Shown here piece by piece: positions 1 through 64,000 of a stretch of 64,000 nt of DNA. A program made the position numbers and the translations under genes. Each line of letters starts with the position of its first letter. Position 1 is the stretch's first letter. The stretch is from Thalassospira lucentensis. Its GTDB lineage: Bacteria; Pseudomonadota; Alphaproteobacteria; Rhodospirillales; Thalassospiraceae. The notes below the pieces were generated by a model. It worked only from the letters and a program-made list of their open reading frames with translations. It ran no database searches and was not told the DNA's origin. The stretch covers positions 2,825,001-2,889,000 of the forward strand of contig NZ_CP136684.1 of the NCBI RefSeq assembly GCF_032921865.1. Reading direction: 5' to 3'.

Positions 1-1
1 A

Positions 2-508
2 GAGCAGCGTCGGGCCGAGGAACAGCGTCTTGCTGCCCAGCGCAGCCATGAAGAAGAGCTGCGCCGTGTTCAGCAGGAACGCGAGGATGCACAAGCGCAA
101 AAGCTTTATGACAGTCTTGCCGGAGATGGTGTCGTTCCGGCCAAGCTTGCGGCCCTGCATCACGATGGCAATCCGTCTTTTGACAATCCCTATGATATTG
201 CCGCCAGCGCCTTTTCTCGCGGTCAGAAATTTCCGGTTCGGGCCTTTGTGGAGGTCGGGGATCGCGACAGTGTCGGTTATCGCGCCAAATGGCCATCGCG
301 TGTCTATCTGACGGGGGAGGGGCTAGAAGAAGGTGATTGGTATTTTGTTTCTGGCATGGGGGACGGCCAGAAGATCGATGGCGCGCTTTATAGCGTTATA
401 TCAGTTGATAAGGCGACGAAATGTGATGGCCGGATTTGCATGAATAAAGAAGATGTTGCTGCTTATGTCCGGACACAATATCCGCAATGGTCAGGCGCAA
501 GGGAATAG
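2..508 (+). CDS. Uncharacterised protein, C-terminal part (cut by window edge)
   Basis: The reading frame is open from the left edge to a TAG at 506-508, so the gene starts outside the window. The visible first ~35 residues are rich in Glu, Gln, Arg and Ala (for example EEQRLAAQ and EELRRVQQERED) and look like the end of a charged coiled coil. They are followed by a compact ~130-residue C-terminal region with aromatic motifs such as DWYFVSGMGDG and two cysteines in CDGRIC. I do not recognise the domain. The stop lies only a few bases before the likely start of the next gene, so the two are probably cotranscribed. The existence of the coding frame is fairly sure. The function is unknown. Confidence 0.7.
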   Translation, partial: EQRRAEEQRLAAQRSHEEELRRVQQEREDAQAQKLYDSLAGDGVVPAKLAALHHDGNPSFDNPYDIAASAFSRGQKFPVRAFVEVGDRDSVGYRAKWPSRVYLTGEGLEEGDWYFVSGMGDGQKIDGALYSVISVDKATKCDGRICMNKEDVAAYVRTQYPQWSGARE

Positions 509-516
509 GTGTGGAT

Positions 517-1545
517 ATGGAACAGAATAATAATCATATGTCCGAGCCTTCCCGAAAAGGCCGCAAAAAAATCGGATTGATTGCAGCCGTCGTTGCTGTT
601 GTGATTCTCGCGGGGGGATATTTCGGCTTTCAAAGTCATATCGCAAATGAAGCCGAAATCGAGATCGCCCGGTTCCTTCGAGAAAACGAACTTGATCGCG
701 ACATCCGTTATCGGGAAATCGATGCGTCCCTTATCGGGCAGAGCGTGACATTGCATAATGTGCGTCTGAGTTTTCAGGGGACAGAGGGCACAGTTGGGGC
801 TTTGACTGTTTCGAACTACGATCTGGATGAACGTAGCGGGCAGTTGCGAAGTGTCGATCTTCTGTTGGAAGACATCGATTTTCCGATTGCAGCAAGCTCA
901 TTCGGGCTGTTTGGTGCGCCATCCCCATTCATGATAGGGGTGGATGCAGTGCGCGGCGATATTGGTATTGAATATGAATACGATATTGCCAAAGGCGATG
1001 CGTTGGCATCTCTTGATATTTCCATGCCGGATTTACTGGATAGTGAGTTCGAAATCAGTGTCAGCCGTTTCACAGCACCGCCGGTCGAGCGTTTTTCTGC
1101 GCGTGGCTTTAATGCTATGGGGCGCATGCTTGATGATATGGGCAAGGCCGATTTGAATTCGGTTTCTCTTCGTTTGGCGGATCGGGGGCTTAAAGACCGG
1201 ATCGCCGAATATGCCAGTGTCGAAAGCGGAGCTGCTCTTGATGGGGCATCCTATCGCAAGGAACTTTTCAGAAAGCTGGATCATCAGATTTTGGAAAACC
1301 CGCTGCAAAGTCGGTTCGAAAGCCATCTGGCCGAGGTAGCCAAGTCGGTGCTCGAAACATCCGAGGGGACTCTTACCCTTGCTTATGAGCCGGAATATCC
1401 TACACCGTTTGAAGATATTGGGGCTGCTGCATTTGAAGTTATGTTTAGCGGCTTTAACAACCTTGGAAAACAAGCGACCCGCAATGGGGATGCCTTGTCT
1501 GAACTAATTGACCGCGAAGTATTGAAAATCGAGTTCGATAGCTGA
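517..1545 (+). CDS. Uncharacterised membrane-anchored protein
   Basis: This protein of about 340 residues has a short polar, Lys/Arg-rich N-terminus, then one hydrophobic segment (IGLIAAVVAVVILAGGYFGF), then a long soluble region. It is therefore probably anchored in the inner membrane with a periplasmic body. The body alternates short beta-like stretches (SVTLHNVRLSF, GALTVSNYDL, LRSVDLLLEDIDF), which recalls AsmA/YdgA-like periplasmic proteins, but I cannot assign a family. An AAGGGA ribosome site at 499-504 fits a GTG start at 511 or this ATG at 517. The frame is also open back to an ATG at 487. It follows the preceding coiled-coil gene almost without a gap, which suggests one operon. Confidence 0.7.
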   Translation: MEQNNNHMSEPSRKGRKKIGLIAAVVAVVILAGGYFGFQSHIANEAEIEIARFLRENELDRDIRYREIDASLIGQSVTLHNVRLSFQGTEGTVGALTVSNYDLDERSGQLRSVDLLLEDIDFPIAASSFGLFGAPSPFMIGVDAVRGDIGIEYEYDIAKGDALASLDISMPDLLDSEFEISVSRFTAPPVERFSARGFNAMGRMLDDMGKADLNSVSLRLADRGLKDRIAEYASVESGAALDGASYRKELFRKLDHQILENPLQSRFESHLAEVAKSVLETSEGTLTLAYEPEYPTPFEDIGAAAFEVMFSGFNNLGKQATRNGDALSELIDREVLKIEFDS

Positions 1546-1550
1546 TTGAA

Positions 1551-1582
1551 CAAGGAAGCAACCTTCGAGGGTTGCTTCCTTG
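1551..1582. terminator. Bidirectional terminator hairpin between convergent genes
   Basis: Perfect 13-bp stem (CAAGGAAGCAACC paired with GGTTGCTTCCTTG) with a 6-base loop. It lies between the stop of the plus-strand gene (1545) and the stop of argE (1601, minus strand). T-runs are weak on both sides. Confidence 0.7.
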
Positions 1583-1600
1583 ACGCTGGCAGGTGATTTT

Positions 1601-2788
1601 CTACTTTCGGACCAGTACCGCCAAAAGCTTGTCGAGGAACTTTTCGCAGCGCGCGAGCTGGTCGAGTTCGATGAATTCGTCGGGTTTGTGGGCCTGTTCG
1701 ATGCTGCCGGGGCCGCAGACGACGGTGGGGATGTCGCCCATTGCCGAGAATACGCCGGCTTCGGTGCCAAAGCTGACCTTGCCGGTGGTGTTGGCACCTG
1801 TCAGTTCCATGACCAGTCTGGTGACTTCCTCGTCATCGCCGGTGGCGAGGCCGGGCATATCGGATACGACTTCGATTTCAACCCCGACATCGTCATAGGT
1901 TTCGCGCATTTGCGGGATCAGGGTATTGTCGAGATAATCGAAAATCAGGCCCTTAAGCTCGTTGCGGTCATGATTGGGCAGGTTGCGGAATTCAAAATCG
2001 ACATAGCAATTCTGCGGGATGATGTTGAGCTGTGTGCCGCCATGGATCACGCCGCTATGGAAGGTCGTATGGTTGGGAACGAACTCGTCATCATGCGGGC
2101 CTTCGTTGCGGAATTTTTGGCCAAGGCGGCGCAGAAAGACGACAAATTCCGATGCAAATTCAACTGCATTGACCCCTTCGCCCGGAAGGGATGAATGACC
2201 GGAACGTCCGGTAAAATGCGCGCGGGCAGAATATTTGCCCTTATGCTGGGTGATGACCTGCATGTTGGTCGGCTCGCCCACGATGCACATGGCGGGTTTG
2301 TGGGGCAGGGCATTGATCGCTTCGACCAGGCTTGGCACGCCAAGGCAGCCGACTTCCTCGTCATAGGTGAAAGCCAGATGGATCGGCACGCGCAAATCGG
2401 CATTTTTGAAGGTTTCCGCCTTGGCCAGCAGACAGGCCAGAAAGCCCTTCATGTCACATGCGCCGCGGCCATAAAGCCTGTCGCCGCGGATATCGGTGGT
2501 GAAGGGATCGGATGCCCAGTTCTGGCCTTCGACCGGAACCACGTCGCTATGGCCTGACAGGATCACGCCGCCATCAACCGCGGGGCCGATGGTGGCGTAA
2601 AGGTTCGCCTTGCTTTTGGTTTCGTCAAACACGACCGCGCACAGATAGCCGAGGTCCTCAAGATAGCCTTGCGCCTGTTCGATCAGGGCAAGGTTCGGGG
2701 TCAGGCTAACACTTGGATGGCTGATCAGTTTAGCGAGCCAGTCAAGGGTTGCCTCGGACGGCATAGCGGTGGTGTTGGCGGCACTCAT
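1601..2788 (-). CDS. argE: Acetylornithine deacetylase (M20 peptidase family)
   Basis: A 395-residue M20-family metallohydrolase that would remove the acetyl group from N-acetylornithine in arginine synthesis. Expected dinuclear-zinc motifs are present: [11 protein letters not shown] (His80, Asp82), [10 protein letters not shown] (Asp112), [10 protein letters not shown] (catalytic Glu144, ligand Glu145), GEPT (171-174) and a C-terminal EQAHKPDEF histidine. Length matches the ArgE/DapE group, and the full set of ArgE-like motifs favours ArgE over succinyl-diaminopimelate desuccinylase, though related acyl-ornithine or acyl-glutamate hydrolases cannot be excluded. The start ATG overlaps the stop of nadK by four bases (ATGA), so the two are translationally coupled in one minus-strand operon. 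Confidence 0.85.
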
Positions 2789-3552
2789 TCGACGAATTGT
2801 TCCTTAAGAATGCGTTCTTCCAGATTGTGTTCGGGATCGAACAGCAATTTGATTTTCATGTTGCTGTCTTCGCGGATGATCACGCGCGAGACATCGCGAA
2901 CCTCGGTATAGTCGGCCACGGCGGAAACCGGACGTTTTTGCGGGTCCTGCACATCAAAAACAACTTCGGCACCGTGCGGCAGAAGTGCCCCGCGCCAGCG
3001 ACGCGGGCGGAACGGGCTGATCGGGGTCAGGGCCATAAGGCCGCTTCCCATCGGCAGGATCGGACCGTGTGCGGACAGGTTATAGGCCGTGCTTCCAGCC
3101 GGTGTGCAGACCAATGCGCCATCGCAGACCAACTCGGCCAGCCGTTCAACCCCGTCGATCTTGATGCGAAGTTTGGCAGCCTGTCGCGTTTCGCGCAGAA
3201 GCGATACTTCGTTGATCGCAAGCGCACACATGCTTTCGCCCTGCATGGTGTGGGCTTCCATCTGCAGCGGGTGCAGTTCGACGGTCTGGGCTTCGGCAAT
3301 GCGTTCGGGCAGATCCATTTCACGGAATTCATTCATCAGAAAGCCGACCGTGCCCCGGTTCATGCCATAGATCGGCACCTTGCGGCCCATATAACGATGC
3401 AGGGTTTCAAGCATGAAACCATCGCCGCCAAGCGCAACAATGACATCGGCGGTGTCCGGCGAAACATGGCCGTAGCGATGTTTCAGGCGATACATCGCGT
3501 CCTGGGCAATTTTGGTGTCGGCAGCGACAAAGGCGATGGAATGAATATGCAT
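2785..3552 (-). CDS. nadK: NAD kinase
   Basis: Phosphorylates NAD to NADP using ATP. The protein carries the family signature GGDGFMLET (GGDG at about 42-45), a following [10 protein letters not shown] segment, the NE motif in AINEVSLLR, and [16 protein letters not shown]. The frame stays open upstream to 3720, but the start at 3552 gives about 255 residues, the usual length. It also has a GGAAAG ribosome site a few bases upstream and begins directly at the first beta strand (IHSIAFVAA). It is the first gene of the nadK-argE pair. The intergenic region 3553-3835 separates it from the divergent TetR gene. Confidence 0.88.
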
Positions 3553-3835
3553 CTGCTTTCCGATCGAATGCGATCCTGTCATCGCATGCCACCATAATCG
3601 TGTCAGGGTGGCGTTTGGCCTGGTCTTGATACGCGTTTCCATGCCGTTTCCGGCCGGATATGGGAACCGTATTACGGCCCCGCAATCCCGTAATAGAGAC
3701 TGGTTTGCTTGGAATTGCAAGGGGCTGGATCATCTGGCAGACGGGGATGCTGTGTGCAGGGTCACGTTGGGTGCAATGTGCTCTCGTATTGACGTTGGGG
3801 CAAAAACAGGGGAACCTTGGGCAGCCTTATCAAAC

Positions 3836-4579
3836 ATGGCACAAGATATAAAAATCATGAGCAAACCGCCCTTTAGCATTACGACCGCACTGGCCCGGAT
3901 TTCCCATCCGGATGACCCGGTCGATGAAGGTGCGATTGAAAATGCCATTGCCGAACATGGCCAAAACGCGCTGACAACGCGTCAGCCCCGCAATCCGCAG
4001 GCAACCCGCAAGCTGATCCTTGATGCCGCATTCTATGAAATCCGCATGGCAGGGTTTGCCGGGGCATCGATCAACCGGATTCTGGACCGTACCGGCACGA
4101 CCAAGGGCGCGCTTTATCATCACTTTCCCGGCAAGGCGAAACTCGCCTATGCCGTGATCGAGGAATGCCTGCCGCAATATATCGATGATGTCTGGCTAAA
4201 ACCGCTGGATGGCGAGGAAGATATCCTGCCGGTCATGATGGGGCAGGTCGATAGCCTTGGTACCAAGGATGCACCGAAACTGCTTGAAGGTGGCTGTCCT
4301 CTGGCGAGGCTGGCGTCGGGGGCGGCGGAACTTGATGAAAATCTGCGCAAGCGGATTGATGGGGTTTACCGATACTGGCGGCGCGGACTGGCGCTTCATC
4401 TGGGCCATGGGCAGTTCAATAAAACCATCCGCACCGACATCGAACCGTCCTCGGTGGCGGAATTCATCATCGCCACCCTGCATGGCTTTCTGACCCGCCC
4501 GCCTGCATTGCGTAACAGCGAAACCCACGATGCATTTGCGCGCGAATATGCGCGGTATCTGAACGGGCTGAGACCTTAG
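3836..4579 (+). CDS. TetR-family transcriptional regulator (LmrA/YxaF-like C-domain)
   Basis: A DNA-binding repressor of about 247 residues. After a ~45-residue N-terminal extension comes the TetR helix-turn-helix (ATRKLILDAA ... TTKGALYHHFPGKAKL). The C-terminal ligand domain contains GGCPLARLASGAAE and YRYWRRGLALHL, the pattern of the LmrA/YxaF subgroup. The start is uncertain: ATGs at 3836 and 3857 are both possible, neither with a strong ribosome site, and the frame is open to 3608. It lies 145 bp upstream of, and codirectional with, the rhodanese/transporter/Cys-repeat cluster. A perfect palindrome in that gap makes local control plausible but unproven. Confidence 0.8.
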   Translation: MAQDIKIMSKPPFSITTALARISHPDDPVDEGAIENAIAEHGQNALTTRQPRNPQATRKLILDAAFYEIRMAGFAGASINRILDRTGTTKGALYHHFPGKAKLAYAVIEECLPQYIDDVWLKPLDGEEDILPVMMGQVDSLGTKDAPKLLEGGCPLARLASGAAELDENLRKRIDGVYRYWRRGLALHLGHGQFNKTIRTDIEPSSVAEFIIATLHGFLTRPPALRNSETHDAFAREYARYLNGLRP

Positions 4580-4630
4580 CGTTTAAAGGCAAAAGGGCTG
4601 CTCAATTAACGGTATTTCAATATATAACAA

Positions 4631-4647
4631 AAAATAACTGTTATTTT
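4631..4647. promoter_or_regulatory. Candidate operator palindrome upstream of the sulfur cluster
   Basis: Perfect inverted repeat AAAATAAC-T-GTTATTTT (8-bp arms, 1-bp centre), ending 7 bp before the -35 box of the rhodanese promoter. Its position suits a repressor or activator site, and TetR proteins bind palindromes of this size. AT-richness means chance occurrence is not negligible. Confidence 0.45.
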
Positions 4648-4654
4648 AGATTAA

Positions 4655-4683
4655 TTGACATTGTATACGTGGTGATTATATAA
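4655..4683 (+). promoter_or_regulatory. Sigma-70-type promoter of the rhodanese operon
   Basis: Consensus -35 TTGACA at 4655-4660, a 16-base spacer, and -10 TATATA at 4677-4682. It lies 42 bp upstream of the rhodanese start codon in an AT-rich gap. Confidence 0.65.
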
Positions 4684-4724
4684 GTTTCACAGATTTCTAA
4701 TTCACCAAATCGGAGACAGGCCCC

Positions 4725-5648
4725 ATGCGTTCTCTTATTCTTTCTGCTGCTGCGGCAGTGGCGATTGTCTTTGGCGGCGCGGCAGCACAGGCCGAGCGCC
4801 TGACGGAAAAGCCGCTGGTCGATGCCGCATGGCTTTCGGATAATCTGGAAAACCCGTCATTGGTGGTTGTCGATATCCGCTCGTTGACCAAAGAAGGCAG
4901 CCCCTATGATGCCGGGCATATCCCGGGTGCGGTTTTTGCGCCTTATGGCAAGTTTGGCTGGCGCGCCAAGGTTGGCGATGTTGTCGGCCAGTTGCCGCCG
5001 GTTGATGTGATATCGGCCCGGATCGGGAGCCTTGGCATTGATAATGACAAACAGGTTGTTGTCGTCCCGGCCGGTCAGAACAGCTCGGATTTCGGTTCGG
5101 CCACGCGTGTCTACTGGACCTTCAAGGTGCTGGGTCATGATGCCGTGACCATCCTTGATGGTGGGCAGCGTGCATGGGAAGCCGCTGGCAAGCCGGTCTC
5201 AAACGAGGCGGTTGCACCACAGGCCGTGGCCTTCAATGCCAATTTCCGCCCGGAGCTTCTGGCGACCGCCGATGACGTTGCCAAGGCGCGTGAAAATGGT
5301 GTTGCGCTGGTCGATGCCCGCCCGGTTTCGCAATATAAGGGCGAAAGCAAAAGCGGTGTTGTCGCTCGTGCCGGTGCCATTCCGGGGGCGGTCAATATTT
5401 CGCAGTCCGAGTTTTATAATGATCAGCAGGGTGCGTTTGTCGCATCCGATGTGATCGAAGGACTGGTGGAAAATGCCGGTGTTGCCAAGGACGGCGCAGA
5501 AATCACCTATTGCAATACCGGCCATTGGGCATCGGTTGCGTGGTTTGGCCTTTCGGAAGTGATGGGCAACAAAAACACCCGTATGTATGACGGCTCGATG
5601 ACCGAATGGGCGGCTGATCCGTCGCGCGAAGTAGTCATTCCGGAATAA
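4725..5648 (+). CDS. Periplasmic tandem-rhodanese sulfurtransferase
   Basis: A 307-residue protein with a Sec-type signal peptide (about residues 1-24, cleavage after AAAQA) and two rhodanese domains. The C-terminal domain has the persulfide-forming cysteine, Cys263 in YCNTGHWAS, with DARPVSQYKG upstream. The N-terminal domain has VVDIRS and GHIPGAV but no loop cysteine, as usual for two-domain rhodaneses. It would transfer sulfane sulfur (from thiosulfate, persulfide or mercaptopyruvate) to a thiol acceptor, here in the periplasm. It is first in a cluster with a YeeE/YedE transporter and a Cys-repeat protein, which supports a role in sulfane-sulfur handling. Confidence 0.88.
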   Translation: MRSLILSAAAAVAIVFGGAAAQAERLTEKPLVDAAWLSDNLENPSLVVVDIRSLTKEGSPYDAGHIPGAVFAPYGKFGWRAKVGDVVGQLPPVDVISARIGSLGIDNDKQVVVVPAGQNSSDFGSATRVYWTFKVLGHDAVTILDGGQRAWEAAGKPVSNEAVAPQAVAFNANFRPELLATADDVAKARENGVALVDARPVSQYKGESKSGVVARAGAIPGAVNISQSEFYNDQQGAFVASDVIEGLVENAGVAKDGAEITYCNTGHWASVAWFGLSEVMGNKNTRMYDGSMTEWAADPSREVVIPE

Positions 5649-5693
5649 TTCGGAAATACGGCGTAACGCCCCTATAATACATCATGTTTTGAC

Positions 5694-5715
5694 GGAACCG
5701 GGGCCTCCCGGTTTC
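5694..5715 (+). other. Intergenic hairpin between rhodanese and YeeE/YedE genes
   Basis: Stem AACCGGG/CCCGGTT with a four-base loop, extendable to nine pairs with one G-U pair. It is followed only by a loosely T-rich stretch. It may attenuate or stabilise the operon transcript rather than fully terminate it. Confidence 0.45.
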
Positions 5716-5755
5716 GTTCGTTTTCAGGTTTCCTGTCAGATAGAGCGTCACCACC

Positions 5756-6964
5756 ATGTCTGAAACGACCCTTAATGTCCGTGCTTCGGGCTTTAGTTTT
5801 GACAAAGGGCCCGCAGCCGTCACGGCCATCCTGTTTGTGATTGTCGCGGTGCTGATTGCGCAGGCCATCGATATCCATCAGGCCGTGCTTTATGGCCTTG
5901 GCGGGTTGCTGGGCATTGCCCTTTATCATGCGTCATTCGGTTTTACCGGCGGCTGGCGGCGATTTTCGGTTGAAAAGCGCGGCCGTGCGATGCGGGCCCA
6001 GCTTTTGATGATCGGCGTTGCAGCGGCGGCATTTATTCCGTTGCTTGCCATTGGTGCACCACTTGGCACCCCGATTGTAGGGGCGGTGGCACCGGTTGGT
6101 GTTTCGGTTCTGGTCGGTGCATTTATGTTTGGCCTTGGCATGCAGCTTGGCGGTGGATGCGGATCGGGCACGCTGTTTACGGTTGGTGGTGGCAGCGCGC
6201 GCATGTTGCTGACGCTTGCATTTTTTATCATCGGGGCGGTGATTGGTACGGCGCATTTGCCAATGTGGCTTGAACTGCCATCCCTTCCGCCCATGAGCCT
6301 TGGTAGCGAGTTCGGTATCTGGGGCGGTTTGGGCGTGACCTTTGCCGGTCTGGCATTGATTGCGCTGATCACGGTCTGGGTTGAAAAGCGTGCGCATGGT
6401 TCGATTGAAGCCGCACCGGCCGCACCGCGTGCGGGCTTTGCCCGGTTGCTGCATGGTCCATGGCCGATGGTCGGGACCGGTGTGCTTCTGGCGGGGCTTA
6501 ACGTGGCAACGCTTTTGAGCGCGGGGCATCCATGGTCTATCACGTTCGGGTTTGGTCTTTGGGGGGCGAAGATCGCCCAAGGCATTGGCATTCCGGTCGA
6601 AACCTGGGAATTCTGGAACTGGGCCGGTCCGGCCAAGGCGCTTTCAAACTCGGTACTGGCGGATAATACCTCGGTGATGAATTTCGGCATCGTGATCGGG
6701 GCGGCATTGGCCGCAAGCCTTGCGGGCAAATTCGCGCCCAAGGTCAAGGTACCGTTTGCATCGCTTCTGGCGGCAGCGATTGGTGGAATATTGATGGGCT
6801 ATGGGGCGCGTCTGGCATTTGGCTGCAATATCGGCGCGTTCTTTAGCGGCATCGCATCGGGCAGCGTGCATGGCTGGCTCTGGTTTGTTGCCGCCTTTGC
6901 CGGTAGCTGGATCGGGATTGCGCTTCGCCCGGTATTTGGCATGGACGGATTTAAAAAGTCATGA
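5756..6964 (+). CDS. YeeE/YedE-family sulfur-compound transporter
   Basis: A 402-residue polytopic membrane protein. It has the two YeeE/YedE cysteine motifs: GGGCGSGTLFTVGGG (Cys135) in the first half and LAFGCNIGAFFSG (Cys357) in the second, consistent with internal duplication. Characterised family members (TsuA) import thiosulfate through a line of conserved cysteines. Others co-occur with rhodaneses and persulfide regulators. The upstream gene is a periplasmic rhodanese, and the next gene overlaps by four bases (ATGA). The likely role is uptake or export of thiosulfate or another sulfane-sulfur species across the inner membrane. The exact substrate cannot be read from sequence. Confidence 0.85.
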   Translation: MSETTLNVRASGFSFDKGPAAVTAILFVIVAVLIAQAIDIHQAVLYGLGGLLGIALYHASFGFTGGWRRFSVEKRGRAMRAQLLMIGVAAAAFIPLLAIGAPLGTPIVGAVAPVGVSVLVGAFMFGLGMQLGGGCGSGTLFTVGGGSARMLLTLAFFIIGAVIGTAHLPMWLELPSLPPMSLGSEFGIWGGLGVTFAGLALIALITVWVEKRAHGSIEAAPAAPRAGFARLLHGPWPMVGTGVLLAGLNVATLLSAGHPWSITFGFGLWGAKIAQGIGIPVETWEFWNWAGPAKALSNSVLADNTSVMNFGIVIGAALAASLAGKFAPKVKVPFASLLAAAIGGILMGYGARLAFGCNIGAFFSGIASGSVHGWLWFVAAFAGSWIGIALRPVFGMDGFKKS

Positions 6965-7452
6965 GCGAAAAAAATACAATCCTGTTTGGCGCGGTTTTCC
7001 TCGCGGCCAGCGGCGCGGTAGCGTTTGATCATTTCAGTCACACCAATGCCCCCGCCAATCCACCCGCAATCAGCAACCCGGCCAATAAACCTGCGACGGG
7101 GGGCAATCCATGTGCGGGGAACCCGTGCGGATCGAACCCGTGTGCTGCCAATCCTTGTGCCGGATATAACCCTTGCGCAGCAGCGCCGTGCGGTGCCAAC
7201 CCCTGTGCTGCAAGTCCCTGTTCAGCCAATCCGTGTGCTGCCAGTCCGTGCGGCGCCTACAATCCATGCGGGGCAGGGAACCCGTGCGCGGCTTCGCCCT
7301 GTGGCGCCGGATACGCCCCCGCACCTTGTGCGCCGGTAAATCCCCGCAGCGATTATATGAACCCGTGTGCTGCAACCAAACCGTGTGCAGCGGCAAATCC
7401 TTGCGGGGCATATAGCCCGTGTGGGGCAGCGAGCCCTTGTGCGGCCAATTAA
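6961..7452 (+). CDS. Small exported Pro-Cys repeat protein
   Basis: A 163-residue protein with a hydrophobic N-terminus (ILFGAVFLAASGAVAF), probably an uncleaved anchor or signal peptide, followed by degenerate units of four to six residues of the type NPCAA, SPCGA, NPCGS. I count 19 cysteines, every one preceded by proline. The rest of the repeat region is almost only Ala, Gly, Asn, Ser and Pro. No enzymatic domain is visible. Its start overlaps the stop of the YeeE/YedE gene (ATGA), so it is translated with it, and a strong terminator follows. In this context it could bind metal or carry persulfides in the periplasm. That is inference. Confidence 0.75.
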   Translation: MSEKNTILFGAVFLAASGAVAFDHFSHTNAPANPPAISNPANKPATGGNPCAGNPCGSNPCAANPCAGYNPCAAAPCGANPCAASPCSANPCAASPCGAYNPCGAGNPCAASPCGAGYAPAPCAPVNPRSDYMNPCAATKPCAAANPCGAYSPCGAASPCAAN

Positions 7453-7472
7453 GTCTGCGGCGATTAAAAATA

Positions 7473-7508
7473 AAACAAGCCCGGCGCGCTTAATTGCCGG
7501 GCTTGTTT
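7473..7508 (+). terminator. Intrinsic terminator of the rhodanese-YeeE-Cys repeat operon
   Basis: A 13-bp perfect stem (AAACAAGCCCGGC with GCCGGGCTTGTTT) and a 10-base loop, followed by GCCTTTT. It starts about 20 bp after the stop codon. Confidence 0.85.
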
Positions 7509-7772
7509 GCCTTTTACGCATGGATCATTTGAAACAACCCATTTGACAAGTGATGAAAACTCTGCGCATGGTGCCCTTGTTATCTGATCGCTCCAGAAGC
7601 GTAGAGGGGACTTTATTGGCCTCGCCTGTTGAGTGATCTACCGGAAAACCGCATTGAAGGGCCCTACTACGCGGGCTTTTCCGAAAGAATATGCAAGGCG
7701 CAGAGCTGACGTAATACATTCAAGGGCCGATTCCCTTCCCTTTGCTGCCGCAATACCAAGAGATACTTTTAT
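7509..7772 (+). other. Long leader region upstream of the RNA helicase gene
   Basis: About 264 bases without a convincing ORF between the upstream terminator and the helicase start. A TTGACA occurs at 7543-7548 but has no good -10 at the right distance, so the promoter is not fixed. If transcription starts near 7580, the mRNA leader is nearly 200 bases. That is typical of cold-regulated helicase genes, but I see no specific riboregulator. Confidence 0.4.
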
Positions 7773-9602
7773 TTGACCCAATTTTCGGATCTCGGCCTGG
7801 CCGAGCCCGTCCTTCGAGCTCTCAAGCATGAAGGGTATGATGTGCCCACGCCGATCCAGGCACAGGCCATCCCATCTCTCCTTGAAGGTAAAGACCTTCT
7901 GGGGATAGCACAGACCGGCACTGGCAAGACTGCTGCTTTTGCACTGCCGATTCTGGACCGTCTTTCCAAAAACGAAACCCGCACTCCGGCGAAATCGTGC
8001 CGTGTGCTTGTGCTTGCGCCGACGCGCGAACTGGCTGCCCAGATTGGCGACAGCTTCCGTGCCTATGGCCGCTTCATGAACACCACGGTTGCCGTTGTTG
8101 TTGGCGGTGTCGCACATGGCCCGCAGATCAAGGCGATTACGCCGGGTGTCGACGTTCTTGTCGCAACGCCGGGCCGTTTGCTTGATCACATTGATGCAGG
8201 CAAGCTCAAGCTGAACAATGTCGATGTCGTCGTGCTCGACGAAGCCGATCACATGCTTGATCTTGGCTTCCTGCCGCCGATCAAACGCATCATCAAGATG
8301 TTGCCGCGTGATCGTCAGAACCTGTTCTTCTCGGCCACCATGCCGACCCAGATCGGTCAACTTGCCGGTGATATGCTTTCCGATCCGGTCAAGGTTTCGG
8401 TGACCCCGGTTGCCACGACCCAGGAACGTGTCGAGCAGTCAGTCTATATGATCGAGAAAAACCGTAAGCGTCAGCTTCTGGCGGAATTGCTTGATAACCC
8501 GCTTTTCAAACGTACTCTCGTTTTCACCCGCACCAAGCGCGGGGCGGATCGTGTGGCGCGTCATCTTGAAAGCTGCAAAATCAGTGCTGCCGCGATTCAT
8601 GGCAATAAAAGCCAGAATCAGCGTGAACGTGCACTGAATGCGTTTAAAGATGGTCAGATCGGCGTTCTGGTCGCAACCGACATTGCCGCACGCGGCATTG
8701 ATGTCGATGGTGTGACCCATGTTGTGAATTTCGAACTTCCGAACGTCCCGGAAAGCTATGTGCACCGTATCGGTCGTACCGCCCGCGGTGGTGCCAGCGG
8801 TTCGGCGATTGCATTCTGTGACGAGGAAGAACGCGGTCTTTTGCGTGATATCGAAAAAACCACCCGTCAGTCGATCCCGGTCATCGATCGTCGCGATGCC
8901 AAGGCAGCCGCCGAGCAGGAAGCGATTTCGAAAGCCGAGCGCGATGCCAATCCGGACCGTCGTGCCAGTAATGGCAACGGTAGCGGACGTGGTCGCAATG
9001 GTGGTGGTCGTCCGGGTGCTGGTGGTCGTAATGGTCAGGGTCGCAATGAGGCCCGTGGTCGTAATGATCGCAATGACCGGAACAATGATCGCCGTCGCAC
9101 CGAAGAAACCACGCGTGATGCAGCCAATGGTTCGGAAAATTCCGGCCGGTACAAGGGCGGTATCAAAGGTGGTGCGGATCGCAACGAACGCAATGATCGC
9201 AATAACGAGCGTACTGATCGTGCTGCGGCCCGTCCGCAGGGTCGTGATGGTGTGCGCCGTGACGGTCGTGATAGCCGCGATGCCCGTGATACCCGTAACG
9301 CCAATGGCGATAACCGGGTTCGTACGCCCAAGAAGGTGGCTTCGAACGGCGCGGGCGGCGGTGACAACCGTATTGCATCGAACCTTTCATTCCTTGGCAG
9401 CTCGGACGAGCGCCGCACGACCGGCAACGGTGCGAGTGCAAATGGTAAACCGGGCAATTCCGGCAAACCAGCAGCCCGCAACGCACGCCCCGGCCGCGCG
9501 CGCCCCGGCAAGCCAGTTGGTGGTCGCCTGGGCGCACGCCCGAATGGTGAGCGCCGTTCTGAAAACAATTCCGGAAACCGCAGCAGGCGCGAAACCGCCT
9601 GA
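7773..9602 (+). CDS. rhlE: DEAD-box RNA helicase, RhlE type, with RGN-rich tail
   Basis: A 609-residue ATP-dependent RNA helicase for ribosome assembly or mRNA turnover. The core (about 1-370) has the Q motif GYDVPTPIQ (21-29), AQTGTGKT (46-53), PTRELA, ATPGRLLDH, DEAD (156-159), SAT, and HRIGRTARGG. The tail (about 390-609) is low complexity, rich in Arg, Asn, Gly and Asp (RGRNGGGRPGAGGRNGQGR), consistent with an RNA-binding disordered extension. The start is TTG at 7773, nine bases after an AAGAGA ribosome site. No in-frame ATG gives the Q-motif region, and TTG may limit expression. A cold-shock gene follows, so the two may respond together to low temperature. Confidence 0.88.
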   Translation: MTQFSDLGLAEPVLRALKHEGYDVPTPIQAQAIPSLLEGKDLLGIAQTGTGKTAAFALPILDRLSKNETRTPAKSCRVLVLAPTRELAAQIGDSFRAYGRFMNTTVAVVVGGVAHGPQIKAITPGVDVLVATPGRLLDHIDAGKLKLNNVDVVVLDEADHMLDLGFLPPIKRIIKMLPRDRQNLFFSATMPTQIGQLAGDMLSDPVKVSVTPVATTQERVEQSVYMIEKNRKRQLLAELLDNPLFKRTLVFTRTKRGADRVARHLESCKISAAAIHGNKSQNQRERALNAFKDGQIGVLVATDIAARGIDVDGVTHVVNFELPNVPESYVHRIGRTARGGASGSAIAFCDEEERGLLRDIEKTTRQSIPVIDRRDAKAAAEQEAISKAERDANPDRRASNGNGSGRGRNGGGRPGAGGRNGQGRNEARGRNDRNDRNNDRRRTEETTRDAANGSENSGRYKGGIKGGADRNERNDRNNERTDRAAARPQGRDGVRRDGRDSRDARDTRNANGDNRVRTPKKVASNGAGGGDNRIASNLSFLGSSDERRTTGNGASANGKPGNSGKPAARNARPGRARPGKPVGGRLGARPNGERRSENNSGNRSRRETA

Positions 9603-9622
9603 GGCAGCTTTCCAAACTGATT

Positions 9623-9645
9623 GGTGCATCCACGCGGGATGCACC
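9623..9645 (+). other. Hairpin in the cold-shock gene leader
   Basis: Nine-bp stem GGTGCATCC/GGATGCACC with a five-base loop, between the helicase stop and the csp ribosome site. No T-run follows, so it is more likely an mRNA processing, stability or temperature-sensitive structure than a terminator. Confidence 0.45.
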
Positions 9646-9680
9646 GTAACGCCAATCGACACTCTAAAGGAGATTTAAAG

Positions 9681-9890
9681 ATGGCAACTGGTACCGTTAA
9701 ATGGTTCAACGCAACCAAAGGCTTTGGTTTCATTCAGCCGGACGAAGGCGGAAATGACGTATTCCTGCACATCAGCGCCGTTGAACGCGCTGGTATGAAC
9801 CACCCGCAGGAAGGCGACAAGATCAACTACGAACTGCGCACCGACTCCCGTTCGGGTCGCGTTTCGGCTGACGATCTGACCGCTGCCTAA
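9681..9890 (+). CDS. cspA: Cold-shock domain protein (CspA family)
   Basis: A 69-residue single cold-shock domain starting MATGTVKWFNATKGFGFI, with both RNA-binding motifs (KGFGFI and DVFLHIS). It is a single-stranded nucleic-acid chaperone that melts RNA structure. A strong AAGGAG ribosome site lies at 9667-9672. The frame is open further upstream, but that stretch contains the leader hairpin and is not Csp-like. It follows the helicase gene by 78 bp and is followed by a strong terminator. Which cspA paralogue this is cannot be decided. Confidence 0.92.
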   Translation: MATGTVKWFNATKGFGFIQPDEGGNDVFLHISAVERAGMNHPQEGDKINYELRTDSRSGRVSADDLTAA

Positions 9891-9898
9891 TTCGGTTT

Positions 9899-9965
9899 GC
9901 CTTCGCTTGCGAAGGCGCTGATTTGCGAAACCCCCATCCGGGTAACCGGGTGGGGGTTTTGTTTT
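9899..9965 (+). terminator. Tandem hairpins terminating the csp transcript
   Basis: A compact stem GCCTTCGC/GCGAAGGC (9899-9916) is followed by a second hairpin (9928-9959). The latter pairs AAACCCCCA with TGGGGGTTT around an inner CCGG/CCGG stem and ends in TTTTGTTTT. The second is a good intrinsic terminator. Confidence 0.85.
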
Positions 9966-9991
9966 ATCTGTACGTTTTATGTGGCCATACC

Positions 9992-10669
9992 CTAGGGGCG
10001 CAGGAATGCGATATTGGCCCGGGTCGCGGCGCTAAGTACATGAAAATGCATGGCATCGCGTGCGCCCGATGGATTGCGGTCGCGTACATAGCGCAGGATC
10101 TGTTCATGTTCGCGCAACGGTGCTTTGATTGCGGCGGCATTGGCAAAGGGCAGCATCTGGTTTTCATGGATGGTTTGGGCGGCGGGAAAGATCGCGGCGG
10201 CAAATAGCGGATTGCCCGATGCGGACAGCAGGATTTCATGAAATTCAGTGTCAGCATTGGCCGCGGTGATCAGGTCGTCGGCCTCGAATGCGGTTTGCAT
10301 GTCATCGATGCTGCGTTGAAGGGCGATCAGGTGATCGCGCGTGCGGGCCTGTGCGGCAAGGCCTGCAACATAGGGTTCGATCGCAAGGCGGAATTGATAG
10401 ACCTGTGCGGCCTGGCGTTTCTGATTGTCATCGCGCGGCAATCCGTCATGCGGGTCGGCGATATAGGCCCCCTTGCCCGCCTGAACCCGGATCAGTCCCA
10501 TGGCTTCGAGTGTTGCCAGGGCTTCACGCAGGCTGGCGCGGCTGATGCCAAGGGTGGCGGCCAGTTCGCGCTGGGCCGGTAAAGAGTCGCCGGGGCCTAA
10601 GCCGTTGCTTTTAATCAGGTTGCGAATGGCGCGCGCGGCGCGTTCCGGGGCGGTTTCAATGCGTGACAT
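9992..10669 (-). CDS. GntR-family regulator, FadR/FCD subgroup
   Basis: A 225-residue regulator. The N-terminal winged helix includes SLPAQRELAATLGISRASLREALATLEAMGLI. The helical FCD effector domain (about 85-220) has FRLAIEPYVAGLAA and the metal-ligand-like DTEFHEIL histidine. FCD domains bind small carboxylates or amino-acid-derived acids. The gene is divergent from a polar amino-acid ABC transporter 204 bp away, and a textbook FCD-type operator lies 12 bp upstream of its start. It therefore probably represses itself and the transporter, with the imported solute or a product as inducer. Confidence 0.88.
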   Translation of the reverse strand: MSRIETAPERAARAIRNLIKSNGLGPGDSLPAQRELAATLGISRASLREALATLEAMGLIRVQAGKGAYIADPHDGLPRDDNQKRQAAQVYQFRLAIEPYVAGLAAQARTRDHLIALQRSIDDMQTAFEADDLITAANADTEFHEILLSASGNPLFAAAIFPAAQTIHENQMLPFANAAAIKAPLREHEQILRYVRDRNPSGARDAMHFHVLSAATRANIAFLRP

Positions 10670-10681
10670 GCGGATTCCATA

Positions 10682-10696
10682 ACTGGTCTGACCAGT
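10682..10696. promoter_or_regulatory. GntR/FadR-type operator
   Basis: Perfect palindrome ACTGGTC-T-GACCAGT, containing TGGTCTGACCA. This fits the general TNGTNNNACNA pattern of FadR/FCD regulators and closely resembles the E. coli FadR half-sites. It sits 12 bp upstream of the GntR start codon in the divergent gap to the ABC transporter. Confidence 0.75.
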
Positions 10697-10873
10697 AGTG
10701 CCAAAATTTTTCCGACGCGAAAATCCAATATATTTAAGGTTTGTAGCTTTAATCAGCTTGCCATTTTTCGCAAGTGCGAAATTTACCCATGGACAATAGC
10801 ATAAATTTTATGCAGTTATTTTATACAGATTAAAAATAAGTCGAATAATCCACTTTCATACGGGTAGAGGCAA

Positions 10874-11656
10874 ATGAACAAATTTCTGAAATCAACCATC
10901 GCCGCGATTGCCATGATTGCGGCCCCGCTGGCCGGTGCATCGGCAGGGGCACTTGATACCATCAAGGAAGCCGGTGTTTTGAAGGTCGCCGTGCCGCAGG
11001 ACTTTCCGCCGTTTGGCACCGTGGGTGCGGATATGCAGCCCAAGGGGTATGACATCGATATGGCGGCGCTCATTGCAGATGACCTTGGCGTGAAACTTGA
11101 ACTGGTGCCGGTCGCATCGAGCAACCGCATCCCGTATCTGACCACCGGCAAGGTCGATCTGGTGATTTCAAGCCTTGGCAAAAACCCGGACCGCGAAAAG
11201 GTGATTGATTTCACCGATCCGTATGCACCGTTCTATAACGGCGTTTTCGGTCCGGCTGATATCGCGGTCAAGGGTGCCGAAGACCTTGCAGGGCATTCGG
11301 TTGGTGTAACGCGCGGTGCGATTGAAGATCTGGAGCTGACCAAGATTGCCCCGGCGGATCTCGAAATCAAACGCTACGAAGACAATAACGGGACGATTTC
11401 GGCCTTCCTTTCGGGGCAGGTTGACCTGATTGCGACCGGTAACGTTACGGCGGCGGCGATCATCGAACGCAACCCGCCGCGCAAGCCGGAACCGAAATTC
11501 CTGATCAAGAACTCGCCCTGCTATGTGGGGCTGAACAAGGAAGAGGACGCATTCAAAGCCAAGGTCAACGAGATCATTGCGGCATCGATTGCCGATGGCC
11601 GTCTGAACGCGATTGCCGAAAAGTGGCTTGGCATTCCGTTACCGGAAAAGCTCTGA
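10874..11656 (+). CDS. Polar amino-acid ABC transporter, periplasmic binding protein
   Basis: A 260-residue family-3 solute-binding protein with a signal peptide (about 1-25, ending in SAGA) and the family opening GVLKVAVPQDFPPFGTVGADMQPKGYDIDM. Residues such as SNRIPYLTTGKVDLVISSLGKNPDREKVIDFT place it in the GlnH/HisJ/ArtJ class. It captures an amino acid or related acid in the periplasm for the following permease pair and ATPase. GAGGCAAATG gives a reasonable ribosome site. Substrate cannot be read from sequence. The divergent FCD regulator suggests a catabolised, inducible substrate. Confidence 0.88.
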   Translation: MNKFLKSTIAAIAMIAAPLAGASAGALDTIKEAGVLKVAVPQDFPPFGTVGADMQPKGYDIDMAALIADDLGVKLELVPVASSNRIPYLTTGKVDLVISSLGKNPDREKVIDFTDPYAPFYNGVFGPADIAVKGAEDLAGHSVGVTRGAIEDLELTKIAPADLEIKRYEDNNGTISAFLSGQVDLIATGNVTAAAIIERNPPRKPEPKFLIKNSPCYVGLNKEEDAFKAKVNEIIAASIADGRLNAIAEKWLGIPLPEKL

Positions 11657-11708
11657 TCCTGACTTGATTGCCTGATGGCTTCACCCCTGACCGGATTGCT
11701 TGGTTTCA

Positions 11709-12380
11709 ATGGCTTATAAATTCGATTTCGGTGCAATCGTTCCCCATTGGGAATTGCTGCTTGATGGGGTTGTGCTGACAACCGAACTGACCGTCATTGG
11801 GGCCGTTGTTGGCGTCAGTCTGGGAACTTTGGGGGCGTGGGCGCGCGCATCGCGTGCCCCCGTCATCAGCCAGATCGTCGGCATATATGTGGAACTGATC
11901 CGCAATACGCCGTTTCTGGTGCAGTTATTCTTCATCTTTTTCGGGCTTCCGGCGCTTGGCGTGAAGCTAAGTGAATTTCAGGCCGCCGTTCTGGCGATGA
12001 TTGTCAATCTTGGGGCCTATTCGACCGAAATCATCCGGGCGGGTATTCTTGCGATCCCCAGGGGGCAGATTGAGGCCGCCCAAAGTCTTGCGATGAGCCG
12101 GGTGCAGATTTTCCGCTATGTCATTATCCGTCCGGCGCTCAAGAAAATCTGGCCGGCGCTTTCAAGCCAGATCGTGATTGTCATGCTGGGTTCGTCGGTC
12201 TGTTCGCAGATCGCGGCCGAGGAGCTGACCTTTGCGGCGAACTATATCCAGGCCGTCAATTTCCGTGCTTTTGAGGTCTATTTCGTGGCGACCGCACTTT
12301 ATCTGGCGATGTCGGTTCTGCTGCGCTGGGTTTTGAAGATATTCGGCAACTTCCTGTTTGAACGGCGCAGTCATGTCTGA
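11709..12380 (+). CDS. Polar amino-acid ABC transporter permease 1
   Basis: An inner-membrane permease of about 223 residues, HisM/GlnP family, with several transmembrane segments. It carries a family motif YVELIRNTPFLVQLFFIFFGLP and the EAA-type cytoplasmic loop (IEAAQSLAMSRVQIFRYVIIRPAL) that contacts the ATPase. The frame opens at 11700. I prefer the ATG at 11709, which gives MAYKFDFG. Its end overlaps the next permease start by eight bases, so the two are coupled and probably form the heterodimeric channel. Confidence 0.87.
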   Translation: MAYKFDFGAIVPHWELLLDGVVLTTELTVIGAVVGVSLGTLGAWARASRAPVISQIVGIYVELIRNTPFLVQLFFIFFGLPALGVKLSEFQAAVLAMIVNLGAYSTEIIRAGILAIPRGQIEAAQSLAMSRVQIFRYVIIRPALKKIWPALSSQIVIVMLGSSVCSQIAAEELTFAANYIQAVNFRAFEVYFVATALYLAMSVLLRWVLKIFGNFLFERRSHV

Positions 12381-13026
12381 ATTTACCCTTTGGGATATTG
12401 TTTATAACCTGCTGCTGGCAGCGCGCTGGACGGTGTTGCTGTCGCTTACGGCCTTTGTGCTGGGCGGGATTGTCGGGCTTTTGCTTTTGATGGTTCGAAC
12501 CGCGGGCAATCCGTGGGTGATGCGATTGGTGCGCGGTTATGTTGAACTGTTTCAGGGCACGCCGCTTTTGATGCAGCTATTCATCGTGTTTTTCGGTCTG
12601 CCGCTGATCGGGATTGATGTATCGCCCTGGATCGCGGCGATGCTGGGGTTAACGCTGTTTACCAGTGCGTTTCTGACCGAAATCTGGCGGGGGTGCGTTG
12701 AATCCATCGGGCTTGGCCAATGGGAAGCATCGGCAAGCCTTGGCATGAATTTCCGCCAGCAGATGCGTTACATCATTTTGCCGCAGGCGCTTCGCATTGC
12801 GGTGCCGCCGACGGTCGGTTTTTCGGTGCAGGTGGTCAAGGGGACGGCGGTTGCGTCGATCATCGGGTTTGTCGAACTGACCAAGGCCGGGACCATGATC
12901 ACCAACGCGACCTATGCACCGTTTACCGTCTATGGCTGTGTGGCGGTCATGTATTTTCTGATCTGTTTCCCGCTTTCGCTTTATGCCCGCCATCTGGAAG
13001 GAAAACTTCGTCATGTCGCTCGTTGA
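12373..13026 (+). CDS. Polar amino-acid ABC transporter permease 2
   Basis: A permease of 217 residues homologous to the preceding one: GYVELFQGTPLLMQLFIVFFGLP, then the EAA loop QWEASASLGMNFRQQMRYIILPQALR. The chosen ATG at 12373 overlaps the first permease and gives MSEFTLWD. The upstream alternative at 12358 is less likely. It overlaps the ATPase start by 14 bases. Together with permease 1 it should form the transmembrane pore. Confidence 0.87.
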   Translation: MSEFTLWDIVYNLLLAARWTVLLSLTAFVLGGIVGLLLLMVRTAGNPWVMRLVRGYVELFQGTPLLMQLFIVFFGLPLIGIDVSPWIAAMLGLTLFTSAFLTEIWRGCVESIGLGQWEASASLGMNFRQQMRYIILPQALRIAVPPTVGFSVQVVKGTAVASIIGFVELTKAGTMITNATYAPFTVYGCVAVMYFLICFPLSLYARHLEGKLRHVAR

Positions 13027-13741
13027 ACTGCACGCTATCCACAAAAGCTTTGGCGAGCTGGAAGTCCTTAAAGGCATTGATCTTAAGATCGAGGAGGGGC
13101 AGGTGATTGCCCTGATCGGGAAAAGCGGATCTGGCAAAAGCACGCTTTTGCGCACGATCAACGGCCTTGAAACCATCAATGACGGGACGATCATGGTGGC
13201 GGGAAAGAAGGTTGGTGACCGCGATACGGATCTGCTGACCCTGCGGCTTAATGTCGGCATGGTGTTTCAGCAGTTCAATCTGTTTCCGCACTACACCGCG
13301 CTTGAAAACGTCATGCTGTCGCCGCAGGTCGTGAAAAAGCAGTCAAAGGCCGAAGCCAAGGACGTAGCCGAGGAAATGCTGGCCAAGGTCGGACTTGCCG
13401 ACAAGATGATGCATTACCCCGATCAGCTTTCAGGCGGGCAGCAGCAGCGCGTGGCGATTGCGCGCGCCCTGGCCATGAAGCCGCGTGTGTTGCTGTGTGA
13501 CGAGGTCACATCGGCCCTTGATCCCGAACTGGTGAACGAGGTTCTGGCTGTCGTGCGCCAGCTTGCCGAGGAAGGCATGACATTGGTCATGGTGACCCAT
13601 GAAATGCGGTTTGCGCGCGAGGTTTGCGACAAACTGGTCTTCATGCATCAGGGCCGTATTCATGAAAGCGGTGCGCCTGAGGCGGTTTTTGCCAATCCGA
13701 AAACCCCGGAACTTGCCAGTTTTGTCGGTGGGCTTTCCTGA
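13013..13741 (+). CDS. Polar amino-acid ABC transporter ATPase
   Basis: A 242-residue ABC ATPase of the GlnQ/HisP type. It has Walker A GKSGSGKST, the Q-loop VFQQFNLFPHYTALENV, the signature LSGGQQQRVAIARALA, Walker B VLLCDEVTSALDPE, and the H-loop VMVTHEMRFA. Start ATG at 13013 (MSLVELHAIHKSFG) overlaps permease 2. This completes a four-gene importer (binding protein, two permeases, ATPase), with the SBP-permease gap of about 50 bp and all later junctions overlapping. Confidence 0.92.
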   Translation: MSLVELHAIHKSFGELEVLKGIDLKIEEGQVIALIGKSGSGKSTLLRTINGLETINDGTIMVAGKKVGDRDTDLLTLRLNVGMVFQQFNLFPHYTALENVMLSPQVVKKQSKAEAKDVAEEMLAKVGLADKMMHYPDQLSGGQQQRVAIARALAMKPRVLLCDEVTSALDPELVNEVLAVVRQLAEEGMTLVMVTHEMRFAREVCDKLVFMHQGRIHESGAPEAVFANPKTPELASFVGGLS

Positions 13742-13853
13742 GCCGGTTGTGCGATTTGTGACAATTTCACAGGTTTGCAATTAGGGGTATTTCCTGTCGG
13801 CGGTTGATCATCTAAAACGTGCTTTGGGCTTATGATGAGGCGGGGGCACGAAA

Positions 13854-15113
13854 TTGCGCGATCAGACCGGCACGGCACAGGATGGCGGACATCCTGAAAA
13901 CGGAAATCTTCGGCCGGTATCTGGTGTAACCGCCTTTCTGGATCGCTATCCTTTTCTGGTGCTTGGCCTGCTTTTGATGGGGGCGTTTACCGCGTCTTCT
14001 GCGGCACCGCTGGGCGGGCTTTATGTCATTGAGGGATTGGGGGAGCCGCCATGGAAGGTCAGCATGGTGGCAATCGTTCAAGTCGTCGTAACCCTTCTGA
14101 CCAACCGGGCATTTGGCCGCGCGATTGACCGGGCCGTGCCGATCAAGGCGCTTCTGATCACCAGCATCGTCTGCTTTGCCAGTGGCATGGCGATCCTTGC
14201 GACGTTTCAGATTTACTGGGTCTATCTTTGCCTTGCCTCGATCCTGCTTGGCATCGGGTCTGGGGCGCTTTCGGTGATGTATTCGTTTGGGCGTCTGTTT
14301 GCCGAACAGACCGGGCGCGACGTCGTAAAATTCAACGGGTTTCTGCGCATGCAGACATCGCTTGGCTGGATGGTTGGCCCGGCGGCGTCATTATCGGTCT
14401 TCGGCGCGTTTGGCTTTACGGTGACCTATTACAGCATCGCAGCCCTTGGAGCGGTGTGGTTCATCGTATGTTTGTTCATCGTCCCGGCGGCATTCAAAAC
14501 CCATCATCCCGGTTCGCTTGTGACGGGCAAGAAAATCCCGTTCAATTTTGGATTGCTTCTGGCCTGTGTGCCGGTGTTTTTCATCGGGGCGGGCAATGTC
14601 GTGTTCGTAACCGCCATGCCGCTTTATTTCACAACCGAACTTGGGCTTATTGCATCGGCGGCTGGTTTTGCCCTGACGGTGAAATGCTTTGTCGAGGTGG
14701 TGGTGATTTACTACTGCGCACATCTGATCAGAAAGATCGGCGAGCGCGGCGGCATGATACTGGCCGCCGTGCTTGCCGCGATCTTCTTCGGGCTGATCTA
14801 TAACGCGACCAGTCTTGCCGATGTGCTGGTGCTTGGGGCCCTTGACGGGATTTATTACGGCATCTTTGCGGGGATCAGTATGACATTTGTTCAAAACTTC
14901 GCCCCTGATCGCCCCGGCGTCGCAACCAGTTATTATGTCAGCACCCTGTTCATCGGTGGCCTTGTCGCCAATCTTGCAACCGGTTTCATCGCAACGTGGT
15001 ATTCCTTCCAGGCAACCGTTCTGGTGGCCGGTGGTTTCGCGCTGGTTGGCGGGGTGGTGTTGATGATGATGAAGGATGCCAAGGCAGCGCATGAAACGCC
15101 AACAATCGCCTGA
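13854..15113 (+). CDS. MFS transporter, sugar-efflux (SET)-like
   Basis: A 419-residue major facilitator protein with about 12 hydrophobic segments. The start appears to be TTG at 13854, shortly after a GAGGCGGGGG ribosome-like run. The loop between helices 2 and 3 contains the MFS-A-like NRAFGRAIDRAVPIK, and helix 5 shows RMQTSLGWMVGPAASL. The overall pattern resembles SetA-type sugar efflux transporters, but substrate assignment is tentative. It is codirectional with the ABC operon 112 bp upstream and may be separately transcribed. Confidence 0.75.
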   Translation: MRDQTGTAQDGGHPENGNLRPVSGVTAFLDRYPFLVLGLLLMGAFTASSAAPLGGLYVIEGLGEPPWKVSMVAIVQVVVTLLTNRAFGRAIDRAVPIKALLITSIVCFASGMAILATFQIYWVYLCLASILLGIGSGALSVMYSFGRLFAEQTGRDVVKFNGFLRMQTSLGWMVGPAASLSVFGAFGFTVTYYSIAALGAVWFIVCLFIVPAAFKTHHPGSLVTGKKIPFNFGLLLACVPVFFIGAGNVVFVTAMPLYFTTELGLIASAAGFALTVKCFVEVVVIYYCAHLIRKIGERGGMILAAVLAAIFFGLIYNATSLADVLVLGALDGIYYGIFAGISMTFVQNFAPDRPGVATSYYVSTLFIGGLVANLATGFIATWYSFQATVLVAGGFALVGGVVLMMMKDAKAAHETPTIA

Positions 15114-15151
15114 TGGCTTGACTTTATCATCTGCCTGACGATTATCGCGCC

Positions 15152-15634
15152 ATGTCTGAAAATACATCAAATAAAGCGGCGATGCGGCCGCGTATCCTTG
15201 TCGATGCGGATGCCTGTCCGGTGAAGGCGGAATGCGAACGCGTGGCCGAACGCCATCGTCTGGAAATGATCATGGTGTCAAATGGCGGTATTCGCCCGTC
15301 GCGCAATCCGTTGGTCCGGATCGTGATTGTGCCGCCGGAACCCGATGCGGCCGATGACTGGATTGCCGAAAATGCCGTCAAGAACGACGTGATCGTGACC
15401 AACGATATTCCGCTGGCATCGCGGGGGCTTGAAATCGGCGCGCGCGTGTTGCGTCCGAATGGCCAGGAATTTACCGAGGCGAATATCGGCAATGCACTGG
15501 CCGGGCGCGAAATCGCCGCCCATATGCGCGAAGTCACTGGGGAGCAAGGCCGCAATGCGGGCTTTACCCAAAAAGACCGGTCGAAATTTTCCAATATGCT
15601 GGAAGTAACGATACAGGCCGCCCTGCGCCGTTAA
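15152..15634 (+). CDS. YaiI/YqxD-family protein (DUF188)
   Basis: A 160-residue member of the YaiI/YqxD (DUF188) family, with ILVDADACPVKAE near the N-terminus, then MIMVSNGGIRPSRNP, a central NDVIVTNDIPLASRGLE, and VLRPNGQEFTEANI. The conserved acidic residues suggest a PIN-like nuclease fold, but the biochemical role of the family is not established. It follows the MFS gene by 38 bp and may be cotranscribed. The stop codon lies in the loop of a strong hairpin shared with the convergent aldehyde dehydrogenase gene. Confidence 0.9.
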   Translation: MSENTSNKAAMRPRILVDADACPVKAECERVAERHRLEMIMVSNGGIRPSRNPLVRIVIVPPEPDAADDWIAENAVKNDVIVTNDIPLASRGLEIGARVLRPNGQEFTEANIGNALAGREIAAHMREVTGEQGRNAGFTQKDRSKFSNMLEVTIQAALRR

Positions 15635-15649
15635 GCGCAAGGCGGCCTG
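15614..15649. terminator. Convergent hairpin over the yaiI stop codon
   Basis: A 15-bp stem with one mismatch (CAGGCCGCC...GGCGGCCTG outer, TGCGC/GCGCA inner), with the TAA of yaiI in its loop. There is no T-run, so it may rely on Rho or act mainly as a 3' end stabiliser between convergent genes. Confidence 0.5.
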
Positions 15650-15715
15650 CCACAGGTCCCGGTCGATCATCTGAGGGAGTACGACCGGGCTTCCCCCCTG
15701 CGGAACGTAATATCC

Positions 15716-17173
15716 CTAGAACGGATAGTGGCGTTTGCCGCTTTGGATCGTGATCCAGCGCATTTCGGTGAATTCATCAATTGATGCCTGCGATCCGAAG
15801 CGGCCATAGCCGCTGGCTTTCACCCCGCCAAACGGCATCTGGGCTTCGTCCTGTACGGTCGGGCTGTTGATGTGGCAGATGCCGCTTTCGATCCGTTTGG
15901 CGACTTCCATCGCGCGCGGGATGTTGGTGGAAAAGACGGCAGATGACAGTCCATATTCGCTGTCATTGGCGATGCGGACAGCTTCGTCTTCGTTACCCGC
16001 ACGGATGACGACACAGACCGGGCCAAAGCTTTCCTCGGCATAAATCCGCATCGCGGGGGTGACGTGATCCAGCAGGGTCGCATCCATCAGAACGCCATCG
16101 CGCGCCTTGCCGGAACCTGCGACCAGTTTTGCCCCCTTGGAGACGGCATCCTCAACCAGTTCTTCGATCCGGTTGACGGCTTCGGCATTCACGACACCGC
16201 CCAGAATATGTTCGGCCTTTGCCGGGTCACCAGCGGTCAGCGTTTTGGCCTTGGCGGCAAGTTTGGCGACGAAATCATCGGCAACCGCATTGTCAACGAT
16301 CAGGCGCTCCGTCGACATGCAAATTTGGCCCTGATTCATATAGGCCCCGAATGCCGCGCCATTAACCGCCTCGTCAATATCGGCATCGTCCAGCACAAGG
16401 AAGGGTGCCTTGCCACCCAGTTCAAGCAGAACCGGTTTAAGATGTTCGGCCCCCAGTTTGGCGATGATGCGGCCAACGCGGGTTGAGCCGGTAAAGTTGA
16501 TACGGCGCACTGCCGGATGGGCGATCAGGGTTTCGACGATTTCCGGGGCGTCTTCGGGGGCGTTGGTCACGACATTGATGACACCGGCCGGGGCGCCTGC
16601 CTCGACCAGACATTCGCCAATCAGGCGATGCAGGGCGGGGCACAGTTCGGACGCCTTCAGCACCACGGTGTTGCCACAGGCAAGCGGCATGGCAATCGCG
16701 CGTGTGCCAAGGATGACCGGCGCATTCCATGGCGCAATGCCCAGAACCACGCCAACCGGCTGACGAATGCCCATGGCCATCAGGCCAGGCGTATCGGACG
16801 GGATCAGGTCGCCCTGAATCTGCGTTGTCATCGCACCGGCTTCGCGCAGCATATTGGCGGCCAGATGGGCGTTGAAGCCACCCCACATGCGCGTACTGCC
16901 GGTTTCTTCAAGTACGAGGCGACCAAAATCATCGCCTTTGGATTCCATGATGTCGGCGGCCTTCAGCAGGATTTTGCGCCGAGCGCCTGGACCCATTTTT
17001 GACCATTCCGGGAAGGCGGCGGCGGCGGCATCGGCGGCCTTGCGCGCATCGGCGGGGCTTGCTGCAGCGGCGATGGTTGCGACCTCGCCAGTGACCGGGT
17101 TCTTGCGTTCGAATGTCCGGTTGTTGGCGGCATTCACGGCTTCGTTGTCGATCAATAGTTTGGCATCGTTCAC
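15716..17173 (-). CDS. Aldehyde dehydrogenase, salicylaldehyde/vanillin-type
   Basis: A 485-residue NAD(P)-dependent aldehyde dehydrogenase. It has the catalytic-glutamate motif LLELGGKAPFLVL, the cysteine motif QGQICMSTERL, the cofactor loop FTGSTRVGR, and a C-terminal PFGGVKASGYGRFG. The GTG start at 17173 is preferred over the longer frame (to 17221) because an AGGAGA ribosome site lies just upstream and the product begins VNDAKLLIDN, typical of salicylaldehyde, vanillin or benzaldehyde dehydrogenases. It would oxidise an aromatic or related aldehyde to the acid. The divergent AraC gene is the likely regulator. Confidence 0.85.
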   Translation of the reverse strand: MNDAKLLIDNEAVNAANNRTFERKNPVTGEVATIAAAASPADARKAADAAAAAFPEWSKMGPGARRKILLKAADIMESKGDDFGRLVLEETGSTRMWGGFNAHLAANMLREAGAMTTQIQGDLIPSDTPGLMAMGIRQPVGVVLGIAPWNAPVILGTRAIAMPLACGNTVVLKASELCPALHRLIGECLVEAGAPAGVINVVTNAPEDAPEIVETLIAHPAVRRINFTGSTRVGRIIAKLGAEHLKPVLLELGGKAPFLVLDDADIDEAVNGAAFGAYMNQGQICMSTERLIVDNAVADDFVAKLAAKAKTLTAGDPAKAEHILGGVVNAEAVNRIEELVEDAVSKGAKLVAGSGKARDGVLMDATLLDHVTPAMRIYAEESFGPVCVVIRAGNEDEAVRIANDSEYGLSSAVFSTNIPRAMEVAKRIESGICHINSPTVQDEAQMPFGGVKASGYGRFGSQASIDEFTEMRWITIQSGKRHYPF

Positions 17174-17324
17174 GACGTTTCTCCTGACTTCTTTATGTTC
17201 TGCTGTGCGGTGATAACGCATGACATTGTATCACCCAAGGGCTGCAAGAGCCTTTGGTACAGCGTTCCCGGTTTTCCCGCTTTGGCGTCGTATTCAGGAA
17301 GATAGATACAAAAAATCTTTCATC

Positions 17325-17343
17325 TACTTTGATGTTCAAAGTA
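17325..17343. promoter_or_regulatory. Candidate operator in the ALDH/AraC gap
   Basis: Perfect inverted repeat TACTTTGA-TGT-TCAAAGTA (8-bp arms, 3-bp centre), about 150 bp upstream of the ALDH start and 215 bp upstream of the AraC start. AraC proteins more often bind direct repeats, so the binder could be another regulator. Confidence 0.5.
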
Positions 17344-17487
17344 AATCCTCGACGTATCCTCCTGCCCGTTTCTTCGCGCGTGTGAAATAACGGGAACGCA
17401 TTATTCGATATGTCTTGTTATTTTTGACGGTTCCTGAACCGCGATATTAGTAGGCGCTGGAACGCTTCCAATGTAAAGACAGTCAAA

Positions 17488-17517
17488 TTGACATTTTAAG
17501 ACGAAAAATTGTATTAT
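17488..17517 (+). promoter_or_regulatory. Promoter of the AraC-family gene
   Basis: -35 TTGACA at 17488-17493, an 18-base spacer, and -10 TATTAT at 17512-17517, about 41 bp before the start codon. Confidence 0.6.
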
Positions 17518-17558
17518 TTTACATATAACCATTTGGAATATTTCAGGATCAAAAAGGC

Positions 17559-18533
17559 ATGGTTTCACCGGAAGGGGCAGAAGATCATCGCGCCACGCCA
17601 ATCGGCGTGCGGTCGTTTGACGATCCGATTCCGGTGACAACCCAGGCACTGATGGACCGGTTTGATCATGGGTTATCCGCGCAGGACTGGGTGATGAATG
17701 ACCCCGCGCGGCGGGATCGGTGTTATGCGGTTTTGATTTTGTCGGGGCGGGCGCGCATTCGGTTGCGTCAGGGTATGATTGATTGCCGTGCGCCGGCACT
17801 TGTGTGGTTGCCGCTGGGCGAAACGCAGGCGATTTCGGTTTCGGCCGGGGCGGATGGCTATCTGCTGTCGGTGACTGATGATCTGGTGGCGCGCCATTGC
17901 GGGGGCGGTTCAATCGGCACATCCATGCTGCCCTTGGTCGGCGCGGGGCTGCCGTTACGGTTTGCGGCCGATACGGTTCATAACGTCACCCCGGCCGAGG
18001 GCAGTAACAATCTGGCGTTACTGGCGCGCAGTTTTGATGCGATCCGGGCGGAGCTTATGCAGAACGCGTTTGGGGCGGGGATGGTGGTCGGGGCGCATCT
18101 TCAGATCATCCTGACCATGGTTCTGCGTCTGGCCGAGGGGGTGATGGAACAGCGTGACAAACATCGCCCCGGTTCGATTACGTTTCAGCGGTTTTTGCAG
18201 GCGCTTGAACTGCATTTTCGCGAACACTGGAACATTGCCGATTACGCCACGGCTCTTGGTGTCAGTGAAAGGCGGTTGGGGTCGGCGGTGATGCGGGCGA
18301 CGGGCAAGCCGCCCCTGACACTTGTGCATGAGCGGATTATCCGCGAAGCCTGCATGCGGCTGGAACAAAGCCCGCTTGCGGTGGCGCAGATTGCCTATGG
18401 ACTTGGTTTTCGCGATCCGGCCTATTTCAGCCGGTTTTTCAAACGTTACATGGGCGAGGCACCCGGCGCCTACCGCCGCCTGCGTCGGGCCGAGGAACGG
18501 GCGCGCGACCATACCTTTGCCGCGTGGCCATAA
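17559..18533 (+). CDS. AraC-family transcriptional regulator
   Basis: A 324-residue regulator. The N-terminal ~200 residues form a sensor region with cupin-like beta pattern (RDRCYAVLILSGRARIRL, APALVWLPLGETQAISV). The C-terminal ~100 residues carry the double helix-turn-helix: WNIADYATALGVSERRLG and VAQIAYGLGFRDPAYFSRFFKRYMGEAPGAYR. It is divergent from the aldehyde dehydrogenase, so it probably activates that gene in response to an aromatic or aldehyde compound. This follows from position only. Confidence 0.87.
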   Translation: MVSPEGAEDHRATPIGVRSFDDPIPVTTQALMDRFDHGLSAQDWVMNDPARRDRCYAVLILSGRARIRLRQGMIDCRAPALVWLPLGETQAISVSAGADGYLLSVTDDLVARHCGGGSIGTSMLPLVGAGLPLRFAADTVHNVTPAEGSNNLALLARSFDAIRAELMQNAFGAGMVVGAHLQIILTMVLRLAEGVMEQRDKHRPGSITFQRFLQALELHFREHWNIADYATALGVSERRLGSAVMRATGKPPLTLVHERIIREACMRLEQSPLAVAQIAYGLGFRDPAYFSRFFKRYMGEAPGAYRRLRRAEERARDHTFAAWP

Positions 18534-18679
18534 AGGCGCGGAAAGCCAAATGTCGCAGAATTGTCGCAAGGCTTCACAGTTTTTTGATGCTGCTTCGCAA
18601 ACCAATTGCCATTTTTTGATCTTATTTGTCGGATCACATCGTAACATTAGTGAAATATGACATCTGACAGGATTGATTG

Positions 18680-19504
18680 GTGAGAAAAGGCAGAAATTTT
18701 ATTCTGGGCCTGCTTGCAATGCTTGTGCTGCCGTTCGGCATCAGCCTTGCGCAGGACCCGCCCGCCGAAAAGGCGGAAAAGCGCCAGACATGGCGTAATG
18801 CGCCGCGACATTCATCGGGTGTAGCTCCTGATCCGGCGGCAAATGCCGATATTGCGATTGTGCAGGTGATGGCAGCCCATACCTATGGCTGGCGCGGTTA
18901 TTTCGCGGTTCATCCGTGGATCATCTATAAACGCGCCGGTGAAACCAGCTATACGCGGTATGACGTGGTTGGCTGGGGCGGTGGCAATGTGGTGCGCAAG
19001 AATTATGCCTTGCCCGATGGCTTGTGGTTCGGGTCTGAACCGCAAATTCTTGCAGATCATCGCGGCGAGGGTGTGGATGACCTGATTGATCAGATCGAAG
19101 CCGCGATTGAAACATATCCCTATCCGGATCAGTATCGCAGCTATCCGGGGCCGAACAGCAATACCTTTGTCGCCCATATCGGGCGCAAGGTGCCCGACCT
19201 TGATCTTGATATGCCGGCCAATGCAATCGGCAAGGATTTCCGTGCGATCACCGATCCGGTCGGTTTATCGCCCAGCGGGCAGGGCGTGCAGGCCAATCTG
19301 TTGGGGTTGTTTGGTTTTTCCATCGGTCTTGAAGAAGGGATCGAGTTGAACCTGCTGGGGCTTAATATTGGCATCGATTTCAATCGTCCGGCCTTGCGCC
19401 TGCCGTCTGTCGGGCGGTTGGGCATGGATAATGTCGCCCCGGTCGGCGATGTCGAGCCGGTGGAAGCGGCAGATGCAGGGGATGCTGGAGTACCGGCGTA
19501 TTGA
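18680..19504 (+). CDS. DUF3750-family exported protein
   Basis: A protein of about 274 residues with an N-terminal hydrophobic segment (FILGLLAMLVLPFGISLA), read as signal peptide or anchor. The body carries the DUF3750 pattern: TYGWRGYFAVHPWIIYK, SYTRYDVVGWGGGNVVRK, YPGPNSNTFVAHIGR and GIELNLLGLNIGIDF. The family function is unknown. The GWRGxFAVHxW/PGPNSNTF motifs resemble those of lipid- or protease-like envelope enzymes, but I would not assign one. GTG at 18680 has ACAGGA seven bases upstream, and a TTG at 18677 is also possible. It is followed by a terminator shared with the convergent oxidoreductase. Confidence 0.82.
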   Translation: MRKGRNFILGLLAMLVLPFGISLAQDPPAEKAEKRQTWRNAPRHSSGVAPDPAANADIAIVQVMAAHTYGWRGYFAVHPWIIYKRAGETSYTRYDVVGWGGGNVVRKNYALPDGLWFGSEPQILADHRGEGVDDLIDQIEAAIETYPYPDQYRSYPGPNSNTFVAHIGRKVPDLDLDMPANAIGKDFRAITDPVGLSPSGQGVQANLLGLFGFSIGLEEGIELNLLGLNIGIDFNRPALRLPSVGRLGMDNVAPVGDVEPVEAADAGDAGVPAY

Positions 19505-19522
19505 TTTCATCACCCCAACGAT

Positions 19523-19555
19523 AAAGCCCCGCACATTTTGATGTGGCGGGGCTTT
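19523..19555. terminator. Terminator hairpin between DUF3750 and oxidoreductase genes
   Basis: Stem AAAGCCCCGC ... GCGGGGCTTT with an extra ACAT/ATGT pairing and one bulged G, followed by TGTTCTTT. It can serve both converging transcripts. Confidence 0.75.
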
Positions 19556-19579
19556 GTTCTTTCGGGCTTCTTTGGCGAG

Positions 19580-20593
19580 TCAGTCAGCCAGCTTTACCAA
19601 CATCTTGCCTGTATTTTGGCCCTTGAACAGATCGATAAAGGCTTTGGCGGCATTTTCCAGTCCCATGAGTACGGTTTCGCGGCTTTTGAGTTGCCCGCTT
19701 CGCACCAAATCGGCCCCTTCGCGGACGAAATCGGGGTAACTGCCCCAATGGTCGCTAACGATGAAGCCTTCCATCTTTGCGCGTTGTGTCGTCAGTCTGA
19801 ACAGGTTGCGTGGCCCGGGTTGCGGGGATTTGTCATTGTAATGCGAAATCATGCCGCATACGGCAATCCGCCCGCCAGTATTGATATGATCAAGGGCGGC
19901 CTCAAGATGCGCGCCGCCGACATTTTCATAATAAACATCGATGCCCTGCGGGGCGACTTCGCCAAGGCTTCCTGAAAGGTCGTCGGTATCGCGGTAATTT
20001 ATTACCGCATCAACCTTCAATTCAGTGCGCAGCCATTTTGCCTTGTCCCTATCACCGGTCGATCCGATAACCCGGCATCCCTTGGCTTTTGCCAGTTGGC
20101 AAACCGCAGAGCCGACAGCCCCGGCGGCGGCAGAAACAAAGACGGTATCATCTGTCTTGCAATTGGCAATCCGGTTTAACCCGACCCAGGCCGTCATGCC
20201 GGGCATCCCCAGCACGCTTAAAAATTTTTCCGGGGCGATGTCGGGCATATCGGGAATGGGGTGCAGATAGTCAGCTTCAAGCAGCGCATGGCTGCGCCAG
20301 CCAGTCATGGAGGTAACAAGCGATCCTTCGGCAAAGCGTGGATCGCGGCTTTCGATGACCCGGCCAATCGCGTGGCCTTCAAGCGGGGCATTCAGTTCGA
20401 ACGGCGGGATATAGCTTTTGCGTCGGGTCATGCGACCGCGCATATAGGGATCGACCGACATCCAGATATTTTCAATCAGCACTTCGCCGATTGCGGGCCT
20501 CGGCAACACGCTATCCCTTACGGTGAAGTCGTCTCTGGTGGGAACACCATCCGGGTAATGTAAAAGGTGGACTTCCTTTGCTGCAATGCTCAT
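19580..20593 (-). CDS. NADP-dependent oxidoreductase (MDR, leukotriene B4 dehydrogenase-like)
   Basis: A 337-residue zinc-free medium-chain reductase that reduces activated alkenes or quinone-like compounds with NADPH. The N-terminal GroES-like domain has ENIWMSVDPYMRGRM and LEGHAIGRVIES. The Rossmann region has FVSAAAGAVGSAVCQLAKAKG, and IDVYYENVGGAHLEAAL follows. These are the hallmarks of the YfmJ/CurA/PTGR group. The frame opens at 20803, but the ATG at 20593 has an AAGGAGG ribosome site and matches the family N-terminus. It is downstream of tspO on the same strand, with a 95-bp gap. Confidence 0.88.
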   Translation of the reverse strand: MSIAAKEVHLLHYPDGVPTRDDFTVRDSVLPRPAIGEVLIENIWMSVDPYMRGRMTRRKSYIPPFELNAPLEGHAIGRVIESRDPRFAEGSLVTSMTGWRSHALLEADYLHPIPDMPDIAPEKFLSVLGMPGMTAWVGLNRIANCKTDDTVFVSAAAGAVGSAVCQLAKAKGCRVIGSTGDRDKAKWLRTELKVDAVINYRDTDDLSGSLGEVAPQGIDVYYENVGGAHLEAALDHINTGGRIAVCGMISHYNDKSPQPGPRNLFRLTTQRAKMEGFIVSDHWGSYPDFVREGADLVRSGQLKSRETVLMGLENAAKAFIDLFKGQNTGKMLVKLAD

Positions 20594-20688
20594 CGGGGCC
20601 TCCTTGGTCGGTTCAACGCACGCTAGGATGTGCCCGACGTAGGAGCCTGATCGCCATTCCGCAATGGTGGATTTCCGGCGAACTTCAA

Positions 20689-21198
20689 TTAAGGGTTCAG
20701 GAAATAAATCGCCCCGTTCAGCAGGGTGGCGAAACCAACCCACAATGCATAGGGCACCAAAAGCATTCCCGCCAATTGATCGATCCGCCAGAACATTGCG
20801 CAATTGATGATGATCAGGATCAGCAACGGCACAATATCAATCAGCCCCAGAAGCGGCGATTGCGCCCCGAAAAACAGAAATGACCACAGAAGGTTCAGGG
20901 TGAGTTGTGCGGCATATACCGCGAACGGCCCCTTTGCCCCGTCAATCCCGCGCTTTAGCCAGACGCGCCAGCCGCTAAATGCGATCAGGAAATAAATCAG
21001 GCTCCATGCCGGTCCGAACAGCCAGTTGGGCGGATTGAAGAACGGTTTTTGCAATGTCGGGTACCAGTCATTGACACTGGTCGCCGTTACCGCACCGCCT
21101 GCAGCCGAGATGATCAGACACAGCACCATGAACGCAATCAGCGCAAAAACGCGCGTGCGGTGATTGGGCCGGAAGACGGTTTCGGTGCTGTTGATCAT
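20689..21198 (-). CDS. tspO: TspO/MBR tryptophan-rich sensory protein
   Basis: A 169-residue five-helix membrane protein. Its signature residues are WYPTLQKPFFNPPNWLFGPAW, LIYFLIAFSGWRVW and AAQLTLNLLWSFLFFG, the last with the expected Trp and Asn. TspO proteins bind porphyrins and cholesterol-like molecules and have been linked to oxidative stress and, in alphaproteobacteria, to control of pigment genes. No photosynthesis genes are in this window. It starts at an ATG 75 bp after the stop of the VOC gene on the same strand. Confidence 0.9.
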   Translation of the reverse strand: MINSTETVFRPNHRTRVFALIAFMVLCLIISAAGGAVTATSVNDWYPTLQKPFFNPPNWLFGPAWSLIYFLIAFSGWRVWLKRGIDGAKGPFAVYAAQLTLNLLWSFLFFGAQSPLLGLIDIVPLLILIIINCAMFWRIDQLAGMLLVPYALWVGFATLLNGAIYFLNP

Positions 21199-21273
21199 CT
21201 GATGCCCCTGATTGCCAATTGACTTCCAATAGATTGGTGAAAAACGATTTTTCGCAAGGGGCGCAGTTTTGGA

Positions 21274-21708
21274 TCAGCCAAAGGGATCATATGTCCCGAA
21301 GCTCCAGATATGGCCTTCGGGGTCACGTGCGGAATAAACCTTGCCGCCGTAATCCTGTTCTTCAAGTGGCATGACGATTTCGGTGCTGGCGGCAACGGCG
21401 TGGGCATAGTGAAGGTCGGCATCGGGGACGATGATATAGATGCTTTGGGTTACCCCGCCAATATCATTGGGGCGGCGGGTCAGTTTGCCGTAAGTGCTGT
21501 CGCGGGCCTGACCCAGCATGATCATACCATTGCCCAGAACCAGTTCGGCATGTTCGACAATGCCGTCCTCGTTTTGATAGATCGCGTGTTTTTCAAAGCC
21601 GAAAGCGCGGCACAGAAATTCTATCGCGGCTTTGGCGTCGTCATAATGCAGGGCGGGAATAATATTCCCGTGGGTTTTGGATGCTTTTGCAGTATTCGGG
21701 TCGGTCAT
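21274..21708 (-). CDS. VOC-superfamily (glyoxalase/PhnB-like) protein
   Basis: A 144-residue vicinal-oxygen-chelate protein of the PhnB-like type: IPALHYDDAKAAIEFLCRAFGF at the start, HAELVLGNGMIMLGQ in the middle, and YSARDPEGHIWSFGTYDP at the end. Metal ligands are suggested by the His and Glu positions, but substrate and activity cannot be set. Start ATG at 21708 has a GGAGC ribosome site. The longer frame to 21750 would add 14 residues. Confidence 0.85.
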   Translation of the reverse strand: MTDPNTAKASKTHGNIIPALHYDDAKAAIEFLCRAFGFEKHAIYQNEDGIVEHAELVLGNGMIMLGQARDSTYGKLTRRPNDIGGVTQSIYIIVPDADLHYAHAVAASTEIVMPLEEQDYGGKVYSARDPEGHIWSFGTYDPFG

Positions 21709-21825
21709 GACAATGGCTCCGTTTCCATCGGTGCGTTCAACCCTGTCCATTTATGATTATGCCATATAACCCGCGACAAATTAAGTTGCTTAAGTGACTA
21801 AAATCACAGCCGAAGCATGTGTAAA

Positions 21826-21844
21826 TATAATATTCAATATTATA
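21826..21844. promoter_or_regulatory. AT-rich palindrome in the VOC/chemoreceptor gap
   Basis: Perfect inverted repeat TATAATATT-C-AATATTATA in the 257-base divergent gap. It contains a TATAAT that could serve as -10 box. Low complexity weakens the case for a protein-binding site. Confidence 0.35.
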
Positions 21845-21965
21845 ATCTGACTATTCCCGAGCCTGCTTTGATTCAACTCATGGTCGAGGCGAGGGCAAGG
21901 GGTTCCTTGAAAAGAATAAAACGTTGCCAACATGTCGGGTGATGACCCGACACTGGTATATGGGG

Positions 21966-23663
21966 ATGGAAATGTTCAATCTGAATTCAATGAAGATCGG
22001 CACGCGAATGCTGATCATCGTCGCGGGGGCAATTCTTGCTGCCCTGCTGGTTGGGGCATTCGGTCTGACCGAATTGCGCAGCAACATGCTTGAGGATCGC
22101 AAGGCCAAGACACAGAACCTGGTTGAATCGACAATCAGCCTGATTGGGCATTTCCATGCGATGGAACAGTCCGGCGAACTGACAACCGAACAGGCCCAGA
22201 ATGCGGCCAAGGCAGCGGTGGCGGCCCTTCGGTATGATGAAACCAACTATTTCTTCGTGTTTGATTATACACCGGTTGTTCTTATTCATGACATCAAGAA
22301 GGATCTTGTTGGCAAGAATCTGAGTGATGCGGTTGATGGATCGGGTAAACACCATTATCGCGAATTCGCCCGTGTCGCCAAAGAAGAGGGGCAGGGCTTT
22401 GTCGATTACACCTATCAGGTACCGAATTCTGACCAGCTTCGCCCGAAGCTTTCCTTCGTCAAGGCTTTCAAGCCGTGGGGCTGGGTTGTTGCCACCGGGA
22501 TTTATATTGATGATGTGAACGCGGTCTTCATGCAGAGCATGCTGGTCATGGGACTGGTTGCACTGGCGGTTCTGTGCGCAGTTGTTGGCGTGTCGTTGAT
22601 GATCAGCCGCGGGATTACCCGCCCGCTTTATGCGATTTCGGAAAACATGCTGCGTCTGTCGCAGGGCGATCACAAGATCGACGTCAAATATACCGATCAG
22701 AAAAGCGAGATCGGCGATCTGGCCCGCGCAATGGATATCTTCAAATCGAAAACAATCGAAATGGAAGAAATGCGCGAAGCGCGTGAAGAGCAGGAGCGTG
22801 TTGCCGAGGAAGAAAAACGCGCCGCACTTCGCAAAATGGCCGACAGTTTCGAGGCCAGCGTCGGGCAGGTGGTTGCACAGGTTATTCAGGCATCGGGTAA
22901 CATGCAGCATTCCGCCAATGCGATGACCGATACCTCTAAACAGGTCGGACAGCGTTCGACCATTGTTTCCGCGGCTTCGCAGGAAATGTCGAGCAACGTA
23001 GAAACCGTTGCATCGGCAGCCGAGGAATTGAGTGCCTCGATTGCGGAAATCAGCAATCAGGTAGCGCAATCATCCAGCATTGCCAATGGGGCGGTTCGGA
23101 CATCCGAGGACACCCACCAGAAGATCGAACTTCTGGCCGAGGCGGCAAACCAGATTGGCGAGGTCGTTTCGCTGATTACCGACATTGCCGAACAGACCAA
23201 CCTTCTGGCACTTAACGCGACCATCGAGGCGGCGCGGGCCGGTGACGCCGGCAAAGGCTTTGCCGTGGTGGCCAACGAGGTCAAGAACCTTGCCAACCAG
23301 ACCGCCCGTGCGACTGAGGATATCCGATCCCAGGTCGGTGATATTCAGGTTGCGACATCCAACGCGGTAACGGCCATTGCCGAGATTGCCGAAACCATCC
23401 GCCGTCTTGACGGTGCGACAACCACGATTGCAGCAGCCGTTGAAGAACAGGGTGCTGCAACCCAGGAAATCGCACGCAATGTCGAACAGGCCGCACATGG
23501 CACCCGTGATGTTTCGGAAAACATCACGGGTGTTTCGTCGGCCGCCGATGATGCCGAAAAACTTTCGAACGAGGTGCTTGGCCTTGCCGAAGGTCTTGGG
23601 CGTCAGGCGGCGGTTCTGAACGATGCCGTCGAAGCCTTCCTGGCCGAGGTTCGCAGCGCCTAA
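21966..23663 (+). CDS. Methyl-accepting chemotaxis protein with sCache sensor
   Basis: A membrane chemoreceptor of about 565 residues. Order: transmembrane segment ([19 protein letters not shown]); a periplasmic single-Cache domain ([31 protein letters not shown]-type end); a second transmembrane segment ([20 protein letters not shown]); HAMP ([19 protein letters not shown]); coiled coil; and the conserved signalling tip with [35 protein letters not shown]-type sequence. It binds a small ligand in the periplasm and controls CheA. Starts at 21924, 21966 and 21972 are possible. I prefer 21966, after GGTATATGGGG. A terminator follows directly. Confidence 0.9.
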
Positions 23664-23688
23664 GTTGCGGGTTCGCAAAATCATTGAC

Positions 23689-23723
23689 GCCGCCAGCCTT
23701 GCTAAAAGGCTGGCGGCTTTTTT
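23689..23723 (+). terminator. Intrinsic terminator of the chemoreceptor gene
   Basis: A 12-bp perfect stem GCCGCCAGCCTT/AAGGCTGGCGGC with a short loop, followed by six T. It ends at the stop of the convergent CobW gene. Confidence 0.9.
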
Positions 23724-24948
23724 ATGCCGCGGCTTTGCGGCCCCAGACCGGGAACGGATCGGGCAGGGATTTATAGCGGGCGGGTTCGAATTTTCCGGCG
23801 TTAAGCGCCTCGTCCTCGTCTATCAGGCAGTCCGCAAGGCGGGCGCGCAGGGCGGCTTCGTTCATCTGATCTGCAAGACCGATAAAGACGATTTCCTGCC
23901 GACGGTCGCCAAAGGTCGGGTCCCAGTTTGATAAAACTTTATCGCGCCAGTCATTGTTGTCGGGCCAGCGATCACGCGGTACGGCGCACCACCATGTGCC
24001 AAGGGCCTCGTGCTTTACCGCAGCCCCGGCCTGACTGATTTCGCCAACCCAGTTCGGGCGGGTGGCGATCCAGAAATGCCCCTTGGCGCGCACGATGCCC
24101 GGCCATTCGGAATGGATGAAATCGTAAAATCGTTTGGGATGAAACGGCAAGGGGGTGCGGAAGGTAAAGCTTTTGATGCCGTACTCTTCGGTTTCGGGCA
24201 CATGGTCAGCAAAGCCATATAATTCCTTGGCCCAAAGCGGGTGATCCTGTGCACGGTCGAAATCAAACAGGCCGGTATTCAGGATTTCACGCGGATCAAC
24301 TTGGCCATGATCCGTTTCGATGATTTTGGCATCGGCATTGAGCGCGCGAATGATGCCAAGAACGATTTTGTGTTCATCCGCACCAATCAGATCAAGCTTG
24401 TTGAGCACAATCACATCGGCAAATTCGATCTGATCGACCAGAAGATCGACGATGCTGCGGTCATCTTCCTTGCCAAGGCTTTCACCGCGGTCATTAAGGA
24501 AATCGGTGCTGCTGTAATCGGCGATCATGCGGGCGGCATCAACCACTGTAACCATCGTGTCCAGTTGCGCGATATCGCCCAGCGACTGGCCGTTTTCATC
24601 GCGGAAATCGAATGTTGCGGCAACCGGCAAGGGTTCGGATATGCCGGTTGATTCGATCAGCAGATAGTCAAACCGGCCTTCTTCGGCCAGACGGCGGACT
24701 TCGATCAAAAGATCGTCACGCAGCGTGCAGCAGATACAGCCATTGGTCATTTCGACCAGCTTTTCATCCATGGCCGAAAGTGCCGCCCCGCCATCACGGA
24801 TCAGGTCGGCGTCGATATTGACCTCGCTCATATCATTGACGATTACGGCGACTTTCAGTCCGGCGCGATTGTTCAGCACATGATTAAGCAGGGTGGTTTT
24901 GCCCGCACCAAGAAACCCGGACAGAACCGTAACGGGAAGGCGTTGCAT
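23722..24948 (-). CDS. CobW/COG0523-family GTPase, zinc-linked
   Basis: A 408-residue G3E GTPase and candidate zinc metallochaperone. Walker A is [13 protein letters not shown] (about 11-23), the metal motif is [12 protein letters not shown] (CxCC), Walker B-like is [12 protein letters not shown], and the guanine motif is [10 protein letters not shown]-terminal CobW_C domain includes [15 protein letters not shown] perfect 18-bp Zur-box-like palindrome 17 bp upstream of the start suggests zinc-starvation induction, as for ZigA/YeiR/ZagA relatives. COG0523 proteins move Zn to client enzymes such as methionine aminopeptidase. The client here is not visible. Confidence 0.88.
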
Positions 24949-24965
24949 GGCGGTTCCTTTTGAAT

Positions 24966-24983
24966 GTTATGTTATAACATAAC
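24966..24983. promoter_or_regulatory. Zur-box-like palindrome upstream of the CobW gene
   Basis: Perfect 18-bp palindrome GTTATGTTATAACATAAC, 17 bp upstream of the start codon. Its TGTTATANNATAACA-like core matches known proteobacterial Zur operators. Zur with zinc would repress the gene. This is the best-supported operator in the window. Confidence 0.75.
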
Positions 24984-25111
24984 GTTTATCGGGTTTTGAG
25001 ATATGAGGCAATAATGAAAATGCTCAGGTCGGATCAATGCTGAATCAACGCCGTGACGATGTCATCGCCATGCCGATGCATGAGGGACGGGCATGGCGAC
25101 AAGGACAAGGA

Positions 25112-26266
25112 TCATGGCTGGCTGGTAACCGTGCGGATATCGGCAAGCAGGTTGTTGAAATAGGGGTTCCATGTCAGGCGGGCGTGATATTTGCCCGGCG
25201 TTATCTGGCCCCATGCCCCGAACCACAATGTTTCTGAATCCTCTGGCACGGGAATGCCTTCCTGGCCATTTTCAAACATGATGTGACTGCCACGCATGCC
25301 ATAATAGGGGTTCTCAGGCGCAAACAGCACGTTCATGTGGGAAAAGGTGCTTATGCGGTCATCAAGCAGATTACTGGAAAGCGCGGTCACACGGGGGTCG
25401 TCAAGGTTTGGCGGTGTTTCGCCGTACCAGACAAAACGCGACCGGGGATTGGTGAAGTGGCTTTGGAAGGCATCGAGTGTGGCGACAGGATCAAGGACGC
25501 TGTCATGCTGGCTCATGGTGATCAGCACCGGGCGGTTAAAATCCGCGCGGGTCAGATCGTCCTGAACCTTGCTGACGGTCTGGTAATAAAGGCTGGCCCC
25601 GTGCGAGGGCAGGGATTGGTAATTGGGAATATTGTCTTCGGTGTCGATATCAACCCAATCCCACAGATATGAAATTGCCGGGGCGAGAAACAGATACCCG
25701 TTTGACGGATAAAACCCCGGTGAAAACAGCAAAAGACCGTTCACATCTGGATCATGCGCGGCATAGCTGGTTACCAAATTTCCACCGGTTGAAAACCCGC
25801 CCAGCCAGACTTCGCCAACCTCGTTTTTCAGCAATGTTGTTTGGTGGGCAATGATATTTTCCCAATCGTCGAGATCCGGCAGCATTAGGTCAGCGGATTT
25901 CGTTCCGTGGCCGGGCAAAAGGATTGACCTGACAAGCCATCCGTCCTTTGCCATGGCTGTTGCGATATCGCTGAAATACCACGGGCTGGAACCAAGCCCG
26001 TGCACAAACAGAATGCCGCGTTTGGGTGTGGTTTCCGTGCGCATTTCAAAGGGCGCGTTCATATCGATTTCAAGATCGTGGTCGTCGCTGATGAAGGCGC
26101 GGTGCTTGGCAATCCATGTGCGGTTTTCACGCACATAGTCCGCAAAACTGTCCTGATCAAAGGGCGGAAGATCCGCGGAAGGCTCAAAGCGTGGGGAATC
26201 CGGGGGGACTGCGCATGACGCAATCAGTACAAGACAGGAAACCAGCAGACAAAGGCGGGGAAGCAT
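25112..26266 (-). CDS. Lipoprotein alpha/beta hydrolase
   Basis: A 384-residue putative esterase or lipase anchored to the envelope. The N-terminus is a lipoprotein signal with lipobox LIASC (Cys about residue 18). The hydrolase fold has the oxyanion HGLGSSPW, the nucleophile elbow GGFSTGG (Ser), the acid in MSQHDSVLD, and a late histidine in STFSHMNVLF, where an insertion of about 60 residues follows. ATG at 26266 has GGAGGG just upstream. The frame extends to 26311 but that would bury the lipoprotein signal. Substrate unknown. It is monocistronic. Confidence 0.82.
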   Translation of the reverse strand: MLPRLCLLVSCLVLIASCAVPPDSPRFEPSADLPPFDQDSFADYVRENRTWIAKHRAFISDDHDLEIDMNAPFEMRTETTPKRGILFVHGLGSSPWYFSDIATAMAKDGWLVRSILLPGHGTKSADLMLPDLDDWENIIAHQTTLLKNEVGEVWLGGFSTGGNLVTSYAAHDPDVNGLLLFSPGFYPSNGYLFLAPAISYLWDWVDIDTEDNIPNYQSLPSHGASLYYQTVSKVQDDLTRADFNRPVLITMSQHDSVLDPVATLDAFQSHFTNPRSRFVWYGETPPNLDDPRVTALSSNLLDDRISTFSHMNVLFAPENPYYGMRGSHIMFENGQEGIPVPEDSETLWFGAWGQITPGKYHARLTWNPYFNNLLADIRTVTSQP

Positions 26267-26312
26267 GAACCCTCCATCAATGTTTGTTCGGGCCATCGGA
26301 CAGAGAGTCACA

Positions 26313-26349
26313 AACGCACCCTCCGGCCTGATCAGGCGGATAGTGCGTT
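26313..26349. other. Long imperfect hairpin upstream of the lipoprotein gene
   Basis: Outer stem AACGCAC/GTGCGTT and inner stem TCCG(G)CCTGA/TCAGGCGGA with a palindromic core CCTGATCAGG. It starts 47 bp upstream of the start codon. It could be an upstream terminator, an operator or an mRNA leader structure. I cannot choose between these. Confidence 0.45.
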
Positions 26350-26497
26350 GGCTGACGTGAACGCCTACGTTTTCAATGATTTGTGGATCAGTTTAAAGGT
26401 GTTTTTGACCGTAAGTCAATTACGTCGAATTCGCGATCATCCTTGGCATCCCCCGCCATTTGACTGATGGAGGATGCCGATTGCTGATGTCTGGGGA

Positions 26498-27202
26498 TCA
26501 GTTGTTTTTGGCGGTTTTTGCCGTCTGACCAAACAGGACTTTCTTGTCTTCCTCGCTCAGTCCGTCTTCCTTGCGAAGACCTTCGCCGGCTTTATAGGCC
26601 GCGATGGTTGCCGGACGGGCTTTGATGTTTTCAAACCAGCGTTTCAGATTGGGGAAATCATTGAGGTCCTGCTGCTGTTTTTCATGGCTGACGATCCACG
26701 GATAGCAGGCCATATCGGCAATCGAATAATCGTCACCAGCGATAAAAGTGCGACCCTCAAGGCGCTTGTTCAGCACACCATAAAGGCGATTGGTTTCGTT
26801 GACATAGCGCGTGATGGCATAGGGGATTTTTTCCGGGGCATAACCGCTGAAATGATGGTTCTGGCCGGCCATCGGGCCAAGTCCGCCCATCTGCCAGAAC
26901 AGCCATTCCATCACGGTTTTCTTGCCCCGCACATCAGTCGGCAGGAACTTGCCGGTTTTTTCTGCCAGATATTGCAGGATCGCACCGGATTCAAAAACCG
27001 TGATCGGATCACCGCCATCTGCCGGGTTCTGATCAATGATCGCAGGCATGCGGTTATTAGGCGAAAAGGCCAGGAATTCCGGTTTGAACTGATCACCAGC
27101 CCCGATATTGACCGGATGGATTTTATATTCAAGTCCGGCCTCTTCAAGGAAAAGCGTGATTTTGTGGCCGTTCGGCGTTGGCCAGTAATAAAGATCAATC
27201 AT
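26498..27202 (-). CDS. yfcG: Nu-class glutathione transferase / disulfide reductase
   Basis: A 234-residue protein that follows E. coli YfcG almost motif for motif: MIDLYYWPTPNGHKITLFLEE, FSPNNRMPAIID, FESGAILQYLAEKTGKF, WLFWQMGGLGPMAGQNHHF and YSIADMACYPW. The nu class uses glutathione to reduce disulfides and peroxides and has Thr/Asn instead of Cys in the active loop (PTPNGHK here). It sits divergently, 152 bp away, from a second glutathione transferase that shares the PTPN start. Confidence 0.88.
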   Translation of the reverse strand: MIDLYYWPTPNGHKITLFLEEAGLEYKIHPVNIGAGDQFKPEFLAFSPNNRMPAIIDQNPADGGDPITVFESGAILQYLAEKTGKFLPTDVRGKKTVMEWLFWQMGGLGPMAGQNHHFSGYAPEKIPYAITRYVNETNRLYGVLNKRLEGRTFIAGDDYSIADMACYPWIVSHEKQQQDLNDFPNLKRWFENIKARPATIAAYKAGEGLRKEDGLSEEDKKVLFGQTAKTAKNN

Positions 27203-27354
27203 GGGGCGAAGCCTCCTTTGACTTTCGTGATGTGTGGCTCATCTCAAACTATGACCTTGCCAACACGTTTCTGATACGTCAATTTAAACTGATCATTCCA
27301 TAATTCAAGGGCAGGCGAAAAATACGGTTTCGCCCCCCTTATCAGGAGACCCCG

Positions 27355-28047
27355 ATGATCCGCTTTTATTTCCATCCGACCCCGAACCCGGCCAAGATTT
27401 CGCTTTTCCTTGAAGAAGCTGATCTGCCTTATGAAATCGTGCCGGTCGACACCAAAAAGGGCGAACAGCACAGCCCCGAGTTTCGCGCGATCAACCCGAA
27501 TGGCAAGGTCCCGGCGATTGTCGATACCGACGGGGCGGGCGGCAAGGAAACCCGGGTTTTTGATTCAAACGCCATCCTGATTTATCTGGCGGAAAAGACC
27601 GGAAAGTTCCTTGGTGCGGCGGAAGATCGTGGAGAACTGCTGTCCTGGCTGATGTTTATTGCATCGGGCCTTGGACCGTTTTCCGGACAGGCAGTGCATT
27701 TTCAGCACGTAGCACCGGCTGGCAATGATTACGGCGTGAACCGCTATCGCAAGGAAATCGAACGCCATTACAGGGTGATGGATGACCATCTGGCCGGGCG
27801 CGAATTTGTTGTCGGGGGCAGCTACACCATTGCCGATATGTCGCTTTGGGGCTGGATCGAACGTGCGGCATTTGTCATGAAAAGTGACACACCGCTTGAT
27901 CCCTATCCGAACCTGAAAAAATGGTATCAGGGCATCTGCGCCCGGCCAGCGGTGGAACGCGCACGCAAGATCGGCAGCGACCATGCCTTCAAGTCCGAGA
28001 TGGACGACGTTGCCAAACGCGCGCTGTTTCCGTCGAATTACAGCTGA
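27355..28047 (+). CDS. Glutathione S-transferase family protein
   Basis: A 230-residue cytosolic GST. The thioredoxin-like domain starts MIRFYFHPTPNPAKISLFLEE and includes NGKVPAIVD and DSNAILIYLAEKTGKF. The helical C-domain has YTIADMSLWGWIER. It resembles the nearby YfcG-like protein and is likely an ancient paralogue in divergent arrangement. The product may reduce or conjugate electrophiles. The start ATG follows AGGAGACCCCG, a good ribosome site, and a bidirectional terminator follows the stop. Confidence 0.87.
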   Translation: MIRFYFHPTPNPAKISLFLEEADLPYEIVPVDTKKGEQHSPEFRAINPNGKVPAIVDTDGAGGKETRVFDSNAILIYLAEKTGKFLGAAEDRGELLSWLMFIASGLGPFSGQAVHFQHVAPAGNDYGVNRYRKEIERHYRVMDDHLAGREFVVGGSYTIADMSLWGWIERAAFVMKSDTPLDPYPNLKKWYQGICARPAVERARKIGSDHAFKSEMDDVAKRALFPSNYS

Positions 28048-28065
28048 TCAGCAGATCATTGCTTT

Positions 28066-28097
28066 AAAAGCCCCGTCGGTTCAGGCGGGGCTTTTTT
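28066..28097. terminator. Bidirectional terminator between GST and LysE genes
   Basis: A 10-bp stem AAAAGCCCCG/CGGGGCTTTT, 10-base loop, T-run on the plus side and A-run (T on minus) on the other. It serves both converging genes. Confidence 0.85.
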
Positions 28098-28741
28098 CAG
28101 GGCGAGACCGGATTGCGTGCGTCGGCCAGAATGCGGCCGCCAATGGCAATGAAGCAGACACCAGCAACACGTTCGATCCAGTGCTGGGCATGGGCAAAGC
28201 GTTTCATGACCGGGGCAGAGGACATGAACAGGCTGATGATCGTGTACCAGACCAGCGCACTTAAGATGACAAGCCCGATCATCAAAACCATCAGCCAGAC
28301 GGGCGTTTCGGCAGTGACGGCGGTGGCAAAGACGCTGGCGAACAGAACGATTGCCTTTGGGTTGGTCATCGTAACCAGAAAGCCAAAAAGGACCGGATTG
28401 CCGCGCTGTTTTGATGTGATTTCGTCAGAAGTGAGGGCGAAATCATCCGCCTTTGGTCGGGCGCGGATCAGCTTCATGCCAAGATAAATCAGATAACATC
28501 CACCGAGCACCCGAACAGTCCAGGTCAGCCATTGATATTCGACCAGAAGGGTCGATAGGCCCAGAAGGCTGAGCGTTGCGTAAAGGCCGAGGCCTGCGGA
28601 AACACCAATCGTTGTTTGAAGTCCTGCTTTGGCCCCGCGCGTCATGGATGACCTGACAACGGCAACAAAATCCGGCCCGGGCAGCATCAGGGCGGGGATG
28701 AAGATCGCGAAAACACTGATCAAGGTAATGGTGGCGTCCAT
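28097..28741 (-). CDS. LysE/RhtB-family amino-acid exporter
   Basis: A 214-residue membrane protein with about six hydrophobic segments and the RhtB signature LPGPDFVAVVRSSMTRGAKAGL near the N-terminus, followed by LGGCYLIYLGMKL and TMTNPKAIVLFASVF. The family exports homoserine, threonine, lysine or other amino-acid-like compounds. The substrate cannot be inferred here. It is read toward the terminator shared with the GST gene. Confidence 0.88.
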   Translation of the reverse strand: MDATITLISVFAIFIPALMLPGPDFVAVVRSSMTRGAKAGLQTTIGVSAGLGLYATLSLLGLSTLLVEYQWLTWTVRVLGGCYLIYLGMKLIRARPKADDFALTSDEITSKQRGNPVLFGFLVTMTNPKAIVLFASVFATAVTAETPVWLMVLMIGLVILSALVWYTIISLFMSSAPVMKRFAHAQHWIERVAGVCFIAIGGRILADARNPVSP

Positions 28742-28816
28742 TTCAAAATCCCTGTCATGTAATTGGGGCAGTCAAATTGGACCACTGGTCGGACGCGATT
28801 GCAAGCCGTCGAACAA

Positions 28817-28850
28817 AAACACCCCCGGCAAGTGACTGCCGGGGGTGTTT
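28817..28850 (-). terminator. Terminator of the MHS transporter gene
   Basis: A 14-bp perfect stem AAACACCCCCGGCA/TGCCGGGGGTGTTT with a 6-base loop and, on the minus strand, a following T-run (complement of CAAAAAC). It lies 24 bp beyond the stop of the transporter. Confidence 0.88.
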
Positions 28851-28873
28851 GATTGCAAATCGGGAAAGATCAG

Positions 28874-30214
28874 TCAGTCGGTGTTTTTCTGTCCGAACTG
28901 CTTGTTGAAATGCAGGACGAGCAGCGTTACCGCCGCCCCCGAAAGCAGATACGCCCCAACGCCAATCGGGCCATAGGCCACGCAGAGCAGAAGGGCGATC
29001 AGCGGGGCGAAACCGGCACCAAGCAACCATGCAAGGTCGGATGTCAGAGCCGAACCGGTATAGCGGTATTCGCGTTTGAAGTTCGATGCCAGTGTGCCGG
29101 CCGCCTGACCAAAGCACAGACCCAGAACCGCAAAGCCACCCAGAACGATCATGCCTTCATTGATGATGTTATAGGCGTAAAGAAGTGGCGTCAGAAGGGC
29201 GCCAGCCGCGATGATGGCTGCCGAATAACCCAGCAGGCGACGACGGCCGATCTGATCTGCGATGAAGCCTGATGCGATGATACCAAGGGCACAAAGCACC
29301 GCACCAACACCCTGGGTCAACAGGAACTGTCCCGGATTGGCGGGAGTATAAAGCACGACCCAGCTAAGCGCGAAGACGGTGACCAGATGGAACAGTGCGT
29401 AGCTTACCAGCGGTACAAGCGCGCCAAGAAGCACTGTCCGACCGTTGTGGCGAATGGTGTCGCGGACACGGACGGCCTGAAGTTCGTTCTTTTCAAGCAG
29501 GCTTCCAAATTCCGATGTTGCCACCAGACGCAGTCGGGCAAACAGGGCCACCACGTTGATCGCAAAAGCAACGAAGAAGGCATAGCGCCAACCGAAGGCA
29601 AGGAAGTCTGCAGGCGAGAGGGTCAGCATCAAATAGGCAAACAGCGAGGATGCCAGAATGAAGCCAAGCGGTGCGCCAAGCTGGGGCATCATTGCGTACC
29701 AGCCCTTGCGATTGTCGGGCGCGTTGAGCGCCAGCAGGGAAGCAAGACCATCCCATGCGCCACCAAGTGCAAGACCCTGCGTAAAGCGAAGAGCGCACAG
29801 CAGATAGATCGCAAACATGCCTGCGCTGTCAAAGCTTGGCAAAAAGGCCATCGCGGCAGTTGAGCCACCAAGCAGGAACATTGCAACGGTCAGCTTCGTG
29901 CCGCGGCCATACCGGCGGTCCACCGTCATGAAGACAAGGGAGCCGATCGGGCGGGCGATGAAAGCCAGCGAGAATATAAAGAAGGAATGGATGGTGCCGA
30001 CGATTGCGCTTTCGCCGGGGAACAGAAGTTGGGGGAACACCAGCACGGATGCGATGCAATAAACGAAGAAATCGAAAAATTCCGACGACCGGCCAATAAT
30101 CACGCCAAGCGCGATCTGACCGGGATCGTTGACTGTGCCAGCCGAGTGTTGGCGTGCGTCGCGTTCCAGACCCGAGGAGGTGGAGGTCGCTAAGGAATGA
30201 GTGGATTGGGTCAC
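28874..30214 (-). CDS. MFS transporter, metabolite:H+ symporter (MHS) type
   Basis: A 446-residue permease with 12 predicted helices. An N-terminal GVIIGRSSEFFDFFVYCIAS segment and IARPIGSLVFMTVDRRYGRGTKL, with helix 4 RFTQGLALGGAWDGL, place it in the MHS family with shikimate, citrate, ketoglutarate and proline/betaine porters. The regularly positioned SSEFFDFFVY replaces the common SxxExYDFxxY. It likely imports an organic acid or osmolyte with protons. It is transcribed alone, away from the cyo operon. Confidence 0.87.
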   Translation of the reverse strand: MTQSTHSLATSTSSGLERDARQHSAGTVNDPGQIALGVIIGRSSEFFDFFVYCIASVLVFPQLLFPGESAIVGTIHSFFIFSLAFIARPIGSLVFMTVDRRYGRGTKLTVAMFLLGGSTAAMAFLPSFDSAGMFAIYLLCALRFTQGLALGGAWDGLASLLALNAPDNRKGWYAMMPQLGAPLGFILASSLFAYLMLTLSPADFLAFGWRYAFFVAFAINVVALFARLRLVATSEFGSLLEKNELQAVRVRDTIRHNGRTVLLGALVPLVSYALFHLVTVFALSWVVLYTPANPGQFLLTQGVGAVLCALGIIASGFIADQIGRRRLLGYSAAIIAAGALLTPLLYAYNIINEGMIVLGGFAVLGLCFGQAAGTLASNFKREYRYTGSALTSDLAWLLGAGFAPLIALLLCVAYGPIGVGAYLLSGAAVTLLVLHFNKQFGQKNTD

Positions 30215-30626
30215 GCCTGTCTCCCTAAATATCTGACTTCATTGCTTCTCATTGGACCCTTCTTGATTGGATCGAGTCTAATTATAGACATGTGAATTGC
30301 AAACGTCAGTGTCAATTATTGTGTTGCGTTGCACAACGCATGGTTTACAACTTTTTGATAATTGTCATAAACACCAGCCTATGTTTGGCGGCCTGCTTGA
30401 CATTGTTGCGGCGCAGCTATAGCAAGTGAGCGAAATTTTCTGCTGGTGAATTTGTGAAAAAAGTTCGCCGAATTTGTGTCTCTTCCGTGGAAGTTTGGAA
30501 TTTGAATTCCTATATGCCGCTACGGTTGGGGTACGACGCGTGCCGGTCCGGTGGGCTGGTTATGCGGCTCGCAAGCATATGGTTGTTTGTGAGAACATCT
30601 TCCAGAGACTGACAAAGTACAAGCGC
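30215..30626. other. Divergent gap between MHS transporter and cyo operon
   Basis: A 412-base region without a supported gene. It contains a palindrome at 30325-30340 and a TTGACA (30397-30402) with TATAGC at 30418-30423, a short 15-base spacer that makes the cyo promoter call weak. A frame upstream of cyoA is open from 30474, but the sequence before 30627 lacks the lipoprotein signal and is judged noncoding leader. Confidence 0.5.
30325..30340. promoter_or_regulatory. Candidate operator in the MHS/cyo gap
   Basis: Inverted repeat TGCGTTG-CA-CAACGCA, 7-bp arms, about 110 bp upstream of the MHS start and 290 bp upstream of cyoA. It has the size of a LacI-, GntR- or TetR-type site. No regulator gene is adjacent. 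Confidence 0.4.
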
Positions 30627-31757
30627 ATGCTTTCAAAACTTGCACGCGGCGTCGCAATTGCTTCTGTGTTCACGTTACTGACCGGATGTAATCTGGTCGT
30701 GATGGACCCGTCTGGTGATATTGCGTCACAGCAAGCCGACCTTATCGTTGTTTCCACGATCCTGATGCTGATCATCATCCTTCCGGTGATGGCGCTGACT
30801 GTGTTCTTTGCCTGGAAATACCGTCAATCCAACAAGGATGCAGAGTACGATCCTGAATGGCACCATTCCACCAAGCTGGAAATTGTCATCTGGTCTGCCC
30901 CGCTTGCGATCATTATCGCGCTGGGTGCGATCACCTGGGTCAGTACGCACACCCTGGATCCTTACCGCCCGCTGGATCGTATCGATGCGGAACGTCCGCT
31001 TGAAAAAGATCACAAGCCGATGGTGGTGGAAGTCGTTTCCCTCGACTGGAAATGGCTGTTCATCTATCCCGAGCAGGGTATTGCGACCATCAACGAGCTG
31101 GCCGCACCGATTGATACCCCGATCCAGTTCAAGATCACTTCTTCCGGCATCATGAACTCCTTCTACATTCCGGCACTGGCAGGGATGATCTATTCGATGG
31201 CCGGTATGGAAACCAAGCTCCATGCCGTGATCAACGAGGAAGGTGTCTATGACGGGTTCTCGGCGAACTATAGCGGCGAGGGCTTCTCGCACATGCGCTT
31301 CAAGTTCCACGGGCTGAGTGACGCCGGTTTTGATGACTGGGTTGCGAAGGTGAAAGAGGATAGCCGCGGTCTTGGCCGTTCGGAATATCTCGAACTTGAA
31401 AAGCCGAGCATCGCCGAACCGGTTCATTATTTCGGCAATGTCGATCCGGAACTTTATCAGGCAATCCTGAATATGTGCGTCGATCAATCGAAGATGTGCA
31501 TGAACGAGATGATGGATATCGACAGAAAGGGCGGCGGCGGTATTGCGGGGATCTATAACGTTATGTCGCTGACATACGATACCCCGCGTGAACGCGGCAG
31601 CCAGCCTTTGCCGTCAACCAAATCTTATGTGGCAACGCTTTGCACCACACCGTCAGGTGGTCTGAGTCAGGAAATTTCTTCGATCCCGTTGTTTGACAAC
31701 GGTGTCGAAGATGACCGGTTCAGTCCCGTTCCTGCCGGTGTGTCGACAGGGTTCTGA
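30627..31757 (+). CDS. cyoA: Cytochrome bo-type ubiquinol oxidase subunit II
   Basis: A 376-residue lipoprotein: signal ending in LLTGC, two transmembrane segments (STILMLIIILPVMALTVFFAW and VIWSAPLAIIIALGAITWV), then a periplasmic cupredoxin domain. The CuA ligand cluster of cytochrome c oxidases is absent, and EVVSLDWKWLFIYPEQGIATINELAAP is typical of quinol-oxidising CyoA, so the electron donor is ubiquinol. ATG at 30627 gives the lipoprotein signal. First gene of cyoABCD-SURF1. It is slightly longer than E. coli CyoA at the C-terminus. Confidence 0.93.
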   Translation: MLSKLARGVAIASVFTLLTGCNLVVMDPSGDIASQQADLIVVSTILMLIIILPVMALTVFFAWKYRQSNKDAEYDPEWHHSTKLEIVIWSAPLAIIIALGAITWVSTHTLDPYRPLDRIDAERPLEKDHKPMVVEVVSLDWKWLFIYPEQGIATINELAAPIDTPIQFKITSSGIMNSFYIPALAGMIYSMAGMETKLHAVINEEGVYDGFSANYSGEGFSHMRFKFHGLSDAGFDDWVAKVKEDSRGLGRSEYLELEKPSIAEPVHYFGNVDPELYQAILNMCVDQSKMCMNEMMDIDRKGGGGIAGIYNVMSLTYDTPRERGSQPLPSTKSYVATLCTTPSGGLSQEISSIPLFDNGVEDDRFSPVPAGVSTGF

Positions 31758-31800
31758 AGCAGTGCCGGTTGATGTAAGTCGACCGGCCCTTCGCGGTTCG

Positions 31801-31821
31801 CGCACCGGCCTAGCCGGTGCG
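31801..31821 (+). other. Hairpin between cyoA and cyoB
   Basis: Stem CGCACCGGC/GCCGGTGCG with a 3-base loop and no T-run, in the 92-base gap. Likely an mRNA processing or stability element that sets different subunit yields. Confidence 0.45.
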
Positions 31822-31849
31822 TTGCCGCATCGAAAAGAAGAGTAATCCG

Positions 31850-33859
31850 ATGTTTTCAAATCCGGACCTTTTGCATTTTATATTTGGCCGGCTTTCACTC
31901 GACTCCTTCCCGATGTTCCACGAGCCGATCCTGGCCGTGACATTCGCGGGGGTTGTTCTGGGTGGTATCGTCGTTCTCGGCGCGCTGACCTATTTCAAGC
32001 TTTGGGGATATCTCTGGCGCGAGTGGATCACATCTATCGATCATAAAAAGATCGGTATCATGTATATCATTCTGGCCCTTGTCATGCTGCTGCGCGGCTT
32101 TGCCGACGCGATCATGATGCGTGCCCAGCAGGCGATCGCCTTTGGCGATGTTGCTGGTTACCTGCCGCCAGATCACTACGACCAGATATTTACCGCCCAC
32201 GGCGTGATCATGATCTTCTTCGTGGCGATGCCGCTGGTGACGGGACTTATGAACTTCGTCGTGCCGCTTCAGATCGGCGCGCGCGACGTCGCCTTCCCGT
32301 TCCTGAACAATTTCAGTTTCTGGATGACGACAGCCGGTGCGATCACCGTCATGATTTCGCTGTTTGTCGGCGAGTTCGCCAAAACCGGCTGGCTGGCCTA
32401 TCCGCCGCTTTCAGACATTGTTTACAGTCCGGGTGTCGGGGTCGATTACTATATCTGGGCCTTGCAGATTGCGGGTGTCGGCACATTGTTGTCGGGCGTC
32501 AACCTGATTGTGACCATCGTCAAGATGCGCGCACCGGGCATGTCGATGATGAAGATGCCGGTTTTCACCTGGACCTCGCTCTGCACCAACATCCTGATCG
32601 TTGCCGCTTTCCCGGTTCTGACCGCGGTTCTGGTTCTGCTGTCGCTTGACCGTTACCTCGACATGAACTTCTTCACCAATGATCTTGGCGGTAACGCCAT
32701 GATGTATGTGAACCTGATCTGGATCTGGGGTCACCCGGAAGTTTACATCCTGATCCTGCCAGCGTTTGGTGTGTTTTCCGAAGTGGTTTCGACCTTCTGC
32801 CGCAAACGGCTGTTCGGTTACAGCTCGATGGTTTATGCGACGATCGTTATTACCATCCTGTCCTATCTGGTCTGGCTGCACCACTTCTTCACCATGGGTT
32901 CGGGGGCCAGTGTGAACGCCTTCTTTGGCATCACGACGATGATCATCTCGATCCCGACGGGCGCCAAGATCTTCAACTGGCTGTTTACCATGTATAAGGG
33001 CCGCATCAGCTTTGACGTCCCGATGCTGTGGACGATGGGCTTTATGCTGACCTTCGTGATCGGTGGCATGACCGGTGTGATGCTGGCAGTTCCGCCTGCC
33101 GACTTCGTGCTGCATAACAGCCTGTTCCTGATTGCGCATTTCCACAATGTCATCATCGGTGGCGTGGTGTTCGGGATGTTTGCCGGTATCGTTTACTGGT
33201 TCCCGAAAGCATTCGGTTACAAGCTTGATCCGTTCTGGGGCAAAATGTCCTTCTGGTTCTGGCTGGTCGGGTTCTATTTCGCCTTCATGCCGCTTTATGT
33301 TCTGGGCCTGATGGGCGTTACCCGCCGCATGAACCATTTCGATGACGGTTCGCTGCAAATCTGGTTCATCATTGCTGCCTTTGGTGCGGTTCTGATTGCC
33401 ATCGGTATTGCATCGTTCCTGATGTCGCTGGTCGTATCCTTCATCAAGCGCGAAGAATTGCGTGATGAAACAGGCGATCCGTGGGATGGCCGTACGCTGG
33501 AATGGTCGACCTCGTCGCCACCCCCGGCATACAACTTTGCCTTTACCCCGGTCGTTCACGATCTTGACGCCTGGGCTGATATGAAAAAGCGCGGCTTTGT
33601 CCGTCCGACTTCCGGTTTCCTCGACATTCACATGCCGAAAAACACCGGTGCCGGTGCGATCCTTGCCGGTATGTCGCTTGTCCTTGGTTTCGCGCTGATC
33701 TGGCATATCTGGTGGCTTGCAGCCGTCAGCTTCATCGCCCTGATCGGTACCGCGATTGCACACACCTTCAACTACAACCGTGATTATCACATCCCGGCCA
33801 GTGAAGTTGTTGCAACCGAAGACGAACGTACTGCCCTTTTGGCAAAGCAGCAGGCGTAA
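31850..33859 (+). CDS. cyoB: Cytochrome bo-type ubiquinol oxidase subunit I
   Basis: A 669-residue heme-copper oxidase catalytic subunit with about 15 transmembrane helices. CuB and heme ligands are visible: [16 protein letters not shown] (His with crosslinked Tyr), WLHHFFTMG, and [11 protein letters not shown] (heme ligands). The motif [12 protein letters not shown] near the start and a long C-terminal extension are typical of CyoB. It reduces oxygen to water and pumps protons. ATG at 31850 after a purine-rich AAGAAGAG. An upstream GTG at 31817 lies in the intergenic hairpin. Confidence 0.96.
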
Positions 33860-33869
33860 GGGAATGACA

Positions 33870-34490
33870 ATGGCGAATACAACTGCCTCTCAGACCGAAG
33901 CGCCGGTCTTTTACCTGAAGGAAGAGCATCACCCGCAGAACGGTACGATGCTTGGCTTCTGGCTCTATCTGATGAGCGACTGTCTCATCTTTGCGATCCT
34001 GTTTGCAACCCATGGCGTTCTCGGCCGCAATTATGCGGCCGGGCCTTCGCCGGCGGATCTTTTCGATCTGGAACTGGTTGCGATCAACACCTCCATGCTG
34101 CTGTTTTCCTCGATCACCTATGGCTTTGCCATGCTGGCGATGGAAAAGGGCAGCATCAAGGGAACCCAGATGTGGCTGGCGATTACCGGCCTGTTCGGTA
34201 TCGCCTTCGTCGGGCTGGAACTTTATGAGTTCCATCACCTGTGGCATATCGGTGCCACCCCGATGCGCAGTGGCTTCCTGTCGTCGTTCTATACGCTGGT
34301 TGCGACCCACGGCCTGCACGTGACGTTCGGGATCATCTGGCTGGTCACCCTGATGGTTCAGGTTGGCAAGCGTGGACTGGTTCCGGAAAACAAGCGTCGC
34401 CTGATGTGCCTATCGCTGTTCTGGCACTTCCTTGACGTGATCTGGATCGGCGTCTTTTCCGTTGTTTACCTGCTGGGAGTTCTGGGATGA
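33870..34490 (+). CDS. cyoC: Cytochrome bo-type ubiquinol oxidase subunit III
   Basis: A 206-residue membrane subunit with five helices: LGFWLYLMSDCLIFAILFATHGVL, a GLELYEFHHL motif and TLVATHGLHVTFGIIWL, as in CyoC/COX3. It stabilises subunit I and proton-pumping lifetime. The ATG at 33870 is 10 bp after the cyoB stop, with AAGGGA overlapping an alternative ATG at 33864. The stop overlaps the cyoD start (ATGA). Confidence 0.94.
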   Translation: MANTTASQTEAPVFYLKEEHHPQNGTMLGFWLYLMSDCLIFAILFATHGVLGRNYAAGPSPADLFDLELVAINTSMLLFSSITYGFAMLAMEKGSIKGTQMWLAITGLFGIAFVGLELYEFHHLWHIGATPMRSGFLSSFYTLVATHGLHVTFGIIWLVTLMVQVGKRGLVPENKRRLMCLSLFWHFLDVIWIGVFSVVYLLGVLG

Positions 34491-34879
34491 GCACGCATTC
34501 TCATGCACATGATGACCATCACGGTCACGATCATGGCGACGGTGCCAGCCACGGCACTTTCAACAGCTATCTGATCGGTTTCATCCTGTCGGTAATCCTG
34601 ACCGCCATCCCGTTCTGGCTGGTGATGGACGGGGTTCTGGACAGCAAGGTGGCAACCGCGGCCTGGATCATGGGCCTTGGTGTCGTGCAGATCGTCGTCC
34701 ATATGGTCTACTTCCTGCACATGAACACCAAGTCCGAAGGCGGCTGGAACATGCTGGCGCTGATCTTTACCCTTGTGATCGTGGCGATTGCCATCGCCGG
34801 TTCGCTGTGGGTGATGTATCACCTGAACACCAACATGATGCCGCAGATGGATCATGAAATGATCCGAAGCTTCGGCTAG
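34487..34879 (+). CDS. cyoD: Cytochrome bo-type ubiquinol oxidase subunit IV
   Basis: A 130-residue subunit with three helices (IGFILSVILTAIPFWLVM, MGLGVVQIVVHMVYFLHM, IFTLVIVAIAIAGSLWVM). Subunit IV helps assemble CuB and heme into subunit I. The first 22 residues are strikingly His/Asp-rich (HSHAHDDHHGHDHGDG), more so than usual for CyoD, suggesting metal binding during assembly. Coupled to cyoC by a 4-base overlap and followed by a strong terminator. Confidence 0.93.
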   Translation: MSTHSHAHDDHHGHDHGDGASHGTFNSYLIGFILSVILTAIPFWLVMDGVLDSKVATAAWIMGLGVVQIVVHMVYFLHMNTKSEGGWNMLALIFTLVIVAIAIAGSLWVMYHLNTNMMPQMDHEMIRSFG

Positions 34880-34898
34880 GCTTGGCTTATGTCATAGG

Positions 34899-34933
34899 GG
34901 GCGCGATACTTTTACCGGTATCGCGCCCTTTTT
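34899..34933 (+). terminator. Terminator after cyoD
   Basis: An 11-bp perfect stem GGGCGCGATAC/GTATCGCGCCC, 8-base loop and five T. It lies before the SURF1 gene, so SURF1 is expressed by read-through or from its own promoter. Confidence 0.88.
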
Positions 34934-34964
34934 CGTTCCGATGATGTTTTGAAGGTCCAACGCA

Positions 34965-35717
34965 ATGGCTGATACCCAATTGTCCACCGATACACGACCG
35001 TCGACCAGAACCCGTATCGTGGTTTGCATTCTGGCCGCGATCCTGTTTTCAGGTTTTTCGGCACTTGGTGTCTGGCAGGTTGAACGCCGGGCGTGGAAGC
35101 TTGATCTGATTGAACGGGTTGATGCCCGAGTTCATGGCGATCCGTTAACCGCACCGGACCGGGCCGACTGGGAAAATGTCACCCGTGAACGCGACGAATA
35201 CCGCAAGGTCACCCTGCTGGGCCATTACCGCAATGATCTTGAAAGCCACGTTTATGCTGCCACCGATTACGGTGCGGGATACTGGGTGATGACCCCGTTT
35301 GAGCGGGTCGATGGTACGATCATCATGATCAATCGCGGTTTTGTTCCGACAGACCGTCGCGAACCCGATAGCCGGGCCGAGGGCACGGTTTCGGGCGATA
35401 CGCGGGTTACCGGCCTTTTGCGGATGGATGAGCCGGGCGGTACTTTTATGCGCGATAACGTGCCCGACGAAGATCGCTGGTATTCACGCGATGTGCGCGC
35501 CATGGCGGCCAAACGCGGCCTTAACCCGGATGATGTTGCACCATATTTCATTGATGCCGATGGCAGTAACAATCCCGGCAAGCTGCCGGTTGGTGGCCTG
35601 ACGCGGATCAGTTTCCCCAACAATCACCTGATGTATGCCATCACGTGGTTTGGCATGGCGGTTCTGACGTTGGTGGCAGCATGGATTGTGTTGCAGTCCA
35701 GACGTAAAAACTATTGA
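34965..35717 (+). CDS. SURF1-family oxidase assembly protein
   Basis: A 250-residue membrane protein with two terminal helices (VVCILAAILFSGFSALGVWQ and MYAITWFGMAVLTLVAAWIVL) flanking a periplasmic domain. SURF1 motifs are ALGVWQVERRAWK, GYWVMTPFERVDGTIIMINRGFVP and HLMYAITWFG. SURF1 proteins assist insertion of heme into subunit I of heme-copper oxidases. Being right after cyoABCD argues that this one serves the quinol oxidase. It ends overlapping, by seven bases, the convergent histidine kinase gene. Confidence 0.9.
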   Translation: MADTQLSTDTRPSTRTRIVVCILAAILFSGFSALGVWQVERRAWKLDLIERVDARVHGDPLTAPDRADWENVTRERDEYRKVTLLGHYRNDLESHVYAATDYGAGYWVMTPFERVDGTIIMINRGFVPTDRREPDSRAEGTVSGDTRVTGLLRMDEPGGTFMRDNVPDEDRWYSRDVRAMAAKRGLNPDDVAPYFIDADGSNNPGKLPVGGLTRISFPNNHLMYAITWFGMAVLTLVAAWIVLQSRRKNY

Positions 35718-38700
35718 TCAAGCAGTTCGCGGATTTTCTGTGCCAGTTCCTGACGTCGATAGGGTTTTCCGATCATATGAACCTTCTTTTCAAATCGCCC
35801 GTCGCGAATGATCAGACTTTCGCTGTAGCCTGATGTGTAAAGAACGGACAGATCCGGTTTGAGCAGGGTGGCAATTTCGGCGAGTTTGAGTCCGTCCATA
35901 CTGCCGGGCATGACCATATCTGTAAAAAGCAGGGCGATATCGTTATATCGGGCCAAAAGATCAAGTGCGCGTTCGCTGTTTTCCGCAAAGCTGATCCGGT
36001 AGCCAAGTTCACGCAGCATTGCAACGGCATTTTCCCGTACTAGTGCATCGTCCTCTACGATCAGGATATGTTCGTCGCCACCGGTAATAGTTGGGATTTT
36101 ACGTGATTTTCCTGCGGGTGACGGCAGATCGTCTACACGTGGAAAATAAAGGCGGATGGTCGTTCCTTTTCCGGGTTCGGAATAGATTTTCGCATGCCCG
36201 CCTGATTGCCGGACAAAACCATAAACCATGCTTAGCCCAAGCCCGCTGCCTTTGCCGACTTCTTTGGTGGTAAAGAAGGGCTCGAAGGCATTTGCCACGA
36301 CGTCATCAGACATTCCTGTACCGTTATCCGAAACTGAAATCGTGACATAGTCACCCGGCATTATATCGGAATTGGCCGTGAGATAATCTTTATCAAATGT
36401 GATCGTCCCGGTTTCAATGATCAGCCTGCCGCCGTCGGGCATTGCATCGCGTGCGTTGATGACAAGATTGATTACAGCGGTTTCAAGAAGGCTGGGATCT
36501 ATTTCAGCGGTCCAGACATGTTGTTTATGAACGATTTCAAGATCGATATTTTCATTTAACGTTCTTCGCAGCAAAGGTTCGAGACCGTCAATATGCGTGC
36601 CGATATCGATCCGTTCCGGTTTCAGTGCCTGACGGCGTGCAAAAGCAAGCAGCCGATTGGTCAGTTCTGCGCCGCGTTCAGCAGCACCGATACTGATATC
36701 GGCAAGAGCACGCAGCTTCGGGTCGGTCAGTTGTTCTGCGAGCATTTCTGCATTGCCAAGGATAACAGTCAGAAGGTTATTGAAATCATGAGCAATCCCG
36801 CCGGTAAGCTGCCCGATTGCTTCAAGTTTCTGTGACTGCCGAAGGCGCATTTCGATTTCACGTTGCGACGTTACATCCATGACACTGCCCAGCATGCGAA
36901 CCGCCTTGTCACGACTGTTACGTATGACAAATCCGCGATCGGCAACATGGCGTATTGTTCCGTCTGCCCGTACCAGACGATATTCGTCCTGCCATTTGTT
37001 GCCTGTTCCGTTGATGACGGCCTTTATGCTGGTCAGAACCCGCTCAAGGTCGTCGGGATGGATTTGTTTGGTCCAGGATTCCAGACCCGTTTCCATTTTT
37101 TCAGGGTCGTAACCAAACAGGGTTCTAAGTCCGTCATTCCACCAGATGTGATTGGTTTCAAGGTCCCAGTCCCAGATAACGTCATTGGTAGCCTGCGATA
37201 CCAACCGAAAACGCTGTTCGTTCAGGCGCAACTCGCGCTCGGCATTTCGCCTCTCGGTGATGTCGCGTTCAACTGCAACCCAATGGGTATAGATGCCGTG
37301 ATCATCCTCCAGAGGGACGATATCAAGCTCCAGCCAGAATGGTTCGTCCGATTTGGTATAATTGATCAGCTCTGCATGAACGGGCTGCCAGTGGCGCAGG
37401 GCATTACCGATCCGGTCCAGTTCGTCGCGCTGGGTTTTGGGGCCTTGCAGAATACGCGGTGTTTTGCCTATGGCCTCGTCGCGGGTAAAGCCGGTTCGTT
37501 TGACAAAGGCGTCGTTGACATAAACGATTTTCGGCCCGTCAGGACCCTCGACCGGTTCTGCTTCGGTAATCAGCAATATATCGTTCAGATGTGATACTGC
37601 TGTTTCAAGCAGGCGAAGTTGTTCATTTCGCGCGCGTTTGGTCGTCGTATCCCGGAAATAGATCGCAAGGCCATCTGGCGTCGGGTAGGCGCTAATGTCG
37701 AACCATTTCCGCAGCGGTGCATAGTATTCGCTGAAATGGGATGTTTTTCTGGTGGCGACGGCGTTTTCATATTCTTCCTGAAACCGGGTTCCTTTCGCTT
37801 CGGGAAATGCCTCCCAGATATTTTTGCCAGTCAGTTCATCCCGGCGGCGTTCCAGAAATTTTTCGGCCTGTCCGTTCATGAAACTTAACCGCCATTCATG
37901 ATCGACAGTAAAAAAAGCATCGCTGATATGTTCAAGAGTTTCGGCAAGCTGGCGCGACAGTCTGTCGGTTTGGTCGCGGGCAACGATAACATCGGAGATA
38001 TCCTGAAAAGCCCCGCGAACAGCAATGACTTTATTGGCATCATTGTATTCGGGTTCGCCAATCGAGCGTACCCAAAGGTTTCTGCCCTTTGCCGTTACAA
38101 GGCGGGTAACTTCGTCAAACGGGATGCCGTGCCGGATGCAGGCGTCGAAAGCGTCCCGGACGACAGGTTGATATTCCGGTGCGTAATAGGAAATTGCATC
38201 TTCAAATGTTGGTGAAAAACCCTTCGGCTCGTCATGAATTCTCGCTGTTTGACCGGTCCATGTTACGGTGGGTGGGTCAAGGGTGACCCGCCATCCCCCG
38301 AATTTCGCGGCTCTTCCCGCAATACGTATGAGCGTGGTAATTTGTGAAAGGTCTTCTTCGCGGGCAACGATGTCGCTGACATCCTGTATCACCCCGTTCA
38401 AAACGATGCCCGTCGGTGTTTTTGCTCGTTCCCCGATCCCGCGTACATGTGCGATTTGCCCATCGGGTCGAACGATCCTGTGACGGAAAATGAAATGCGG
38501 GTCGCTGCCGTCCCGAAACTGTTCATATTCCTCAACCATTGCAGGCCGGTCATCGGGATGAACCAGTTCAACATAGTTTTCGAAAACGGGATCGAATTTG
38601 TCCGCCCGAACACCGCAGATGCGGTATACGTTGTCGGACCATGTCAGACGGCCACTGGCGATATCAAGCTTCCAGACGCCCAGCCCCATCAATCTTTGTG

Positions 38701-39696
38701 CAGTGCGAAGATTGGCTTCCTGTTCTCGCAGTCTTTCGTTGGTGAGCTGCAATTCGCGTGACCGTAATCGTATGTCAAGCGCAAGGACCTTGCGATGATC
38801 CTCGAAATCGCGAATGGTCCTGCCAGAAATTTTATCGCCTGCATCGCAATCGTCGACGATCAGACTGGTGACATCTTCTATACGATGAATGATGAAGACG
38901 ATGGCCCCATCGGGGCCGTGAACCGGTGTGTTTGTTATTGACCAAATCCGTTCCCTGAAGCCGTCGTCGTCGTTTGCTGACTGGTTGAAAGGGTAACGCT
39001 GTGCTGCGAGAATATCGGTCAAACCTGTATTGCGGACACGTTCCAGCGAAGCGGTCAGGTCCTGTATGGTACTGGTGATATCGTCGTCGAGATGCTTCGA
39101 GGGTTGCCCGGGGGATTGGTCGGGGAAAACGTCGAAAACCCTTTTTCCCTTGATGTCTTCGCGTCGGGTCAAGGTGGTATCAAGAAACGCATCGCTGACG
39201 GCCTCGATGACAAAATCTTCTGGCGATAAAACAAGGAAACATCCAGGCAGCGCTTCAGACAGCGATTTGAAGTGATGAGCGGCGATTTCCGCGCCAAGCC
39301 GGGCTTCATATTCACGATGCAATAGAAGTTCTCGTTCCGCTTCAAGCTTCTCAAGCTGCGTGATATCGCGGATTGATGTCAGGACGGCTTTCTTTCCGGC
39401 AAAGTCCACAATACGCCAACGGATATCGGTTAGTATGAAATCGCCTGATTTGCGGCGCAACCGCCAACGCCCGCTATAATAAAAGCCGTTGTCAATATTT
39501 TTGATCATTGTTGTAAGGGAAGGCAAATCTTCCGGCGCACGAAGATCGGCGATAGTCATTGATAGGAATTCATCGTGTGAATAGCCAAATTCACTCGTTG
39601 CTGCAGGATTGACAGCAAGAAAATGCAGATCTTCGGGGTCGAACAACCACATAGGATCGGGGTGGCAGTCGAAAAAATATGGCGGTCGGTGTCCAT
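35711..39696 (-). CDS. Giant multi-PAS hybrid histidine kinase (apparent frameshift near its start)
   Basis: A soluble sensor kinase of over 1310 residues with no transmembrane segment. It holds about seven PAS/PAC repeats (about 1-930), HisKA with GGIAHDFNNLL (His near 955), HATPase with NARDAMPDGG and GSGLGLSMVYGF, and a C-terminal REC domain (from about 1194, phospho-Asp in LLFTDMVMPG). One PAS has the LOV-like GKTPRILQG without the flavin-binding Cys. The open frame starts at 39652 in mid-PAS with no ribosome site. The natural start is ATG at 39696 behind AGGGGG. It is one T out of frame in a T6 run. A single T restores MDTDRHIFFDCHPDPMWLFD. Cotranscribed with the upstream response regulator. 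Confidence 0.85.
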
Positions 39697-39721
39697 GGCG
39701 GTTACCCCCTCGCCATATGAT

Positions 39722-40108
39722 TTAGCTATCTGATGCTTTTTCTCGAAGCAAGCGGTGAATTACCTCAACCAGTGCCGAGATCCTGAACGGTTTGGCCAGG
39801 GTTGCATCTGCACCGATCTGTTTGGCCATTCCCAGAAATTCCATATTGTGTGTGCGCCCGCCGCCCGACACGGCAATGATCGGCAGAGCCTTGTATCTTT
39901 TCCGGATTTCGCGAATGGTATTCAACCCGTCTGTGTCGGGCATGATGATGTCGGTAACGACGATGTCGGGTTTTGCTTTGGAAATCTTTTGCAAGCCTTC
40001 CATACCATTGAGCGCCGATACGACGGTAAAACCAGCCGCGCGCAAACCGTCTGTAAAGGTTTGGCGGACCATTGCATCGTCGTCAATAAACAGAATCTTG
40101 TGAGCCAT
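39722..40108 (-). CDS. Single-domain response regulator (CheY-like receiver)
   Basis: A 128-residue receiver: acidic pocket LFIDDDA, phospho-Asp in DIVVTDIIMPDTDG, Ser/Thr switch in AVSGGG, and Lys in LAKPFR. It has no output domain, so it works by protein contact or phosphotransfer. The kinase gene starts about 25 bp downstream on the same strand, so this is probably its partner. ATG 40108 with AGGACG upstream is preferred over the longer frame to 40168. Confidence 0.88.
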   Translation of the reverse strand: MAHKILFIDDDAMVRQTFTDGLRAAGFTVVSALNGMEGLQKISKAKPDIVVTDIIMPDTDGLNTIREIRKRYKALPIIAVSGGGRTHNMEFLGMAKQIGADATLAKPFRISALVEVIHRLLREKASDS

Positions 40109-40198
40109 GAGTGCATCGTCCTGAAAAAGTTTGGGTGTCGCAAAAGCCGGGGTCAGGATTGGAGCCATTTAATCTGATTGATCAGCCAAGGTTACGGA

Positions 40199-41449
40199 TC
40201 AGCGAAGATTGAGAAAATCTTCCCACTTCAGGGTAATAACCTTGCCGGGAATTTTGCGCGGCTGGCCGATATTTTGACCGCAGAGGTAATTAATCCCCGA
40301 TGCTGCGGCACTAATGGCAAGGCTCGGACTGTTAACATTCAACAAACAGGTTCTGAGACGGGCGGTCGCGGCCATGGAAGCGATATGATCGATCTTTTTC
40401 ATAAGCTCGCGCTCGCTTTTGCGGGTATCGAGCAGGTCGATATTGACACCGAACAGATTGATGCCGGAATAAGCCTGCAAAGAGCGGGTTTCGAGCGGTA
40501 TACGACAGGTAATTGCACGAAACAACGAGCTCAAAAACGACATGAATTCCGAAATACGCACCGCAGGAACGCCAATTGGCATATGATTTAGTTCAATAAT
40601 GAAAAAGCGGCGCAACTGAACAGGTATTTTACTGGCGGCTTCGATATAGGCGCGACGCAAATCTGATCGGGATATCGTTTCATAGTGGATCGAGATCTTA
40701 CATGCGAAGACAAAGCCACTTTCCATTACCCGCGAAAGCGTATGTGCGGCTGATCGCAGGGTGGCAATATCCAGATCAAGAATGTTCTCGATATTTTCGT
40801 CGTTGCCAAGGACCGCATAATCCTCGGTATGATAGTTTCCTGACATCAGGCGGGTAGGGACGGCACGATAGGTCGTGATTGTCTTGCGCTGGACATCCCA
40901 GATCGGGCGATAGATGAATTTTACCGGATGCTGGACCGGTGCAGGGATGTCTTCATCGGGCAAATCGTCGCTCGCGATGAGAACCGATCCCTGATATTTG
41001 CCTTCCTCGGTTGGTTTGTTATAGGCATCCGACAGTGCCTCGGCCAGATTGATGTCCTTGAACAGCAACTCCCCGTCGACTTCCTGTACGGCGGATTTGA
41101 TAATAATACTTTTAGTATCGGGTGACCCCAGAATGAACTGGTAAACTTCTTCGACCACTTTCCCGACCAAAAGCTGTGCCGCTTCGTTTGACATGGTGGA
41201 AAAAACCACCAGAAATTCTTCTTCACCATAGCGAAAAAACACATCCTGTGGGCTAAGGTGCTGCTGAAGTTTCTTTTCGGTGAAATTCATGACCCGCTCT
41301 CGGACCAAGTCCCAGCGATCACCAAGCTTTTCACGAAGAGCATCAAACCCGACCATATGAATGCGCCCGGCCTCAACGAGTTTGGACTTGGCCAGAATAG
41401 CTGTCAGCTTTGTCTTGATGCGGGCAAAATTAGCGGGACTGTCGTGCAT
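40199..41449 (-). CDS. Degenerate GGDEF/EAL-like protein
   Basis: A 416-residue protein. Around residues 75-90 FFRYGEEEFLVVFS mimics the GGDEF half-site (RYGGEEFL) but with YGEEEF, so cyclase activity is unlikely. The C-terminal half (about 175-400) keeps EAL-domain rhythm (VKFIYRPIWDVQRKTITTYRAV in place of YQP...EALxRW; FFIIELNHMP; GINLFGVNIDLLD) without the E-x-L and catalytic acids. It is probably a c-di-GMP receptor or a scaffold, not an enzyme. It ends 90 bp before the response regulator on the same strand and may belong to the same signalling locus. Confidence 0.65.
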   Translation of the reverse strand: MHDSPANFARIKTKLTAILAKSKLVEAGRIHMVGFDALREKLGDRWDLVRERVMNFTEKKLQQHLSPQDVFFRYGEEEFLVVFSTMSNEAAQLLVGKVVEEVYQFILGSPDTKSIIIKSAVQEVDGELLFKDINLAEALSDAYNKPTEEGKYQGSVLIASDDLPDEDIPAPVQHPVKFIYRPIWDVQRKTITTYRAVPTRLMSGNYHTEDYAVLGNDENIENILDLDIATLRSAAHTLSRVMESGFVFACKISIHYETISRSDLRRAYIEAASKIPVQLRRFFIIELNHMPIGVPAVRISEFMSFLSSLFRAITCRIPLETRSLQAYSGINLFGVNIDLLDTRKSERELMKKIDHIASMAATARLRTCLLNVNSPSLAISAAASGINYLCGQNIGQPRKIPGKVITLKWEDFLNLR

Positions 41450-41982
41450 TTCACTCCCTCGGGTACTGATCCGGGTCGCTATACGATATCCCGGATTGTG
41501 CGTTTCTTGTTATTGTCCCTCATGCGTGCCGTTATGCCCGACACTTCAACCGCTTCCTAGCACTTTAGATGTATTCAAAGAAAGCCTTGTTTACAGCCCT
41601 ATACATATCGATAGGGGATTTAATACCTTTCAGAAAAAACAGACATATTCTCCTGCGTTTGGTCTGTTAAACAGGCTTGCGAGACATGATTTTTTTGACC
41701 ACGCTTGATAGTCTATCACCAAAGATTTGATGGTTTGGAAAACGAACAGGGATATATGTATATCCTTTCAGTTGAACATAGTTATTCCAGTTCTTTAGGT
41801 GGAAAATAAAAACGAAAAAATAACTCTTGGGTTGTGTTTCCCTTTGATGCCCGAACTTCGGAACATTTGCATCGGACAGGCAAGCAGTGGTTCTTGCAAT
41901 ATCATCATTGTTCAAGAGACGATGATGACAATTTCGGTTTCAGGAAATTGAAACCGGCCTGTTTTGCTTTTGTCATGCTGTT
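41450..41982. other. AT-rich intergenic region
   Basis: A 533-base gap with no gene I can support. An 82-codon minus-strand frame (41667-41915) has no ribosome site or recognisable sequence. A hairpin CGGTTTC/GAAACCG at 41935-41956 lies just beyond the peroxiredoxin stop and could be its weak terminator. The rest is promoter-like AT-rich DNA with no clear element. Confidence 0.45.
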
Positions 41983-42549
41983 TTAGGGTGATCTGGGATT
42001 GGTATGATCAGCAATTTCGCCACGTGCCGGATAGTTTTTGGCAATCACGAAATCAAGCGCACCAAGGATTTCGGCAAAGGCTGGGCGGGCGAACGGCATG
42101 GTCTGTACCGTGCCAAAATAAAGCGTGCCATCAGGTCGAACCAAAAACAGACCCGGTTCGGAAAACAGGGCCGGTTCTTCGAACCCGGACGAGGTCACAC
42201 CGTTACTTGACGAAATATACAGGCCCCATTCGCGCGCTTTCTCAAGACTAAGCCCATAACCGAGATCGATATTTTCAAGCGCCCATTTCTGCTTGGCCTC
42301 GGTCGCACGGTCTTCGGCGTCCGAGGACAGGACAATCACATTGACACCGCGCTTGGCGAAATCGGCCAGCTTGTTATCAAGGTCCTTAAGGTATTTACCG
42401 CAGATCGGGCAATGCAAACCGCGATAGAATACAACCATGGTGAAGTTTTCCGGCGTCTGATCGGCAAGCGACCATGTGCCGCCGCCAACAAGTGGGACCG
42501 AAAGGGACGGGACTTTCTGGCGGGGCATCAGGGGCGTAATCGCTGACAT
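41983..42549 (-). CDS. Peroxiredoxin-like (AhpC/TSA) protein
   Basis: A 188-residue thioredoxin-fold protein: FTMVVFYRGLHCPICGKYLKDLDNK places a C-x-x-C (CPIC) at the redox site, followed by RGVNVIVLSSDAEDRA. The 'YRGLHCPICxKYL' pattern is that of the AhpC/TSA-related 'redoxin' family with CxxC, not of typical 2-Cys peroxiredoxins. It probably reduces peroxides or protein disulfides. ATG at 42549 has GAGGAA upstream and gives the proper N-terminus. The long frame to 42636 is not needed. Confidence 0.82.
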   Translation of the reverse strand: MSAITPLMPRQKVPSLSVPLVGGGTWSLADQTPENFTMVVFYRGLHCPICGKYLKDLDNKLADFAKRGVNVIVLSSDAEDRATEAKQKWALENIDLGYGLSLEKAREWGLYISSSNGVTSSGFEEPALFSEPGLFLVRPDGTLYFGTVQTMPFARPAFAEILGALDFVIAKNYPARGEIADHTNPRSP

Positions 42550-42663
42550 TTCGTTCCTCGTGACTGTTATCTGGCTGAATGAGGATAAATATGGAATGAT
42601 CATTCTGGAATAACAATCAACAAATCGTCCTATCACCGAACTGTGATGAAGGCTGGTAGGCGA

Positions 42664-43287
42664 TCAAAGTTTGCGGGCAACCACAAACCGGGCATGGTCA
42701 GACGCTGGATAAAGGCCGGTTTCGATGATTTCGAAACCCTCGCAGGCAATCATGGCGTCAAGCTCGCCATAGCGTAGGGAATTGACAAATGGCGCAAAGC
42801 CAAGCTTGCGCATGACGGCAATCAGAATGGCAAGAAAACGACCCGCTTCGCCAATACAGCCGGTTTTTGAAATGAAGAACCCGCCGGGTTTAAGCAAGCG
42901 ATGAATGGTGCGGATTTCAGCGGGAATATCCCGGACAAGATGCAGGACATTAAACGCCAGAACCGCATCAAATACCTGATCGGCAAGACTGCCATCGGAC
43001 AGGCGGGCCGCCTGAAAGCGGACATTCGGATGGTTCCCATCGGCGAGCTTGTCCTGCGCAATGGCGATCATGGCAGGGGACAGGTCGGTTGCGGTGATAT
43101 GTCCGACCGACGGAGCAAGCAACAGGGCTGTCGAACCGGTGCCACACCCGATTTCAAGAACATTTTGATTCGGTGTCAGGTAATGACGAGTACGGTCCAG
43201 CGTTTCACCATAAGCCGTCGGGTTCCTGACGGGCTTTCGGGCATATTTCGCAGCGGCCTTGTCCCAGAATTTTGTATCTTGGTCCAT
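42664..43287 (-). CDS. Class I SAM-dependent methyltransferase
   Basis: A 207-residue methyltransferase. SAM-binding motif I is VLEIGCGTGSTALLLAP, motif II HITATDLSPAMIAIAQ, and post-motif VFDAVLAFNVLHLVRDIPAE then LLKPGGFFISKTGCIGE. This resembles small UbiE/Methyltransf_11-type enzymes. Substrate unknown. ATG at 43287 starts MDQDTKFWDKAAAKYARKPV. The TetR-type gene lies 109 bp upstream on the same strand and may regulate it. Confidence 0.85.
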   Translation of the reverse strand: MDQDTKFWDKAAAKYARKPVRNPTAYGETLDRTRHYLTPNQNVLEIGCGTGSTALLLAPSVGHITATDLSPAMIAIAQDKLADGNHPNVRFQAARLSDGSLADQVFDAVLAFNVLHLVRDIPAEIRTIHRLLKPGGFFISKTGCIGEAGRFLAILIAVMRKLGFAPFVNSLRYGELDAMIACEGFEIIETGLYPASDHARFVVARKL

Positions 43288-43396
43288 GCCATTCCCCGTA
43301 GATGGTTGCGTGACCTGCGATGGATATACACGCAAAACGGGTGAATGTGAATTCACCCGATGGAAGCTGGCCGACATTGTTCCGAGATCGGGGCGA

Positions 43397-43978
43397 TCAA
43401 TCGAGGGTGGACAGGATGGTATCGACGTAATCGGCCAGAGTATCCTCGTCCGCCCCGCGACGCGCCATCAGATGCACACCCTGAATGGAGCCTGCCAGAA
43501 ACCGGGATAACGAACGGATGTTTTTGTCCCGGGCAATTGTGTCATGTTCCATGCCGCGACGAAGCGCACGGGCAAACATATCTTCGACCCGGCTGAATGC
43601 CGCCTGCGCGATTGCGGCAGTTTCGGGATCATGCGGCGCCAGTTCCATGCCGGAATTGACCATCAGGCATCCCTTGTGGCGGCCTTCGCCGCATCCGACG
43701 CGACTGGCATCGCGAAACGTCGCGATGATCGCTTCGCGGCCATCGGCCATTTCGCGCAGCTTGGCAAACCGGTTCGTGCTGATCTTCTGGCTGTAATGAT
43801 CAAGAACGCGCAGGAATAGGGCCTTTTTGTCGCCAAAGCTTGAATACATGGAAGCACGGTTAAGCCCGGTTTCCTCAACAAGATCCTGCACCGAGGTTGC
43901 CTCGAAGCCCTTGCTCCAGAAGATATTCATGGCGTTATCAAGAACGCTTTCTTCGTCAAATGCGCGGGGGCGGGCCAT
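43397..43978 (-). CDS. TetR-family regulator (AcrR/NemR-like)
   Basis: A 193-residue repressor: MARPRAFDEESVLDNAMNIFW, helix-turn-helix TSVQDLVEETGLNRASMYSSFGDKKALFLRVLDHY, and a TetR_C domain with GCLMVNSGMELAPHDPE. The starting motif PRxFDxxxVLxxAMxxFWxxGFEATS is common in regulators of oxidative or electrophile stress (NemR/AcuR-like). ATG 43978 has AAAGGA upstream. A 15-bp palindrome sits 17 bp upstream, probably its own operator. Confidence 0.88.
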   Translation of the reverse strand: MARPRAFDEESVLDNAMNIFWSKGFEATSVQDLVEETGLNRASMYSSFGDKKALFLRVLDHYSQKISTNRFAKLREMADGREAIIATFRDASRVGCGEGRHKGCLMVNSGMELAPHDPETAAIAQAAFSRVEDMFARALRRGMEHDTIARDKNIRSLSRFLAGSIQGVHLMARRGADEDTLADYVDTILSTLD

Positions 43979-43994
43979 CGATGATCCTTTCTTG

Positions 43995-44009
43995 TTCCAG
44001 TAACTGGAA
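43995..44009. promoter_or_regulatory. Probable operator of the TetR regulator
   Basis: Perfect palindrome TTCCAGT-A-ACTGGAA, 17 bp upstream of the TetR start codon, size and place fitting TetR autoregulation. Confidence 0.6.
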
Positions 44010-44046
44010 TGAATGTTCTGAAACTTATACAAAAATAGGCGTGAGA

Positions 44047-44093
44047 GCGCGCAATATCAACCGACAAAGTCAGAAACAACCGGTATTGCGCGC
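44047..44093 (-). terminator. Candidate terminator after mscL
   Basis: Ten-bp perfect stem GCGCGCAATA/TATTGCGCGC with a 27-base loop, beginning about 30 bp beyond the mscL stop. A T-rich tract follows on the minus strand only nine bases later, so termination is plausible, not certain. Confidence 0.5.
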
Positions 44094-44123
44094 ATCCATG
44101 ATGTCCGAGTCCGCAAATGGCGA

Positions 44124-44555
44124 TTACGATTCCTTGCGCGTTGCCAGCAGGTCACGGATTTCGCGCAGGAGGGCGACATCCTCTGGCGTTGCGGGTGGTG
44201 GCGTTTCACCGGCCTTTTCGTCTTCTTTTTTCTTGGCCTTGTTGATCGCCTTGACGACGAGGAACAACACCCAGGCAATGATCGCGAAGTTAAGCGCAAT
44301 CGTGATAAAGGCACCATAGCCTATCACTGCACCTTGTGCCTTGGCATCAGCATAATTGGTTGCGGTTACCGCATCCGACAGGGCGATGAAATAGTTCGAA
44401 AAATCAAGGCCGCCAAAAACATAACCGATCACCGGCATGATGACATCCCCGACAAGGGATGTGACAATCCGCCCGAATGCCGCCCCGATGATCACACCGA
44501 TCGCCAGATCGACAACATTGCCGCGCAGGGCAAACTTCTTGAATTCTTCAAACAT
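44124..44555 (-). CDS. mscL: Large-conductance mechanosensitive channel
   Basis: A 143-residue channel subunit: N-terminal [27 protein letters not shown] (amphipathic helix and TM1 with the pore GxxxG pattern), TM2 in [23 protein letters not shown], and a C-terminal helical bundle rich in Lys/Glu. It opens under membrane tension to release solutes during hypoosmotic shock. Length and order match the family. Confidence 0.95.
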
Positions 44556-44680
44556 GTTTACCTGTCCTCTTTCATTCTTGGTTTTATCGGACAGGTGGTT
44601 TGACGCCCTGCCGACAAAAAACTTTAGAATTGAAATGCGAAAACAGGAATTGTTTTGTTTGGTTGGAGAAAGTTACCCGG

Positions 44681-45220
44681 TCAGCTTGTCACCCGGATGC
44701 GGTTCAACGTGACAAAGCTGTAATCCGGCCCATCGGGATTGTTGACTGTGGCACGCGCGGTTTCCTGCCATTTTTCCGCAGGCAGGGGGGCAAGAAACGC
44801 ATCGCCATCAATGTCGGCTTGGACTTCAGTCAGCTCATACCGTGTGGTGTAGGGCATGGCGAGTTTGTAAATCTGTGCACCACCCGCAATGATGACCTCG
44901 TTAACATTGTCCTTGGCCGCAATCTGGTCGGCAAGTGCAATGGCGCTTTCGATATCATGACAGACCCGGACATTTTCATGATCAAACGTCCAGTCCTTAT
45001 CCCGTGTCACGACGATGGTTGTGCGTTTGGGAAGCGGTTTGCCAATCGCTTCGAACGTCACACGCCCCATGATCATCGGCTTGCCAAGGGTAAGCGCCTT
45101 GAACCGTTTAAGGTCTTCGGGCAGGTGCCAGGGCATCCAGCCATCCTTGCCAATTGCGCCGTTTTTGGCGGCGGCAACCACGGCAACCCGTTCGATCCGG
45201 TCGTTATTGTTCGCTGGCAT
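44681..45220 (-). CDS. folA: Dihydrofolate reductase
   Basis: A 179-residue enzyme reducing dihydrofolate with NADPH. Motifs: VAVVAAAKNGAIGKDGWMPWHLPEDLKRFK, with Asp in the active-site LPEDLKRF, then PMIMGRVTFEAIGKPLP, and EVIIAGGAQIYKLAMPY. It starts with a TGATG overlap with the thyA stop, so the two are coupled. The pairing makes sense because ThyA consumes methylene-THF and makes dihydrofolate. Confidence 0.94.
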   Translation of the reverse strand: MPANNNDRIERVAVVAAAKNGAIGKDGWMPWHLPEDLKRFKALTLGKPMIMGRVTFEAIGKPLPKRTTIVVTRDKDWTFDHENVRVCHDIESAIALADQIAAKDNVNEVIIAGGAQIYKLAMPYTTRYELTEVQADIDGDAFLAPLPAEKWQETARATVNNPDGPDYSFVTLNRIRVTS

Positions 45221-46014
45221 CAGACGGCTACCTTGCCCGCAATATGCGGATGCGGGTCATAGCCGGTCAGTTCGAAATCGTCATACTTGAAATCAAAGAT
45301 CGATTTGACCGCCGGATTGATCTTCATTTCCGGAAGCGGGCGCGGTTCACGCGACAGCTGCAATTCGACCTGTTCAAGATGGTTGGTGTAAAGATGGGCA
45401 TCGCCCAGCGTGTGGACGAAATCACCAACGCCAAGATCGCAGACCTGTGCGATCATCATGGTCAGCAGGGCATAAGACGCGATATTGAACGGCACACCCA
45501 AAAAGATATCGGCACTGCGCTGATAAAGCTGGCAGGACAGTTTGCCATCCGCGACATAGAACTGGAAAAGGCAGTGGCAGGGCGGCAGCGCCATGTTCGG
45601 CACATCGGCCACATTCCATGCCGAAACGATCAGGCGACGGCTGTCGGGATTGTTTTTGATCTGGTCGATCAGTTGGGTGATCTGGTCGATTGTTTCGCCG
45701 TTTGCCCCGCGCCATGACCGCCACTGACCACCGTAAACCGGGCCAAGTTCGCCGTTTTCATCGGCCCATTCGTTCCAGATGCGCACACCATTGTCCTGAA
45801 GATATTTGACATTGGTATCGCCCGCCAGAAACCACAGCAATTCATGGATGATCGATTTCAGATGCAGCTTTTTGGTGGTGACCATCGGAAAGCCCTTTGA
45901 CAGGTCAAACCGCATCTGGTGACCAAAGACCGAGACCGTGCCGGTGCCGGTGCGATCTTCCTTATGGGCGCCGGTATCGCGCACCAAACGCATCAGATCG
46001 AGATATTGCTGCAT
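45220..46014 (-). CDS. thyA: Thymidylate synthase
   Basis: A 264-residue enzyme converting dUMP to dTMP, the same length as E. coli ThyA when the ATG at 46014 is used. Key residues: [33 protein letters not shown], the catalytic cysteine in [33 protein letters not shown], and a C-terminal [10 protein letters not shown]. The longer frame to 46308 runs into the tmRNA gene region and is noncoding. First gene of thyA-folA. Confidence 0.95.
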
Positions 46015-46181
46015 GCCGCATCCTGTTGTTCGGAATCGTGTTTGGGGCAGCATAGTTGGCAATGGATGGGGCGGCAAGTCACCCGGTGACGGTATCAGGG
46101 CTTGGGGGCTGTATGGCAGGGCGTCGCTCGTTCGCTTTGTTGGCTTAAAGCTCGACCCGGTGAAAGTTTTTGCCAATTCCC

Positions 46182-46211
46182 TTGCGAAAGCAGACCCATT
46201 TGACCTATATA
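46182..46211 (+). promoter_or_regulatory. Promoter of ssrA
   Basis: -35 TTGCGA at 46182-46187, 18-base spacer, -10 TATATA at 46206-46211. Transcription would start near 46217, just before the first RNA hairpin. Confidence 0.6.
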
Positions 46212-46216
46212 GGGGC

Positions 46217-46560
46217 TGTCGGGGCAACCCGACTATGGCGTTACACGACTTGGCAGAATAGACATTACGGACCCGGGGGCGGTACCCGGCGGCTCCACCA
46301 ACTCTCATCTATCTGACTTCGTCCGACTCAGGCGAAGATGTTGGGGCCGAAATAGGATCGACGTGTGTAGTAAAAGCCTCTGTTGGCGCTCGGCATGGTA
46401 CCACCGTTATCGGGCTAATGTTTGTAAACGCAAACGACAACAATGCTCCGGTTGCTGTTGCCGCCTAAGCGGTACTAGCACCAAAGCGAAATTCCGATTG
46501 CCGGGAGCGGTAGTCTGGTGGGGGATGGGGCACCTAGCAACAGAACGCCCCGCTCTTGTA
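46217..46560 (+). ncRNA. ssrA: Two-piece (circularly permuted) tmRNA
   Basis: The tmRNA rescues stalled ribosomes and tags their products. The gene is permuted, as in alphaproteobacteria. The acceptor piece comes first, opening with a GTCGGG-GCAA-CCCGAC tetraloop hairpin (46218-46233) and ending in GGCGGCTCCACCA at 46300. A spacer of about 42 bases (46301-46342) is removed. The coding piece starts GGGGCCG at 46343, pairing with CGGCTCC of the acceptor and keeping the G3-U pair recognised by alanyl-tRNA synthetase. The tag frame runs 46430-46468: Ala-Asn-Asp-Asn-Asn-Ala-Pro-Val-Ala-Val-Ala-Ala, stop. The 3' end near 46560 and 5' end are estimates. Confidence 0.9.
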
Positions 46561-46691
46561 TTTCTCCCCGTCTCCGTTATGAATAGAAGCAATTCAATTG
46601 CGTCATCTGCAAATGACGCGATCAGGTGCCATATATAAATGACGGGTACATCCTGAAATCGTCAGGAAACCCGCCAGACACAGGATTATCG

Positions 46692-47234
46692 ATGCAGGAA
46701 CCGGAAGAATTCCGTTACGACCTTATGGTCGATCAGGCGCTGCGCGGCGTGGTAAAGCAGATTCTTTCGCGCGTGGCCGAAGAAGGCCTTTTCGGCGAGC
46801 ATCACTATTACATCACGTTCCAGACCAATCATCCCGGCGTTGCTTTGCCTGAAGGACAGCGCAAGGCGCACCCGGATAATATCACCGTTGTATTGCAGCA
46901 CCGGTTCTGGGACCTGAAAGCGGAAGATGATCATTTTTCGGTCGGCATGAGCTTCGATGGCATGCCAACCACCGTGGTTGTCCCGTTTGATGCCATGCTG
47001 GCCTTTGTCGATCCGTCTGCCAATTTCATGCTGACCTTCAGCGTCGAAGAAGAAATGGGCGACGATGATTTCGATTACGACGAAGATGACGATCTTGACG
47101 CCGATCTGGTTGATGGCGATGAAGACGCGACCCCGCAGCTGGTGACCGAGCCTTCAAAGCGCGGCAAGAAAAAGCCCGCCGAACAGGGTGAAACCGGTGA
47201 GGTCATCGCACTTGATGCGTTTCGAAAAAAATGA
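46692..47234 (+). CDS. sspB: ClpXP adaptor SspB, alphaproteobacterial type
   Basis: A 180-residue adaptor that binds the ssrA tag and hands substrates to ClpXP. The tag-binding domain (about 1-120) includes FRYDLMVDQALRGVVKQIL, YITFQTNHPGV and VLQHRFWDLKAEDDHFSVGMSFD. An acidic linker follows (DDDFDYDEDDDLDADLVDGDED), and the C-terminal ClpX-binding tail is GEVIALDAFRKK. ATG at 46692 fits the domain start. It lies directly downstream of ssrA, so tag and adaptor are neighbours, and is followed by a terminator. Confidence 0.92.
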   Translation: MQEPEEFRYDLMVDQALRGVVKQILSRVAEEGLFGEHHYYITFQTNHPGVALPEGQRKAHPDNITVVLQHRFWDLKAEDDHFSVGMSFDGMPTTVVVPFDAMLAFVDPSANFMLTFSVEEEMGDDDFDYDEDDDLDADLVDGDEDATPQLVTEPSKRGKKKPAEQGETGEVIALDAFRKK

Positions 47235-47242
47235 GCTTCAAA

Positions 47243-47270
47243 GGGGCGGGCATTTGGCTCGCCCTTTTTT
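47243..47270 (+). terminator. Terminator of sspB
   Basis: Stem GGGCG.GC/GC.CGCCC with a short loop and six T, eight bases after the stop codon. Confidence 0.85.
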
Positions 47271-47417
47271 CTTTCCCGCATGCCCGGTCCGGTTTCCCGC
47301 CGATTGCCGGAAGTCTGTTCATCTAATGTATCGTGGAAATTTGCCGCGTTTGGCGTTATGAACGGCACAAATTAAAACAAACCCACCTTGTTTTTGAGAG
47401 AGACGAGAACTTATCCC

Positions 47418-49035
47418 ATGAGTGATTTTGTCTATAAACCCATGTTCGAGCAGGGTAAGGACACGACCCCTTACCGCAAGATCGGTGACGAAGGCGTTTC
47501 GACTGTTGAAGTCAATGGCGAGACGTTTTTGAAAGTCGAACCCGAGGCGATTGAGAAACTGACCCTTCAGGCATTTTTCGATTGTTCGCATTTGCTGCGC
47601 CCGGGCCATCTCGAACAGTTGCGCAAAATCCTTGATGATCCGGAAGCAACGCCGAACGACAAGTTCGTTGCGATGGATCTTCTGAAAAACGCCAATATCG
47701 CATCGGGCGGCGTTTTGCCGATGTGCCAGGATACAGGCACGGCGATTGTCATGGGCAAGCGCGGTGGCAAGGTCATCACCAATGGTGACGATGAAGAAGC
47801 GCTGTCAAAGGGTATCTGGCGTGCCTATCAGGAACATAACCTGCGTTATTCGCAAGTGTCGCCGGTCAACATGTTCGAAGAAAAGAACACGGGTTCGAAA
47901 TCTTCCGGCCCAGATCGATCTGTATGCGACGCCGGGCAATGAATATAAATTCATGTTCATGGCAAAGGGCGGCGGTTCGGCCAACAAGACCTTCCTGTAT
48001 CAGCAGACCAAGGCGCTTCTGAACCCGGAAAGCCTGCGCAAGTTTCTGGACGAGAAAATCAGAACGCTGGGTACTTCTGCCTGCCCGCCCTATCACCTTG
48101 CCATCGTGATTGGCGGAACATCAGCCGAGGCAGCGCTCAAGACCGTTAAAATGGCATCGGCACGTTATTACGATAACCTGCCGACCGAAGGCGGTGTGCA
48201 TGGCCAGGCCTATCGTGATCTTGAATGGGAACAGAAGGTTCTTGAGATGACGCGCGAAATGGGCATTGGCGCACAGTTCGGCGGCAAGTATTTCTGCCAT
48301 GACGTGCGTGTTGTCCGCCTGCCGCGCCACGGGGCAAGCTGCCCGGTGGCCATCGGTGTTTCGTGCTCGGCCGACCGTCAGGTTCTGGGCAAGATCACCA
48401 AGGACGGCATTTTCATCGAAGACCTTGAACACAACCCGGCAAAATATCTTCCGGAAGTGTCGGACGAACATCTTGATGACAATGTGGTCAAGGTTGACCT
48501 GAACCGTCCGATGGATGAAATCCGTAAACAGCTTTCCGGGTATTCGGTCAAGACGCGTCTGGCGCTCACCGGGACCGTGATCGTGGCGCGTGACATCGCC
48601 CATGCCAAGATCAAGGAACGCCTTGATGCCGGCGAAGGCATGCCCGATTACATGAAAAACCATCCGGTTTATTATGCAGGTCCGGCAAAAACCCCGGAAG
48701 GCATGCCGTCCGGTTCGTTCGGCCCGACCACGGCGGGACGTATGGATGCCTATGTCGAACAGTTCCAGGCCGCAGGCGGTTCATTCGTGATGCTTGCCAA
48801 GGGCAACCGTTCGAAACAGGTCAAGGATGCCTGCAAAAACCACGGCGGGTTCTATCTTGGTTCCATCGGTGGTCCGGCCGCGCGCCTTGCGCAGGATTGC
48901 ATCAAGAAAGTCGAAGTCCTTGAATACCCGGAACTGGGCATGGAAGCCGTCTGGAAGATCGAGGTCGAAGATTTTCCGGCCTTTATCGTGATCGATGACA
49001 AGGGCAATGACTTCTTTGCCGAATTTGGCATCTGA
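47418..49035 (+). CDS. fum: Class I fumarate hydratase, apparently frameshifted
   Basis: An iron-sulfur fumarase (about 538 residues if repaired) of the FumA/FumB type, hydrating fumarate in the TCA cycle. The first part runs from ATG 47418 to an early stop at 47942, with [17 protein letters not shown] holding a cluster cysteine. The remainder continues in the next frame: [71 protein letters not shown]. The two halves join at 47898-47900: three A's where two restore ...[16 protein letters not shown]. The rest is intact. It may be an assembly error, because no other fumarase is seen here, or a real inactivation. Confidence 0.88.
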
Positions 49036-49199
49036 TTTCGATATTACTGATTTGAAACAGGGCAGTGTGGGCAATCCGTGCTGCCCTGTTTTCTTTTGCG
49101 GCGGGTTATGCATAGCTGACCCACGGTCAAAATTCTTGCCTTGGTTGGGGCTGCGTGGTCTGATTTTCGCAAAATCAACCCTTTAGCGGGAATGCTGAT

Positions 49200-50120
49200 A
49201 TGTCTCGAACTTCTGCTGTTGCCATGAACAGTGCAACAGAAAGCCGTCTGGTCGGTGTGACATCGGCCCTGGCGACGGTGGCGATCTGGGCGGCGTGGCT
49301 GATTGTCACGCGCTATGCCATGACATCCGATTTTACCGCGGTCGATATCGGGCTTTTGCGCTTTGTCGTGCCGTTTGTGTTGCTGGCTCCGATCTGGCTT
49401 AAACGCGGGATTTGGCCCAAGGGGCTTTCGATTGCCAATGGCCTGATCATGCTAGTGGGATCAGGCGCGTTTTATACGCTTCTGGTCGCCAGTGCCCTGC
49501 AATATGTTCCGGCAAGCCATGTGGGCATTTTGCTGCCCGGTGTGATGGCGGTCTGGGCCGTTCTGATTGCGGTTGTGATGTTCGGTGAACGGCCGGGCTG
49601 GGTCCGGCTGGCGGGTTATGCCACGGTGATTACCGGTATCGTCCTTCTGGCGGTGCTTAAACCCGGCCATTCGACCGGTGACACGATCCTTTATGGCTAT
49701 GGTCTTGTGTCGGCCGGGGCATTCATGTGGGCATGCTATACCCACGCAATGCGTCAAAGCGGTCTTGGTGCGCTGGAAGCGGCGGCATTTGTCGGCTTCT
49801 GGTCGTTTGTGATCATGGCGGTGGTAGCCCTGTTTACGGGCACGCACATCCCTGATGCGCCCATGGATGACGTGCTGCTGTTGCTCGTCACACAGGGCCT
49901 GCTGGCGGGATGCGTTGCGGTGGTGACCTATGGGCTTGCGGTGCGTCATATCGGGTCAACCGGTGCCTCGGCCTTTGGCGCGATGACCCCGGCATTGACC
50001 GCGCTCGGCGGTGTGTTCCTGCTTGGCGAGGAAGGCAATCTTGCGCTGGCGATTGCGGTGGCATTGGTGATTTTCGGTGTGATGGTTGCATCGGGCGTTT
50101 TCCGCAAGGTTTTGCGTTAG
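49200..50120 (+). CDS. EamA-family (DMT) transporter
   Basis: A 306-residue drug/metabolite transporter with ten hydrophobic segments in two EamA repeats (repeat 1 from about LVGVTSALATVAIWAAWLIV; repeat 2 from about GYGLVSAGAFMWACYTHAM). Internal FGEKP-like elements occur as FGERPGWVRLAGYATVITGIVLL and LLGEEGNLALAIAVALVIFGVMVASG. Substrate unknown (amino acids, sugars, nucleotide derivatives in relatives). Transcribed alone. Confidence 0.87.
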   Translation: MSRTSAVAMNSATESRLVGVTSALATVAIWAAWLIVTRYAMTSDFTAVDIGLLRFVVPFVLLAPIWLKRGIWPKGLSIANGLIMLVGSGAFYTLLVASALQYVPASHVGILLPGVMAVWAVLIAVVMFGERPGWVRLAGYATVITGIVLLAVLKPGHSTGDTILYGYGLVSAGAFMWACYTHAMRQSGLGALEAAAFVGFWSFVIMAVVALFTGTHIPDAPMDDVLLLLVTQGLLAGCVAVVTYGLAVRHIGSTGASAFGAMTPALTALGGVFLLGEEGNLALAIAVALVIFGVMVASGVFRKVLR

Positions 50121-50387
50121 TCCCCTGTTGCCAAAGACATGTTAGAAGGTACCGGTGGCGGGATAATTCAGTCCGCCGCTGGTGCCTTTTTTCTTTGGGA
50201 TGCGCAGTTCTGCCGATGCGCACAGAAAATTCTTTTCGCAGGTGCAAAATCACGTTAGCATCATATTCGTGATTGCAAAGGCGCAGTCACGAACAATCGG
50301 CAGGCAACGAGGCTTGCAAGACAATCGCGCGACCGGACGGCGTTATGCACGGTCGATTTCAGATGTCCCATGCCTCGGAGAAGTTCA

Positions 50388-51821
50388 ATGTTTGCCGGTT
50401 TCATGCGTTCCGTTTCCCCCGATGAAGACAGCCGTTCAAAACAGGTCCGCGAGGCCGGGCTTGGCGATATTTTACGCCTGTTGCGCACGGTTGGGACAAT
50501 TGCCGATGATGCACGACAAAGTGACGTGGCGATTGCCGGCATACTTGATGCGGTTTGCGATTATTGCCACTGGCCTGTCGGTCATGCCTATCTGCTTCGC
50601 GAAGACAATACGCTGTCTTCGGCCAAAATCTGGTCGATCGGGCGGGGCGTATCGCCGGGTGATCTGGCAGATTTTCGTGCGCAGTCAGAGGCCACGGTTT
50701 TCACCATCGGGCAGGGCCTGATCGGGTCGGTTGCAAAGACGGGGGAACCAGTCTGCATCGAAAACGTTGTTACTAAGGACGGCTTCCTGCGCGCCAGCGG
50801 GGCTGCCCGGAACGGGTTGCAGGGCTGTTTCGCGCTGCCGGTCAGAATGGCCGGTAAAGTGGTGGCCGTCATCGAATTTTTCAGCCGTGATATCGCCCGT
50901 CTTGATGACGAGATGCTTGAACTGCTTGGCTTTGTTGGCGGGCAGGTCGCACGCGTGCTCGAGCGTGATGCGGCACTGGCCGCGCGCGAAAAACTGGCAT
51001 CGGATTTTGAAAGCCAGGTGCAGGGCACGGTCGGGATGCTGGGTGCCGCGGTCAGCCAGATGCGCAGTGCGCTTGATGTGCTGGGCGATAGCAACCGGCG
51101 GACGGATGCATGTGGCAAGGGGATTGATCAGGCGGCCGATGCCGCCCTTTCCCGGGTTGAAAATGTCGCCGGGCAAATGGATGCGCTTCAGGTGGCGTTG
51201 ACCACGATTGGCGATGATGCCGGGACGAATGTGGAAACCACCCGTGCATTGGGGGCGCAGGCACGTGAGATGCGCGATGAACTTGCCAAATTGCAGGCGC
51301 GTGCAGCCGATGCGGGCAAGATGCTGGCGACGATTTCGGCCATCGCCAGCCAGATCAAATTGCTGGGGCTGAATGCCTCGATCGAGGCGGCACGTGTTGG
51401 CGAGGCTGGAAGGGGCTTTGCCATCGTTGCCAAGGAAGTCAAGGCGTTGGCTGGGCAATCCGAAGCCGCAACTGCCGAAATCGCCCAATGGATGGATGGT
51501 GTCACCGGGGCGATTTCAAAGGCCGGTGGGGATATCGACCGGATTTCCGATGCGATGGGCTACTTGCAGGCGCGTGCCGAAATCACCGCGGATCAAACTG
51601 GTGGGCAGGTTGAAATTTGTCGCACCGTTGCAGGGGATGCGCTTGATGCGTTGAAACAGGCGCGTGTGGTGGGTGCCAGTGTTTCCGATATTGCAGAAGC
51701 AATTTCCCATAACGGGCAGGTCGCGGGCGAACTTTCCGATGCAGCGCGGAACCTTGAAACGCAAGGATCGGAACTCAGCCACCGGGTGGAGGGCTTTGTT
51801 GGTCAGATCCTTGCGATGTGA
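50388..51821 (+). CDS. Cytosolic chemoreceptor with GAF sensor
   Basis: A 477-residue MCP-like protein lacking any transmembrane segment. The N-terminal GAF domain (about 40-195) has VGHAYLLREDNTLSSAKIW, GLIGSVAKTGEPVCIENVV and GCFALPVRMAGKVVAVIEFFS. A coiled coil and the MCP signalling tip follow (KLLGLNASIEAARVGEAGRGFAIVAKEVKALAGQS). It senses an internal ligand or redox state and signals to CheA in the cytoplasm. ATG at 50388 follows GGAGAAG. It ends three bases before the convergent AbrB gene. Confidence 0.87.
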   Translation: MFAGFMRSVSPDEDSRSKQVREAGLGDILRLLRTVGTIADDARQSDVAIAGILDAVCDYCHWPVGHAYLLREDNTLSSAKIWSIGRGVSPGDLADFRAQSEATVFTIGQGLIGSVAKTGEPVCIENVVTKDGFLRASGAARNGLQGCFALPVRMAGKVVAVIEFFSRDIARLDDEMLELLGFVGGQVARVLERDAALAAREKLASDFESQVQGTVGMLGAAVSQMRSALDVLGDSNRRTDACGKGIDQAADAALSRVENVAGQMDALQVALTTIGDDAGTNVETTRALGAQAREMRDELAKLQARAADAGKMLATISAIASQIKLLGLNASIEAARVGEAGRGFAIVAKEVKALAGQSEAATAEIAQWMDGVTGAISKAGGDIDRISDAMGYLQARAEITADQTGGQVEICRTVAGDALDALKQARVVGASVSDIAEAISHNGQVAGELSDAARNLETQGSELSHRVEGFVGQILAM

Positions 51822-51824
51822 GGG

Positions 51825-52967
51825 TTAGACTATCCTGTCGGGGAATTTCGACGTGCGCTTTGCCACCATGCGTGCCAATGGTGGACCAAACAATAGCACC
51901 ATGAAAAAGCGCGTTGCCTGTAGCACCAGGATAAAGGACAGGTCGACATTGGTGCTGGCCGCGATGATGGCAACCGAGTCAAGCCCACCGGGGCTGGTGG
52001 CCAGATAGGCGGTCAGTGGATCAACATCCATGAAAATCACCAGCAATACCGAAATCCCGGCACAAAAACCGATCAGAACGAAAATCGAAATCAGGATTTT
52101 CGGCAGGGCATAGGCTGCGTGACGCAAAACCGAAGGCGTGAATTTCAACCCGATCATCCAACCGATCACGGCATAGGTCAGGCCAAGAAACCATTCAGGC
52201 AGGACGATATCGACCATACCGGTGATGCTTAACACCATGACGACGATCATCGGCACCAGAAGCGGCCCCGATGGCAAACGTGACTTTGCCCCGACAATGC
52301 ACAGGATGACGGCGATTGCCACTGTGATACCAAAATCGCCGATATCAAACGGGCTAAACCATTGATGCGGATGGGCCGCCGCCAATGCCGGATCGACCCA
52401 GAAATTGGCAACACTTGATGCCACGGCAACCACAATCACCACCCGGACATATTGCATGAAGGCCACAAGCCTGGCGTCGGCGCCAAAGGCCTCTGCCATG
52501 ATGACCATGGCGGATGCGGCACCCGGCGATGATCCCCAGATGCCTGCCGTTCCCGGCAGGACCTGCTTGATGCACAATATCCAGCCCAAAAAGCTGCTGG
52601 CGATCAATGTCAGTGCCGTAACACCCAGAACCAGCGGCCAGTCATGCATGAAAGATGTGATGATCCCAGCGGTCATTGACCCGCCGACCATGCAGCCAAG
52701 CACCGATTGCGCGCCAAGATAGATCGGCTTTGGCATGGCGATGGTGGCGCCATTGGTACCCATGACAATGCCGACAATCATCGGGCCGAGCAAAAGGGCG
52801 GCCGGGATATCCGCATCATGCAGGATCACGGACAGCACAAGCGAAACACCAATCAGCAATCCCCATTGCATAAGATGTGGCATTTTGCCGAGCTTTTCCC
52901 GATCAGGGGGCGAGTTGGGTTTGGGGGACTTGGGTGCGTGGGGCGCATGGGGCGAGGTATCTGGCAC
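51825..52967 (-). CDS. AbrB-family membrane transporter
   Basis: A 380-residue membrane protein with two AbrB (PF05145-type) halves. The first half has VLGCMVGGSMTAGIITSF and GSSPGAASAMVIMAEAFGADARLVAFMQYVRV. The second has YLATSPGGLDSVAIIAASTNVDLSFILVLQATRFFMVLLFGPPLARMV. The GxxPGGxx(A/S)M/V signature is typical of this family, described as putative ammonia monooxygenase/transport proteins. Function is uncertain. It lies 28 bp downstream of the isochorismatase-like gene on the same strand. Confidence 0.85.
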   Translation of the reverse strand: MPDTSPHAPHAPKSPKPNSPPDREKLGKMPHLMQWGLLIGVSLVLSVILHDADIPAALLLGPMIVGIVMGTNGATIAMPKPIYLGAQSVLGCMVGGSMTAGIITSFMHDWPLVLGVTALTLIASSFLGWILCIKQVLPGTAGIWGSSPGAASAMVIMAEAFGADARLVAFMQYVRVVIVVAVASSVANFWVDPALAAAHPHQWFSPFDIGDFGITVAIAVILCIVGAKSRLPSGPLLVPMIVVMVLSITGMVDIVLPEWFLGLTYAVIGWMIGLKFTPSVLRHAAYALPKILISIFVLIGFCAGISVLLVIFMDVDPLTAYLATSPGGLDSVAIIAASTNVDLSFILVLQATRFFMVLLFGPPLARMVAKRTSKFPDRIV

Positions 52968-52995
52968 GGGAAAGCCTTTGTTTGGGGCGGCAGGG

Positions 52996-53577
52996 TTATG
53001 GGGTGGTAAAGGTCAGTTCGGCTGATTGGCGGACACGCGCAATGCGCGGCAGGATTTCGGTGATTGAAAACTGGTGCATTTCGACCGATTTGGTGGCGGT
53101 GGTATCCTCGGCAATCACGATGTTATAGCCGTGTTCCCACGCCGACCGGGCGGTGGATTCCACGCCGAAATTGGTGACGACACCGCCAAGGACGATGGTT
53201 TCAATCCCGCGACGGCGAAGCTGCAGATCAAGATCGGTACCGTAAAACGCGCCCCATTGATGTTTGGTAATGACAATATCGCCGGGTTGTATCAAGTCAT
53301 CCACAAGGGTGCCCCAATCTTCGGGCGGGCATTTCGCCGGGACGGATGGCAGATCGACCATCTGGTGCGGGGCATCGGCCATGTCAGAAGACCAGTAAAC
53401 GCGGACCAGAACGATGGGGGTGTTGGCCGAACGGAATTTGGCGATCAGGTTGCGGGCATTTTCAAGCACCACATCACCGCTTCGCGGATGCAGGGACTGG
53501 GCCAGAATGCCGTTTTGTAGGTCGATCATGACAAGGGCGGTACGCGCCGGATCCAGCAGGATTTGGTCTTTGGGCAT
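52996..53577 (-). CDS. Isochorismatase-like hydrolase, YecD type
   Basis: A 193-residue cysteine-hydrolase-fold protein that tracks E. coli YecD: ALVMIDLQNGILAQ, VLVRVYWSSDMADAPHQMVD, TKHQWGAFYGTDLDLQLRRRGIETIVLGG and VTNFGVESTARSAWEHGYNIVIAED. In active isochorismatases and nicotinamidases the loop before the helix holds a catalytic Cys. Here, as in YecD, it is Gly (VTNFGVESTA). The protein may therefore be a non-classical enzyme or a binding protein. ATG at 53577 is preferred over the frame start at 53676. Confidence 0.85.
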   Translation of the reverse strand: MPKDQILLDPARTALVMIDLQNGILAQSLHPRSGDVVLENARNLIAKFRSANTPIVLVRVYWSSDMADAPHQMVDLPSVPAKCPPEDWGTLVDDLIQPGDIVITKHQWGAFYGTDLDLQLRRRGIETIVLGGVVTNFGVESTARSAWEHGYNIVIAEDTTATKSVEMHQFSITEILPRIARVRQSAELTFTTP

Positions 53578-53804
53578 GGGGCACCTGATTGGGGCAAGGT
53601 ATCGGATCGGGGCGGAAGGTGACGCCGTTTGAGTCTGGCGCACTGCTTTGGGGAAGATCATGATAAACCGAAACATCCTGATATGGCGAGTTTTTCGGAT
53701 GAATAGCGGGGAAACAGCGGGCAGGCAGGGGATTGGGACTTGGCCCGATCAATCGCGGTGGCTTATGTTTTTGATCGCCACAGGAACAGGGATACCCGAT
53801 TGCC

Positions 53805-54428
53805 ATGACCATCGATTTTATCTTTGACGGTCCTGATGATGCCAAGCAGACCATTTTGCTGGAGCATGGGGCGGGGGCGGCAATGGATAGCCCGTTCATG
53901 AATGAAATGGCGGCCGGTCTGGCGGCATGTGGCTATCGCGTGGCGCGGTTTGAATTTCCCTATATGTCGAAACGCCGGGTGGATGGAAAAAAGCGCGGAC
54001 CGGATCGGGCCCCGGTTCTGATCGAGACATTTGGGCAGGTTGTGGCACAGCTTGGTACGCCCGAAAAACTTGTGATTGGTGGCAAATCAATGGGCGGGCG
54101 GGTCGCCAGTATGGTCGCAGATGACCTTGGCGTGCGTGGTGTCGTCTGCCTTGGTTATCCGTTTCATCCACCGGGGGAGCCTGAAAACCTGCGGACTGCG
54201 CATTTACAGACGATGAAAACACCTACCCTGATTTGTCACGGCACGCGCGACCCGTTTGGCAGTCCGGACGAGGTGGCGGGTTATGGTCTGGCCGATACGG
54301 TATCCCTTCACTGGGTCTCCGATGGTGATCATGATTTCGACGCGCGCAAGAAGTCCGGTCACACACAGGAAGGCAATATTGCCGAAGCGATCAACGCGAT
54401 TGATGCCTTTGTCAAAAGCACGGGATGA
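53805..54428 (+). CDS. Alpha/beta hydrolase, KANL3/Tex30-like
   Basis: A 207-residue single-domain hydrolase: TILLEHGAGAAMDSPFMNEMA, nucleophile elbow VIGGKSMGGRVASMV (Ser), acid in LICHGTRDPFGSPDEV, and histidine in VSDGDHDFDARKKSGHT. This is the KANL3/Tex30-like group of small bacterial hydrolases with unknown substrates. It is divergent from the isochorismatase-like gene and convergent with the SnoaL gene. Confidence 0.83.
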   Translation: MTIDFIFDGPDDAKQTILLEHGAGAAMDSPFMNEMAAGLAACGYRVARFEFPYMSKRRVDGKKRGPDRAPVLIETFGQVVAQLGTPEKLVIGGKSMGGRVASMVADDLGVRGVVCLGYPFHPPGEPENLRTAHLQTMKTPTLICHGTRDPFGSPDEVAGYGLADTVSLHWVSDGDHDFDARKKSGHTQEGNIAEAINAIDAFVKSTG

Positions 54429-54481
54429 CGTGGTTGGTTACGCCATCCCGCAAAAATCCGGGGTTACTGTGCCAGTAACCC
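54421..54481. terminator. Convergent hairpins between hydrolase and SnoaL genes
   Basis: Two hairpins: CGGGATG/CATCCCG over the hydrolase stop (54421-54450), and GGGTTACTG-TGC-CAGTAACCC over the SnoaL stop (54461-54481). Neither has a long T-run. Confidence 0.5.
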
Positions 54482-54943
54482 GCCATAGGGATCATCCAAA
54501 ATGATCCGCCATACATTGCCGTTCGTTCGTTTCAGAACAGAAACCGAAAGGCCGTTATCATTGATTTGCGTTCCGTCCGATGCCGTTCCCTGCATCGTCC
54601 ATGGTGCAATGTGAAGGGCTGTATCATCGGTGACGAATACCTTGTGCCCGCCATAATCAAATGCCGGGTTGATGTCAAAGAACTGAATGAACTGATCACG
54701 GATTTCCATGGCACCGCTTGTGGCAGTACCCGGTGTGAAGGCAATAACAGCATCATGGTCATAATGCGCCAGAACGCCTTCGATATCGCGGTTTTCAAAT
54801 GCGCGTGTCATCGACAGAACGGTATCAAGAACCTGTTTTTCATCGGTGTTCATTGGGTGCCCTGGTTCGGTTGACTGTGCCGGGGTATTGAACCCCGGCA
54901 GCAAAAAGAACATCAGGGTTGGCAGAAATACCTTTTTCCTCAT
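54464..54943 (-). CDS. Exported SnoaL/NTF2-like protein
   Basis: A 159-residue protein with a signal peptide (KKVFLPTLMFFLLPGFNTPAQS) and a SnoaL-like fold: TRAFENRDIEGVLAHYDHDAVIAFTPG, IRDQFIQFFDINPAF, and DGTQINDNGLSVSVLKR. These are small cone-shaped proteins with assorted roles. Possibly a periplasmic isomerase/hydrolase-like protein or a ligand binder. No partner is evident. Confidence 0.78.
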   Translation of the reverse strand: MRKKVFLPTLMFFLLPGFNTPAQSTEPGHPMNTDEKQVLDTVLSMTRAFENRDIEGVLAHYDHDAVIAFTPGTATSGAMEIRDQFIQFFDINPAFDYGGHKVFVTDDTALHIAPWTMQGTASDGTQINDNGLSVSVLKRTNGNVWRIILDDPYGGLLAQ

Positions 54944-55088
54944 GACACCCCCAGCGGGGCAAGGGGAATGACATGGAAGGTGTTGGTTTTTTCAAAATAT
55001 GACATTGGGGACGAGATGTGGTCAGGGATCATGTGTTTGGTTCCGCAATCAGGTGATGTAGAGCGCGAACATTGGTGACGCGAAGGGA

Positions 55089-55526
55089 TCAGGCCGGTAT
55101 GCCTTCGACCGGCATCAGGAAATCCTTGGCATATTCATCACTCATTTCGGCGTCCTGACTGGCGATATCGATCCTTACCCCATTGGGGTCAAGCAGGGTG
55201 AAATGACGCTGGCCCCATGGTTCGTCGCGCAGTTCGAGCGCAAATTCGAAACCCTTGGCGCGGAGCTCATCGGCGGCAGTTTTGGCGTCCTCGACGCTGA
55301 TGCCAAAGATGCTGCCGTCGCCCATGGTGCGGCCATGGAATAGCGGCGGCTGTGTCGGATGGTCGGGCTGCATCAGGCCGATTTGGACTTCCATGCATTC
55401 TGGCCAGACAAGGTGGATATACCAGTCCCCGGCAAAGACGGCGACAAAGCCGAGTTCTTCGTAAAAAGTCCTGCTTTCTGTCAGTTTTTCGGTGACGATA
55501 ATCGGAAAGGCGCTGGTGACTTTCAT
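55089..55526 (-). CDS. VOC-superfamily protein under WYL regulator
   Basis: A 145-residue vicinal-oxygen-chelate protein: KVTSAFPIIVTEKLTESRTFYEELGF, then EVQIGLMQPDHP and RDEPWGQRHFTLLDPNGVRIDIASQ. Family members are glyoxalase- or bleomycin-resistance-like. ATG at 55526 has AGGAGA seven bases upstream. It is divergent from a YafY-type WYL regulator, with a perfect 24-bp palindrome between them, so it is likely that regulator's target. Confidence 0.85.
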   Translation of the reverse strand: MKVTSAFPIIVTEKLTESRTFYEELGFVAVFAGDWYIHLVWPECMEVQIGLMQPDHPTQPPLFHGRTMGDGSIFGISVEDAKTAADELRAKGFEFALELRDEPWGQRHFTLLDPNGVRIDIASQDAEMSDEYAKDFLMPVEGIPA

Positions 55527-55586
55527 TGGTTTTCTCCTGACGAATGTTGAAACCCTGTTCCCGATAATTGTCATGTTTGCACATGC

Positions 55587-55610
55587 CTCCTGACAGGAGC
55601 CTGTCAGGAG
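55587..55610. promoter_or_regulatory. Operator of the WYL regulator
   Basis: Perfect inverted repeat CTCCTGACAGG-AG-CCTGTCAGGAG (11-bp arms), between the divergent VOC and YafY-type genes, 41 bp before the regulator start and 60 bp before the VOC start. Both promoters would be covered. Confidence 0.7.
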
Positions 55611-55651
55611 CGTTATGATAATTTCTCGGTCATGCTGAGAAAGGAGCGAAC

Positions 55652-56356
55652 ATGAGAAGGGCCGACCGACTTTTCCGTCTTGTACAGATTTTGCGCCGTC
55701 GCAAACTGTGCCGGGCGCGCGAACTTGCCGAGGAACTGGAAGTTTCCGAACGCACGATTTACCGCGATATTCGCGATCTTGCCGCGTCCGGTGTTCCGGT
55801 CGAAGGCGAGGCGGGGGTGGGCTATATCCTGCGCGATGGTTATGACCTGCCGCCATTGATGTTTGATGCCGACGAGATCGAGGCACTGGTGGTTGCCGCA
55901 CGCATGGTGCAAAGCTGGACCGATCCGCAGATGGCGCGGGCCGCGGGCGATGCCCTGACCAAGATCGAGGCGGTCTTGCCGGAAAAAATGCGGGGTCTTA
56001 TTGGCGGGGTGCCGATTGCGATTGCCGAAATCGCACAGGCCCCGATTGCGATTTCGATGCCCGATTTGCGGCGTGCCATCCGTGAACGGCATCTGATCAA
56101 TATCGATTACACCGATGCCAAGGGGGATGACACCAACCGGCGGGTCTGGCCGTTGGGGATGCTGTTTTTTGGCACCATCTGGCTGTTGGCAAGCTGGTGC
56201 GAACTTCGCCAGGCCTTCCGCGTTTTCCGTGCAGACCGGATCAAGAACATGCAGATCACCGCAGATCATTTCCGGCCGACACCGGGGCGGACATTGCGTG
56301 ACTACCTGATTTCCGAAGGCGTCGAGGGGGAAATCCTGAATGGCATCGGTCGATAA
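55652..56356 (+). CDS. YafY-type HTH/WYL-domain regulator
   Basis: A 234-residue regulator: N-terminal HTH (RRADRLFRLVQILRRRKLCRARELAEELEVSERTIYRDIRDLAASGVPV) with the YafY signature ERTIYRDI, then a WYL domain (about 130-225) in which RHLINIDYTDAKGDD and LFFGTIWLLASWCELRQAFRVFRADRI replace the name-giving residues by WLLASWCEL. It probably controls the divergent VOC gene through the palindrome at 55587-55610. The last residues overlap the TfoX gene by 17 bases. Confidence 0.88.
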   Translation: MRRADRLFRLVQILRRRKLCRARELAEELEVSERTIYRDIRDLAASGVPVEGEAGVGYILRDGYDLPPLMFDADEIEALVVAARMVQSWTDPQMARAAGDALTKIEAVLPEKMRGLIGGVPIAIAEIAQAPIAISMPDLRRAIRERHLINIDYTDAKGDDTNRRVWPLGMLFFGTIWLLASWCELRQAFRVFRADRIKNMQITADHFRPTPGRTLRDYLISEGVEGEILNGIGR

Positions 56357-56723
56357 CGAATTTGTCCAGATGGTAAGCGAATTGTTATCCCCACTGGGAA
56401 ACATCCGCCCGAACCGGATGTTTGGTGCATTCGGGCTTTATTGCGATGGGGTATTTTTTGCGATCATTGATGAAGATGTGCTGTATCTGAAAGGCGATGA
56501 ACAAACTGCCGGGACCTACGGTGCGCAAGGTATGGCACCCTTTTGTGTGCCATCAGGTCGCCCGATGACACTGTCTTATTTCGAGGTTCCGGGTGACTGG
56601 CTGGACGAGCCAGATCAATTGATGGAATTTGCCCATATGGCACTTGGTGCTGCGCATCGTGCGGCAGCGGAAAAGGTGGCCAAAGCCAAGCGCAAAAAAT
56701 CGAAAACCGGCAGCAATGGGTAA
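56340..56723 (+). CDS. TfoX N-terminal-domain protein
   Basis: A 127-residue protein with the TfoX-N fold: LSPLGNIRPNRMFGAFGLYCDGVFFAIIDEDVLYLK, then FEVPGDWLDEPDQLMEFAHMALGAA. A Lys-rich tail follows. TfoX regulates competence in gammaproteobacteria, but the short N-domain proteins are widespread and of unknown function. It overlaps the YafY-type gene by 17 bases, so both are translated from one transcript. Confidence 0.85.
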   Translation: MASVDNEFVQMVSELLSPLGNIRPNRMFGAFGLYCDGVFFAIIDEDVLYLKGDEQTAGTYGAQGMAPFCVPSGRPMTLSYFEVPGDWLDEPDQLMEFAHMALGAAHRAAAEKVAKAKRKKSKTGSNG

Positions 56724-56851
56724 AAGTTTTCAGGGAGATCAGGGGCAAAATCATCCGATTGTTTGAGGTCGCACTGAAAGGGCTGCATTTGCCGCGGATT
56801 TTCGTATAAGATTTTCCTGTAGTAAGAAAACCTCGGGGAAAGCGCATCGGT

Positions 56852-58852
56852 GTGGCGTTAAAGGATTTGTACCGGAGCATTGTCGGGACGTTCCGCGTTC
56901 GGGAAGATCAACCCGAACTGGTTCGCGCGCAGGTCAAGGCCCTCTCCCGTCAAATCCCGTTACTTTACATCCTGCTTTTTGCCAACGCGGTCGCGCTGGC
57001 TTTCACGCATTACGGAACCGCACCTGACTGGATGACGGTTTATATTCCAGCGGTTCTGGGGATTGTCTGTCTGATCCGTGGGCTTGCATGGATGCGCTTG
57101 CGTGATACGGCAAATGATTTTGCCAGTGCGGTGCTGCATTTGCGCCGTATCCGCATTCTGGCCGCAGTCATCAGCGTCGTCTTCACCGCCTGGGCGATCA
57201 AGATGTTTGGTTATGGTGATGCCTATCAACAGGGGCATGTCGCCTATTTCATCTCGATCACCGTGGTTGGGTGCATCTTCTGTCTATTGCATTTTCCCCC
57301 GGCTGCTCTTTTGGTCGTCATCATCGTTCTTGGGTCTTTCATCCTGCATTTCGGGTCTACGGGGAACGAGGTTTACGTCGCGATTGCGGCCAATATGGCG
57401 ATGGTATCCTTGATGATTGTCCAGATCATCCGAAGCTACTACGCGGCGTTTTCCGGATTGGTGGAATCGCAGATCGATCTGGAAAAGCAGCACACCAAAA
57501 CCATCGAGCTTTCCAACCAGAACCGTGAACTGGCTTTTCGTGATGCCTTGACCGGTCTTTCCAACCGCCGCGCATTCTTTTCCCATCTTGACGAAGCGGT
57601 AGCACGCGCAAAGGACGGCGGGCGTTTTGCGGTTGCGATGATTGATCTGGACGGATTCAAGCCGGTCAATGACGTGCATGGCCATCCGGCTGGCGATGAT
57701 GTGCTGGTCAAAGCCAGCGCCCGCTTACGCGACATTCTGGGACCGGATGTCTTGTTGGCGCGACTGGGTGGGGATGAATTCGGTGTGATCCTTGACGATA
57801 TTACGGATGCCGCGGAACTGATCCGTATCGGACGGGAACTTTGCGGAACGCTTAATGATCCGTTCGAGGTTGGCGGGGGAACGGTGCAGCTTTCCGCATC
57901 GCTTGGTTTTGCGACCTACCCGGCGGTGGCGCGTAAACCCAACGCCCTGTTCGAGCGTGCCGATTTCGCGCTTTACTACGCCAAGAAAAACATGCCGGGC
58001 CATCCGGTTTTGTTCGCCGCCCATCACGAAACCCTGATCCGCCATGACAGCCAGATCGAACAGGCCCTGCGCAAGGCCGATCTGGAAAGCGAATTGTCGA
58101 TCCACTATCAACCGGTTTTTGATTTGCATAGCGGCAAACTGCATTCGATCGAGGTGCTTGCCCGGTGGGATAACGACAAAATGGGGCGGGTTTCACCCGA
58201 AATGTTTTTCCCGGTGGCCGAAAAAACCGGACAGGTCGGAACTTTGTCGACGATCCTGTTCCAGAAGGCCCTGAAATCCATGATCGCCTGGCCGCAGGAT
58301 GTACCGCTGTCGTTTAACCTGTCGGCCCGCGATATAGTTCTGCCCGACATGGCGCACTGGCTGATTGATCAGATCAAATTCTTTGGGATTGATCCGGGAC
58401 GTCTGACATTTGAAGTGACGGAAACGGCTTTGCTGCGCGATTTTGTGTCGGCCCGTGCCAGCATTCGCTATCTGCGCCGCCACGGGGCAAAGGTTGCGCT
58501 GGATGATTTCGGGATCGGGTATTCCAGCCTGCGTTATGTTCATGAACTGGAATTCGACTGTCTGAAGATTGATCGCAGTTTTATCGAACCGATTGTAACC
58601 AGTGAACGCAGTCAGCGGATTGTCAAAACCGTAATCGACATGTGCGATAATCTGGGCACGGATTGTGTGATTGAGGGGATCGAAACACCCGAACAGCGTG
58701 ACGAGATTCTGCGTCTTGGCGGGCATCTGGCGCAGGGATATTTCTTTGCCCGGCCATCGGCCACGATTGATTGGGACGCGTTACCCAATGTGGCAGGTCT
58801 GGATCGGGCAGATCCACCATCAGCGCCCCGACCGGCAGACGCAAAATCATAA
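56852..58852 (+). CDS. Membrane-bound GGDEF-EAL c-di-GMP enzyme
   Basis: A 666-residue protein. An N-terminal membrane region (about 36-195, roughly five to seven helices) leads into GGDEF (about 225-390, with RLGGDEF at 305-311) and EAL (about 400-650). The expected inhibitory RxxD site before GGDEF is replaced by GPDV. The EAL motif reads EVLARW, keeping the Glu and Leu; DDFGIGYSSLRYVHELEFDCLKID and VIEGIETPEQ are intact. It may both make and degrade c-di-GMP. The start is GTG at 56852 after GGGGAAAG. Confidence 0.9.
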   Translation: MALKDLYRSIVGTFRVREDQPELVRAQVKALSRQIPLLYILLFANAVALAFTHYGTAPDWMTVYIPAVLGIVCLIRGLAWMRLRDTANDFASAVLHLRRIRILAAVISVVFTAWAIKMFGYGDAYQQGHVAYFISITVVGCIFCLLHFPPAALLVVIIVLGSFILHFGSTGNEVYVAIAANMAMVSLMIVQIIRSYYAAFSGLVESQIDLEKQHTKTIELSNQNRELAFRDALTGLSNRRAFFSHLDEAVARAKDGGRFAVAMIDLDGFKPVNDVHGHPAGDDVLVKASARLRDILGPDVLLARLGGDEFGVILDDITDAAELIRIGRELCGTLNDPFEVGGGTVQLSASLGFATYPAVARKPNALFERADFALYYAKKNMPGHPVLFAAHHETLIRHDSQIEQALRKADLESELSIHYQPVFDLHSGKLHSIEVLARWDNDKMGRVSPEMFFPVAEKTGQVGTLSTILFQKALKSMIAWPQDVPLSFNLSARDIVLPDMAHWLIDQIKFFGIDPGRLTFEVTETALLRDFVSARASIRYLRRHGAKVALDDFGIGYSSLRYVHELEFDCLKIDRSFIEPIVTSERSQRIVKTVIDMCDNLGTDCVIEGIETPEQRDEILRLGGHLAQGYFFARPSATIDWDALPNVAGLDRADPPSAPRPADAKS

Positions 58853-58880
58853 CGTTCCCATCATTAGATACGTGATCGCA

Positions 58881-58914
58881 AATAGGGCAAAATCGGCTGC
58901 GCATTTGCCCTATT
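58881..58914 (+). terminator. Terminator-like hairpin after the GGDEF-EAL gene
   Basis: An 11-bp perfect stem AATAGGGCAAA/TTTGCCCTATT with a 12-base loop, no T-run. It lies 28 bp after the stop codon. Confidence 0.55.
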
Positions 58915-59143
58915 GATGTCGGTTTCCCGGTTAATCTTCCCGCAACCCAATCAGGGTATTCTTCTGGTCATCCGGCATGGCAGATAGTGGCATATGCCCG
59001 CGTCGCGCGCCGGACTGCACCGGATACCGATTTTGCGGCCGATCTAAGCAATTGAAACGACTCGTTGTTTTTATTGGCTATTGCAAGGATTCTGGCGAGT
59101 CGTTACGATTCGCCATCTCAGACGGGAACAGGGCTTCGGACAG

Positions 59144-59737
59144 ATGTCAGGCCAGACGCACATTTCATCCCAGATACCGGCGGTCACGATTGATGGCATT
59201 GATCTGGCGCCTGAAATTCGCACCCGTCTTCGCAATCTGATTGATACCCTGCCTGATCAACCCGCTCGATTACGGGTAATGGGGCATGTTCTGCTGGATA
59301 TGGGGCTTGGCAGTCTTGCACTTGATGCGTTTGGACGGGCCCTGTTGCTGGATGATCTTGATCCAGCAACCCATCTGGGACTGACCCGGACCTATTTGCA
59401 GAACGGGGCGCGTGATACCGCGCTCGAACATCTTGAAATCGCAATCAGCCTGCGGCCCGATGCCCGTGAATTGCGTGTGGTCGCCGCCGATCTTGTCGGT
59501 TGCCGCGACAGGATGCGTGCCTTCAATCAACTGGGCGCGGTGTTATCAGCTGATCCGGATCATGCCGGTGCCCGAAAGGGACTGGCTGCATTGATCCGCT
59601 CGGTAATCACCAGCCGCATCCAGGAAGACAAATCTGCGACCTGGAAGGTGGCTGCTGATACTGCGCGCGTCTGGGGTTTGCAGGATCATATGCCTGCACA
59701 GGAACTTTCCCCACCACAGCCGTGGTTCCTGAATTAA
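59144..59737 (+). CDS. TPR-like repeat protein
   Basis: A 197-residue helical protein with two to three tetratricopeptide-like units (ALDAFGRALLLDDLDPATHLGLTRTYLQNGARDTALEHLEIAISLRPDARELR then a partly degenerate copy). It has no signal peptide or catalytic motif. TPR proteins act as protein-binding scaffolds. ATG at 59144 (MSGQTHISS). An upstream frame start at 59081 is weaker. It overlaps the end of the convergent phosphatase gene by four bases. A role with that signalling protein is possible but unproven. Confidence 0.7.
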   Translation: MSGQTHISSQIPAVTIDGIDLAPEIRTRLRNLIDTLPDQPARLRVMGHVLLDMGLGSLALDAFGRALLLDDLDPATHLGLTRTYLQNGARDTALEHLEIAISLRPDARELRVVAADLVGCRDRMRAFNQLGAVLSADPDHAGARKGLAALIRSVITSRIQEDKSATWKVAADTARVWGLQDHMPAQELSPPQPWFLN

Positions 59738-61800
59738 CGGTTTTCCGGGGTTTGTCGGTTGGGTTGCAATGACACCACGGTAAAGTCGTCATGCAGTTTG
59801 ACCGGTGCCCGATCCATGAACTGGTCGGCAAGGTGGGATGCCAGATCGGGCATGCCGCCTGTTTCCGAAATAATATCCTGCACCAGATGCAGCAGTCGTT
59901 CACCTTCAAGCAGCGCGCCATCATCAAGCACCGTTTCAATCAGGGCATCGCTGTATAGCAGCAGGAAGTTATCAATACCAAAGGCGGTTTCACGCGTTTC
60001 ATATCTGGCATCGCGAATAACACCAAGCGGAACGCCAGAGCCATCAAGAAACGTGGTCGAGCCGGTTTTGACATTGCCAAGAACCGGCGACGTACAAGCC
60101 GCACTGGCATAGCGGAATGTTTCGGCAGTACGGTTTATAATGCCATACAGCATGGTCGCATATTGCCCAACCGGCAGCAGCCCCTTGAGGTGGCGGTTAA
60201 GGGATTCCAGATACGCGCCCGGATCATCGTCATGTCGGTCATCCGACCAGATCAGGGAGTGAAGGCGAAATGTATTCAGCGCTGCACCAAGACCGTGACC
60301 GGCGAAGTCAACGATGTAAACACCAAGCCTGTCGTCATCAATCGGGGCCAGTCCCCACATATCACCGCCAAGTTCGGATGACATCTGGAAGCTGGCGCTG
60401 ATGGTCATGCCATAATCAAGACCGATACCACGATACTGTTCCGCCTTGGGTATCAGCATTTCCTGCATGTCGCGCGCCATTTCCAGTTCGGATTGCGTGC
60501 GTTCCTGATAGGCCTGCAGTTGTTTGACCAGCAGGCGGTTTTCAAGATGGATGCGCGTGCGTGCGATCATTTCCGCCTTGTTCAGCGGTTTCAGAATAAG
60601 GTCGGTTGCACCGTCTTCGAAAATACGGGTGCGACCTTCGTTTTCTTCAAGGGCTGTCTGGGCGATGATCGGGGTTTCGGCAAATGAAGGGTCGGCGCGC
60701 AAAACCTTGCAGACCTCATAACCATCCATTTTCGGCATGATAATATCAAGGATGATCAGGTCGGGATTATGTTTGTTTGCCTGCTCCAGGGCATCCTCGC
60801 CATCCTTGGCAAAAACCAGATTGGTAAAGCCATCCGATCGCAGATAGGACGCGATGATTTCGCGCGAGATCATGGTGTCGTCGGCAATCAGGATCGTGGC
60901 ATCGCGCGGGTTACGCAGGTCTGCTTCGCCCGATGCACGTTCAGCCGCTTCCAGTCCGGCGGCAAAAGTCGTATTCAACGGTAGGGATGCCGCAGTGTCG
61001 GGCGCAAAGGTAAGCCGGATTGTCCGTCCACCGCGATCAAAGCTGACATCGTGGCAAAGGCTTCTGATCAGGGGCAGGCCACGACCAAAGGTGGATTCCG
61101 CACCGGGCAGTTTGGGAACTGGCGTTTCATCGGGTGGGACAAAGCCGCTTCCCTGATCATTGATCGAAATTTCGACATTGCCATTACGTCGCTTTTTCGC
61201 GGTCAGCATGATCACCCGCCCGCCATAGACCGGTGATGCCAGGCGGCGTGCTGTTTCCTCACCCAGTTCGTTAAAGCGATCCATCGACAGATGGCCGGTC
61301 GTATTCATTTCCAGATTGCCGTGGATCATTGAATTGGCGAAGGCTTCCTGAACCGCCATTTCGACCGTCGGTGCGATCGTGTCGTGAATGATACCGCGGT
61401 GGCGAAGGGCCGTGACAAATTTGCGTGCCATCGGCAATTGATACGCACTTTGTGTCGACATACAGACCAGAAGGTCCCAGTTGGCGCCTCGTTTGGCCGT
61501 TCGCAACGGGCCAAGGTCGACCAAATCAAGCCCGTCATAGCATTCGACAAAGTAATTGCAGTTAAGACGGACCAGTGCGCCCAACCATTCCCGGCCGGTT
61601 TCGGACGGAATCAGGCATAACTGATATCGGTTGCTGTGAGGAAAATCTTCGGGGCTTCGGCCAAAGAAAAGTTCCGCATGAGCACCGGCTCCATCCCCGA
61701 AGATATGCCGACCATCAAGCACTTGTGCCGCCCGCGCGCGGTCAAGCGGTTCGGCAACGGCAACAAATGGGCGTGGCTGAACCTCGCCGGTTGCAGGCAT
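59734..61800 (-). CDS. SypE-like kinase-REC-phosphatase fusion
   Basis: A 688-residue protein built as one chain of a partner switch. An N-terminal ~135-residue region of unknown fold is followed by an RsbW-type HATPase kinase (about 136-270; N-box EAFANSMIHGN with N156, G-box DQGSGF). Then a receiver (about 300-420, Asp352 in IILDIIMPKMDG) and a PP2C/SpoIIE phosphatase (about 440-685; GGD with Asp480, DFAGHG with Asp498, late HDDFTVV). V. fischeri SypE has this order and both phosphorylates and dephosphorylates the STAS protein SypA, depending on receiver state. Its STAS partner here is the gene just upstream. Confidence 0.88.
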   Translation of the reverse strand: MPATGEVQPRPFVAVAEPLDRARAAQVLDGRHIFGDGAGAHAELFFGRSPEDFPHSNRYQLCLIPSETGREWLGALVRLNCNYFVECYDGLDLVDLGPLRTAKRGANWDLLVCMSTQSAYQLPMARKFVTALRHRGIIHDTIAPTVEMAVQEAFANSMIHGNLEMNTTGHLSMDRFNELGEETARRLASPVYGGRVIMLTAKKRRNGNVEISINDQGSGFVPPDETPVPKLPGAESTFGRGLPLIRSLCHDVSFDRGGRTIRLTFAPDTAASLPLNTTFAAGLEAAERASGEADLRNPRDATILIADDTMISREIIASYLRSDGFTNLVFAKDGEDALEQANKHNPDLIILDIIMPKMDGYEVCKVLRADPSFAETPIIAQTALEENEGRTRIFEDGATDLILKPLNKAEMIARTRIHLENRLLVKQLQAYQERTQSELEMARDMQEMLIPKAEQYRGIGLDYGMTISASFQMSSELGGDMWGLAPIDDDRLGVYIVDFAGHGLGAALNTFRLHSLIWSDDRHDDDPGAYLESLNRHLKGLLPVGQYATMLYGIINRTAETFRYASAACTSPVLGNVKTGSTTFLDGSGVPLGVIRDARYETRETAFGIDNFLLLYSDALIETVLDDGALLEGERLLHLVQDIISETGGMPDLASHLADQFMDRAPVKLHDDFTVVSLQPNRQTPENR

Positions 61801-61802
61801 TG

Positions 61803-62108
61803 TCAGTCTTCCAGTTTGAACAGAGTGTCGAACCGCGCAACTTCAAGCATGCGTTTGACCTGTCCCTGCGCGCCTTTGAGTATGACCGTGGCACGGGACT
61901 TTTCACCTTCGTCACGTGCAAGCAGCAGCATGCCAAGCCCAGCTGAATCGATAAACTCGACCCCGGAAAGGTCAAGAATTTGTATTTCGGCCTCCTGACT
62001 GCGGATTTCTTCGATCAGTTTGCGAAAACTGGAATGGTCCCCAAATGTAAATCGGCCATTCAGTTCTACTTTGATCGTGTCGCCGGATTTTTCGGTGGTG
62101 TAATTCAA
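61803..62108 (-). CDS. STAS-domain anti-sigma-factor antagonist, SypA-like
   Basis: A 101-residue single STAS protein: KVELNGRFTFGDHSSFRKLIEEI, LDLSGVEFIDSAGLGMLLLA with Ser55 at the phosphorylation site, and a Leu-rich C-terminal helix. Single STAS proteins are switched by phosphorylation of that Ser. It ends two bases before the SypE-like gene on the same strand and must be translated with it. By analogy with SypA (Ser56), phosphorylation by the SypE-like kinase should turn it off and dephosphorylation on. Confidence 0.9.
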   Translation of the reverse strand: MNYTTEKSGDTIKVELNGRFTFGDHSSFRKLIEEIRSQEAEIQILDLSGVEFIDSAGLGMLLLARDEGEKSRATVILKGAQGQVKRMLEVARFDTLFKLED

Positions 62109-62236
62109 GCCGTGATACTCCCGGATGCGAGCAATGTTACTGAAACTATGCCTTTTTTAACCAAAAGCTGATTTGTATGGGATAACGAATCAGCTGACTA
62201 CAGGTTAGCAGTTGTGCATGTAATGTCACTATCGGT

Positions 62237-63883
62237 ATGGTTGCCGATAGATGGTTAGATCGGGATGCGAACCACAAAATGCCAGATCAGGCACGCATTG
62301 TTGTTGTTGAAGACACCTTGTCGCTCGCGCGGGTGTATCAGGACTATTTGCGTGCGGACGGTCACAAGGTCGAGCATGTCGTCAACGGTCGGGATGCGAT
62401 CAAAAGGCTGCGCAGTGATCCGCCAGACGTTCTGGTCCTTGACCTGATTCTGCCAGACATGGATGGTCGGGAAGTTCTGCGTGCTGCCCATCAGGCCGCG
62501 CCGGAATGCAAAGTGGTTGTGATCACAGCGCACGGTTCGGTCAATATCGCGGTCGAGGCGATGCGTGACGGGGCGTGGGACTTTCTTTTGAAGCCTTTCA
62601 CCGCTGACAAACTTCGCGTCACGGTCAGTGATGCGCTTGAAGGCCGGGCCGCGGTGAATGATGCCGGAAAAAAAACGGACAGCGAAAATATCACCGACGA
62701 GATGTATTTTGACATCATTGGCGGATCGGACACGATGCATGATATTTATCGCATCATTGAAAACGCAGCCCCCAGCCGGGCAACGGTTTTCATTACCGGA
62801 GAGTCAGGTACCGGCAAGGAACTTGCCGCCGAAGCAATTCATCGCCGGTCCGAGCGCGTCAACGAACCGTTCATTCCCCTGAACTGTGGTGCGATCCCCA
62901 AGGATTTGATGGAAAGCGAGATTTTCGGTCATGTCAAAGGTGCGTTTACAGGTGCCGTAATTGACCGCGAAGGGGCTGCCCACAGGGCCGCTGGTGGAAC
63001 GCTGTTTCTTGATGAAATTTGCGAAATGGACCTTGATCTGCAGACCAAGCTTCTGCGCTTCATCCAGACCGGGACGTTCCAGAAAGTCGGTGGCAGTTCG
63101 ATTGAAAGCGTTGATGTAAGGTTTGTGTGCGCAACAAACCGCGATCCGCTTGAAGAAGTACGTGCCGGACGTTTCCGCGAAGATTTGTATTATCGTCTTC
63201 ACGTGATTCCGCTTCACATGCCACCATTACGTGATCGCGATGATGATATCCTGCAGATCGCCAATTTCTATCTGCAACGCTTCACCCGTGAAGAGGGACG
63301 TGATTTTCAACGGTTCAGCCCGGACGTGGCCGCTTTGTTCGCGCGCTATGCCTGGCCGGGCAACATCCGCCAGCTTCAGAACATCATCCGCAACATTGTG
63401 GTACTGAATAACGGCACCGAAGTCACCATGTCGATGGTGCCCCGCCCGGTTAACAGCGGCACGGACGAAGAACGTTTTGGGTCGGGATCCATCGAAGCAC
63501 CACCACCCCATCCGGTTGTGTCAAACGGGTTGGAAGATGCCGGTCGATTTTGGGAAGGTGACCCGGATGCGTTGGCCTTTTTGGCCGGTGCGCGCAACCT
63601 GCGCGATGATACAGAAGTACATCATATGGATACGACCTCGGCTCCGGCTCCGGCCATGATTGGCGCGGATGGCCGGTTCGCGATGGCATCGATGCCCGCC
63701 GGGTTGCCGATGGACAGCCGTTATGCCGGAATCAAACCGCTCTGGCTGGTGGAAAAGCAGGCGATAGAAGAAGCGATTGCGCGATGCGGCGGGTCAATCC
63801 CGCGTGCGGCGGATGCACTTGGCGTCAGTCCGTCGACCATTTATCGCAAAAAGCAGGCCTGGGAAGAAAACGGGGCGAAATAG
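62237..63883 (+). CDS. Sigma-54-dependent response regulator, SypG/LuxO-like
   Basis: A 548-residue NtrC-type activator: receiver (about 18-135, Asp69 in VLVLDLILPDMDG), AAA+ domain with Walker A GESGTGKE (188-195), GAFTGA (235-240), and Walker B GGTLFLDE, then a Pro/Ala-rich linker and a Fis-type helix-turn-helix (PRAADALGVSPSTIYRKKQ). It opens sigma-54 promoters when phosphorylated. It is divergent from the STAS/SypE pair by 128 bp, the same gene set as the V. fischeri syp signalling group. Start ATG 62237 or 62278. The upstream ribosome site is poor. Confidence 0.9.
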   Translation: MVADRWLDRDANHKMPDQARIVVVEDTLSLARVYQDYLRADGHKVEHVVNGRDAIKRLRSDPPDVLVLDLILPDMDGREVLRAAHQAAPECKVVVITAHGSVNIAVEAMRDGAWDFLLKPFTADKLRVTVSDALEGRAAVNDAGKKTDSENITDEMYFDIIGGSDTMHDIYRIIENAAPSRATVFITGESGTGKELAAEAIHRRSERVNEPFIPLNCGAIPKDLMESEIFGHVKGAFTGAVIDREGAAHRAAGGTLFLDEICEMDLDLQTKLLRFIQTGTFQKVGGSSIESVDVRFVCATNRDPLEEVRAGRFREDLYYRLHVIPLHMPPLRDRDDDILQIANFYLQRFTREEGRDFQRFSPDVAALFARYAWPGNIRQLQNIIRNIVVLNNGTEVTMSMVPRPVNSGTDEERFGSGSIEAPPPHPVVSNGLEDAGRFWEGDPDALAFLAGARNLRDDTEVHHMDTTSAPAPAMIGADGRFAMASMPAGLPMDSRYAGIKPLWLVEKQAIEEAIARCGGSIPRAADALGVSPSTIYRKKQAWEENGAK

Positions 63884-63888
63884 GCAGT

Positions 63889-64000
63889 CTAGTTTCTGAA
63901 AGCTGCCAGTGCCTGTTCCAATCGTTGCCAATCCTTTTCTGGACCGGGCAGGCCAAAGCGGATGCGGCCCGCATTGTCATCAAATAATCGTACCAGAATA
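63889..64000 (-). CDS. CobD/CobC-type aminotransferase, C-terminal end (cut by window edge)
   Basis: The last 112 bases hold, on the minus strand, an open frame to a TAG at 63889-63891, giving about 36 residues: ILVRLFDDNAGRIRFGLPGP and EKDWQRLEQALAAFRN. This RFGLPG...W.RL..AL ending is the C-terminus of L-threonine-O-3-phosphate decarboxylase (CobD; CobC in alphaproteobacteria), a PLP enzyme of cobalamin side-chain synthesis. Most of the gene lies beyond the right edge. Confidence 0.7.
   Translation of the reverse strand, partial: ILVRLFDDNAGRIRFGLPGPEKDWQRLEQALAAFRN

Follow-up and report, generated by a model that had tools for sequence, protein, structure and literature searches.

A predicted STAS partner-switching pair beside a LuxO/SypG-family sigma-54 regulator in Thalassospira, and a candidate qrr-like RNA target

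Gene content and conservation of the cluster

The window, i.e., the whole 64,000-nucleotide stretch of DNA from the marine bacterium Thalassospira lucentensis analysed here, contains a gene for an RsbV/SpoIIAA-type STAS protein (61803..62108, minus strand; 101 amino acids, TTG start; Pfam STAS E 5.5e-16; TIGR00377 59.9 bits, cut-off 53.45). Two bases past its stop codon begins a gene for a 688-residue fusion protein (59734..61800, minus strand), homologues of which occur in 29 of 29 Thalassospira genomes. The chain comprises an N-terminal domain (approximately residues 1–110; 61471..61800), a HATPase_c_2 or RsbW-type serine kinase (residues 121–264; 61009..61440), a receiver (Response_reg, residues 303–414; 60559..60894) with phospho-Asp D352, and a PP2C/SpoIIE phosphatase (residues 488–679; 59764..60339), all on the minus strand and the last three assigned by Pfam. 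Across a divergent intergenic region of 128 bases (62109..62236) lies the gene for a LuxO/SypG-family sigma-54 response regulator of 548 amino acids with a GAFTGA motif and a LuxO-like HTH (62237..63883, plus strand). On the other side, a TPR protein gene (59081..59737, plus strand) converges with the fusion gene and is preceded by a gene for a GGDEF-EAL protein (56852..58852, plus strand), which could be an effector of the system. The coordinates, lengths and orientation given in the initial annotation for the STAS gene and the adjoining HATPase-REC-PP2C chain were confirmed, as were the divergent regulator and the flanking TPR and c-di-GMP enzyme genes, the latter two being assigned by Pfam and remaining syntenic throughout the 29 genomes.

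Ser55 of the STAS protein (codon 61944..61946, minus strand) sits within F-I-D-S-A-G and is the predicted phospho-acceptor of a single STAS domain, as expected of a SypA-type protein. It is kept, with the DSAG motif, in the STAS proteins of all 29 Thalassospira genomes, which include a second genome of the source species. The same holds for the N-box residues E152/N156, HGN160-162 and the G1 and G2 boxes of the kinase, for D352/K404 of the receiver and for D480/D498/D618/D671/D672 of the phosphatase, while D308 is replaced by E in one of the 29. Partner-switching chemistry is plausible because these catalytic and phosphorylation sites are kept. The STAS/fusion/sigma-54 group is itself syntenic in 29 of 29 genomes; loss of the STAS serine, of the kinase N and G boxes or of synteny in relatives had been named as a sign of a coincidental pairing, and none of these losses was encountered. 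Other neighbouring genes are likewise syntenic across the genus, and synteny by itself therefore does not single out the pairing of the STAS and sigma-54 genes.

The N-terminal part of the fusion, initially described as approximately 135 residues of unknown fold, does lack a covering Pfam family but is shorter than proposed, ending near residue 120 according to Pfam and near residue 100 according to a kinase profile built from relatives. Profile-profile comparison of this domain gave no match to REC, STAS, kinase or PP2C. It is absent from the SypE proteins examined, while many alphaproteobacterial relatives carry a stretch of similar length ahead of the kinase.

In Pseudomonas aeruginosa, HsbR, whose substrate is the STAS protein HsbA, likewise unites kinase, receiver and PP2C in a single chain, although its domain order differs from that of the Thalassospira fusion. 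Unphosphorylated STAS protein could bind the neighbouring GGDEF-EAL enzyme and set c-di-GMP levels, as HsbA is thought to do through HsbD. We regard this reading as unlikely; synteny of the GGDEF-EAL gene holds throughout the 29 genomes and excerpts of two papers describe the HsbA/HsbD precedent (PMC5085249, PMC6482189), but the other neighbours are syntenic too and proximity is weak evidence.

Relation of the fusion to SypE and to alphaproteobacterial modules

The order HATPase-REC-PP2C is that of Vibrio fischeri SypE, as initially noted, and the active sites are intact. A STAS protein with a predicted phospho-Ser, the kinase-receiver-PP2C order and a nearby LuxO-family sigma-54 regulator are all shared with the SypA-SypE-SypG(-SypF) system of that species. 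An orthologous circuit, common to Thalassospira and vibrios through descent or transfer and controlling a polysaccharide locus elsewhere, would account for these likenesses, and a hybrid HisKA-HATPase-REC-Hpt kinase close to the cluster in this genome scores 208 bits against SypF. This kinase with Hpt is found in only 15 of the 29 Thalassospira neighbourhoods, however, and is therefore an improbable candidate for a general donor of phosphate. We consider orthology of the circuit distinctly improbable. The fusion shares 22–25% identity with three Vibrionaceae SypE proteins (59–74 bits, in alignments that also span part of the kinase, or REC and PP2C only for L185), whereas proteins of two alphaproteobacterial genomes (L188 and L189, from G135 and G448) reach 167–218 bits against two Aliivibrio-type SypE proteins, and one of these two closer relatives sits in a sypABCD-type locus. 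With SypE as query, no match was obtained in this genome at E<=1e-22 (4 scored of 51 candidates). The Pfam kinase domain spans residues 15–135 in SypE of L180 as compared with 121–264 in the fusion, whose N156 is the counterpart of the conserved kinase asparagine given as N52 of SypE in the available part of PMC3610818. The STAS protein has 26% identity to SypA of L180 (33.5 bits). No match to SypB, SypC, SypD or SypH was found among the window genes or in the next 11 kb, and a polysaccharide target as initially proposed is not supported.

Phylogenetic tests leave a sister relation of the Thalassospira fusions and SypE open. In a first test, a clade of the two was not rejected (AU p 0.918), the likelihood being higher when they were held together, and the kinase-domain tree did not reject it either (AU p 0.474), although Thalassospira clusters there with three free-standing HATPase genes (support 86, not starred). 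A 95-row tree left out all but five of the Thalassospira copies, together with near-copies and fragments (L074, L083, L084, L121, L129, L133). From its rows, 35 alphaproteobacterial ones were picked by hand for a 54-row PP2C tree, which further included L151, both SypE relatives from alphaproteobacteria and five outside rows not used before. Left free, this tree gained 4.4 log units, a difference that is not significant (AU p 0.228); in it, a branch sets Thalassospira and those 35 alphaproteobacterial rows apart (support 80, not starred), and SypE with its two alphaproteobacterial relatives forms another group (support 98, starred). The SypE branch is very long. As the trees do not reject a sister relation, the case against SypE orthology of the fusion is based on the low similarity, the extra N-terminal domain and the reciprocal search. 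The ortholog call that would have upheld the initial assignment was accordingly not obtained, and on present sequence comparisons the term SypE-like appears to apply to the domain order only.

The strongest relatives of the fusion are alphaproteobacterial, and the same domains can occur there as separate genes. STAS, HATPase (167–279 amino acids) and REC-PP2C genes stand side by side in 8 of 80 loci (L070, L071, L072, L081, L087, L099, L111, L112), and the 13 strongest REC-PP2C matches without a matching kinase part score 289–329 bits at 39–46% identity over REC and PP2C. Comparison with these members of the class indicates kinship of the cluster to their STAS, HATPase and REC-PP2C genes, with tree support that is not starred. 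The layout resembling SypE therefore likely arose by a separate fusion and not by descent from SypE. A known counterpart is RbaV/RbaW/RbaY of Rhodobacter capsulatus, which likewise consists of alphaproteobacterial STAS, HATPase and REC-PP2C proteins; they are separate genes there but one fused chain in Thalassospira, and the likeness is drawn from class members, not from R. capsulatus sequences. According to the accessible part of PMC3999984, genes of this type form one three-gene operon in some species.

The cluster could be an ordinary RbaV/RbaW/RbaY-type switch that happens to lie beside an unrelated sigma-54 regulator with no shared signal, which we hold to be possible but somewhat doubtful. 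In its favour, only three of 72 loci outside Thalassospira (L069, L072 and L077) include a gene with strong similarity to the sigma-54 part, at weaker levels (E 4e-57 to 6e-80), and of 20 regions with LuxO/SypG-like regulators (the regulator itself being recovered in 18), one contains a PP2C domain and none a STAS protein. Against this, all 29 Thalassospira genomes retain the adjacency (and the flanking genes as well), and STAS/phosphatase-type and sigma-54 proteins occur together in Aliivibrio-type syp loci and in L185, L188 and L189.

The sigma-54 regulator and a conserved RNA gene

The regulator carries the Pfam domains Response_reg, Sigma54_activat and HTH_8 and scores 650.8 bits against the NCBIfam LuxO model (NF041946), below the curated cut-off of 800, with NtrC next at 393.7. 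At E<=1e-150 it is the only match to the LuxO model in this genome (4 scored of 63 candidates). Its HTH, VSPSTIYRKKQAW, is nearly identical to that of LuxO, VSPSTIYRKLQTW, and in a tree with two other sigma-54 regulators as outgroup it groups with LuxO and SypG but falls in neither clade. The earlier description of the neighbour as SypG-like holds at the level of the LuxO/SypG family by HTH, profile and tree. Its scores against LuxO (545–561) nevertheless exceed those against SypG of syp loci (470–495; 521 for L185), which speaks further against an orthologous Syp circuit. Of the SypA-SypE-SypG-like circuit originally put forward, plausible partner-switching chemistry, domain order, a regulator of the right family and synteny remain, whereas SypE orthology and the polysaccharide target are not supported.

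Autoregulation of the cluster was considered and rejected. No conserved sigma-54 promoter was seen by eye in the 29-genome alignment of the 128-base intergenic region, and a scan for LuxO-type sites with a sigma-54 promoter gave no pair in 28 of 29 cluster loci; the scanned stretch of this genome (L171) begins at position 59500 of the window, the regions upstream of the GGDEF-EAL and TPR genes lying outside it. The sole pair, in L193, is weak and its elements are 240 bases apart. Applied to Vibrio LuxO loci, the same scan found a pair in 7 of 8 (reversed-motif control: 0), and in the two of these submitted to Rfam (L136, L143) Qrr was called directly after the promoter.

The best candidate target is a 107–117-nt RNA gene located 1.46 Mb from the cluster and present in 29 of 29 Thalassospira genomes, the main match spanning the promoter-to-terminator part only in 23 of them. 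Its conserved start is preceded at 12 nt by a sigma-54 promoter, and LuxO-type sites and a terminator complete the layout of a Vibrio qrr gene. The TGGCA-N7-TGC promoter keeps a constant distance throughout the 29 genomes, and each of them has upstream a LuxO-type site that deviates at no more than one position (two or more sites in 25, a perfect site in 20), compared with 0 of 29 for the reversed motif and 0 of 580 shuffled upstream regions. The fold z-score is -3.7, terminator included. When up to one mismatch is allowed, the enhancer pattern TTGCANNNTGCAA is enriched genome-wide (165 vs. 54), and among the nine enhancer places examined (eight exact, one close inexact pair) only the RNA gene has two close sites in an intergenic gap; no enrichment was seen for the strict sigma-54 promoter pattern (22 vs. 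25 for the backwards pattern).

The RNA sequence itself appears confined to the genus among the genomes searched. Rfam Qrr (RF00378) gave no match to the RNA in L239 or L247; under stricter filters 2 of 337 genomes of the class matched, both of them Thalassospira, and a search of 15 alphaproteobacterial genomes that encode a LuxO-like regulator gave nothing better than E 0.078. The mmgR model (RF00519) matches the 3' portion of the L274 RNA below its threshold (29.3 bits, cut-off 41). By eye, a TTG frame of 13 codons can be seen within the RNA; L259 is two bases shorter in this frame, which speaks against a coding role. A simple duplex test of the RNA against 68 start regions found no target; ranks of 9 for the sigma-54 gene, 11 for the fusion, 28 for TPR, 31 for STAS and 46 for GGDEF-EAL are not convincing for feedback on the cluster.

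In vibrios, the group best known for such circuits, Qrr RNAs form the output of LuxO. The Thalassospira arrangement shares with these circuits a LuxO-family regulator, TTGCAWWWTGCAA enhancers, a sigma-54 promoter approximately 12 nt upstream and an RNA of approximately 100 nt with a terminator; unlike Vibrio qrr, the RNA has no RF00378 match, its gene is 1.46 Mb from the regulator instead of adjacent, and one such gene was found. Another sigma-54 activator might drive a genuine RNA gene, as the identity of the binding protein cannot be read from enhancer sites alone, but this seems improbable. The site at the RNA gene is the LuxO/SypG enhancer TTGCAWWWTGCAA described in the available part of PMC10162802, and the regulator in the window, with its LuxO-like HTH, is the sole LuxO-model match among the candidates scored. 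The same source reports that V. fischeri SypG also activates qrr1, via sites overlapping those of LuxO. From motif and conservation evidence, we infer that the conserved RNA gene is the likeliest target of the window's regulator.

Proposed mechanism and implications

We think it somewhat probable that the cluster comprises two branches, a fused partner-switch of alphaproteobacterial type and a LuxO-family regulator driving the qrr-like RNA. In the first branch, kinase and phosphatase would act from one chain in the order kinase-receiver-PP2C, the fusion setting the phosphorylation of STAS Ser55 and its receiver biasing the balance, by analogy with SypE, RbaV/W/Y and Rsb systems. In the second, the regulator, presumably fed by a histidine-kinase/Hpt relay, would act not on the cluster but on the distant RNA gene via LuxO-type enhancers and the sigma-54 promoter. 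The RNA gene, its sites and its promoter are supported by conservation, and binding of the regulator to these sites is predicted. Both receivers may read one input, as suggested by V. fischeri, in which sensor kinases reportedly determine how active SypG is, and SypE as well. Whether a LuxO-Qrr-type relay with a non-Vibrio RNA sequence and a back-to-back STAS switch share the same phosphorelay, such that one signal has an RNA arm and a Ser-phosphorylation arm, is in our judgement an evenly balanced question.

Among the titles and excerpts retrieved, a literature search on Thalassospira partner-switching found nothing, and the matches listed for Thalassospira small RNA, LuxO/sigma-54 and Qrr/LuxO outside vibrios included no such circuit. 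One match for Qrr, Alphaproteobacteria, LuxO and sRNA concerned a Caulobacter sponge RNA, and six pieces of the RNA were absent from the main text, as available, of a Thalassospira miRNA prediction paper (PMC6413936).

The case shows how a closer SypE relative (L188, L189) can be told from a protein whose resemblance is limited to domain order. The cluster differs from the V. fischeri Syp system in its 22–25% identity to SypE, an extra N-terminal domain of approximately 100 residues and a window without syp polysaccharide genes. With the RNA gene, the sigma-54 regulator gains a specific candidate target open to experiment, where previously an unspecified polysaccharide locus had been proposed. 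If true, the proposed relay would suggest that a LuxO-family regulator and its site persist in another class while the RNA is replaced.

A conserved STAS, fusion and sigma-54 regulator cluster

The window (G000:C2:2825001-2889000, G000 being its own genome) lies within a 4.73-Mb genome, and the eight best-matching locus records came from Thalassospira (7/8) and a Rhodospirillales MAG (1/8). Coordinates and Pfam domains agree with the initial annotation: a STAS protein (61803-62108, minus strand; gene call and Pfam STAS), a 688-residue fusion (59734-61800, minus strand; Pfam order HATPase_c_2, Response_reg, SpoIIE) and a divergent sigma-54 response regulator (62237-63883, plus strand; Response_reg, Sigma54_activat, HTH_8). 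The window also carries a tmRNA gene (46208-46559, plus strand), written tmRNA* by ARAGORN, with the tag ANDNNAPVAVAA.

Synteny, the STAS serine and the kinase boxes, which that annotation had proposed to compare in relatives, proved conserved across the 29 genomes of the family, all of one genus. Each encodes a homologue of the fusion, and the order YafY-type, GGDEF-EAL, TPR, fusion, STAS, sigma-54 regulator, aminotransferase and PhyH-type gene is maintained in 29/29 neighbourhoods, the own neighbourhood being the window plus L171, a locus starting at window position 59500. A hybrid kinase with Hpt, next in the own genome, exceeded the 300-bit limit in 15/29 neighbourhoods. All 29 STAS proteins carry DSAG, and the kinase, receiver and phosphatase residues of the fusion are conserved in 29/29, the sole exception being D308, which is E in one. 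Mean pairwise identity of the fusion is 0.69 in the kinase, 0.84 in the receiver and 0.74 in the PP2C domain; the linker aside (0.26), the N-terminal 99 residues (0.46) are its most variable part.

Kinship of the fusion with SypE and other switches

The likeness to SypE drawn in the initial annotation stands for the kinase-receiver-PP2C domain order, which Vibrionaceae SypE shares, but probably not for orthology: the fusion matched SypE of two Aliivibrio-type loci and of L185 at only 59-74 bits and 22-25% identity. Vibrionaceae genomes were identified by a LuxO score above the cut-off (8/398 genomes). Six regions around the SypG-like gene of one Vibrionaceae genus contained no SypE; five loci of a genus read as Aliivibrio encode a 505-512-aa SypE between SypD- and SypF-type genes, with a SypA gene called in four, the genus label and the names SypB, C, D, F and H being read from gene order. 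The sixth SypE locus, L185, from a third genus, encodes a 541-aa SypE. Among 378 phylum genomes (four candidates scored per genome), the SypE query matched at E<=1e-22 in two, G135 and G448, both alphaproteobacterial, and in no Thalassospira. The G135 locus (L188, G135:C65:6000-18837) carries SypA, B, C and D, with SypG, a second STAS gene, SypE and SypF running divergently from them, and scores of 792 bits for SypC and 212 bits for SypE; the fusion matched this SypE-type protein at 78 bits and 25% identity. Alphaproteobacteria therefore do contain a syp-type cassette, distinct from the Thalassospira cluster. In a 95-row PP2C tree the six SypE rows formed one side of a supported branch (100); tree tests did not reject holding them together with Thalassospira, and non-orthology is therefore graded as likely, not proved.

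Within the class, the fusion matched at E<=1e-45 in 47/385 genomes, two being Thalassospira (up to three candidates scored per genome). Many matches are REC-PP2C proteins of ~400 aa, the 13 strongest at 39-46% identity, and STAS, HATPase and REC-PP2C occur as three adjacent genes at 8/80 named loci, including Telmatospirillum (L070), Magnetovibrio (L071), Rhodospirillaceae LM-1 (L072) and Niveispirillum (L099). Other fusions of the class are ordered kinase-REC-PP2C, REC-PP2C-kinase or REC-kinase-PP2C; L123, L128, L132, L066 and L130 are among those joining the three domains in at least three orders. In the PP2C tree, the kinase-REC-PP2C label outside Thalassospira requires five changes, at least three forced by supported branches, which means repeated gain or loss of this arrangement. 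In a 53-row kinase-domain tree, Thalassospira clusters with three separate HATPase genes (86, not marked as supported).

At four loci (L030, L064, L067, L068), a complete kinase-REC-PP2C fusion lacks a recognised STAS gene alongside and has another gene closely 3', an RNA methyltransferase (Pfam) in L030 (1.5-Mb genome) and L068. At six others (L073, L088, L095, L098, L101, L106), STAS and/or REC-PP2C genes lie downstream of apparent chemotaxis clusters, judged by gene sizes and confirmed by a Pfam MCP domain for L088:6485-7573 only, which suggests that such switches receive chemosensory signals.

The sigma-54 regulator and a qrr-like RNA gene

The best family of the regulator is LuxO (650.8 bits, below the family cut-off of 800), and a tree of 37 regulators resolved Thalassospira (99), LuxO (100) and SypG (100) as three distinct, supported groups. 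Its HTH reads VSPSTIYRKKQAW, versus VSPSTIYRKLQTW in LuxO of the Vibrio locus L136. PMC10162802 describes V. fischeri qrr1 as activated by both LuxO and SypG, at TTGCAWWWTGCAA-matching sites.

With at most one mismatch, TTGCANNNTGCAA occurs at 165 places in the own genome versus 54 for the reversed pattern. Among nine places inspected, one, C2:4349934-4349969, lies between called genes and contains a pair of sites 23 bases apart; next on the minus strand come TGGCACACCCTATGC, ~109 nt and a terminator hairpin that includes a T run. This qrr-like small RNA gene (L239:3690-3970 = G000:C2:4349692-4349969, minus strand) has enhancer sites, sigma-54 promoter and terminator as in Vibrio qrr, whereas its sequence differs from Rfam Qrr; Rfam did not call it Qrr, and no family reached its gathering score. 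At L274:1499-1566 (minus strand), the 3' part, terminator included, resembled mmgR/suhB (RF00519) at 29.3 bits, under the cut-off of 41.

The stretch was matched in all 29 Thalassospira genomes, with an RNA length of 107-117 nt and, in the alignment, promoter TGGCA and TGC at a single fixed distance from the conserved GGACAGTTG start (29/29). The 200 bases upstream contain LuxO-type sites, with no more than one mismatch to TTGCAWWWTGCAA, in 29/29 genomes, at least two in 25/29 and a perfect one in 20/29; the reversed motif gave 0/29 and shuffled upstreams 0/580. The fold z was -3.7, terminator counted in, and covariation was slight, with both-side changes in 3/34 consensus pairs of this nearly invariant RNA. 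Its covariance model matched 2/337 class genomes, Thalassospira only; among 30 chosen genomes nine matched at E<=1, with E 1.9e-24 for the own genome and no better than 0.078 for the remaining eight.

A LuxO-type site paired with a sigma-54 promoter was found at 7/8 Vibrio LuxO loci (positive control), 8/27 other LuxO-like loci (three places carry two ids each, of which L146/L236 belongs to the eight positives), 2/12 syp loci, 1/2 alphaproteobacterial syp-type loci, only 1/29 Thalassospira cluster loci and 0/14 weak model matches; the reversed-motif control gave 0. In both Vibrio loci submitted to Rfam (L136, L143), Qrr was called where predicted, and the promoter there is one base closer to the Qrr model start than the promoter is to the RNA in Thalassospira. 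Four loci of other alphaproteobacteria with a LuxO-like regulator (L228:5750-6515, L221, L229, L230) have nearby sigma-54 promoters, each accompanied by one to three sites of the LuxO type. The gene after the promoter encodes a haem-NO-binding (HNOB) protein (Pfam) in L228 and, in one case in L221, a polysaccharide export/sugar transferase; start peptides after further promoters in L221, L229 and L230 resemble HNOB, judged by eye only.

A proposed circuit in Thalassospira

The kinase and PP2C domains of the fusion would act on Ser55 of the STAS protein, and the receiver may set the balance between them, after the proposal made for SypE in PMC3610818. The free STAS protein would be the output, after RbaV, for which PMC3999984 argues this. 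In V. fischeri, sensor kinases are reported to dictate SypG and SypE activity (PMC12369376); in Thalassospira, the receivers of the fusion and the sigma-54 regulator may have a common phosphate donor, and the regulator would bind the predicted sites at the RNA gene.
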